Origin: Deltaproteobacteria bacterium
GTDB lineage: Bacteria > Desulfobacterota > Syntrophia > Syntrophales > UBA6807
DNA: 35,444 nucleotides
Direction of reading: 5' to 3'
NCBI GenBank assembly: GCA_011056835.1
Contig: DSDU01000236.1
Coordinates: 1 to 35,444, forward strand
Of the stretch, positions 1 through 35,444 are shown piece after piece. The stretch's first letter is position 1, and every line of letters begins with the position of its first letter. A program made the translations under genes and the position numbers. The notes below the pieces were generated by a model, which was given only the letters and a program-made list of their open reading frames with translations, was not told the origin of the DNA and ran no database searches.

Positions 1-135
1 ATTATATAGGATATATCGTACCGGTGGCATTGATTCTGTAATGAAAAGGCGGGAAAACACAGGAGATGTTGATGTGTCGGTACCGAACAGCAATTTCACA
101 AAAGACCGACGACTGAGAGCTGATTCCCCGGGCAT

Positions 136-878
136 TTACAGTATCTGGCTCAGAAACAGCTTCGTCCGGTCATGGGTGGGATTGGTGAAAAAGTGGTCGG
201 GTGGTCCGACTTCGATGATTGCTCCGTGGTCCATGAAGATGACCCGATCGGCAACCTGCCGGGCGAAGCCCATCTCATGCGATACGACGATCATGGTCAT
301 TCCTTCTTGAGCCAGTTTGACCATGACATCGAGAACCTCGCCGATCATTTCGGGATCAAGCGCCGATGTGGGCTCGTCGAACAGCATGATTTCGGCTTCA
401 TCGCCAGGGCGCGGGCGATGGCAACCCGTTGCTGCTGACCTCCCGAAAGCTTTCCGGGATACTGGTCGACCTTGTCGGTAATGCCGACTTTTTTGAGCAG
501 TTCCATGGAGATTTTTGTCGCGTCCCCCTTGGAACGCTTTCGAACGACCGTCTGGGCAAGATTCAAATTGTCAAAAACCGTTTTATGGGGGAACACATTA
601 AACGATTGAAATACCATGCCGACTTCTTCGCGAACCTTGTTAATATCGGTCTTTTCATCGTGGACCGAATATCCGTCAACGATGATCTGTCCCGCATCGA
701 TTTTTTCGAGTCGATTGATTGATCGCAGAAGCGTACTTTTCCCCGACCCGCTCGGTCCGATGATGACGACTTTCTCGCCGTCGTATATATCGAGAGAAAC
801 GTTGTCCAGGGCCTTGAGCGTTCCGAAGAACTTATAAACATTTTGTATTCGGACAATGGCTTTGCTGCTAGTCGACAT
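136..878 (-). pseudogene. Polar amino-acid ABC transporter ATP-binding protein, frameshifted (GlnQ/HisP-like)
   Basis: This would be the cytoplasmic ATPase that powers import by the permease and binding protein encoded just upstream. The first frame (878 down to 345) carries Walker A GPSGSGKST near residue 42, the Q-loop (MVFQSFNVFPHKT) and the ABC signature [16 protein letters not shown]. The second frame (387 down to 136) continues with Walker [14 protein letters not shown] and the switch histidine in [16 protein letters not shown]. The break falls at 390-392: adding one T to the plus-strand TTT run restores MKPK-I-MLFDEP and one uninterrupted protein of about 247 residues, normal for the family. 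The gene is therefore either disrupted by a one-base deletion or affected by a homopolymer sequencing error. Its start overlaps the end of the permease gene by 11 bp, so it is the last gene of the operon. The amino acid transported cannot be told from sequence. Confidence 0.85.
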
Positions 879-1677
879 TGATGCGCTCCTCCATGATACT
901 TACCAATTTTGACAAGACGAGGGTGATGACGAGATAGACAAGGGCGACCATGGTGTACGTTTCAAAATACGTGAACGATTCCGATGCGAATTCCCGTCCC
1001 CGTCTGAGCAGATCCGATACGGCGAGAATCGAAACAAGGGATGAATCTTTCAAAAGCGCCACGAATTCGTTGCCGACGGGAGGCAGAATCGTTTTGAAAG
1101 CCTGCGGCAGAATGACGTGTATCATCGCCTGTTGATATGACATTCCCAGTGAACGGGCCGCTTCCATCTGTCCCCGGGGTATCGATTCGATGCCCGCCCG
1201 GAATATCTCACCCATATATGCCCCGTAACAGACCGCCATGGCGATGACGGCGCTTGCCATTGCAGGAAGGTTGACAAAACGGCCCAGGGCGAAATAGATA
1301 TAAAAGAGTTGCACGAGCAGCGGAATGCCCCGGATGACTTCCACATACAGCGATGCAATTCCGTTGATGATCCTGTTTTTCGATATTCTCCCCAGTCCGG
1401 TAAAGAGCCCGATGATCAGGGCGAGAACAATCGCTTCGATGGTAACCTGAAAGGTAACCAGGATCCCGTCCGGGAGAAATTGCAGAATCTTCCAGTAGGG
1501 ATCGCTGTGAACTATTGCCAGGTAGGCGATGATGGCGAGAGCTCCGAAGAAGGCGACTCTCCACGCGGTAAACAGCCCGACGTCTTTCCTTCTTGGAATC
1601 GCCGGGCCGTCGGTAACCGCTATGACTGTTTTTTTGTGTTCAGCGACAGGGTCTTGTTTGTATTTTATCTCAGCCAC
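868..1677 (-). CDS. Polar amino-acid ABC transporter permease (HisM/GlnP family)
   Basis: This inner-membrane protein forms the channel of a polar amino-acid importer. The 269-residue product starts with a roughly 35-residue charged cytoplasmic stretch, longer than in many relatives, followed by hydrophobic segments typical of the His/Glu/Gln/Arg permease family. The EAA loop that contacts the ATPase is clear: EAARSLGMSYQQAMIHVILPQ, with the family Gly in the middle. PPVGNEFVALLKDSSLVSILAVSDL is also typical of this family. The start overlaps the end of the binding-protein gene by 13 bp and the end overlaps the ATPase gene by 11 bp, so the three genes should be translationally coupled. A single permease gene implies a homodimer or a partner encoded elsewhere. 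Confidence 0.93.
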   Translation of the reverse strand: MAEIKYKQDPVAEHKKTVIAVTDGPAIPRRKDVGLFTAWRVAFFGALAIIAYLAIVHSDPYWKILQFLPDGILVTFQVTIEAIVLALIIGLFTGLGRISKNRIINGIASLYVEVIRGIPLLVQLFYIYFALGRFVNLPAMASAVIAMAVCYGAYMGEIFRAGIESIPRGQMEAARSLGMSYQQAMIHVILPQAFKTILPPVGNEFVALLKDSSLVSILAVSDLLRRGREFASESFTYFETYTMVALVYLVITLVLSKLVSIMEERINVD

Positions 1678-2423
1678 TTATTCTCCAGTTGCTTATCGAT
1701 GCCTTTTGCCTGGACGGCTTTGATTCCCTTGTTAATAAGATTGAGGAGCTTTTTGTTTCCTTTTCGTACGACGATGCCGTAATATTCATCGGTAAACGGT
1801 TCGCCGACGATTTTGAATTTTTCCTTATATTCTTCCCGCTGCAGGGCATAATTTGCCGCAACGGGCGTGTCGCAGACAATGCCGTTAATACGGCCGGCCG
1901 CCATGTCTTCGAATGCAAGGCCGATTTCATCGTAGGCCTTGAGTTCGACTCCCTCTGTTTTTTTGATTTCGAACGATCCGGTCGTGCCGATCTGGGCGCC
2001 AACTTTTCCGCCTTTCAACTCAGCCAGCTTAACGACCTCTGATTCCTTGGGCACGACGAGAATCTGGCCCGCATTGATGTAAGGAAGTGAAAAGTCCATA
2101 GTTTTCTGCCGCTCTTCGGTTATCGTCACGGATGATATGATTGCATCATACTTGCCCGCAGCGATGCCGGCGAAAATTCCATCCCATGCGGTGTTTTTGA
2201 ATGTGACCTCGAATCCCGCCTCGTTGGCGACGGCCGTGAGAAAATCAATGTCGAATCCGACAATATTTTTGTTTTCATCCACCATTTCCATGGGCGGCCA
2301 CGTTGCATCCGTTGCAACCGTTATGGATATCTTTTTTGCTGCCGGGGCATTGCCCGGGACCATCGGCACAACGAACAGGGCGACCGCTACAAACAGAACT
2401 GCCATGATACGGAATATTTTCAT
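1665..2423 (-). CDS. Periplasmic amino-acid-binding protein of ABC transporter (SBP_bac_3 family)
   Basis: This 252-residue secreted protein would capture the amino acid in the periplasm and deliver it to the permease. It has an N-terminal signal peptide (MKIFRIMAVLFVAVALFVVP), with cleavage likely soon after PGNAPA. The mature part shows family hallmarks: ATWPPMEMVDENKNIVGFDIDF, then WDGIFAGIAAGKYDAIISSVTITEERQKTMDFSLPY, and GAQIGTTGSF in the second lobe. The start is supported by an AGAGGAGG ribosome-binding site just upstream. It is the first gene of a three-gene operon. A possible promoter with a perfect TTGACA -35 box lies about 60 bp upstream. Confidence 0.95.
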   Translation of the reverse strand: MKIFRIMAVLFVAVALFVVPMVPGNAPAAKKISITVATDATWPPMEMVDENKNIVGFDIDFLTAVANEAGFEVTFKNTAWDGIFAGIAAGKYDAIISSVTITEERQKTMDFSLPYINAGQILVVPKESEVVKLAELKGGKVGAQIGTTGSFEIKKTEGVELKAYDEIGLAFEDMAAGRINGIVCDTPVAANYALQREEYKEKFKIVGEPFTDEYYGIVVRKGNKKLLNLINKGIKAVQAKGIDKQLENKWLR

Positions 2424-2459
2424 ACGTTCCTCCTCTAAAAGAGTGATAAAAACTGCATA

Positions 2460-2489
2460 TACTTACTATCCGGTGTGTTTGCTTGTCAA
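2460..2489 (-). promoter_or_regulatory. Putative sigma-70 promoter for the amino-acid ABC operon
   Basis: Reading the minus strand, a perfect TTGACA hexamer lies at 2489-2484. About 18 bp downstream is TAAGTA, a poor -10 match; TAGTAA at 15 bp is an alternative. The position, about 40-65 bp before the binding-protein start, is suitable. The weak -10 box keeps confidence low. Confidence 0.35.
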
Positions 2490-2653
2490 GGCAGAAATAC
2501 CCGGAGGGCTATCATCATTTGATTTTCATTGTATTCGGTGGAGAGAGGGGATATAACGGACACGCTGGAATTTCGGGTGCCGTGCATCCGGACAGTTTAG
2601 AACAGTCTCATCTTGAGAGTTTTTCAACGGCCTGTAGGGTGGTGTCTTTGTCG

Positions 2654-2693
2654 GGATTCAAGGGGCCAAGGGTTCAAGGGTTCGAGGATTCGA
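2654..2693. repeat. Degenerate 8-bp tandem repeat, five units
   Basis: Five consecutive 8-bp units can be read: GGATTCAA, GGGGCCAA, GGGTTCAA, GGGTTCGA and GGATTCGA, consensus GGGTTCAA. The array ends about 25 bp before the start codon of the DMT transporter, in the divergent gap with the ABC operon. Its function is unknown. The short period and drift between units suggest slippage rather than operator sites. Confidence 0.7.
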
Positions 2694-2718
2694 GGGACAT
2701 GCCGGGAAGGTATCTGGA

Positions 2719-3654
2719 ATGCTTAAACAACAGTTGAATCGATTCGGTAGGATCGGTGCCGACTTGATGCTGCTTATCGTTACCTTCTTCTGGGGCGCCA
2801 CATTTATCCTGGTGAAAGACGCCATAGTGAAAGTCGGTGTTTTCGTATTTTTGATACAGCGGTTTATCCCGGCATTTGTCTTTCTTCTGATCGTCTGCCT
2901 GGTCTTTCGACGACCTGTTACGGTTCAGTTGATCAGACGGGGAATTGTCCTCGGAACCATTCTGTTCGGAGCCTTTGCATTCCAGACCATCGCTCTGTTG
3001 CACACGTCGGCATCAAATACGGCGTTTCTGACGGGACTGAATGTTGTCCTGGTTCCGATCGTCAGCGCATTCATTTTCAGGCACGCCGTCACGACACATA
3101 TGAAGGCGGGGGTTCTGCTTGCCGCTCTTGGTCTCTTCTTCCTCTGTACGAACGGGGCGTGGTCGTTCAACCGCGGGGATTCTCTGGCGGGCATGTGTGC
3201 GGTGTGTGTCGCTCTCCATGTTATGTTTACCGGAGCGTATGCCCGGAGGGAAGATATTTACTGGTTGACGACCATTCAGCTCGGCACAGTCGCAATCTTC
3301 AGCGCCGGCACGGCCGTCATGCTGGGAGACGGAAACGACGTCATCACATGGCACCCCGATATACTGCGGGCTCTTATCTTCTGTATCGTCTTCGCCACGG
3401 TTTTTGCATATATCGTCCAGACGTCGATGCAGCGGTATACAACACCGACGCATACGGCGCTGATTTTCTGCATGGAACCAGTCTTTGCGGTGCTGTTCGC
3501 CTATTGGATGATCAATGAGCAGTGGGGACTCTGGAGACTCATCGGCGCCGTTCTTATTCTTGCCGGCATGATCATTTCCGAAGCATCGGATGTCTCATGC
3601 GATATCATTGAAAAAACGGAGCATTACGGCGATATGAGTCGAGAAAAAGCTTGA
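2719..3654 (+). CDS. DMT-superfamily transporter (two EamA domains)
   Basis: This 311-residue inner-membrane protein belongs to the drug/metabolite transporter superfamily, whose members usually export amino acids, metabolites or drugs. It has the expected pair of five-helix EamA repeats. The first begins LMLLIVTFFWGATFILVKDA; the second spans roughly residues 150-290 and ends ALIFCMEPVFAVLFAYWMINEQ followed by LIGAVLILAGMIISE, both typical of the family. A polar tail of about 20 residues follows. The start is supported by GGGAAGG about 10 bp upstream. It is transcribed alone, divergently from the amino-acid ABC operon. The substrate cannot be predicted. Confidence 0.9.
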   Translation: MLKQQLNRFGRIGADLMLLIVTFFWGATFILVKDAIVKVGVFVFLIQRFIPAFVFLLIVCLVFRRPVTVQLIRRGIVLGTILFGAFAFQTIALLHTSASNTAFLTGLNVVLVPIVSAFIFRHAVTTHMKAGVLLAALGLFFLCTNGAWSFNRGDSLAGMCAVCVALHVMFTGAYARREDIYWLTTIQLGTVAIFSAGTAVMLGDGNDVITWHPDILRALIFCIVFATVFAYIVQTSMQRYTTPTHTALIFCMEPVFAVLFAYWMINEQWGLWRLIGAVLILAGMIISEASDVSCDIIEKTEHYGDMSREKA

Positions 3655-4103
3655 CCGTATTTATTATTAATATTATATATTTATTAAGATTGGCGATGGT
3701 GTGATCGTTACAGCAAAGGAGGTGATGGACTGACGTCTGTACATTACGACGCTCAACGGACCTTACCGGATCTATGATGTGTTCTCACCTGTTCCGCATC
3801 CCCCTCGTCTGAACCTTCCTGACGCATATCTTGCATGATTGACTTCACCGGCGCCGCGTTTCCTGTCTGACACGCTTAATTATGAAACCTCATCTCTTTT
3901 TCCACGGGGAGCGACGAGTATCCCTCTAATTGAATTCTGATGTCTGCGTTCCGCGGCACGTGATACGGAAAATGGATTTTGTTGATTGACCATTGTCCTC
4001 GATCGCCGGTTGCCGTTCTGCCGGAGAATGAGAGTATCAGGCTGTGACATGAAATGTGACTGCGCGGTAAAACACGTCAGCCATAAGAAAGGAGGTTAGA
4101 ACA
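3655..4103. other. Intergenic region upstream of the universal stress protein gene
   Basis: This 449-bp gap opens with a strongly AT-rich tract (3660-3690). At 3715-3726 it contains AAAGGAGGTGAT, a very strong ribosome-binding-site sequence that does not lead into a recognisable gene. The rest shows no convincing ORF, hairpin or RNA motif. The AAAGGAGG ribosome-binding site of the universal stress protein lies at its end (about 4088-4095). Parts may be leader or promoter for that gene, but no clear -35/-10 pair was found. Confidence 0.5.
3715..3726 (+). promoter_or_regulatory. Orphan full-length Shine-Dalgarno sequence
   Basis: AAAGGAGGTGAT matches all 12 bases complementary to the canonical 3' end of bacterial 16S rRNA. 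The overlapping ATG at 3725 gives only a two-codon frame (ATG GAC TGA), and no longer reading frame begins at a suitable distance. It may be a relic of a lost gene, a ribosome standby site, or chance. Confidence 0.4.
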
Positions 4104-4538
4104 ATGTTGGAGAAAGTATTATATCCGACCGATTTTTCTGACGTGGCAATGAAGGCCTTTCAATTCGTGAAACAATTGAACAAGTGCGGTGTCAGGGAAG
4201 TCGTGATTCTCCATGTCGTTGACCAGAGGAGTGTCGATGCGCTGGCCATATACACCGATCGTGATTTCCTGGGAATAGAGAAAGCGTGGGAGGAGAATGT
4301 GATGGAGCAGATCCGTCCCATGGAAGATGAATTGAAGGAATTGGGATTTCAGGTCACGGTTCGCATCGAGAAGGATGTTCCCTTCAGCAGCATATTGAAG
4401 GTTGAAGAGGAGGAAGATGTTTCGGTCATTGTCATCGGATCTCACGGGAAGAGCAATGTCAAAGAGATGCTCCTCGGGTCGGTTTCTGAAAAGGTCGTAA
4501 GGAAAGCCCGCAAGCCTGTCCTTGTCGTCAAGCGGTAA
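4104..4538 (+). CDS. Universal stress protein (UspA family)
   Basis: This 144-residue cytoplasmic protein is a single UspA domain, a fold that binds ATP or nucleotides and helps survival under stress. The N-terminus (MLEKVLYPTDFSDVAMKAF) carries the conserved Asp of the family. The C-terminal nucleotide-binding signature G-2x-G-9x-G-S is complete (GSHG, nine residues, then GS), followed by VVRKARKPVLVV. This places it in the ATP-binding rather than the non-binding subclass. An AAAGGAGG ribosome-binding site precedes the start, and a strong terminator follows about 60 bp after the stop. It is therefore probably transcribed alone, although the next gene is in the same orientation and also looks like a signalling component. 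Confidence 0.95.
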   Translation: MLEKVLYPTDFSDVAMKAFQFVKQLNKCGVREVVILHVVDQRSVDALAIYTDRDFLGIEKAWEENVMEQIRPMEDELKELGFQVTVRIEKDVPFSSILKVEEEEDVSVIVIGSHGKSNVKEMLLGSVSEKVVRKARKPVLVVKR

Positions 4539-4596
4539 CAAAACGGTTCATTGATTAGAAAGGATTTGATATTACTGATGATAATGAATATCGGCT

Positions 4597-4625
4597 GACC
4601 CCGGAATGTATTCCGGGGTCCTTTT
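4597..4625 (+). terminator. Rho-independent terminator after the universal stress protein gene
   Basis: GACCCCGGAA at 4597-4606 pairs perfectly with TTCCGGGGTC at 4611-4620 across a four-base TGTA loop. CTTTT follows. This is a 10-bp GC-rich stem with a short U tract, 58 bp past the stop codon. Confidence 0.88.
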
Positions 4626-4707
4626 GTACCCGGAGGTGACCTCGAATCTTTTCCGGTTTCCGAAAAAACATGCATGGACGGATTTTAAAATTGAAGGAGG
4701 AGGTGCC

Positions 4708-5148
4708 ATGAAAGCATTCGTCGGCAAGCTAATCGACACAACGCGATACCATTCCGATCAGATTTCCCGAGAATGGGCCAGGGCCGTCAGGTCAAATCCA
4801 AGGACACCGTCATATCATTCGCTTTCGGAAGATGTCTGTGTCCGTCATGCCGTTAGTTTCTATAAAAATCTCAGACAGATGCTTTTCAGTGAAAAGCCTT
4901 ACATCGAGGTGAGAGACTATTTTACACTCTATGCCGAAGAGCGGCACAAGGAGGGGATTCCCCTTCATGAAGCTGTCTATGCCCTCATCATGATGCGGCG
5001 GCAATTATGGCTCTTTGCGGATTTTCAGGGACCGTTTCTTTCCGGTCTCGATAAAGAACAGGCCGTAGGGGCGATCAATACGACGATACGCATATTTGAC
5101 CACGGCATCTACCTTATCATCAAAACATATGGGCAATTGAGTGGATGA
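4708..5148 (+). CDS. Stand-alone RsbRD_N-like sensor-domain protein
   Basis: This 146-residue cytoplasmic protein is all-helical in character and resembles the RsbRD_N domain (the N-terminal domain of RsbR/RsbT co-antagonists and of some histidine kinases). Recognisable features are a C-terminal half with Y-F-T-L-Y-A-E-E-R-H-K-E-G-I-P-L-H-E-A-V-Y-A-L and M-M-R-R-Q-L-W. No STAS, kinase or receiver domain follows, so it is the sensor domain alone. The start at 4708 was preferred over an upstream in-frame ATG at 4606 because GGAGGAGGTG sits just before it and because 4606 lies inside the terminator hairpin of the previous gene. It follows the universal stress protein gene, so a role in stress signalling is a reasonable but unproven inference. 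Confidence 0.75.
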   Translation: MKAFVGKLIDTTRYHSDQISREWARAVRSNPRTPSYHSLSEDVCVRHAVSFYKNLRQMLFSEKPYIEVRDYFTLYAEERHKEGIPLHEAVYALIMMRRQLWLFADFQGPFLSGLDKEQAVGAINTTIRIFDHGIYLIIKTYGQLSG

Positions 5149-5190
5149 GCTTTTCGGCATCACTCCGCACTCTCAAGGAGGAGGGTCGAT

Positions 5191-8100
5191 TCAGCCATTG
5201 TGCATTATCCTGCGCAACGCATCATGAAGAGATTGTTTGTCGTGACTGATCCGGCGACGAGTCGGCGGGGGCGACATCAACCAGTCATGAAGCGATATCG
5301 TATCCGGTACATGCTCATCCTCCACAACGGTTGTGATTCTCAGTCTCCGGGGTCCCGCCGTGACAATCAGCGACCGTGTAAGTGGTGACAATCTCACAGC
5401 CGACAGCTCATTCGCTGGAATAAATAACTTTTCTATGGCGGATGTCATGGTGAAACCCTGAGTGGAAACTTCAATATAGTATCCCTCATGGCTTCTGATA
5501 TACATGAGATACAGCAGTCCGAGTAATGTCGGAATGGATAAAGCCAACGCAAGACCTCCATATTGGACAAGAAGATTCAAGAAGAAAACGATGGCTTCGA
5601 CCACCGTTTTAAAGATTGTCGGCGCTTGAATGACTTTCGACTGGTATGTTGAAATTATCCACGTTGCCAGGTCGGTTTTCACAAAGAGGAAGAGGACAGT
5701 CACGGCCTGCACGGCGACAATAACCGCCAGCTTTGTCCGTGCCCAGCGGCGGTGAGAGAAATGGAAACGCCGCCCCCGGCGCGGGTCTTTCCATCGCGGA
5801 CCCCGCAGGGCTGAAACCATCTGGTAATGAATGGCCTCGAACAGGGAATACATGACCGGGACGACGATAAGCGTCAGAAGTGTCGCGAAGGCAATTCCGA
5901 AAATGATGACGACCCCGAGCCCCTCCCACAATTCATCTGTTATCGTTAAGGTAACGAGTCCCCCCATGGTCGTCAGGGTGGTTGAAATGATCGGTCTGAG
6001 ACGATGACGGCCCGCCGCGACAACTGCCTCATACATATCCCGGCCCGAACGGCGGAGCCGATTGATACGGTCGACCAGGACAATCGAATCATTTACAACG
6101 ATGCCCCCCAGGCCCACCAGTCCGATGAAGCTCATGATCGAGAAATTATTTCCAGTCACCAGCAGGCCCACCATCGCGCCCAGGATCGAGAGGGGGAGGG
6201 CAAAGATGATGGCGAAAGGTTGAAAGAACGAGTTGAATTGAGCGACGAGAAGCGTCAGAATCAGGATGAACGATACAAGATAGGCAAGTTTCAGGCTGCC
6301 GAACGATTCTTCAGTTTCCTGGATATCGCCGGCAAAGGAAACTGAATATCCCGCCGGCATCTGATAGCGGCTGACCTGTTCCTGCAGATCCCTGGTGATT
6401 TCCACGGCGGAGCGGTCCTGGTTCTGGCCGGTGATACGAACGACACGGCGACGGTCGATATGACGGATGCTGTTGACTCCTTGACCTTGAGCAATCGTTA
6501 CGAAATTACTCAGGGGAACCAGGCTTCCATTGATGGAACGTACCATAATCTTGTCCATCATTTCCACGCCGGTCCTTACATGAGGCGAAAATCGGACGGT
6601 CAGGTCATACTTTTTCGAGACGTCGAGTTCGTCGCGAAAATCCTTGATATCCAACCCTGCCGTCGCTCCGCGGAGCGTCCGTGACACATCGATAAGCGGA
6701 ACACCCAGGGACGCGGCCCGCGGTCGATCGACAAGAACCCGGAGTTCCGGCATGGCGTTCTGAAAGTCGTCCTTGATTTCAACCGCTCCCGGTATGTCGG
6801 CGAGCATGCTTTTTATGTCATTACTGATTTGGTTCAAAACGCTGAGGTCGTGGCCGAAGATCTTCACCGTGATGGGGCTTCCCACCGGCGGTCCCCATTC
6901 GAGGGGTCTGAAGCGGACCATGGCGCCGGGGATCGCATCGAGAAGCGGACGGATCCGTTTCTGGATTTCCTTGTGGCCCGCCCGTTTGAATTCCTTTCCT
7001 TCCATGAGTTCGATAGTTATCTCGGCGAAATTCGACTCACCGCTGCCTATGCTCAACTCGTAAGCGCTGGGGGCCTTGAACCCTACAGTTGATACTACGC
7101 GGACTGCTTCCGGAACATGGTCTGTGATGATTTTTTCAACCTCGCGGGCCGCCTCATCGGTCACACCGACATCAGAGCCGGGAGGGGTTTCAACCGTAAT
7201 GTAAATATAATCGAAGTCTGCATCGGGGAACATTTCTATTTTGACGATTTTAAAATAGAAAAGAGCTCCCACGCTGAGCATGCTGATGGTGACAATCATG
7301 ACGATAACGAAACGGTGATTCAATGCCCAGATGACCAGTCGCTCATAGTGCCGCTTGAGCTGTTTCAAATCCTCCTCGGGACCGACAATTGTTCCGTCCT
7401 TCACGGACCGATGCATGAACCGTGAGAGAATCAGCGGATTTGCGATCAAAGCGACAATCAGCGATGATGCGAGAGCGATTGAAACGGTTTTCGGCATGAA
7501 TCCCATAAATTTTCCGGTTACGCCGGTCATGAGGAGCATGGGAAGAAACGCAGAAATAGTTGTCAGCGTGGCTGAAATCACCGGGAGAGCAACCTCCGAC
7601 ACGCCGTCAACGATGGCTGTTACCCGATCTTTGCCCAGTTGATAATGGTGATAGGCGCTTTCCACCACAATGATCGCGTTATCCACGAGAAGGCCGATGC
7701 ACAGAACAAGAGAAAAACGGACCATGTCGTTATTGGTGATCCCGAACATGTTGAGGAATATGAATGACATCAACAGTGACAGGGGGATTGAGAATGACGT
7801 TATGATCGAATTGCGAAGCCCCATGGCGAAATAGAGGACGATAATAACGATAATCAATCCGGTGACCGCCGAGTTGTTCATAATCTCGAAGCCTTCTTTG
7901 ATATACTTTGCCTGATCGGCCGTCACCACCGCATAGACGCCGTTCGGGAATGTCTGCTCAAGTTCCGCAAGCTTATCCCGCACCTTCCGGGATGTTTCGA
8001 GAATGTTTGCTCCGGATCTTTTTTTGACGGAGAGTGTTACCGATGACTGTCCCTGGACCCGGGCATATGATATATTTTCATCATGTCCGTCAACGATGTC

Positions 8101-8874
8101 GGCGACATCTCTAAGAAATACGACACGGGTTCCCTGCTCGATGATGGGAATAAAGGCATAATCGCCCACTTGTTTGACTTCGGCAAATGTGCGGACAACG
8201 AATTTCCGCTTTGATATGGTTACTTCACCGGCGGGAATGCTCACATCCGATTTTCGCAGCGCCGCCACGACATCAAGTATGGTGACGCCGTATTGATTGA
8301 GACGATCGGGATCGACATAAATAAAGATTTCCCGTGAAAGGCCGCCGGAGACATCCGTATCAAGCACCTCGGGCAGCAATTTGAGTTCGTCTGCTACATC
8401 TTCGGCCAGACGTTTGAGCCTGACCGGATCCATATCGCCGACAAGGGATGTGATGAGGATAGGGATATCGGAAAAATTGATTTCTTCTATTTCGGGTTCT
8501 TCAATGTCATCCGGAAGTTCTTTCCGGGCATCGCTTACTTTGTCACGGATTTTCTGGAGCATCTGCTCCATGTCGGCTTCAATATCAAATTCCGTTACTA
8601 TGATCGACACGCCCGCCGCGGAATATGATCGCATTTCCTTCATATCGGACAGGTTGCTGAGATAGTCTTCCAGGCGGTTGGTGACGAGACTTTCCACTTC
8701 AATAGGAGAGGCCCCCACGTATGAGGTGATGATCAGTGCCACGGGGACAACGACTTCCGGAGAACCTTCTTTGGGCATGTTCTGATATGCCACAACGCCG
8801 GCGACAACAGGGAGAATGATCACGAGAAGCATGAATATACGGGCGTAGCGAATAACAAAGCGGAAGAAGTTCAT
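5191..8874 (-). CDS. RND-family efflux transporter with extra C-terminal domain
   Basis: This inner-membrane proton-driven pump of the AcrB/HAE1-like group would expel compounds with the adaptor encoded just upstream and an outer-membrane channel encoded elsewhere. The first ~1,025 residues follow the family plan: one N-terminal helix, a periplasmic porter domain, helices 2-6, a second porter domain and helices 8-12. The helix-4 motif is GLLVDNAIIVVES, with Asp-Asn in place of the Asp-Asp of AcrB. The helix-10 motif is GIVVNDSIVLVD, with Asn in place of the AcrB Lys. Both variants occur in many non-AcrB members. Unusually, about 200 residues follow the normal end: two or three hydrophobic segments (roughly 1047-1066 and 1090-1126) and then a beta-rich soluble part (about 1130-1200). 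Total length is 1,227 residues against about 1,030-1,050 usually. The substrate is unknown. Confidence 0.93.
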   Translation of the reverse strand: MNFFRFVIRYARIFMLLVIILPVVAGVVAYQNMPKEGSPEVVVPVALIITSYVGASPIEVESLVTNRLEDYLSNLSDMKEMRSYSAAGVSIIVTEFDIEADMEQMLQKIRDKVSDARKELPDDIEEPEIEEINFSDIPILITSLVGDMDPVRLKRLAEDVADELKLLPEVLDTDVSGGLSREIFIYVDPDRLNQYGVTILDVVAALRKSDVSIPAGEVTISKRKFVVRTFAEVKQVGDYAFIPIIEQGTRVVFLRDVADIVDGHDENISYARVQGQSSVTLSVKKRSGANILETSRKVRDKLAELEQTFPNGVYAVVTADQAKYIKEGFEIMNNSAVTGLIIVIIVLYFAMGLRNSIITSFSIPLSLLMSFIFLNMFGITNNDMVRFSLVLCIGLLVDNAIIVVESAYHHYQLGKDRVTAIVDGVSEVALPVISATLTTISAFLPMLLMTGVTGKFMGFMPKTVSIALASSLIVALIANPLILSRFMHRSVKDGTIVGPEEDLKQLKRHYERLVIWALNHRFVIVMIVTISMLSVGALFYFKIVKIEMFPDADFDYIYITVETPPGSDVGVTDEAAREVEKIITDHVPEAVRVVSTVGFKAPSAYELSIGSGESNFAEITIELMEGKEFKRAGHKEIQKRIRPLLDAIPGAMVRFRPLEWGPPVGSPITVKIFGHDLSVLNQISNDIKSMLADIPGAVEIKDDFQNAMPELRVLVDRPRAASLGVPLIDVSRTLRGATAGLDIKDFRDELDVSKKYDLTVRFSPHVRTGVEMMDKIMVRSINGSLVPLSNFVTIAQGQGVNSIRHIDRRRVVRITGQNQDRSAVEITRDLQEQVSRYQMPAGYSVSFAGDIQETEESFGSLKLAYLVSFILILTLLVAQFNSFFQPFAIIFALPLSILGAMVGLLVTGNNFSIMSFIGLVGLGGIVVNDSIVLVDRINRLRRSGRDMYEAVVAAGRHRLRPIISTTLTTMGGLVTLTITDELWEGLGVVIIFGIAFATLLTLIVVPVMYSLFEAIHYQMVSALRGPRWKDPRRGRRFHFSHRRWARTKLAVIVAVQAVTVLFLFVKTDLATWIISTYQSKVIQAPTIFKTVVEAIVFFLNLLVQYGGLALALSIPTLLGLLYLMYIRSHEGYYIEVSTQGFTMTSAIEKLFIPANELSAVRLSPLTRSLIVTAGPRRLRITTVVEDEHVPDTISLHDWLMSPPPTRRRISHDKQSLHDALRRIMHNG

Positions 8875-8892
8875 GGCGTCAACCAGGGTACC

Positions 8893-10029
8893 TTACATTT
8901 GATCCTTGATGGTTATTTTGTTTCCGGGTTTGACATAATTCTGCCCTTTAACGATCAGCCTGTCTCCCTGCCGGAGTCCTTTGATGATTCTGATAAGATT
9001 GTCCTGTGTCTGACCTGTTTTGACGGTTCGTAATTGAGCGGTCAGGTCTTCGTCGACGATAAAAACCTCCCTGCTGTTTTCCCGAAAAAGGATGGCGTTT
9101 TGGGGGATCAGCACCGCATCCGGGATGGTATCAACGGTGAGACGGACTCGGGCCGATAACCCGGCTTTGAGGAGCAGGTTCTCATTATCGATTAGAATTT
9201 CAACCCCGAAGGTATTGGTTGCGGCGTCCGCCTTGACGTCAAGACGATCGATACGACCGTTGAACGCACGGCCGGGGTAGGCTTCAACGGTAACCGTAGC
9301 GATGTCACTGCCGTCAACGTGCACAAAGTCTTTTTCAGCGAGAAATACTCTGAGACGCACACGGCTGAGGTCGATTAGAGTCATGATGGGATCGTTCATG
9401 CCGATCATCTGGCCGATTTCAATATGCCGGATGGCTATCAGGCTCGAAAACGGCGCGGTGATTGCCGTTTTTTTCAAACGTTCTTCAGCAATATCAACAC
9501 CCGCCACGGCCTGAGCTTCCAGTGCCAGGGCTGTCTTGTATTCCGATTCAACCTTATCGAAATTATCCCGGGACACCACTTCTCGGGGCAGGAGTTTTTC
9601 GAATCGATTAAAAGCGTTTCGAGCTGCCGACAGGCGGGCACGGGCGGCGGCGAGATTGCCTCGAGCCTCCGCCAGGGCCAGTTCATAGTCCGTCGGTTTG
9701 ATGCCGACAAGGACTGTACCTTCGGCAACGAGATCACCCACATCACAGCAATATCGGCTGATTTCTCCGGGAATCAGGGCGCTGAGCGTCACGGTCCGAT
9801 CCGGAAGCAACCTTCCCACCGCTTCAACAATAATCGGCATATCCCGCGCCTGAATCGTTATGGTCTGAACCGGCACCGGCTTTTCGGCGGGAAGCTCCGA
9901 AGCGGGGTCACCGGTATCCCGTCCCCGGGCGATGAAAAATCCGATCAATAAGATAATCACGACAAGAGTGACCGTAAGCGACAGGATGGTTCGCTTCGCT
10001 CGTTTTCCCCTAATCGGTTTCGGCTCCAT
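8893..10029 (-). CDS. RND efflux periplasmic adaptor (membrane-fusion protein)
   Basis: This 378-residue protein would bridge the RND pump to an outer-membrane channel. A single N-terminal membrane anchor (about residues 14-34) is followed by a periplasmic region. The lipoyl-like half motif (LSALIPGEISRYCCDVGDLVAEGTVL) precedes an alpha-hairpin of about 70 residues rich in Ala and Arg (AEARGNLAAARARLSAARNAF onward). The second lipoyl half (ITAPFSSLIAIRHIEIGQMI) follows, then beta-barrel and membrane-proximal domains. This is the order expected for the HlyD/AcrA family. Two adjacent cysteines in the lipoyl domain are uncommon for an exported protein. The RND gene starts 18 bp downstream, so the pair forms an operon; no TolC-like gene is present. 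Confidence 0.93.
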   Translation of the reverse strand: MEPKPIRGKRAKRTILSLTVTLVVIILLIGFFIARGRDTGDPASELPAEKPVPVQTITIQARDMPIIVEAVGRLLPDRTVTLSALIPGEISRYCCDVGDLVAEGTVLVGIKPTDYELALAEARGNLAAARARLSAARNAFNRFEKLLPREVVSRDNFDKVESEYKTALALEAQAVAGVDIAEERLKKTAITAPFSSLIAIRHIEIGQMIGMNDPIMTLIDLSRVRLRVFLAEKDFVHVDGSDIATVTVEAYPGRAFNGRIDRLDVKADAATNTFGVEILIDNENLLLKAGLSARVRLTVDTIPDAVLIPQNAILFRENSREVFIVDEDLTAQLRTVKTGQTQDNLIRIIKGLRQGDRLIVKGQNYVKPGNKITIKDQM

Positions 10030-10103
10030 TAAAGAACCCCGCTCATCTTTGTTTATGATTCAGAAAAAGGTTCATTGATCCATACGGCATCGTGTGCACT
10101 CCG

Positions 10104-10943
10104 TCAGAAGCGTCCCAGTTGGACGGCGAATTCGTATAGTATGATAGACGCGGCCACAGAGAGATTGAGAGATTCGACGGTACCGCACCCCGGTATGGAG
10201 ATTCGACGATCCGCCCGTTCAGCGAGGTGGCGTGATAATCCTTTCGATTCGTGTCCGAACATGATGATGTTCTTTTCCGATTTCTCACACTGATGGAGAG
10301 GAATCCCACCCGCGGGGACGGCGGCAATCAACGTATACCCTGCACGGTCTGCAAGTTCAATGATTACATCACGGTGAATCGATTGATATACTTCCACACC
10401 AAAGATCGTACCGGCGGACGACCGTATCACCTTCGTGTTAAAGGGGTCAACACAAAAGGGACCGATAAGAATCCGGTTGAAACCGAACCAGGCCGACGAT
10501 CGTATGATTATTCCCAGATTGCCGGGATCGGAAGTCTCCTCACAATAAATAAGAGGATCGCTCATTTTGCCTGTCGTTGTTTCGTTAACGAGAAATTCTT
10601 TCTGATGACAGACAATGACGATTCCTTGAGGTGTTTCTTCCGATGAGAGGCTTTCCATTTCATCCCGTGAGCATTCATAGACGGGAATTTCCGGCGAAAG
10701 GGGGAACAGAGAGGGATTGTCTCTGACTTTATCTGCAAAGTCATGATCGACTATAATTTCGCTGATGGTGTGATGCGGTGTTTTCACGGCGGCATGGAAC
10801 GAGTTCAATCCCTCGGCTATGAACAGCTTTTCTTTCCGACGATATTTCTTTTGATGGAGTTTTCGAATCCACTTACAATGCTGTCTGGAAAGGGGAAGAA
10901 ACGATATATTGGAACGCATTGCTTCGTCACCGCCGCTCATCAT
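10104..10943 (-). CDS. SpoU/TrmH-family RNA 2'-O-methyltransferase
   Basis: This 279-residue cytoplasmic enzyme would transfer a methyl group from S-adenosylmethionine to a ribose 2'-OH of rRNA or tRNA. An N-terminal substrate-binding domain (RKEKLFIAEGLNSFHAAV, about residues 36-55) precedes the knotted catalytic domain. The three SpoU motifs are clear: motif 1 in SDPGNLGIIIRSSAWFGF with the catalytic Arg, motif 2 in IIMFGHESKGLS, and motif 3 in ISIPGCGTVESLNLSVAASIILYE. Overall it resembles RlmB/TsnR-type enzymes, but the target nucleotide cannot be assigned. A second in-frame ATG eight codons downstream is an alternative start, since neither has a strong ribosome-binding site. The adaptor gene of the RND pump starts 74 bp downstream. 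Confidence 0.9.
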   Translation of the reverse strand: MMSGGDEAMRSNISFLPLSRQHCKWIRKLHQKKYRRKEKLFIAEGLNSFHAAVKTPHHTISEIIVDHDFADKVRDNPSLFPLSPEIPVYECSRDEMESLSSEETPQGIVIVCHQKEFLVNETTTGKMSDPLIYCEETSDPGNLGIIIRSSAWFGFNRILIGPFCVDPFNTKVIRSSAGTIFGVEVYQSIHRDVIIELADRAGYTLIAAVPAGGIPLHQCEKSEKNIIMFGHESKGLSRHLAERADRRISIPGCGTVESLNLSVAASIILYEFAVQLGRF

Positions 10944-11016
10944 GAAGTAACGGCGATCATACTATAAGCCGGTGAAATCTGAAAGCTCAAATGAATGGCC
11001 AAGAGGGGATAGCATG

Positions 11017-11086
11017 TCGGGTGAGGGTGAAGTGATAAGTGTGAATAGGTCAAGACATGAGTAACGAGTATAGCTCAGGACATGGG
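11017..11086 (+). repeat. Interspersed intergenic repeat, copy A
   Basis: This is one of three related copies in the window, all on the plus strand. The best-conserved part is 11041-11066 (GTGAATAGGTCAAGACATG then AGTAACG). A second partial copy of the same motif follows (AGCTCAGGACATGGG, 11072-11086). The copy lies in the divergent gap between the RNA methyltransferase and the first Nudix gene. A small mobile-element remnant is possible. Confidence 0.7.
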
Positions 11087-11239
11087 GTTGATCCCGGTTC
11101 AAGGTTTATACGTTACAAATCTCGGTGTGTGCATTCCAGATTCCCGTTTTCCCGATTTCAGTTGTTGACGTTTTTGTTGTCTATGCGGTACGATACCAAA
11201 AGTTTGTTTTTCACTTTCAGAATAAACAGGGGAGGATGA

Positions 11240-11797
11240 ATGCCGCCGGAGCCGTGGAAAGTAACAGCGTCTCATTGTAATTCTTCGTACAGGGTTTTCA
11301 ATATCAGAACCGATCGGGCTCGATCGCCGAGAACCGGTCTTGACCATCATTTTCACGTCCTTGAATCGCCGCCGTGGGTGAATGTCATTCCCCTTACGCG
11401 GCAGAATGAAGTTGTCATGATCCGCCAGTACCGCCACGGCATTCAAAACGTGACGCTTGAAATTCCCGGTGGACTTGTTGAACCGGGCGATACACCTGAA
11501 GGTGCAGCAAAACGGGAGCTCAGAGAGGAGACAGGGTATGAAGGAAGTGAAGTGATTCTACTGGGAATGGTACATCCGAACCCGGCCATACAGAATAACG
11601 ACTGCTATACATACCTGATACGAAACGCCGTGTTGGCGGGAAGACAGGAACAGGACGACAAGGAAGATATCGAAGTCGTGCTGCATCCTCTTGCGGAAAT
11701 TTCCTGTCTGATACGGGAAAATGTCATTACCCATTCCCTGGTGATTGCAGCTTTTTATAGACTTTTCATGGAATATCTTCATTATGATTTACCATGA
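11240..11797 (+). CDS. Nudix hydrolase, ADP-ribose pyrophosphatase-like
   Basis: This 185-residue cytoplasmic hydrolase would cleave a nucleoside diphosphate linked to another group, ADP-ribose being the best guess for this subgroup. The Nudix box is GGLVEPGDTPEGAAKRELREETGY. The RELREETGY core that binds the catalytic metal is intact, while the upstream Glu of the consensus is Asp. VIPLTRQNEVVMIRQYRHGIQNVTLEIPGG before the box matches ADP-ribose pyrophosphatases, including the Arg-Gln-Tyr-Arg segment. A GGGGAGG ribosome-binding site lies directly upstream. The gene overlaps the next Nudix gene by 14 bp, so the two are probably co-expressed. Confidence 0.92.
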   Translation: MPPEPWKVTASHCNSSYRVFNIRTDRARSPRTGLDHHFHVLESPPWVNVIPLTRQNEVVMIRQYRHGIQNVTLEIPGGLVEPGDTPEGAAKRELREETGYEGSEVILLGMVHPNPAIQNNDCYTYLIRNAVLAGRQEQDDKEDIEVVLHPLAEISCLIRENVITHSLVIAAFYRLFMEYLHYDLP

Positions 11798-12317
11798 GAC
11801 ATATACCTTTTGTCCCCGATGCGGCGGCAGTCTCAAGAGCAGACTGATTAAAGCGGGAGAACCGGAGCGTCTGGTCTGCTCGCAATGCGCCTTCGTATTT
11901 TATCTCGACCCGAAGGTTGTCGCCGGCACCATTATTGAAATTGACGGGCGCATCGTCATGCTCAAGAGAGGAATTGGTCCATGCTACGGGATGTGGGCGA
12001 TTCCCGGCGGTTTTGTCGATGTGGGCGAGTCGGTTCCCGATGCGGCGATTCGTGAAACCAGAGAGGAAGTAAACCTTACTGTTGAAATCATATCGCTGAT
12101 CGGTGTATATTCATACTCTCATGTTGCCGCTGTTATTATCGTGTACGGGGCGGCGGTTATCGGCGGTGAATTGAAGGCCGCCGATGAAGCCTTGGAGGTG
12201 CGGCTGTTCGCGCCCCGTGCGATTCCATGGGAGAGGATCGCCTTTTCGAGTACCCGCGATGCGCTCCGTGATTATTTGATGAACCGGTATCCGGATACAA
12301 CTCTCCCTCATATATGA
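11784..12317 (+). CDS. Nudix hydrolase with N-terminal zinc ribbon (NudC-like architecture)
   Basis: This 177-residue protein begins with a short zinc ribbon (FCPRCGG and, 20 residues later, CSQCAFVFYLDPK) followed by a Nudix domain. The Nudix box reads GGFVDVGESVPDAAIRETREEVNL. The metal-binding Glu residues are present, but the consensus Gly near the end is Asn. A zinc ribbon before a Nudix domain is seen in NAD(H) pyrophosphatases of the NudC type, but the downstream SQPWPFPxS-type motif of NudC is not visible, so NAD(H) as substrate is unsupported. The start at 11784 was chosen because an upstream in-frame ATG at 11745 would lie well inside the preceding gene. The 14-bp overlap suggests translational coupling. 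Confidence 0.88.
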   Translation: MIYHETYTFCPRCGGSLKSRLIKAGEPERLVCSQCAFVFYLDPKVVAGTIIEIDGRIVMLKRGIGPCYGMWAIPGGFVDVGESVPDAAIRETREEVNLTVEIISLIGVYSYSHVAAVIIVYGAAVIGGELKAADEALEVRLFAPRAIPWERIAFSSTRDALRDYLMNRYPDTTLPHI

Positions 12318-12456
12318 CGGCTGTAAATATGGCCGGAATCTCTTCGGCTGTGGCTCCGGCTTCGTGAGTCGCGGGTCGAAAAGCCATGCGGCGATGCGCA
12401 ATTCGCCATAGCCACGATTTGACGGAGCGAAGAATATGTTACGGAATGGATGACTC

Positions 12457-12942
12457 ATGGCGACATCAGGAAACAATAACTTCATCGGTGTCGGCGGACT
12501 TGTCGTGAGAGATGATTCCTATCTGATGGTGAAGCACGCCTATGGAGAGTACTGCGGTTGGTGGATTCTGCCGGGGGGGCGGGTCAGAGCCGGTGAAGCG
12601 ATCCATACGGCGGTGGAACGGGAAATACATGAAGAAACGGGAATTACCGCTGAAGCCCGGGATGTGATTGCCGTTCGGAGCCGATGCCGGGATTCAGTGA
12701 CAACGGATTTGTATATGGTATTTCTCATGACGTATAAGGATGGAGAGCCGGCGGCTGACGGCCGGGAAGTGGATGATGCCCGGTTTTTCAGCGGAAATAA
12801 ATTGATGGCAATGGACAATGTGATCATTCTTTCACGAATCATCATCGGCGCCCATATGGACAATACACTTCGCATGCTTCCTCGTAACACCCTGTTCGAC
12901 CCCTACTCGGCGGATTGCCGTGAAGCGCAACTTTTCATGTAG
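12457..12942 (+). CDS. Nudix hydrolase (MutT-like)
   Basis: This 161-residue protein is a single Nudix domain. The box is canonical: GGRVRAGEAIHTAVEREIHEETGI. FIGVGGLVVRDDSYLMVKHAYGEYCGWWILPGG before it is typical of general-purpose MutT/Nudix proteins acting on nucleoside triphosphates or nucleotide sugars. The substrate is not predictable. The region after the domain (NTLRMLPRNTLFDPYSADCREAQLFM) has no recognisable motif. It lies 139 bp after the second Nudix gene in the same orientation, and may belong to the same transcript or have its own promoter in that gap. Confidence 0.9.
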   Translation: MATSGNNNFIGVGGLVVRDDSYLMVKHAYGEYCGWWILPGGRVRAGEAIHTAVEREIHEETGITAEARDVIAVRSRCRDSVTTDLYMVFLMTYKDGEPAADGREVDDARFFSGNKLMAMDNVIILSRIIIGAHMDNTLRMLPRNTLFDPYSADCREAQLFM

Positions 12943-13168
12943 CATCGTAACGATTCGTAACGTTCCTGTTAGTGTTTTATTTACACCAAGTGCAGTTTTT
13001 GTTCAGATGTTGGTGTCGTATACGTTATAACGGCATAAGGTTAAGGATCAGGGGTTCATGGTGAAAAAACAGGTCCCAGGTTTCTGGTTGGAGGTGAAAG
13101 ACAGCCCAACAACGAACGACGATCCCCCATATCCCATGGGCGAACTACACGATCGACGATAAGGAGAT

Positions 13169-14902
13169 GTGCCGATGTCCCATTCATCAGTAGAAAAAAA
13201 AGACGATGTATCGGTCGTCCTGTGCGGTGAGGCAGGACAGGGAATACAGACGGTGGAGCAGATTCTGACGAAGGTGCTGAAATTTTCAGGGTACAACATT
13301 TTCGGCACGAAGGAATATATGTCCCGCGTTCGCGGAGGAAGCAATTCTACTCAGATTCGCGTCTCCTCGCGCCGGGTGTCTTCTCCCGTCGACAGAATTG
13401 ATATTTTGATTCCCTTTGACAGAAAAGCACTGGAGCATGTCGGGAGACGGATACATGAGGATACGGTAATAATCGGAGAAATGAAGGAGCTTTTCCCCGA
13501 CGGCGACGACAAAGCCTTTAACTGTATTGATATTCATTATTCGGATATAGCATCCGATGTGGGTGGCGCCATTTATATCAACACGGTTGCCACGGGTGTC
13601 ATCGCGGGACTTTTTTCCGTGGATCGACGGCAGTTTGATGACATGATCGAGACGTTTTTTACGGGCAGTTCCCAGAGTATCATTGACAAGAACAAGGAAG
13701 CAGGGGGACGTGGGTACGACGCAGCCCGAACGCTGGTTGATGCCGGGAGGATCGGCGTCGATGTGACGGCACATCCGGACGTTGCCGGCGAGATCCTCAT
13801 GAATGGAGCCGATGCGGTGGGCATCGGAGCCATTGCCGGGGGGTGCAACTTTGTCGCTTCATATCCCATGTCTCCATCCACGGCCGTTCTCGTTTTTCTT
13901 GCCGCCCATGCAGATGAGTTCGGCATTGTGGTGGAACAGGCCGAAGACGAGATCGCCGCCATGAACATGACCCTTGGGGCCTGGTATGCCGGCGCACGGG
14001 CAATGGTGACCACCTCGGGAGGTGGTTTCGCCCTGATGGAAGAGGCGGTGGGACTGGCGGGCATGCTCGAGTCTCCCGTGGTCATACACCTTGCTCAGCG
14101 GCCGGGACCTGCAACGGGACTTCCGACGCGAACGGAACAGGGGGACCTTCAGCTTGCACTGTATTCAGGGCACGGTGAATTTCCGCGGATCATCATGGCG
14201 CCCGGTTCGCTTGAGGACGCCGTTCACCTCTCTCATAGGGCTTTCAATGCGGCGGATAAATTTCAAGTTCCGGTGTTTATCCTTACCGATCAGTATCTTA
14301 TGGATTCATATTATAATATTCCTTCGGTCGGAATTTCGGACACCGGTGCCATTCACTGTTTCATCGAAACCGATGAATCATATAAGCGATATGTGCTGTC
14401 GGAAAATGGCGTGTCACCCCGCGGAATTCCGGGATTCGGCACGGGGCTGGTTTCCGTCGACAGTGATGAACACGATGAGGAAGGTCACATCACGGAAGAT
14501 CTCGATCTGAGAGTCGCCATGGCGGACAAGCGTCTGGCGAAAATGACAGAAATGGAGAAAGATGCTCTGCCGCCGGAACTGATCGGCAAGGATGATTACT
14601 CGGTGTTGATCGTCGGGTGGGGATCGACGTATCATGTAATCAAAGAGGCGCTCACCATGATGAATCGGGATGATGTATCCTTTCTTCATTTCAAGCAGGT
14701 ATATCCATTGCACCCGTTGACGGCGGATTATCTGAAGAAGGCCCGAAGCGTCGTGGTGATCGAAGGAAATGCGACGGGGCAATTTGCGAATCTCATCAAG
14801 CTTCGCACCGGGTATGATGTGCATCACAGGATTCTCAAGTACAACGGCCTCCAGTATACCGTTGAGGAAGTGACTGATCGGTTGAGTGAAGTAATCGAGT
14901 GA
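13169..14902 (+). CDS. korA: 2-oxoacid:ferredoxin oxidoreductase, fused gamma-alpha subunit
   Basis: With the beta subunit encoded next, this 577-residue cytoplasmic protein would oxidise a 2-oxoacid with coenzyme A to an acyl-CoA, CO2 and reduced ferredoxin, or run in reverse. Residues about 10-190 are the gamma domain ([18 protein letters not shown], then [19 protein letters not shown]). The remainder is the alpha domain, which starts [27 protein letters not shown] and continues through [34 protein letters not shown]. Gamma-alpha fusion is standard for two-subunit enzymes of the KorA/Sulfolobus type. YPMSPST near the alpha start resembles 2-oxoglutarate-type rather than pyruvate-type enzymes, but substrate assignment is tentative. 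AAGGAG precedes the start. Confidence 0.93.
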
Positions 14903-15012
14903 CTTTCTTCGTTGCTTCTGTATTATATATGCCTGTGACGGTTGTCGTTTTAATGATGACGGCGATCCTAATCTTTTGCATATGCGTCTTTAACGCCTCA
15001 GGAGGGTAATCT

Positions 15013-15879
15013 ATGAAAAAGGGACCATTTGATATGGGGCAGATCGATATAGCATGGTGCCCCGGATGCGGGAATTTCGGCATTCTCACCGCATTGAAGG
15101 GGGCGCTGACGGAGCTCGGCGTCAGGCCTGAAAAACTTGTGATTGCATCGGGAATCGGTCAGGCGGCAAAGACGCCTCACTATGTTCGAACGAACGTATT
15201 CAACGGTCTTCACGGCCGGGCTGTTCCGGCAGCCACGGCGATCAAGGCGGCAAACCCGGGGCTTACGGTTATTGCAGAAGGCGGCGACGGCGATATGTAC
15301 GGTGAAGGGGGAAATCATTTTATCCACGCGATTCGGAGAAATCCTGATATTACCGTCATCGTCCACAATAACATGGTCTATGCGCTGACAAAAGGGCAGG
15401 CATCTCCGACGAGCAGCATAGGCTTCAAAACACCCGTTCAGGTGCGTGGCGTAACGGAAGAACCGTTTAATGCGATAGCGGTTTCTGTCGCCTTGAACGC
15501 TTCGTTTGTCGCGCGGGCCTTTGCCGGTGATCACGATCAGACAAAAGATATAATTAAAAAGGCCGTTTCGCATCGTGGGTTTGCCCTTGTGGAAATCCTG
15601 CAGCCCTGCGTTTCATTTAATAAAGTGAATACGTATCAGTGGTTCAAGGAGAATACGGCATATCATGAAGCTTCGTATGATCCGTCGGATCGATTTGCCG
15701 CATTCAAACGGGCGACGGAAGCGGAAAAGATGTTGCTCGGTATTTTCTACGTTAATCCGGATAAACCTTGTTTTGAAGATACGCTGCCACCGTACTATAA
15801 AGAAACGACGCCACTTTTCAAACGGCGAATCGACGGAGAAAAACTCTTCGGTCTGATCGATTCCAGACGCAGAGTCTAG
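15013..15879 (+). CDS. korB: 2-oxoacid:ferredoxin oxidoreductase, beta subunit
   Basis: This 288-residue protein binds thiamine diphosphate and the iron-sulfur cluster that passes electrons to ferredoxin. WCPGCGNFG near the N-terminus (C16, C19) and PC199VSFN near the C-terminus are the usual cluster positions. The third position, often Cys in GIGC, is Gln50 here ([13 protein letters not shown]). The thiamine diphosphate/Mg motif [30 protein letters not shown] is intact, followed by [16 protein letters not shown] precedes the start. The gap to the alpha gene is 110 bp, rather long for an operon, but the two must work together. The product connects carbon flow to the ferredoxin pool. Confidence 0.93.
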
Positions 15880-15993
15880 GATTCGAGAGCGCTGCAGTCC
15901 CTTACATTTCGGGTTTCCTGCTGTAAATGAATGACGGTTATCAGACGTTTAGGTGAAGGTGCCCGACGGACAATAAAACGATACAGGTGAGCC

Positions 15994-17667
15994 ATGGACA
16001 ATTATTTCAAAAAGGCGGCCGTAAGAATTTACTGTGACGCCAAACGTGAAGGACGACTTATTGAGGGTAAATCTCTGGGTGAATTGAAAGAGCTGGCACT
16101 CCGACAGGAAGGGGTCATTCAGACCCATATCGGCTCGGTTGCCGCGGATTCGGAACCCATGTCACGATCGGCGCCCCATACAAAGAATAATATTGATGAT
16201 ACCTTCGGACCTGAAGAGGAATTGTTGGCGACGCATGCCGTCGAATGCCTGGGAAATGAAAAGATCGTATCAGTCGATACGATCGTCGGTGACGGCAGGG
16301 ACGGGGTAACCGTTCGGTTCATAATGCCGGAAGCTTTTACTCATATGGCATACGGCTTGAAACTGCTCTTTGAAGACTCGCCGGCATCGAGGGTTGTTGA
16401 CAATCCTACCTATACAATCATTTTTTTTACCGATGAGTACTTTGAACCGAACAAGTTTAAAAAATTGATTGATAAGGATATAACCGTTCGTCTCTGGATG
16501 GGGGAGGAACGGGGCGATCAGGTCAAAATATGCCGCAACACCACGTACCTTGGCGAAGGGAAAAAAGGAGTTTTTCAGTTTGAAAGCTGGCGTGTGAAAA
16601 CCATTGATAAGCTCGGCATTTTTCTTCATTGCGGCGCACGAAAAGATTACCTCTGGATTTACGATCTTGAAACAGAAAGGCCTGAACTGCAGGAACGGGT
16701 GACGGGGGTTTCAGGACTGACCGCTACGGGGAAGACAACGACCCTTTGCAGGAAACTGGCAAAACTTCCGAGAGAATCTTCGGAAATGCTCGGTGATGAC
16801 GGCGGCACCCTCGGATGCGACGGAAGCTACACGGCGTTTGAGATGGGCGGAGTCTACATTAAAACGGAAGGCCTTGACGAAAGCCAGCCGGAGATCCTCC
16901 GTGCCGCTCTTGCATCAGACACATTTCTTGAGAACGTCGCCATTTCCCGCTATCCTTATATGCCTGATTTCAAGGATACCGGGAAAACCGGCAACGGCCG
17001 GGCCATTATCAGAAGAGATAAGCTGGGGCTCGCCAGCAAGGGATTGCGGGCGGACAAGGTAGATTACATCATCATGCTCACAAGAAACCCCCTCGCCAAT
17101 GTGATATCGAGACTGACACCCGAGCAGGCTACCATGCAGTTTATTTACGGTGAATCGATCGAGAGTACCGGCGGGAACCCCGATGAGGCCGGTAACTTTA
17201 AACGGGTATTTTTTCTTGATCCCTTTGTTACGGGTGATCGTCTGGAACATGCCATGCTCTTTTACAGCATCATCAAAAAAAACCGCATCAAATGTTATCT
17301 GGCCAATACGGGTACCATCGGCGAACATGATGAGAAAGTGACGCTCCGTCAGTCACTTGCTTCATACAGTGACATTCTTCGGGTGCAGTTGCGCTTCGGC
17401 ACCGATCCGGATCATCTCGGGTATCATCATCCCATAAAAAGTGACCGGGCAAACATGGATTATATGATTGCGTACCCCAAATTCTTCGAAAAGGAATTAT
17501 TGATATCAAAGGTCAAGGATTTCATGAAGGGACGTCAGGCGTACCTGGAGAAATTCGAATCGACATGGGGAGCGATTCCTGATCATATCAGAAATTCACT
17601 GCCTTATCGGCATGATCAGATCGATTTTTCGTTCCTGAAGAAGGAATCGTTGGGCTATATCGAGTAA
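15994..17667 (+). CDS. pckA: Phosphoenolpyruvate carboxykinase, ATP-type, divergent
   Basis: This 557-residue cytoplasmic enzyme would interconvert oxaloacetate plus ATP with phosphoenolpyruvate, ADP and CO2. The ATP-type fold is recognised from LGEGKKGVF (the two active-site Lys), FLHCGAR (metal-binding His), the P-loop GLTATGKTTT (241-250) in place of GLSGTGKTT, the metal-binding LGDDGG (266-271), and ENVAISRYPY with the second substrate Arg (319). VISRLTPEQATMQFIYGES closes the adenine site. The N-terminal oxaloacetate loop (RSPKDK in E. coli) is poorly conserved; SRSAPHTKN at about 57-65 may be its remnant. The protein belongs to a divergent branch, so the nucleotide and reaction remain a prediction. 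It lies 114 bp after korB in the same direction. Confidence 0.82.
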   Translation: MDNYFKKAAVRIYCDAKREGRLIEGKSLGELKELALRQEGVIQTHIGSVAADSEPMSRSAPHTKNNIDDTFGPEEELLATHAVECLGNEKIVSVDTIVGDGRDGVTVRFIMPEAFTHMAYGLKLLFEDSPASRVVDNPTYTIIFFTDEYFEPNKFKKLIDKDITVRLWMGEERGDQVKICRNTTYLGEGKKGVFQFESWRVKTIDKLGIFLHCGARKDYLWIYDLETERPELQERVTGVSGLTATGKTTTLCRKLAKLPRESSEMLGDDGGTLGCDGSYTAFEMGGVYIKTEGLDESQPEILRAALASDTFLENVAISRYPYMPDFKDTGKTGNGRAIIRRDKLGLASKGLRADKVDYIIMLTRNPLANVISRLTPEQATMQFIYGESIESTGGNPDEAGNFKRVFFLDPFVTGDRLEHAMLFYSIIKKNRIKCYLANTGTIGEHDEKVTLRQSLASYSDILRVQLRFGTDPDHLGYHHPIKSDRANMDYMIAYPKFFEKELLISKVKDFMKGRQAYLEKFESTWGAIPDHIRNSLPYRHDQIDFSFLKKESLGYIE

Positions 17668-17934
17668 ATAAGCCTTAACCGGTTGTTAAAAAGATCAAAA
17701 AACGAGACTGTTCAAAAATGTCCGGATACAGGGCACCGGAATGTGCTTGCCATGTGGATCATATTGATGGGGGCTTATCGTTGTTGTTGTTCCACAATGC
17801 CTGCCTGCCGGCGGTCTTTGTCTGCGCTTCCGGAGCACTGAGAAGAAGACGTATGTATCGGTGCTTTGCAGCGATGCAGGACAGGAGTAACGCAGGAGAG
17901 GGGCGTTTTCGACAGTCACTTAAGGGAGCATTTC

Positions 17935-19041
17935 ATGTCATTGAAAATTGCAGTCTTGACCGGGGGAGGGGATTGCCCCGGATTGAATGGGGCGATCAAG
18001 TGGGTGACAAAAACCGCACTCGATCCCCGTCTCGCGGCACGCCGTGCTGTGGCGTTTGATGTCGTCGGTATTATGGACGGCTGGAAGGGGCTTGTCGAAA
18101 TCGATCCGGACAATCCGACCAGCCGAGATCGTTACCTGCGAAAGCTTGATGAGGAAACGGTCCGCACATGGGATCGGTACGGAGGCACCAACCTGGGGAC
18201 ATCTCGGACAAATCCGTTCAATCCGAAAAACGATCGATCGGAACGGCTGATTCAAAATATCGAGAAGCTTCAGGTAGATGTTATCGTGGCAATCGGCGGT
18301 GAGGATACGCTGGGAGTTGCCTATCGGCTTCACAAGATGGGGATCAAGACGGTGGGTATTCCGAAAACGATTGACAACGACCTTGCGGGGACTGAATATT
18401 CTCTCGGATTCGATACGGCTGTCAATGTCATTATGGAGGAAATCGATCGCCTCCGAACGACTGCCGGCTCCCACAGCCGCATTTTCGTTGTCGAGACGAT
18501 GGGTCGTCATGCCGGATGGCTTGCCCTCAACGGCGGTGAATGCAGCGGCGCTTTTATCATCCTCATTCCGGAACATCCCTTTGATATCGAGCATCTGTGC
18601 TCGCTCCTGCAGGAACGGGAAGGCCGGGAAATCCGCTACAGCATCGTCGTCGTATCGGAGGGAGCCAAACCATCGGGGATGAAAGAGTTTACCAAGGATG
18701 TGAAAATCGACGACTTCGGACATCAATCACTTGGAGGAATCGCCCGATATGTGGCCGACGAAATTGAAAAAAGAACGGGATTCGAGACCCGCTATCTCAT
18801 TCTGAGTCATCTGCAACGCGGCGGAACGCCGTCGGCCCATGATCGATTGATGGCACGGCGATTCGGCATCGCCGCCGTCGACATGATCGTCAATGAAGAT
18901 TTCGGTCGTATGGCCAGCCTGGTGAGAGGAGAAATTACCAGCATTCCCCTCAAGGAAGTGGTGACCAGGGGGCTCAAAGTCGTCGATGTGGACAAGTGTT
19001 ACGACACGGAGCGATACAACGGACGGAGGTCGATCCTGTAG
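17935..19041 (+). CDS. pfp: 6-phosphofructokinase, predicted pyrophosphate-dependent
   Basis: This 368-residue cytoplasmic enzyme would phosphorylate fructose 6-phosphate; the reaction is reversible if pyrophosphate is the donor. TGGGDCPGLNGAIK at the N-terminus, GIPKTIDNDLAGTEYSLGFDTAVN with the catalytic Asp, and ETMGRHAGWLALNGG are family signatures. The two donor-specifying positions are Asp124 (GGEDT) and Lys144 (PKTIDND). In characterised enzymes Asp and Lys here go with pyrophosphate, Gly and Gly with ATP. The start at 17935 was preferred to an in-frame ATG at 17866 because AAGGGAG lies just before it and conserved sequence begins there. A terminator follows at 19185. Context with two PEP carboxykinases suits gluconeogenic or reversible flux. 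Confidence 0.9.
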   Translation: MSLKIAVLTGGGDCPGLNGAIKWVTKTALDPRLAARRAVAFDVVGIMDGWKGLVEIDPDNPTSRDRYLRKLDEETVRTWDRYGGTNLGTSRTNPFNPKNDRSERLIQNIEKLQVDVIVAIGGEDTLGVAYRLHKMGIKTVGIPKTIDNDLAGTEYSLGFDTAVNVIMEEIDRLRTTAGSHSRIFVVETMGRHAGWLALNGGECSGAFIILIPEHPFDIEHLCSLLQEREGREIRYSIVVVSEGAKPSGMKEFTKDVKIDDFGHQSLGGIARYVADEIEKRTGFETRYLILSHLQRGGTPSAHDRLMARRFGIAAVDMIVNEDFGRMASLVRGEITSIPLKEVVTRGLKVVDVDKCYDTERYNGRRSIL

Positions 19042-19106
19042 AGCGCCGTTTCCAGGAATGTATGATCGGGATGAAGCACGGGAAAATGACTGGATGCAGG
19101 GGGGGT

Positions 19107-19174
19107 GGCGTGTGGGAGAAGTGATAAGCGGTGAATAGGTCAAGACATGGGTAACGATTTGAGCTCAGGACATC
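19107..19174 (+). repeat. Interspersed intergenic repeat, copy B
   Basis: This copy has GGCGTGTGGGAGAAG, then GTGATAAGCG, then the core at 19131-19156 (GTGAATAGGTCAAGACATG, GGTAACG), and a second partial motif AGCTCAGGACAT at 19162-19173. It lies in the convergent gap between the phosphofructokinase and GTP-type PEP carboxykinase genes, just before the terminator. Over 26 bp the core differs from copy A at one base. Confidence 0.75.
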
Positions 19175-19184
19175 AGTAAAAGAT

Positions 19185-19217
19185 GGGAACCCGGCTGTGG
19201 GTGTCAGGTTCCCTTTT
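19185..19217. terminator. Terminator between the convergent pfp and pckG genes
   Basis: GGGAACC at 19185-19191 pairs with GGTTCCC at 19207-19213 around a 15-base loop and is followed by TTTT on the plus strand. On the minus strand the same stem is followed shortly by CTTTT. It is suitably placed to stop transcription from both genes, although the loop is long. Confidence 0.65.
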
Positions 19218-19251
19218 ATGAATTTTGCTGCACGAATTTCCGATTCACACG

Positions 19252-21117
19252 TCAGTAATCAAACGGCGATATCCTGTCGCCGTACTTTTCCCGAGCTTTC
19301 AGCAAGCGCTGCTTTTGTTCATCAAGAAGCTCGAACAACAGGGGCGGCGTTTCGGCTACCTTGTTGTAAATTGATACTATGCGATCAATTTTCGCCAGAT
19401 TCTCTGTCACGCGGCAGCTGAACTGCCTGACATATGAGTCACGGGTGTAATCCTTCTTCAACACTTCTTTAAAGAGGCGCCTCAGGTCTTCATAAACAGG
19501 AATTAATCCGGTGGGTGTCGTCAGGGCGTCTGCTTCGCCGTGAATGCGCAGCTCCATCCACTTGACCCAGACATGCTTGTCATGCATGCCCGTCAGATAG
19601 ACTCCCTTTTCCCTCTGAAAATAATTGACTGCAAATATAACGGGTATCATGTCGAGGTATTTCGCGAAGTCCAGGTGCATCTTTATGTACGTGCCGATCG
19701 GCATGGAGAGAAAATCCAGATTCGACATCGGATTGAAACTGAGCACTCCTTCACGGTCAAGCGTTGCGGCGGTGGTTTCCGATTCGAGACTTGCCCCCTT
19801 GGTGATGACACCATGATTCCAGTCGAAAGCCTCTTCGCAGGGAACGGATATATCCGAATCTCGGCCTCCGTAAATGATTCCTGAGATGGGGACGCCGTCG
19901 GGGTTGTCAATATTCGTGTCGCAGTTCTCCAGTTCCATCTGGCTGATCGTGTACCGGGCATTTTTATGCGCCAGGGGGATGATGTTGCCTTTGGCATCCC
20001 TCTTGCCTTCGAACCATTCACCGGAATGATTAATCCCTCGCTTCGGGGTGTCGCGGCCGTCGCCGAGCCAGTACGGAACACCGTCACTGACGAGTACATT
20101 TGAGAAAATGACTTCGCGGGGCGTTGTCAGGGCCTTGTATATGACCGGATCGTCTTTTTCACTGATATCCTGAACGATCCCGAAAATGCCGCTTTCGGCG
20201 TTGGCGCCGTAGACTTTTCCGGCCCGCTTCCGCAGATATGCAAGATCGTCACCGAGGATGTATTCACCGGGCAGCATGGCCGTGGATGTTTTACCGCACA
20301 TGCTCGGGTACGCTCCGGTCAGATACGTGACCCTTTGATGGGGGCCTTTAACGCCAAGAATGAACATATGTTCGGCAAGCCAGGCTTCCCGGGCGGCCTT
20401 CCTGATTGCCAGTCGGAGGGAGAGCTTTTTAAGCCCGACGGTATTTCCTGCATACTGGGTGTTTACACTGTAGACGAGTTCTTCTTCCAGATCAATGTAG
20501 ACCCGCCGCTTGTCGATGTTCTTGCTGATATTATGATCATCCAGTTCCCCGGCTGAGTGAAGAATTCGGAAGAACTCCTTCGAGGATCCGATATTTTTAA
20601 ACTGTTCATACCCGGGACGATACAGCAGGCTTTCGCTATGAGCCACATAGGCGGAATCGGTTATCTGGCAGCACGAAATGGAAAAATCTGAGTTGGTCGG
20701 ACCGAGGCTGAGGAATCGCACGATCATCACTTTATCCTTCATGATGCCGTTGAACAGCATCCGACTCTCTTCCTCTCCCGATTCTTTATCGATGGCATTG
20801 ATGTTGACGCCGAGATCCTTTCCTTCAGGCAGCAGGTATCTCGTGTGCTCCTTATCACGGGCCTGGTCGAGATAGCCGTCGAAATGTACCGTGTGTCCCT
20901 CAATGGCGAGAGGAATCTCTTCGCCCTGATCAAGGGCCAGTTGCCTAATGTATTTGATATCCTCAGGCGCGTCGGTGCAGATAAAGACTGATCTGGGGCG
21001 ACACGTTGTAATGGCGTTGGCAACAAATCGGTGGAGCTTTTCATTTCCAAGCGCCATGAGTTTTGTAAAGTTGACTCCGTCGATTGACGATTTCAGTACG
21101 TTCAGGACATGTTTCAT
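19252..21117 (-). CDS. pckG: Phosphoenolpyruvate carboxykinase, GTP-type
   Basis: This 621-residue cytoplasmic enzyme would convert oxaloacetate to phosphoenolpyruvate using GTP, or run in reverse. GTP-family hallmarks are clear: GNTVGLKKLSLRLAIRKAAREAWLAEHM, the P-loop with reactive Cys in AYPSMCGKTSTAM (Cys274), metal-binding ILGDDLAYL, NAESGIFGI, IFSNVLVSDGVPYWLGDG, NARYTISQM, and PISGIIYGGRDSD followed by VPCEEAFDWNHGVITKGASLESE. Length is normal. Substitutions against well-studied enzymes include PSMCGKTSTAM for PSACGKTNLAM. It converges on the phosphofructokinase gene; a possible -10 box TATAAA lies about 25 bp upstream of the start. No sequence similarity to the ATP-type enzyme at 16-17.7 kb is expected or seen beyond the P-loop. 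Confidence 0.93.
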   Translation of the reverse strand: MKHVLNVLKSSIDGVNFTKLMALGNEKLHRFVANAITTCRPRSVFICTDAPEDIKYIRQLALDQGEEIPLAIEGHTVHFDGYLDQARDKEHTRYLLPEGKDLGVNINAIDKESGEEESRMLFNGIMKDKVMIVRFLSLGPTNSDFSISCCQITDSAYVAHSESLLYRPGYEQFKNIGSSKEFFRILHSAGELDDHNISKNIDKRRVYIDLEEELVYSVNTQYAGNTVGLKKLSLRLAIRKAAREAWLAEHMFILGVKGPHQRVTYLTGAYPSMCGKTSTAMLPGEYILGDDLAYLRKRAGKVYGANAESGIFGIVQDISEKDDPVIYKALTTPREVIFSNVLVSDGVPYWLGDGRDTPKRGINHSGEWFEGKRDAKGNIIPLAHKNARYTISQMELENCDTNIDNPDGVPISGIIYGGRDSDISVPCEEAFDWNHGVITKGASLESETTAATLDREGVLSFNPMSNLDFLSMPIGTYIKMHLDFAKYLDMIPVIFAVNYFQREKGVYLTGMHDKHVWVKWMELRIHGEADALTTPTGLIPVYEDLRRLFKEVLKKDYTRDSYVRQFSCRVTENLAKIDRIVSIYNKVAETPPLLFELLDEQKQRLLKAREKYGDRISPFDY

Positions 21118-21737
21118 AATGTTGCTCTCGATTCCCTTATTTTTATATGACTGCCACTATCGCGAATGATGCACCCGTGTCATGTCGCGTTTTTGTCTGA
21201 GGAATGATGGCGGTTCTCCTGCAATCGAGGGTTGCGTATGCGAACAGTAGGGAACAGGGTGCGAAGTGAATGTGATCGCTGCTTATTTTTCCGTAAAACC
21301 CCCTTGCTGTGCTGCCGACATCTGTTGCAAGTCATACAAGGTTTGCAATTTATAAACATTATTTCTGTTTTGCAAGAAAAATGTGTAACGTGATTGGACG
21401 CGAGTTGGAGAAACATGGGAGATGCTGAGCTTCCGTTGATCGGCTGTCTGTTATCATGTAAGGAAGTCAAACCGTTGAAAAAAAGAATGTCAAATGTCAG
21501 AATACAAAGCCCGGGACTCGGAACAGGGCCGAGGGTTGAGGCAGGGAACAGGGGGTGTCGTGTGGGAGAAGTTATAAGTGGTAAGTGGCCAGTATAAGAA
21601 AGTGAATAGGTCAAGACATGGGTAACGTCGGGGATCAGGTTTTCGTAGAAAGAAACCAGGGTCTCCGGTGTCCGATGTGCGGTTTGCTGTTTCTGCACGA
21701 CAATATGTGAATTACGACGAACGAGAAGGAGGACATA
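21118..21737. other. Intergenic region between pckG and yjbQ
   Basis: This 620-bp divergent gap holds the pckG leader at its left end, a purine-rich stretch with repeated AGGG and AACAGGG words at about 21510-21556, and copy C of the interspersed repeat. A G+A-rich ribosome-binding site (GAAGGAGG) for yjbQ closes it. ORFs of 60-170 codons in several frames have no recognisable sequence and partly translate the repeat. No RNA motif was identified. Confidence 0.5.
21551..21627 (+). repeat. Interspersed intergenic repeat, copy C
   Basis: GGTGTCGTGTGGGAGAAG (21553-21570) matches copy B, followed by TTATAAGTGG. An insertion of roughly 20 bp relative to copy B precedes the core at 21602-21627 (GTGAATAGGTCAAGACATG, GGTAACG). 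The core is identical to copy B over 26 bp. The second partial motif seen in copies A and B is weak here (ATCAGG). Confidence 0.75.
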
Positions 21738-22157
21738 ATGAAGAACTATCGAAAAGAATTATGGTTCCATATACCGACACGGAGGGCATTTATCAACATT
21801 ACGCCGCAGGTATACGAGTGTTTGAGAGAAAGCGGGATCAGGGAAGGGCTGCTTCTGTGCAATGCGATGCACATTACGGCGTCCGTTTTTATTAATGATG
21901 ATGAATCGGGGCTCCATCAGGATTACGAGCGATGGCTCGAAGAACTGGCTCCACATGAACCGATTTCCCGGTATCTTCACAACAGGACAGGCGAGGATAA
22001 CGGAGATGCCCATTTGAAACGGCAGGTGATGGGGAGAGAGGTCGTTGTTGCCGTTACGAAGGGGCAGCTTGACTTCGGCCCGTGGGAGCAGATTTTCTAT
22101 GGTGAATTCGACGGCAGGAGAAAAAAAAGAATTCTCGTTAAGATTATCGGCGAATAG
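21738..22157 (+). CDS. yjbQ: YjbQ/UPF0047 family protein
   Basis: This 139-residue cytoplasmic protein belongs to the YjbQ (UPF0047) family, for which weak thiamine-phosphate synthase activity has been reported but whose cellular role is unclear. Conserved features are [29 protein letters not shown], the metal/active-site segment [17 protein letters not shown] with the invariant His, and the C-terminal [22 protein letters not shown]. Length is normal. GAAGGAGG lies just before the start. No thiamine genes or TPP riboswitch are nearby, so context does not help assign a function. Confidence 0.92.
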
Positions 22158-22239
22158 GAAGACCGCTGCTCTGGGCGAAAATGCCATGGTCGAAAATAAT
22201 CAGGTATTCGGCTTTATCAAAAGCGATGGAAAATTAAAC

Positions 22240-22268
22240 TTGACAAGCGGGGGCATTCTTCTTATAAA
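22240..22268 (+). promoter_or_regulatory. Near-consensus sigma-70 promoter upstream of the DUF3800 gene
   Basis: TTGACA at 22240-22245 and TATAAA at 22263-22268 are separated by exactly 17 bp. Five of six -10 bases and all six -35 bases match consensus. Transcription would start near 22275, about 85 bp before the DUF3800 start codon. Confidence 0.78.
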
Positions 22269-22359
22269 CTTTGAAAGCGGGTAAATCCTGGGAGAGCCGT
22301 GATGCTTCGTGTCATAAGTGTGCTGTAGGTGCACCGGACCCAGGGGCCGCTTTTCTCAT

Positions 22360-23007
22360 ATGAACGTATACCTTGATGAAAGCGGAGATCTCGGGTGGTC
22401 TCTTGACAAACCCTACCGGAACGGCGGGTCAAGCCGCTATCTGACCATTGCCGCGCTCATAATACCCAAAACTCACGCTCACTTACCGAAACGGATCATC
22501 AGGAAATTTTATAAATCACGGGAACTGTCTTCAAGCGGTGAATTGAAGGGGCAGTTTCTGACGAAAGATGAAACCAGCCGCTTTATTCAGAAATTGATTC
22601 ATCTCTTGGAACGGGAGCCCTCCATCACGATCAGTGTAATCACGGTGAAAAAAGAAAACGTCCAGCCCCATATTCGATCCGATGCAAACAAGCTCTATAA
22701 TTATATGGTGCATTTTGCCATTCTTCAGGAGATCAGGGAGTGTGCCGCTGTGGATTTTATTCCCGATCCGAGAACGATAAAAGTGGCGAGTGGCAACAGC
22801 CTGGTGGACTATCTGAAGACGAAGCTCTGGTTTGAATTAAATTCGGCAACGGTAATACGACACATACCGGTGGAGAGCAAAAAAAACCTAACCCTCCAGT
22901 TTATCGATTTCATAGCCCATGTCGTGTGGAGCCGGTATGAAAACAATGAATATGATCCGTATCGGCTCATTCGTCCATATATAACGGAACGGCATCTTTT
23001 CTTCTGA
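22360..23007 (+). CDS. DUF3800 domain-containing protein
   Basis: This 215-residue protein starts with MNVYLDESGDLG, the acidic DESGD signature of DUF3800, a family of unknown function thought to share an RNase H-like fold. Later acidic positions (KLYNYMVHFAILQEI; FIDFIAHVVW with Asp) fit that fold. DUF3800 genes are often carried by mobile or defence-associated islands, but none is recognised here. The ATG at 22360 was preferred because the family signature starts immediately after it; a GTG at 22318 in frame is possible. Neither has a good ribosome-binding site, in contrast with the strong promoter upstream. Confidence 0.8.
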   Translation: MNVYLDESGDLGWSLDKPYRNGGSSRYLTIAALIIPKTHAHLPKRIIRKFYKSRELSSSGELKGQFLTKDETSRFIQKLIHLLEREPSITISVITVKKENVQPHIRSDANKLYNYMVHFAILQEIRECAAVDFIPDPRTIKVASGNSLVDYLKTKLWFELNSATVIRHIPVESKKNLTLQFIDFIAHVVWSRYENNEYDPYRLIRPYITERHLFF

Positions 23008-23071
23008 TCGGATTTTCGTGGATCGGAGACGGCAAAGTGAAATTCGGGATTTTTTGCTGTGAGCTGAGATG

Positions 23072-24295
23072 TTAATTCCTGAAGAGCATGGAAAGGTCAA
23101 TCTCGGTCCAGTCCCGGAATTCCGGGGACTTGAGCCATAGTTTCAGATGTTCGGGAATGGCGATGATCTGGTACGTTGTTTTGTACGTTTCTACCGCCCA
23201 GGTTGCTCCACCCTTTTCAATCGACGTATCCAGAACCGTCTTCATGACGGCCGAATTGAAGGTTCCCTTGTATTTATCCGCAAGGGCAAGGAGGTTGTTC
23301 CGCCGTGTGACCGAATCGTCGGCCATTCCCCGGTTCGGTTTCACGATTCCCCAGGAGGAATCGACGAAGTGATCCGTCGCGACGAGGAGCCCGCCGTGAA
23401 CGCCTCTTCGTTTCTTGATTCCGAACGTGGGCCACTCATACGAGTACGCGGCATTTCGGTCGGCAACATTGACGATAAAAGGGAAGCCCGTGCGGGCCGT
23501 ATTCAGCGCCGCATCAAGCTGTTTCATTGTAAACGAATCGAACAGAAAGGCCATATTCAGGATGAGCGGGCTGATTCTGTTGTCATGGAAGACCCGGCCG
23601 CCCGAGGCAACGCCTTCGTTCGTGGCAAGAACCAACCCCGCTTCATTGATGGCGGTAAAGGTGTTTATCTGGCCGACATATCCGATGCTGGCCGTAGGAA
23701 TGCTCGAATCGTCAGGGTTATAAACGGCCACCGTTAAATACGGCACAAATTCTTTGAATGTCGGAGCAAAATCCCAGTTTCTCCCTATAACGAGAGATTT
23801 CCCCGATGTATAGTTTCCCCATGTCGCCATAAACGAGCAAAAATGCCTGTTCTCTATGGAGGGAAATGCCACGATCTGATCAAGGATCATGAGCTTGTCA
23901 AGTTCGATCCCCGAGGTTTCTTCCATGCCGTGGAGTATCGCCTTGAAGCGTTGAGGATATATGTCGAAAACGGACCGGGCACGGACGACCATTTCCTCCG
24001 ACGTCAGTCCTTCCCGTCCGATGAGAAATTTTTTTACGGCGCCGTCATAGAATTTCTTCAAATCGTCTTTGAGCAGCTTCCCGTACTGGCGGCCCATCTG
24101 GTGATAATTGCCGTGGAGTTCGATCACATTAAAGACATCCGCCTTGTAGAGGATGCCTCCATCGAACTCTGCAACGTACTTCAAATGAGGCGCCGCATCC
24201 CGGGTGATCGGTTTCTCCTCGGCATTGATTGGCACGGAACAAAGAAGAACCGCTGCAATGACGGTGACGACACGGATGGTAAACGTTTTATTCAT
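23072..24295 (-). CDS. Exported C45-type (acyl-CoA:6-APA acyltransferase-like) Ntn hydrolase
   Basis: This 407-residue protein has a signal peptide (residues 1-25, cleavage probably after INA) and a domain of the C45/AAT and choloylglycine-hydrolase superfamily, whose members cleave amide bonds using an N-terminal nucleophile. YHQMGRQYGKLL near residue 65 is typical of the family. The probable nucleophile is Cys153 in ENRHFCSFMATWG, which would be exposed by self-cleavage, followed by the substrate-pocket motif GRNWDF. The substrate may be an acylated amine, a peptide or a lipid amide; sequence does not decide. The location is the periplasm or cell surface. It converges on the DUF3800 gene and diverges from the thioredoxin-like gene. 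Confidence 0.85.
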   Translation of the reverse strand: MNKTFTIRVVTVIAAVLLCSVPINAEEKPITRDAAPHLKYVAEFDGGILYKADVFNVIELHGNYHQMGRQYGKLLKDDLKKFYDGAVKKFLIGREGLTSEEMVVRARSVFDIYPQRFKAILHGMEETSGIELDKLMILDQIVAFPSIENRHFCSFMATWGNYTSGKSLVIGRNWDFAPTFKEFVPYLTVAVYNPDDSSIPTASIGYVGQINTFTAINEAGLVLATNEGVASGGRVFHDNRISPLILNMAFLFDSFTMKQLDAALNTARTGFPFIVNVADRNAAYSYEWPTFGIKKRRGVHGGLLVATDHFVDSSWGIVKPNRGMADDSVTRRNNLLALADKYKGTFNSAVMKTVLDTSIEKGGATWAVETYKTTYQIIAIPEHLKLWLKSPEFRDWTEIDLSMLFRN

Positions 24296-24848
24296 TGGAT
24301 GTCTTTCCCGTTCGGCGATTCATTGTTATTTGCAGATCATGAGTCAGGCGTTGCGTTTCGTGCGTGGAATTGCGTGACTCGAAAACGGACATGTCAACCT
24401 CGAGACGCGAAGCGCGAAAATTATAGAATGTTGTAACTCTATTGGCCGTCCACATCAACAACTTTAATTTCATCATCGGTCGGTTCTTAGAGTTCGTAAA
24501 TCGTTTTCTTCATCTGCTTATCGGTTGTTTCGATCCGGTGCTGAAGAATAGTTTTCTCCCCGGGTTGCCCTTACGTTGTTGTCCTGGACGTGAAGAGAAC
24601 AGGTAGCCGGTGTGAGATCATACGAAAGGTGATCCGTTCTTCATTCTTTATTATCTGAGCCCTGGGAAATATCGCATGATAATGATTGCATGTCTGATCC
24701 GGCCGCGGATGATCTCGACGAGAGGATGGCGGCACAGGTAATCAAGACAACAATTATGACAGACAAGAAAAATTCATGCTTTTCTTAAAGGACGTTACAC
24801 GGTAAAATGCATGGCACCAACAAAGTCCGATGAGAAAGGAGGAATGAT
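24296..24848. other. Divergent intergenic region between the C45 hydrolase and thioredoxin-like genes
   Basis: This 553-bp gap should hold promoters for both flanking genes. On the minus strand a TATAAT lies near 24420-24425 without a good -35 box. On the plus strand TAAAAT at about 24801-24806 is a possible -10 for the thioredoxin-like gene. No ORF with recognisable sequence, hairpin terminator or RNA motif was found. Confidence 0.4.
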
Positions 24849-25427
24849 ATGAAGAGATCGTTTGTGAAGATGGCGGCGATTTTGGGTATCCTCATGCTGA
24901 CAGGCACTTCGTCGGTCATTGCCGGGGAAGAAGTCCTCACCAAAGGAGCATTCTTTCCTTCGGTTAAACTGGCTGTTCCCGATGATGCGGCCCATAAGAA
25001 ATATCTCGGCCTGTCCGGGAGTGGGAAATTCGATATACCCGATATTGCGGCACACGTGGTTATTGTCGAAATATTCAGCATGTATTGTCCCCACTGTCAG
25101 AAAGAGGCTCCTGCCGTCAATGAATTGTATCGAATCATAGAGAATAACCCCATGGCGAGGGGAAAGGTTAAACTCATCGGAATCGGAGCAGGAAATTCAC
25201 CTTTCGAGGTTGATTATTTCAGAGAGACATATGCCGTGCCGTTCCCTTTGTTTCCTGACAAGGATTATGCAATCCATGATAGGATAGGAGGGGTTCGGAC
25301 ACCGTTTTTTTACGGGGTTGCCATTACAAAGGGGAAACCTGCTGAAATATTTTTCACCTACGAGGGAAAGTTTGAAACGGCCGATTCATTTCTCGAACTA
25401 ATCCTGAAGGAATCAGGGCTTAAATGA
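24849..25427 (+). CDS. Exported thioredoxin-fold protein with CPHC motif (TlpA/ResA-like)
   Basis: This 192-residue protein has a signal peptide (MKRSFVKMAAILGILMLTG to about Ala25) and a thioredoxin-like fold in the periplasm. The active site is CPHC (Cys80, Cys83) in VVIVEIFSMYCPHCQKEAP, the dipeptide PH as in DsbA rather than the GP of thioredoxin. The cis-Pro loop appears in GVRTPFFYGVAI, with Thr before Pro. These are its only cysteines. The next gene, 13 bp downstream, encodes an exported peroxiredoxin, suggesting this protein is its reductant or that both serve periplasmic redox control. An AAAGGAGG ribosome-binding site precedes the start. Confidence 0.88.
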   Translation: MKRSFVKMAAILGILMLTGTSSVIAGEEVLTKGAFFPSVKLAVPDDAAHKKYLGLSGSGKFDIPDIAAHVVIVEIFSMYCPHCQKEAPAVNELYRIIENNPMARGKVKLIGIGAGNSPFEVDYFRETYAVPFPLFPDKDYAIHDRIGGVRTPFFYGVAITKGKPAEIFFTYEGKFETADSFLELILKESGLK

Positions 25428-25440
25428 GGAGGGTGGTGAC

Positions 25441-26037
25441 ATGAGAACAAAAATATCCTTGATCGGAATGGCAGTCATCCTGTCAATCTGTATGATCGCC
25501 GGAAATGCCTTCGGGGTCTCGTCGGTATATGAAAACAATATTTATAATACGGGGATGTTGAAGCCAGTCGACAGTGTTCTCAAGGTGAAAGCGGGCGATC
25601 CCGCCCCGGACTTCGCCCTCCCGTCGGTGAAGAATGGCATGGTGTCCCTGAGCCGGTTCAAAGGGAAGAAGAATGTCGTCTTGTCGTTTATCCCGGCCGC
25701 GTGGACGCCGGTATGTTCGGATCAGTGGCCGGGCTACAACATCGCCAGGCAGGTCTTCGAAAAATATGATGCGGTTCTTCTGGGAATATCGGCGGATAAT
25801 ATTCCGACCCTCTTTGCATGGACGAATCAGATGGGAGATCTCTGGTTTCCCATTCTTTCCGACTTCTGGCCGCACGGCGCGCTTGCGCAGAAACTGGGTG
25901 TCCTTCGATCGGACGGGACAACCGAACGGGCCATTTTTATCATCGATAAAAACGGTATCATCCGTTATATCGATGTCCATGATATCAACAGGAGGCCGCC
26001 CCTTGAAGATATCGTGAGAGAACTGCAAAAGCTTTAA
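25441..26037 (+). CDS. Exported peroxiredoxin (AhpC/TSA family), single catalytic cysteine
   Basis: This 198-residue protein carries a signal peptide (to about residue 25) and a redoxin domain: GDPAPDFALPS, then FIPAAWTPVCSDQWPG with the peroxidatic Cys92 after the conserved Thr-Pro-Val. It would reduce peroxides in the periplasm. No other cysteine remains in the mature protein, so the thiol that resolves the sulfenic acid must come from a partner, probably the CPHC protein encoded 13 bp upstream. FIIDKNGIIRYIDVHDINRRPPLEDIVREL closes the domain. GAGGAGGG precedes the start. Confidence 0.9.
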   Translation: MRTKISLIGMAVILSICMIAGNAFGVSSVYENNIYNTGMLKPVDSVLKVKAGDPAPDFALPSVKNGMVSLSRFKGKKNVVLSFIPAAWTPVCSDQWPGYNIARQVFEKYDAVLLGISADNIPTLFAWTNQMGDLWFPILSDFWPHGALAQKLGVLRSDGTTERAIFIIDKNGIIRYIDVHDINRRPPLEDIVRELQKL

Positions 26038-26260
26038 GAAACGGTCATGTCGGAGCATGAAGAGGATTTTTGTCTTGAGCTGGGAGTTTCAGGTGTATTA
26101 TGCCGGCTTAAGACTTTTTATCCTTGATATTCACTGTTTTCTCGCGTGGATCCTTGATATCAAAAATGACGACTTCGTAAAAAGTTCATGGGCGTCTTGG
26201 CAGGCCTTCGACGGAGCATGACGGTTAAGACCGTGATATCAAATCTTCACCGGTCGGCCG

Positions 26261-28498
26261 TCAGCGCTGATTCTTCAACTCCTCCTTAACGGCCAGTCCC
26301 AAGCTTTGTAATGTCAACGGCTTCTTTATATAGTTGCCCGCTCCGAGCGTCTGGGCCGCCTTGACCTCATCAGTTTGGGCAAACCCGCTGACGATGATGG
26401 CTTTTTGTTTCGGGTGGATCCTCCGTATCCTCTCGAATGTTTCACGACCGTTTATGCCCGGATCCATGATCATGTCGAGCACGAGTAAATCAACGGTATT
26501 CTCTGTCAAATATTCAACGGCCTCTTCACCGCTTGACACGGCTATCGGTTTATACCCCAGTTTATTCAGCATAGTGCAGGATATTTCCCGCTGGCTTTCC
26601 ACGTCGTCGACAACCAGAATCGTCTCTCCATTCCCTGTCAGATCGCTCATGGGAATGGTCGAGATCGTATTCGATAGTTCATCCCGTGTTATCGGGATGT
26701 ATACCTCGAATGTCGTGCCGTTCTCGCTGCTTTTCACATCAATGTAGCCTTCGTGATCCTGCGTTACATGCCATACCACGGCCAATCCCAGACCGGTGCC
26801 GCTTCTGCCCATGACTTTCTTTGTATAGAACGGCTCGAATATCCTCTCAAGATCGCCTGATGAAATTCCCGAACCATCGTCCGATACGGACAAAACGGCA
26901 TATTCACCGATGGTGACATGATCATACCCTTTTAAAGACTGATCGATGTAACGGTTCTCCGTCGCTATGGCAACAGTTCCGTTTCCCTCAATAGCTTCAG
27001 ATGCATTCGACACCATGTTCATGATGATCTTCCTTATATGAATCGGAGAACCGCATATGTTAAGCAGGTTGGGATCAAGGGTGCTCGTGATGGTGACGGC
27101 GGGATGAAACTGCAGAAGCTTTTTAAACTCCGGAGAATCCAAATAATCACGTACCGCGTCATTCAGGTTCAGAGGTTCTTTAATAGTTGCAACGCCCCGT
27201 GCTACCGTCAGCAGGTCCTGGACGATGGCAGTCGCCCTGTGCCCGGATTGCTGCATCGTCTCGATGGGCTTTCTGAGCTTGCTGTCTTCAGGCAGGTCCA
27301 GCAGGAGTAGTTCCGGATAACTGACAATCCCCGACAGGACATTATTCAGGTCATGGGCAACCCCGCCTGCCAGAAGTCCCAGGGATTCCATTTTCTGGGA
27401 TCGTTGGAGTTTGGACTGGAGGACCGCCTTTTCATCTTCTGCTTTTATGTGTTCAGTTATATCCGATACGATCCCATCGTAATGGGTAATAGTTCCTTCC
27501 CCGTCCCTTCGTAAGAAGGTCATATGATCAAGCCACTTTATACTCCCATCTTTTGCAAAAACTCGATACCGGCTGAGAAAAAAATCTTTTCCCCATGAAT
27601 CTCTGAGGAATTTTCTGTCTTTCTCCCTTAATTTTTCCAGATCTTCAGGATGGATTATTTCCGCATACGTAATGGCCCCCGAAGTAAAATCTTCTGCTTT
27701 GTAACCCAACATCTTCTCGACATTGTCCGAAACATACTCTATCGGCCATCCCTCTGCGTTTATCCACAGAAAGGCGACTGCCGGACTTCTGTTGATAATT
27801 TTATGGCCCTCTCTCACGGCTTCCTCCGCTTTTTCCCGCGCTTCGATTTCCTTCTGGAGGATCAGGTTGGATTCTTCGAGATGCTGTGATCTGTCTTCAA
27901 GGAGCGAAAGAGACTCTTTGAGACGATTGAGGAACATCTGGGGGATGAAGACAAATCCTACCGTTATCATTAAGAATACCATCCCGGTGGTGGCCCAGGC
28001 AAGCAGCGACGTTGAATTAAGCATATGTTCCTGGTGAACGGGCAAGAACCCTGAGATCAGGCCTGCAGCCACGCCGGCGACCGCCATTGTGCTGACTCCA
28101 ATGACGGCGAGACCGGTTCTGACCCCCCAGAAAACCGCCGAGAGCAGACAGGCCAGGATCATGATTTCGAGACCGATTCCGCTGAGGCCGATCCGGATCA
28201 TGACTGCGACGGAATAGAGATAAAGACCGACAACAAGGACCATGGCACGGGAGGAAAAAGTTATGCGGTCCAGAATGAAGGCAGTGAAAACTGTACCGTA
28301 AATGCTCAGATAGATGAGGGAAAACAGATGCCGGCCCTGCTGGAAGGCCTGAATGGCTCCCAGAAACGCGGCGATGAGACCGAGTGTCAATACCGGCCAT
28401 TTCAGTGCCGCGAGGATTCTTTTTCGCACCTCCAGGATCTCCGGCCTCTCTTGTGTTCCATCGATAAAATAGAAACGTCCCGGTTTAGAATTTTTCAT
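26261..28498 (-). CDS. Membrane hybrid histidine kinase with PAS and receiver domains
   Basis: This 745-residue inner-membrane sensor would autophosphorylate on His and pass the phosphate to its own receiver domain. In order: six or so hydrophobic segments (about 30-195), a coiled coil (195-232), a PAS domain with PAC-like end (235-355), the dimerisation/His domain (His382 in GGVAHDLNNVLSG), the ATPase domain (N box NMVSNASEAIE; G1 SDDGSGISS; F box ERIFEPFYTKK; G2 GTGLGLAVV) and a C-terminal receiver (Asp631-Asp632, phospho-acceptor Asp675 in LLVLDMIMDP, Lys725). No output domain or partner regulator gene adjoins it, so the phosphate must leave via an unlinked protein. Two palindromes and a likely promoter lie upstream. 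Confidence 0.94.
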   Translation of the reverse strand: MKNSKPGRFYFIDGTQERPEILEVRKRILAALKWPVLTLGLIAAFLGAIQAFQQGRHLFSLIYLSIYGTVFTAFILDRITFSSRAMVLVVGLYLYSVAVMIRIGLSGIGLEIMILACLLSAVFWGVRTGLAVIGVSTMAVAGVAAGLISGFLPVHQEHMLNSTSLLAWATTGMVFLMITVGFVFIPQMFLNRLKESLSLLEDRSQHLEESNLILQKEIEAREKAEEAVREGHKIINRSPAVAFLWINAEGWPIEYVSDNVEKMLGYKAEDFTSGAITYAEIIHPEDLEKLREKDRKFLRDSWGKDFFLSRYRVFAKDGSIKWLDHMTFLRRDGEGTITHYDGIVSDITEHIKAEDEKAVLQSKLQRSQKMESLGLLAGGVAHDLNNVLSGIVSYPELLLLDLPEDSKLRKPIETMQQSGHRATAIVQDLLTVARGVATIKEPLNLNDAVRDYLDSPEFKKLLQFHPAVTITSTLDPNLLNICGSPIHIRKIIMNMVSNASEAIEGNGTVAIATENRYIDQSLKGYDHVTIGEYAVLSVSDDGSGISSGDLERIFEPFYTKKVMGRSGTGLGLAVVWHVTQDHEGYIDVKSSENGTTFEVYIPITRDELSNTISTIPMSDLTGNGETILVVDDVESQREISCTMLNKLGYKPIAVSSGEEAVEYLTENTVDLLVLDMIMDPGINGRETFERIRRIHPKQKAIIVSGFAQTDEVKAAQTLGAGNYIKKPLTLQSLGLAVKEELKNQR

Positions 28499-28549
28499 AT
28501 ATTAATACTCACCACAGTGCCTGCTCACTCCGGTTCATTATCGGCATCT

Positions 28550-28565
28550 GATAAGAAATTCTTTT
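28550..28565. promoter_or_regulatory. Palindromic site 1 upstream of the hybrid kinase gene
   Basis: GATAAGAAATTCTTTT contains the perfect inverted repeat AAGAA-N-TTCTT. It matches site 2 at 15 of 16 bases and lies about 52 bp before the kinase start codon. It is probably a binding site for a dimeric regulator. Confidence 0.55.
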
Positions 28566-28624
28566 GATGTGAATTGATGAGGTCTATCTGAGGAATACTG
28601 CCTTTTCGTGAATGGTGCGATTCC

Positions 28625-28640
28625 GATAAGAACTTCTTTT
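28625..28640. promoter_or_regulatory. Palindromic site 2 upstream of the hybrid kinase gene
   Basis: GATAAGAACTTCTTTT differs from site 1 only at the centre of the palindrome and lies exactly 75 bp from it. It sits just downstream of the predicted -10 box, where a bound repressor would block the start of transcription. Confidence 0.55.
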
Positions 28641-28652
28641 TTCGCGACGGGA

Positions 28653-28679
28653 ACTATAAGAAAAAAGGCTTTAAGTCAA
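28653..28679 (-). promoter_or_regulatory. Putative sigma-70 promoter of the hybrid kinase gene
   Basis: On the minus strand TTGACT (28679-28674) and TATAGT (28658-28653) are separated by 15 bp, short of the optimal 17. Each hexamer has five of six consensus bases. Transcription would start near 28646, next to palindrome site 2. Confidence 0.5.
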
Positions 28680-28921
28680 TGGAATATTTGTCGCACAAAG
28701 TTTGCGGGGCTCCGATGAACAGACGTGGAGTGTTCCCGGGTACGGGACAACGTATGTGGGATAGGTCCGTCAATGACTCCGCCGTTAATGGATGATATCG
28801 GAACGTTCGAAGCATTTCACCACTTCTGCCCGTTTACGGATATATCGCCGGTTGTCCGGGAATGAAAGACAGGATGGGATGTGATGATTCCCCCGCTTTT
28901 TCGACTTCCCGTGAGGTTCGA

Positions 28922-29884
28922 TCAGGCCTTGAATGTTAGTTTTGTTCCCGACATATTCAGTATGAATTGATCGGGCATCTCCCGTTCAATGTTCATAATC
29001 GCCTTTCTGCCCGTGCAGTGGCAGGGAACGACATAATCAGGGTTGATTTTTTTCAGCTCTTCCGTGGTCCGGCCGATGATCGGCTCAAAGAGCGGACCGG
29101 AAAGATGGAAACCTCCCATAACGGCATGCACTTTGTCGATGCCTGTAATTTTCCGCGCATAGTTTACAGAATTAACAATACCGGCATGGGCGCAACCTGA
29201 AAGGACAACCAGTCCCTTGCCCTTCAGATTCATGACGATCGACGTGTCGTCTTCAATGGGATCCCATGTTTCGACCCCGTTAGCCACGCAGAAAGCTATG
29301 GGGAAACCCTTTTCAAAGTCGTTTGTTCGCTCGACTTCACCCAGGAACAGGGCATTACCGTCAAGAAGCGGATACGGATCGGCGGTTGTAACAAGATTGC
29401 AGCCGGCCTGGATGATGCTTTCTTTTTCCACGCGTGGGAAATAGGCTTTGAGTTTTTCGCTGAACTTGAGGTATCGAGGATATTTAAAAGCGCCGGGGTG
29501 AAGGACCAGGTCAATGCCGGGTTTTTCTATCATGCGAACCAGGGCATCAAATCCGCCGAAATGATCGGAGTGGCCGTGAGAGAGGGCCATTTGTTCAACA
29601 GAATTCATGGAGACGCCTAATTTGCGTGCGTTATAAGCCGCCCCCTCCGCTGAAAAGCCGAAATCGAATAAAAGGGTTCGTGTCTGATCATTGGCGGTAA
29701 TATTCACCAGTGCGGCAAAGCCGTGTTCCGCCTGTATTGAGGTGTCGATGATTCCATTCGCCGATACGCCGACCGCCCGTCTGATGATGTCGCTATGATC
29801 TGTTGCGGTAATTTCGATGTAATTGTCCTGAAGAGTCAGGATCTCGATTCCATCCACCGCATTAAGGCTTGTGTTGTTCGCCAT
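28922..29884 (-). CDS. MBL-fold metallo-hydrolase (dihydropterin/RFA-P synthase-like family)
   Basis: This 320-residue cytoplasmic protein has the metallo-beta-lactamase fold. The dimetal-binding motif is SHGHSDHFGG (His103, His105, Asp107, His108), with further ligands in VLSGCAHAGIVNSVNYAR, GGFHLSG and VPCHCTG. This arrangement matches the group often annotated as 7,8-dihydropterin-6-methyl-aminobenzene phosphate synthase, but most members are uncharacterised and that name should not be taken as function. It is the last gene of the ORP-like cluster, 60 bp after the Mrp fusion, with GAAGGAGG before the start. A minus-strand TATAAT at 29910-29905 could give it an independent promoter, though the -35 box is poor. 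Confidence 0.88.
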   Translation of the reverse strand: MANNTSLNAVDGIEILTLQDNYIEITATDHSDIIRRAVGVSANGIIDTSIQAEHGFAALVNITANDQTRTLLFDFGFSAEGAAYNARKLGVSMNSVEQMALSHGHSDHFGGFDALVRMIEKPGIDLVLHPGAFKYPRYLKFSEKLKAYFPRVEKESIIQAGCNLVTTADPYPLLDGNALFLGEVERTNDFEKGFPIAFCVANGVETWDPIEDDTSIVMNLKGKGLVVLSGCAHAGIVNSVNYARKITGIDKVHAVMGGFHLSGPLFEPIIGRTTEELKKINPDYVVPCHCTGRKAIMNIEREMPDQFILNMSGTKLTFKA

Positions 29885-29944
29885 GTCGCTTCCTCCTTCT
29901 CATGATTATAGGCTATGTATGACCGGACGCGTCAGGTTTTTGTT

Positions 29945-31189
29945 CTAGTGATCGCAGATATTGTCGCCCAGGATCAGCTCGCCGTTCAAGTATGCCGTCA
30001 CCACCTTTTGTGGCTCGTCGGCTGAAGCACCGATACATACTTTTATTCCCTTGTCGGTGAAGAGTCCCTGTGCCCGTTGGCCCATACCGCCGGCAAGAAT
30101 TACATCCGTTTGTCGTTCGGCAAGCCAGACCGGCAGCAGTCCGGGTTCATGCGGCGGGGCGGCAAGTCTCGTTTCCGCGAGGATTTCTTTGGCTTCCGTG
30201 TCGACATCAAAGAGGGCGAATTCCTCGCAGTGTCCGAAATGGGCGCTGAGTCGTCCCTGCGCAACGGGAACCGCAATTCTTAGATTGCCGTCTTTTTTGG
30301 CGGGAAGGTTCTCGTCGGGCCCGGACTTTGATGTTTCCCGTTCCGGTATGTGCAGGATCGGCTCAACAGCCTTTGAAAAAGCTTTTGCTGCCTCGGTTTT
30401 CGAATAATGATAGACAAACGGTTTTCCAGCATCCGATGCCTCGACAATCATCGGCTCAATGGGAATTCTTCCCAGGAAGGGAACTCCCATCTGAGCGGCC
30501 ATGGCTTCTCCACCGCCCTTTTTGAAGATGTCGATCACATTTTTACAATGCGGACAGACGAGACCGCTCATGTTTTCCACAACACCCAGCACAGGCACAT
30601 TGACCTGGCGGCAAAAGTTGATGCACTTTTTAACGTCGTTGATGGAAAGGTCCTGTGGTGTCGTGACAATAATCGCACCATCACTGCCGGGAATAAGTTG
30701 TGCCACAGACAGCGGTTCATCGCCGGTGCCGGGAGGGAAATCAATAACAAGATAATCCAAGTCTCCCCAGTTAACTTCAGTGAGAAGCTGTTTGATGACA
30801 TTCATCTTCATCGGTCCCCGCCAGATGACCGCATCGTCATGATTCGGGAGCATAAAGCCGATTGACATAACCTTAATGTCATCGGTAAAGTTAACCGGCA
30901 GAATGGATTTTCCGTCCGAAGTCGGACGAGCATCATTGAGGTTGAGCAGGGTCGGAATGCTTGGTCCGTGAAAGTCCGTATCCAATATTCCCACTTTCTT
31001 GCCTTCAAGGGCAATGGCGACGGCGATGTTAGCCGCGACGGTGCTCTTACCGACGCCCCCTTTGCCCGACAGGACCATTATTTTATGCTTGATGCGGCCA
31101 AGATTGCTTTTGAGGTCGGCGTCTTCCGTAAATTTTTTGAGGTTTTCACCTCCTTTATTTTCAGGTTTGTCGTTTTTTTTGTTACCCAT
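29945..31189 (-). CDS. mrp: Mrp/NBP35-type ATPase fused to an ORP/NifX-like domain (MrpORP-like)
   Basis: Mrp proteins are P-loop ATPases that carry iron-sulfur clusters to target proteins. Residues about 30-285 are the Mrp domain: deviant Walker A SGKGGVGKST (41-50), then FPPGTGDEPLSVAQL, and the cluster-binding CPHC (Cys212, Cys215). After a linker of about 15 residues, residues 302-405 form a dinitrogenase-cofactor (NifX/NifB C-terminal, MTH1175-like) domain, starting RIAVPVAQGRLSAHFGHCEEFALFDVD. This fusion matches MrpORP of Desulfovibrio, where the second domain resembles the orange protein that binds a molybdenum-copper-sulfide cluster. It probably delivers a metal cluster to the ORP-like protein encoded upstream. 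The radical SAM gene ends 33 bp upstream. Confidence 0.9.
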   Translation of the reverse strand: MGNKKNDKPENKGGENLKKFTEDADLKSNLGRIKHKIMVLSGKGGVGKSTVAANIAVAIALEGKKVGILDTDFHGPSIPTLLNLNDARPTSDGKSILPVNFTDDIKVMSIGFMLPNHDDAVIWRGPMKMNVIKQLLTEVNWGDLDYLVIDFPPGTGDEPLSVAQLIPGSDGAIIVTTPQDLSINDVKKCINFCRQVNVPVLGVVENMSGLVCPHCKNVIDIFKKGGGEAMAAQMGVPFLGRIPIEPMIVEASDAGKPFVYHYSKTEAAKAFSKAVEPILHIPERETSKSGPDENLPAKKDGNLRIAVPVAQGRLSAHFGHCEEFALFDVDTEAKEILAETRLAAPPHEPGLLPVWLAERQTDVILAGGMGQRAQGLFTDKGIKVCIGASADEPQKVVTAYLNGELILGDNICDH

Positions 31190-31222
31190 AGGTACATTCC
31201 CCTTTCATAAGAACTCTTTTAT

Positions 31223-32185
31223 TCATATACTATTTTTGATGTTATTTCCAATTCGAAGATACAAGACTTTATCGCCTCGTTTTTCCATTCGGATCATTTT
31301 TTTATCTCTTAACTCCTGCACATATTTTATGACCTCATTGCGATGCAGTGACAGTCCATTCGCAAGATCGTCAATCGTGCAGGGACGTCTCTGAAGTGTC
31401 TCCAGAATATCATCCCGGGTTGAGTGAAATTCCCGTCGTTCATGGATCTTATCGTAGTCGGCCACGACTTCGCACCTGTCGCCGAATACGTTTCGCATTG
31501 CTTCCATGGTTTCCCGACCAACCGACCGAACGAAATCTTCCGCCGGTGTCCTGATTGCGGTATTGAGCTGAATGAATTCGGGTACAATCCGGTCTGTCAG
31601 AACCTTCATTTTTGCAACAGCATCGGGATTATCGCTGATGCCGCCGACAAGGAAAACTTCAAGCCATATCGCTCCACTGTAGTGTGTGCGCAGGGATTGC
31701 AGCCCCTTGATCATTTTTTCGAAGGAAATGTCCGGGTGCGGTCGGTTGATGCGCTGAAACATGGCTTCATCGCCGCCATCGAGAGACGGCACGATAAGAT
31801 CGGCCTTTCTCACAGCGTCGAGGACCTCGTCCATCCAGAAAAGCGATCCATTGGTGAGCACCGCGACGGGAATATCCGTCATGTTTTTGATTCCTGCGAT
31901 AATATCTTTCATGCCGCTGTGCAGGGTCGGTTCACCGGAGCCGGACAATGTAATGTAATCGGGCCTCGGAATTTCTATCAATTTCTGCCGGACCTGTGCG
32001 AGAAGATCATCAAGAGGAACATATCCCCTGATTTCGGTTGTTTTGTGGGTCGTTCTGCCAAGCTGGCAGTAGATGCAATCGTATGAACACGTTTTGTAAG
32101 GAACGAGATCAACCCCCAGCGATCGGCCGAGACGTCGCGACGGCACGGGGCCGAACACATATTTTCGTATTCTTTTTTGTTCCAT
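31223..32185 (-). CDS. Radical SAM protein with C-terminal winged-helix domain
   Basis: This 320-residue cytoplasmic protein carries the radical SAM motif CSYDCIYC (Cys33, Cys37, Cys40) binding one [4Fe-4S] cluster. The preceding FGPVPSRRLGRSLGVDLVPYKT defines a common but uncharacterised family. Residues about 255-315 form a winged-helix-like module (DDILETLQRRPCTIDDLANGLSLHRNEVIKYVQELRDKKMIRMEKRGDKVLYLRI), hinting at DNA or RNA contact or at a redox-switch domain. The substrate is unknown. Only 5 bp separate it from the FmdB gene, so it is an integral part of the operon; modification of a protein or cofactor of the ORP-like complex is possible. Confidence 0.88.
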   Translation of the reverse strand: MEQKRIRKYVFGPVPSRRLGRSLGVDLVPYKTCSYDCIYCQLGRTTHKTTEIRGYVPLDDLLAQVRQKLIEIPRPDYITLSGSGEPTLHSGMKDIIAGIKNMTDIPVAVLTNGSLFWMDEVLDAVRKADLIVPSLDGGDEAMFQRINRPHPDISFEKMIKGLQSLRTHYSGAIWLEVFLVGGISDNPDAVAKMKVLTDRIVPEFIQLNTAIRTPAEDFVRSVGRETMEAMRNVFGDRCEVVADYDKIHERREFHSTRDDILETLQRRPCTIDDLANGLSLHRNEVIKYVQELRDKKMIRMEKRGDKVLYLRIGNNIKNSI

Positions 32186-32190
32186 GCATG

Positions 32191-32454
32191 TCAGCTTTCA
32201 CATGGCTTTACATCACACGGAGTCGCCTTTCCGCAACATGTTGACTCCCTGCCGCAACGGGTGCCTGTGCCTTGGGCTGTGTAGTCCGTGGCATGGAATC
32301 CCGGACCCTTGAAGATTATGCCGCCCCCCATTCCGATCAATTTTTCAACTGCGCCCCCGCATTCGGGACAGACGGTTATCGGGTCGTCCGTCATTTTCTG
32401 AAATTGTTCAAATTCATGCCTGCATGCGCTGCATCGGTATTCGTATGTCGGCAT
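32191..32454 (-). CDS. FmdB-family zinc-ribbon protein
   Basis: This 87-residue protein opens with MPTYEYRCSACRHEFEQFQKMTDDP and continues with VCPECGG, the four-cysteine zinc ribbon of the FmdB family, whose members are small putative regulators of unclear role. After GPGFHATDYT the tail is unusually cysteine-rich (RCGRESTCCGKATPCDVKPC, six Cys), which could bind additional metal. The start at 32454 was chosen over an in-frame ATG at 32481 because AGGAGG lies directly upstream and the family begins exactly there. It sits 60 bp after the second ferredoxin-ATPase gene and 5 bp before the radical SAM gene. Confidence 0.9.
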   Translation of the reverse strand: MPTYEYRCSACRHEFEQFQKMTDDPITVCPECGGAVEKLIGMGGGIIFKGPGFHATDYTAQGTGTRCGRESTCCGKATPCDVKPCES

Positions 32455-32514
32455 TGTGTCCTCCTGATACTGTATGTTCATGTTGTGAAGCGGGCAAACC
32501 CCGATAATACCGCT

Positions 32515-33405
32515 TCATCCCAAGGCGTACACAACATTTCTCCATAATGTCTTAATGTCTTCGGAGACGGCGCCGCCGGTGTATTCAACAACGCTGGTTC
32601 TCATAACCTGAGCTTTCGTAATTGCCGTATCATACCGCACCTTGCCGGCAACCTTCATTCCGTTTTCACGGGCTTCCCGTTCTATGTCATCGCTGATTTG
32701 AGGATTTATATCCCACTTGTTAATACACACCAATGTGGGTATGCGAAAATGGCTCGCCAGTTGCGACACCCTCATGAGGTCATGTTTGCCCGACAGCGTC
32801 GGTTCGGTGACCACCAATACAAGATCGGCGCCGGTTATGGATGCGATGACCGGGCATCCGATGCCCGGTGAACCATCAACAATAATATAATCAAGGGCCT
32901 CACGTTCGGCAATTTGTCGTGCCTCTTTTCGTACCAGTGTTACCAGTTTCCCTGAATTTCCTTCAGCCATGCCGAGCCGTGCATGTACCATGGGGCCATA
33001 ATTGGTTGTTGAGACATACCACTCACCGTTGACGGCCGGCTCGAATGCAATGGCGTCTGCCGGACAGACGCGATGGCATACGCCGCATCCTTCGCAGTGG
33101 ATTTGGTTTATGTTCGGAACCTCCGCTTCAGCGCCGTCATCCGTTTGCGGGTAATGAATCGCATCGAAACGGCACTCCTCGATGCACCGGTTACAGGCGA
33201 TACAGGCATCTTCGAGTATGCGGGCCTTTTTGCCGCCGCTGAAATCCTCCCGGTACTCGATATGGGGATTGAGAACAAGATGTAAATCGGCTGCGTCGAC
33301 ATCGCAGTCGGCCAAAACTTTTTTTGAGGCCAGGGCTGCGAATGACGCCACAATGCTCGTTTTACCCGTACCTCCTTTGCCGCTTATTACGATAAGTTCT
33401 TTCAT
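32515..33405 (-). CDS. MinD/ParA-type ATPase with inserted two-cluster ferredoxin domain (second of pair)
   Basis: This 296-residue cytoplasmic protein combines a deviant Walker A ATPase (ISGKGGTGKTSIVASFA, residues 7-23) with two [4Fe-4S] motifs inserted after the first strands: C68-C71-C74-C78 and C104-C107-C110-C114. The ATPase resumes at DYIIVDGSPGIGCPVIASI and VVTEPTLSGKHDL. It is of the same length and plan as the gene upstream, and the two are separated by 2 bp, so they are probably co-translated partners. In Desulfovibrio a matching pair belongs to the orange-protein locus. ATP-driven electron transfer or cluster assembly is a plausible role but has not been shown for this family in general. 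Confidence 0.93.
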   Translation of the reverse strand: MKELIVISGKGGTGKTSIVASFAALASKKVLADCDVDAADLHLVLNPHIEYREDFSGGKKARILEDACIACNRCIEECRFDAIHYPQTDDGAEAEVPNINQIHCEGCGVCHRVCPADAIAFEPAVNGEWYVSTTNYGPMVHARLGMAEGNSGKLVTLVRKEARQIAEREALDYIIVDGSPGIGCPVIASITGADLVLVVTEPTLSGKHDLMRVSQLASHFRIPTLVCINKWDINPQISDDIEREARENGMKVAGKVRYDTAITKAQVMRTSVVEYTGGAVSEDIKTLWRNVVYALG

Positions 33406-33407
33406 GA

Positions 33408-34298
33408 TTATTTCTCCGCTGCCCCCTCGTAGTATGCAACGCGTGATGCGATGTCGTTTTCCAATTCGATAATGTGCGACCAGCAGGTGGTGAAAACCTC
33501 CCGGTATTCGGGAATGGCACGAACGATCATGTCACCCCGGGAGTACGCTTCGGCAACCCTTCGATCGTCCGGCATCTCAAGCACAATAGGAATGTTTTCT
33601 CTTTCACAGTAACGTTTTACATCGTCCGTTCCCACATCGGACCTGTTAACGGCAACCGCAGACGGCAGTTTCAGCTCACGCGCCATGCCGACGGCCAGTT
33701 CCAGGTCATTAAGTCCGAACGGTGTCGGTTCGGTAACGAGGAGCACGAAATCTGCGTCTTTGACCGCTTCAATCACCGGACAGGATGTGCCTGGCGGTGA
33801 ATCGAGAATAATAATATCCGAGTCTGACGCCGAGTCCTTTACTCCCCGAATGACGGCGGGAGACATTAATTCTCCGATATTAAGAAGTCCATGGATAAAC
33901 TGAATGCCATTGCTGGTCCCCGACTCGATGATTCCCACTTCTCTTTCTTTTTCCACTATGGCGTCTTCGGGACAGAACAGCATACAGGCCCCGCAACTGT
34001 GGCAGAGTTCGGGGAAAATCAATACCTCGCCTTTTATGACAACAATGGCATTATATTCACACACATCTGCACAGATTTCGCAGCCCGTGCATTTTTCTTT
34101 GATGACTGTCGGCAACGGCACCGTCTGAGTTTTCGACGATTCGATGACAGGCTTCAGGAAAATATGGCAGTTGGGTTCCTCGACGTCACAGTCGAGAAGT
34201 TGGACTGTTTTTCCCGCATCAACCAACATGAGTGCCAGATTTGTCGCTATTGTCGTTTTACCGGTGCCGCCTTTTCCACTGGCGATTGCAATTTTCAA
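33408..34298 (-). CDS. MinD/ParA-type ATPase with inserted two-cluster ferredoxin domain (first of pair)
   Basis: This 296-residue protein has the deviant Walker A ASGKGGTGKTTIATNLAL (about 6-23), then LLDCDVEEPNCHIFL, a ferredoxin insert with C70-C73-C76-C80 and C99-C102-C105-C109, and the second ATPase half DIIILDSPPGTSCPVIEAV and LVTEPTPFGLNDLELAV. It is a paralogue of the next gene, and the two probably form a heterodimer. Additional cysteines at 37 and 44 lie beside the switch region. The gene starts 44 bp after the ORP-like gene, with a ribosome-binding site GGAGCG just upstream. Confidence 0.93.
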   Translation of the reverse strand: MKIAIASGKGGTGKTTIATNLALMLVDAGKTVQLLDCDVEEPNCHIFLKPVIESSKTQTVPLPTVIKEKCTGCEICADVCEYNAIVVIKGEVLIFPELCHSCGACMLFCPEDAIVEKEREVGIIESGTSNGIQFIHGLLNIGELMSPAVIRGVKDSASDSDIIILDSPPGTSCPVIEAVKDADFVLLVTEPTPFGLNDLELAVGMARELKLPSAVAVNRSDVGTDDVKRYCERENIPIVLEMPDDRRVAEAYSRGDMIVRAIPEYREVFTTCWSHIIELENDIASRVAYYEGAAEK

Positions 34299-34342
34299 CA
34301 GTAGTCGCTCCTTTCCGGGGGAAGTATCCTGATTGTATACGA

Positions 34343-34954
34343 TTATCGCTGCTTCTTCTTTTCCGTCTCTTCTATTCGCTTTTGGATGTCCTGAAGCTGT
34401 TCCTGGAGAAACCGGGCCTGTTCTTTCAGGGATTCCAGATCTGCCGAATCAGATGTTGCATCCGGTTGGGGCGCAGTGCCGGCTGTTTTCGTTACTGCCG
34501 CTCCCGTTGCCATGCCCATTCCTCGTCCCATTCCGCCGCCGCCACCCATGCCACGACCGCCTCCCATGCCACGGCCCGTTCCGGCGGCGCCACCCATGCC
34601 GAAGTGACTTTGCACATTGGGTTTGGTTACAGTATTAAATGCGCCGGCTTTGAATTGACTGACGGCGTCGCTGACGCGCCCCGAGACGCCCACGATAACC
34701 TGCACACCCGCTGCGCCGAATACTCGAAATGCGTTCGGACCACAGTTCCCGGTGAGGATATATTTTACATCACGGTCAGCCATAAGCTGGGCTGACTGTA
34801 TGCCTGCTCCGCCGCCGGCTGCCATGTTCGGATTTTGCATGGTCTCAACGTTCATTGTATCAGTGTCGACTATGACATAATACGGCGCGCGACCGAAACG
34901 CGCTTCAACCGCGGCTTCCATTGAAGGGCCTTGTGCTGTGACGGCTATTTTCAT
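34343..34954 (-). CDS. ORP/NifX-like protein with Gly/Met-rich linker and C-terminal coiled coil
   Basis: Residues 1-112 of this 203-residue protein form a dinitrogenase-cofactor-type domain (MKIAVTAQGPSMEAAVEARFGRAPYYVIVD; later ILTGNCGPNAFRVFGAAGVQVIVGVSGRVSDAV), the fold of the molybdenum-copper orange protein and MTH1175. Residues 118-152 are a low-complexity stretch of Gly, Met and Arg (repeats of GRGMGGG). Residues 172-203 are a heptad-like coiled coil. The linker and coil are additions to the domain itself. The coil resembles the end of the DUF5320-like protein two genes upstream. The start overlaps the stop of the small Cys-rich ORF by four bases (ATGA). The role may be binding a metal cluster supplied by the Mrp fusion. 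Confidence 0.9.
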   Translation of the reverse strand: MKIAVTAQGPSMEAAVEARFGRAPYYVIVDTDTMNVETMQNPNMAAGGGAGIQSAQLMADRDVKYILTGNCGPNAFRVFGAAGVQVIVGVSGRVSDAVSQFKAGAFNTVTKPNVQSHFGMGGAAGTGRGMGGGRGMGGGGGMGRGMGMATGAAVTKTAGTAPQPDATSDSADLESLKEQARFLQEQLQDIQKRIEETEKKKQR

Positions 34955-35094
34955 ACTGTTGTACCTCGTATAATTTTATTTTTGCCAATGTGCTGATCCG
35001 GTATACTCGTATAGTGCTTAAAACACTTACCACCCATTCTGCATGTACTGCCTTGATTGTTGAAAAACGGACAAAGAGCGCCACACTGTCTCAA
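34951..35094 (-). CDS. Possible small cysteine-rich protein, TTG start
   Basis: A 47-residue product starting at TTG (35094) would contain four cysteines spaced C-x3-C-x9-C-x4-C (CGALC, STCRMGGKC), a pattern consistent with metal binding. Its stop overlaps the start codon of the ORP-like gene in an ATGA arrangement, the usual sign of translational coupling. GGAGAAGAG lies about 12 bp upstream of the TTG. An ATG at 35169 in frame is less likely because that segment lies inside the preceding gene. I do not recognise the family. The gene is short, and coupling plus the cysteine pattern are the only support. Confidence 0.5.
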   Translation of the reverse strand: MRQCGALCPFFNNQGSTCRMGGKCFKHYTSIPDQHIGKNKIIRGTTV

Positions 35095-35122
35095 CTGCTC
35101 CGGCGCTCTTCTCCGTATTTGC

Positions 35123-35444
35123 TTAGTCGGCTTCTGCTTCAAGCTCAGCCATGCGTTTTTTGATCTCATTGAGAGATTCTTCCATGTATGCTGCCTGATC
35201 CTTCAACGCGTCAAGTTCATTTTCTTTAGAATATTCACCTCCTGGCGGTGGTGGGTACGATGCGCTGAAATATGCTCCGGGTGCACCGGCATATCCATAA
35301 GCTGGATAACTATAGGCTCGCTGCCATCCGGGTACCCCCGTTGCATAAAACCAGTTGCGGCGACCCCATCCGCCTCTTCCTCCCATTCCGCGGCCTCGCC
35401 CGAATCCCCATCCGAAGCCTCCTCCCCACATGGGGTTTGCAAAG
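35123..35444 (-). CDS. Gly-rich DUF5320-like protein with C-terminal coiled coil (5' end outside window)
   Basis: The reading frame is open to the window edge (FANP before the first ATG at 35431), and related proteins have an N-terminal segment such as MPRGDRTGPxGxGPxTGRGAGYC ahead of this point, so the gene probably continues outside. The visible part has a Gly/Arg/Trp-rich stretch (WGGGFGWGFGRGRGMGGRGG), a Tyr/Pro/Ala-rich stretch, and a coiled coil of about 30 residues (ELDALKDQAAYMEESLNEI onward). This is the layout of DUF5320 proteins, small proteins of unknown function found beside NifX-like and ferredoxin-ATPase genes in anaerobes. It is the first visible gene of the ORP-like operon. 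Confidence 0.78.
   Translation of the reverse strand, partial: FANPMWGGGFGWGFGRGRGMGGRGGWGRRNWFYATGVPGWQRAYSYPAYGYAGAPGAYFSASYPPPPGGEYSKENELDALKDQAAYMEESLNEIKKRMAELEAEAD

Follow-up and report, generated by a model that had tools for sequence, protein, structure and literature searches.

The 232-bp oriIS region of ISCR1 carries outward promoters, PCR1-1 (TAAACG-N17-TAAGAT) and PCR1-2 (TTCGGA-N18-TTTATA), whose ability to drive adjacent genes has been demonstrated (PMC6218425). Most of what is known about outward promoters of IS91-type ends concerns ISCR1 and antibiotic-resistance genes, and we describe here a dispersed promoter family across a bacterial order. Near-identical promoter copies dispersed before unrelated genes have reportedly been recognized as putative mobile promoters in studies of promoter propagation in prokaryotes. 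The present family resembles them in its scattered near-identical copies, and differs from them in that a carrier element is identified and in that the family extends over an order and into parts of the phylum. As in ISCR1, an outward promoter, here a predicted one, in an oriIS-containing region would drive whichever gene follows. Unlike in ISCR1, the family promoter is near consensus (TTGACA-17-TATACT), the genes that follow have metabolic or regulatory roles and are not resistance genes, and the transposase, compared with ISCR clade Ia, scored far under the cut-off of the model of that clade (NF052416; 139.8 vs 925 bits). With the IS91 family, the elements share a transposase with Zn_Tnp_IS91 and Y2_Tnp domains, a 3′ end about 240 bp after the stop codon, and an asymmetrical organization; a repeat search of three long copies gave no inverted repeats fit for a classical terminal-repeat element. 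The window (the whole stretch of DNA that was analysed, 35,444 nucleotides) differs in apparently holding an end only, without a transposase, and transposase genes are far fewer than solo ends in this lineage.

The preliminary description of the window reported two near-identical palindromes upstream of a hybrid histidine kinase gene and read them as binding sites of a dimeric regulator. The two 16-mers are as described: they lie 75 bp apart from start to start on the upstream side of the kinase gene, share 15 of 16 bases, and each show perfect AAGAA-N-TTCTT symmetry, with the mismatch at the centre (Table 1). One was placed near the predicted transcription start and the other closer to the kinase gene, which is right because the gene is on the minus strand. 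We conclude that the first palindrome is most probably the tip of a solo IS91-family 3′ (oriIS-type) end, kept by the host as the predicted promoter of the kinase gene. No transposase gene is present from 28498 to the next gene at 28922, so the locus would be a solo end and not an element. The module is predicted to supply the kinase promoter, with a start near 28646. The promoter spacer is 15 bp, which is below optimal, vs 17 bp in most family members; a promoter scan missed this promoter because the scan admits only spacers of 16–18 bp.

Table 1. Positions of the features at the kinase locus in the window.
Feature	Position	Strand	Sequence or remark
Module: AT-rich upstream box, sigma70-like promoter, terminal leader	28623..28703	(-)	probable solo 3′ (oriIS-type) IS91-family end
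-35 element (predicted)	28674..28679	(-)	TTGACT; TTGACTT kept in congener L053
-10 element (predicted)	28653..28658	(-)	TATAGT; family consensus TATACT; TATATT at the same place in L053
First palindrome, terminal module leader	28625..28640	(-)	AAAAGAAGTTCTTATC, kinase sense; about +7 to +22 of the predicted transcript
First site	28625-28640	plus	GATAAGAACTTCTTTT
Second palindrome, putative partial tandem second leader copy	28550..28565	(-)	AAAAGAATTTCTTATC, kinase sense; sequence-model match
Second site	28550-28565	plus	GATAAGAAATTCTTTT
Ribosome-binding-like sequence	28508..28513	(-)	GGTGAG, 9 nt before ATG
Hybrid histidine kinase gene (MASE11, PAS, HisKA, HATPase, receiver)	26261..28498	(-)	predicted to be read from the module

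Pairs of 5-1-5 palindromes no more than 150 bp apart and with no more than one mismatch in 16 were counted directly. The window contained one such pair vs none in 60 simulated windows, and the same count gave none in 1.19 Mb of real DNA of four related genomes. The bare 11-mer AAGAANTTCTT occurred at 16 places genome-wide vs 17 for the reversed control; the search with this 11-mer that had been proposed as a route to a regulon thus yielded no genome-wide excess. The region 28400–28930 had no family match in Rfam, and GAAAAAGGAAGTTCTTATCA had no exact match in viral contigs.

We searched 155 genomes of the order with the 192-bp stretch that precedes the kinase gene as the query. Many partial matches were obtained, several per genome, and the best ones ended at the first palindrome, which forms the final 16 bp of a module of about 80 bp (28703–28623 on the minus strand). 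The consensus of 36 aligned copies from outside the genus was CCCCAnATTTTGTGGTCAATATTCCA-TTGACA-CACAAGACCnTTTTTC-TATACT-CCCnCCACG-AAAAAGGAAGTTCTTATCAA, where AAAAAGGAAGTTCTTATCAA is the leader consensus of the family. A sequence-only model built from these 36 copies, none of which came from the genus of the window, matched the window module with 56.5 bits and an E-value of 5.5e-17 (the E-values for the module are rough). The module was present in 152 of the 155 genomes and in all 53 genera of the order, with dozens of copies per genome (mostly at least 28 scored candidates), as well as in 101 genomes of a 297-genome sample of the phylum; a match was also present in a Syntrophus record (L075). 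In 1.19 Mb of stretches, mostly chosen regardless of matches, 33 module matches reached an E-value of 0.01. Copies were slightly more alike within genomes than between genomes in the variable columns (permutation p 0.017). We found no description of the module motif in the literature.

As the initial copies were retrieved through their similarity to the window, the figures for that set are biased towards it; evidence independent of the palindromes is given by an unsupervised motif search, the transposase link and an orientation count. The unsupervised search of the DNA after the −10 of 106 consensus sigma70-like promoters from four genomes returned AAAGnaagTtcTtATcAA in about half of them, with a log-likelihood ratio of 151 vs 56–70 in shuffles and 84 in upstream controls. 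Motif searches in single genomes were weak and the pooled search was clear. A stricter score lowered the share of promoters with the leader (in the sampled stretches, 21 of 117 were clear cases), and the fraction therefore depends on the threshold. In 72 of 81 copies, the leader motif began 10–12 bases past the −10, and across the 81 copies conservation ended directly after TATCAA. For 87 copies outside called ORFs, the next gene was on the same strand in 84 cases, on the opposite strand in 2, and absent in 1, as judged from simple ORF calls, with a median of 53 bp between the module and the start codon. The orientation of the gene on the other side of the module was 46:30. The near-total bias indicates that the copies behave as real host promoters, and for this reason does not prove the direction of borrowing. 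The motif recovered without supervision, the nearly fixed distance of the leader to the −10, and the orientation towards genes all speak for a lineage-wide host promoter class whose conserved first-transcribed sequence is read by RNA polymerase, an RNA-binding factor or a global regulator and was captured only secondarily by IS91-family elements; the many module genomes with few or no Y2_Tnp genes point the same way.

We took several copies from each of five genomes and compared them all against all. The similarity stopped at TATCAA in nearly every pair, and its 5′ extent ranged from 58 to 310 bp. Upstream of some copies we found the end of a protein, YGDPEYSWDDYIQS followed by the stop codon, which belongs to an IS91-family transposase. 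An intact 455-aa ORF of this protein (L369) matched NCBIfam NF033538 with 173.9 bits against a cut-off of 125 and contained Y2_Tnp (PF04986) and Zn_Tnp_IS91 (PF14319) domains. In three families (G093 and G055; G100; and G000, the genome of the window), the module came about 240 bp behind the stop codon of a complete or decayed transposase. The distance from transposase to module end on the same strand was 234–248 bp in L199, L351/L369, L184/L364, L190 and L362; measured from the C-terminal end of the protein fragments, it was 234–242 bp in L199, L351, L184 and L190. Fragments of IS91 transposases were found near 14 of 122 module copies and were on the same strand in all 14. Contig C37 of G000 holds the second-best module of this genome, 243 bp after a decayed IS91 transposase. 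The sharp stop at TATCAA together with a transposase about 240 bp before it indicates that the module is most likely an oriIS end. Counting against this reading, the window locus itself shows no transposase remnant, a transposase is missing from the neighbourhood of most copies, and in several genomes rich in copies no Y2_Tnp could be recognised. The host promoter class set out above is nevertheless distinctly unlikely in our judgement: the 3′ end is sharp with nothing conserved beyond it, several subfamilies have further non-coding sequence in common, reaching to −170 or −310, which is superfluous for a promoter, and in elements from several families the module follows the transposase stop at a constant interval. 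Both this additional common sequence and the sharp end favour the view that the elements would have brought the promoter to the host.

Three other candidates for the leader were tried. Recognition of a host leader as RNA was downgraded once the upstream sequence proved to be IS91 3′ ends. An IHF site (WATCAANNNNTTR) was rejected, as TATCAA and an A-tract are there but 81 copies gave no TTR signal at the distance that such a site requires; the A-tract together with TATCAA resembles the lambda H′ site. A boxA/NusB antitermination signal was also rejected, as the boxA of an rRNA leader from the same order (G008), GTTCTTTCACAA, has only GTTCTT in common with the leader.

In regards to conservation, another species of the genus (L053/L024; the L053 contig is the same as in G001) has retained both sites ahead of its orthologous kinase gene; there the kinase is 78% identical and the inter-site spacing is 74 bp vs 75 bp in the window. 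The identity to L053 was 39% in the upstream flank, 62% in the 81-bp module, 84% in the first leader and 91% in the second site (20 of 22 bases), compared with 68.5% across the first 900 coding bases of the kinase gene. The sites are better kept than the flank and are therefore constrained, and constraint alone fits several explanations. One of them was that of the preliminary description, in which the two sites are operators and a dimeric repressor loops the intervening 59-bp stretch. The perfect dyad in both sites, the 75-bp spacing and the retention of both sites in the congener agree with it. However, the perfect AAGAANTTCTT is rare in the family (4 of 81 and 0 of 41 members), and the symmetry is therefore incidental. 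The leader consensus of the family in the form AAGGAAGTTCTTATCAA has no perfect dyad, GCAATGTCTTATCAA and GCAATGCCTTATCAA are frequent forms, and variants such as GCAATGTCTTATCAA abolish the symmetry. In the congener, the second site has lost its outer pair (CAGAA-T-TTCTT). The lack of a genome-wide excess of the 11-mer, the lack of a common function among the downstream genes, the fixed distance of the first site from the −10, and the exact end of related copies at TATCAA beside IS91-family transposase genes also argue against operators. We regard looping operators as highly improbable. What stands of the original interpretation is that the promoter-proximal DNA is conserved, as L053 shows; the dimer operator does not stand, as the dyad is absent from nearly all of the family. 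What looks like an operator, a near-palindrome beside a start site, can instead be the tip of a transposon.

The sequence model also matched the second site (28576–28547; 11.1 bits, a rough E-value of 0.008 over the window), and downstream second copies were found at 3 of 112 family loci including the window vs 0.15 in shuffles. The second palindrome is probably a shortened second copy of the tip, which could have arisen by another end insertion or by an aberrant rolling-circle event. It is conserved as well as the first palindrome, which its being a relic does not fully explain. The second site might have been kept because both sites act as RNA, forming a long-range stem of 10–11 bp in the leader of the kinase mRNA, an explanation compatible with a solo end. 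The best predicted fold pairs the two sites in both species, and the congener leader folds better than shuffles (z −2.44). The window leader, however, folds no better than shuffles (z 0.12), all 10 common pairs are invariant and hence show no covariation, and any two copies of a palindrome pair automatically; we consider such a stem unlikely.

With the first palindrome taken as the tip of a solo end, the end of an IS91-family rolling-circle element would have been inserted upstream of the kinase gene before the two species of the genus split. The end would bring a sigma70-like promoter pointing out of the element, which the host would have retained for the kinase. The leader AAAAAGRAAGTTCTTATC would be the terminal sequence, where the similarity of the elements stops and where the transposase plausibly nicks, and the AAGAA-N-TTCTT symmetry would be a by-product of the local form of this sequence. 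The origin of rolling-circle plasmids of the pC194/pUB110 family is TTTCTTATCTTGATAATA, with the nick region TTTCTTATCTTGATA (PMC7072734). The module tip TTCTTATCAA has the 8-mer TTCTTATC in common with this origin, a match of 8 bases only that may be due to chance. As IS91 transposases are related to the Rep proteins of the pUB110 family, according to a work cited in a passage of PMC5714925, the tip TTCTTATCAA is a candidate nick site, which we offer as a lead by analogy.

The genes behind the modules include those for sensor kinases, diguanylate cyclases, stress proteins and metabolic enzymes. Among 76 downstream proteins, none of 85 Pfam families occurred in more than two proteins, and a functional regulon was rejected since these proteins have no common family. 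The orientation and the mixed genes are what retained outward promoters at scattered insertions, and not a regulon, would look like. The solo IS91-family ends could form a living mobile-promoter network in the order, in which minimal, transposase-less ends of about 85–310 bp are mobilized in trans and retained almost exclusively at places where they activate the downstream gene; we hold this to be possible, although rather doubtful. If so, a large share of the near-consensus promoters in these bacteria would be of transposon origin. If the dispersed promoter family is confirmed, a large-scale rewiring of bacterial gene expression by transposon ends becomes testable.

Several variants of the module were observed. 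Stretches of G019 (L248, L258 and others) contained a related promoter form with a common spacer GGAACTTCCC before TATATT and the leader GCAATGTCTTATCAA, which is possibly another subfamily of ends. L161 (G018) and L162 (G150), from two families, had a nearly identical 90-bp module variant with unrelated genes downstream and transposase fragments upstream of both. L323 (G100) and L334 (G138), also from two families, had the same 144 bp directly after TATCAA of two module subtypes, which looks like an exchange, at that point, of either the promoter or the downstream piece. L354 (G093) contained two divergent module copies about 150 bp apart, facing away from each other. At G000:C37:22930-23838 (L364, L217), a decayed IS91-family transposase with one in-frame TAG was followed by the module and then by a putative lipoprotein gene. 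Contigs broke within the module at G000:C37:27480-27547, G055:C14:1-78 and G055:C92:1-78, which is expected because a multi-copy repeat confuses assembly.

In the window, the region adjoining the kinase gene (29945–34954) encodes Mrp/NUBPL-like and MinD-type ATPases with ferredoxin domains, Nitro_FeMo-Co proteins, a radical SAM protein and a metallo-beta-lactamase fold protein, a cluster that we take to be reminiscent of orange-protein-type metal-cluster loci. Two adjoining AhpC/TSA-family genes (24849–26037) lie just past the 3′ end of the kinase gene. Genes for the ATP-type and GTP-type phosphoenolpyruvate carboxykinases (15994–17667 and 19252–21117) are located less than 4 kb apart.
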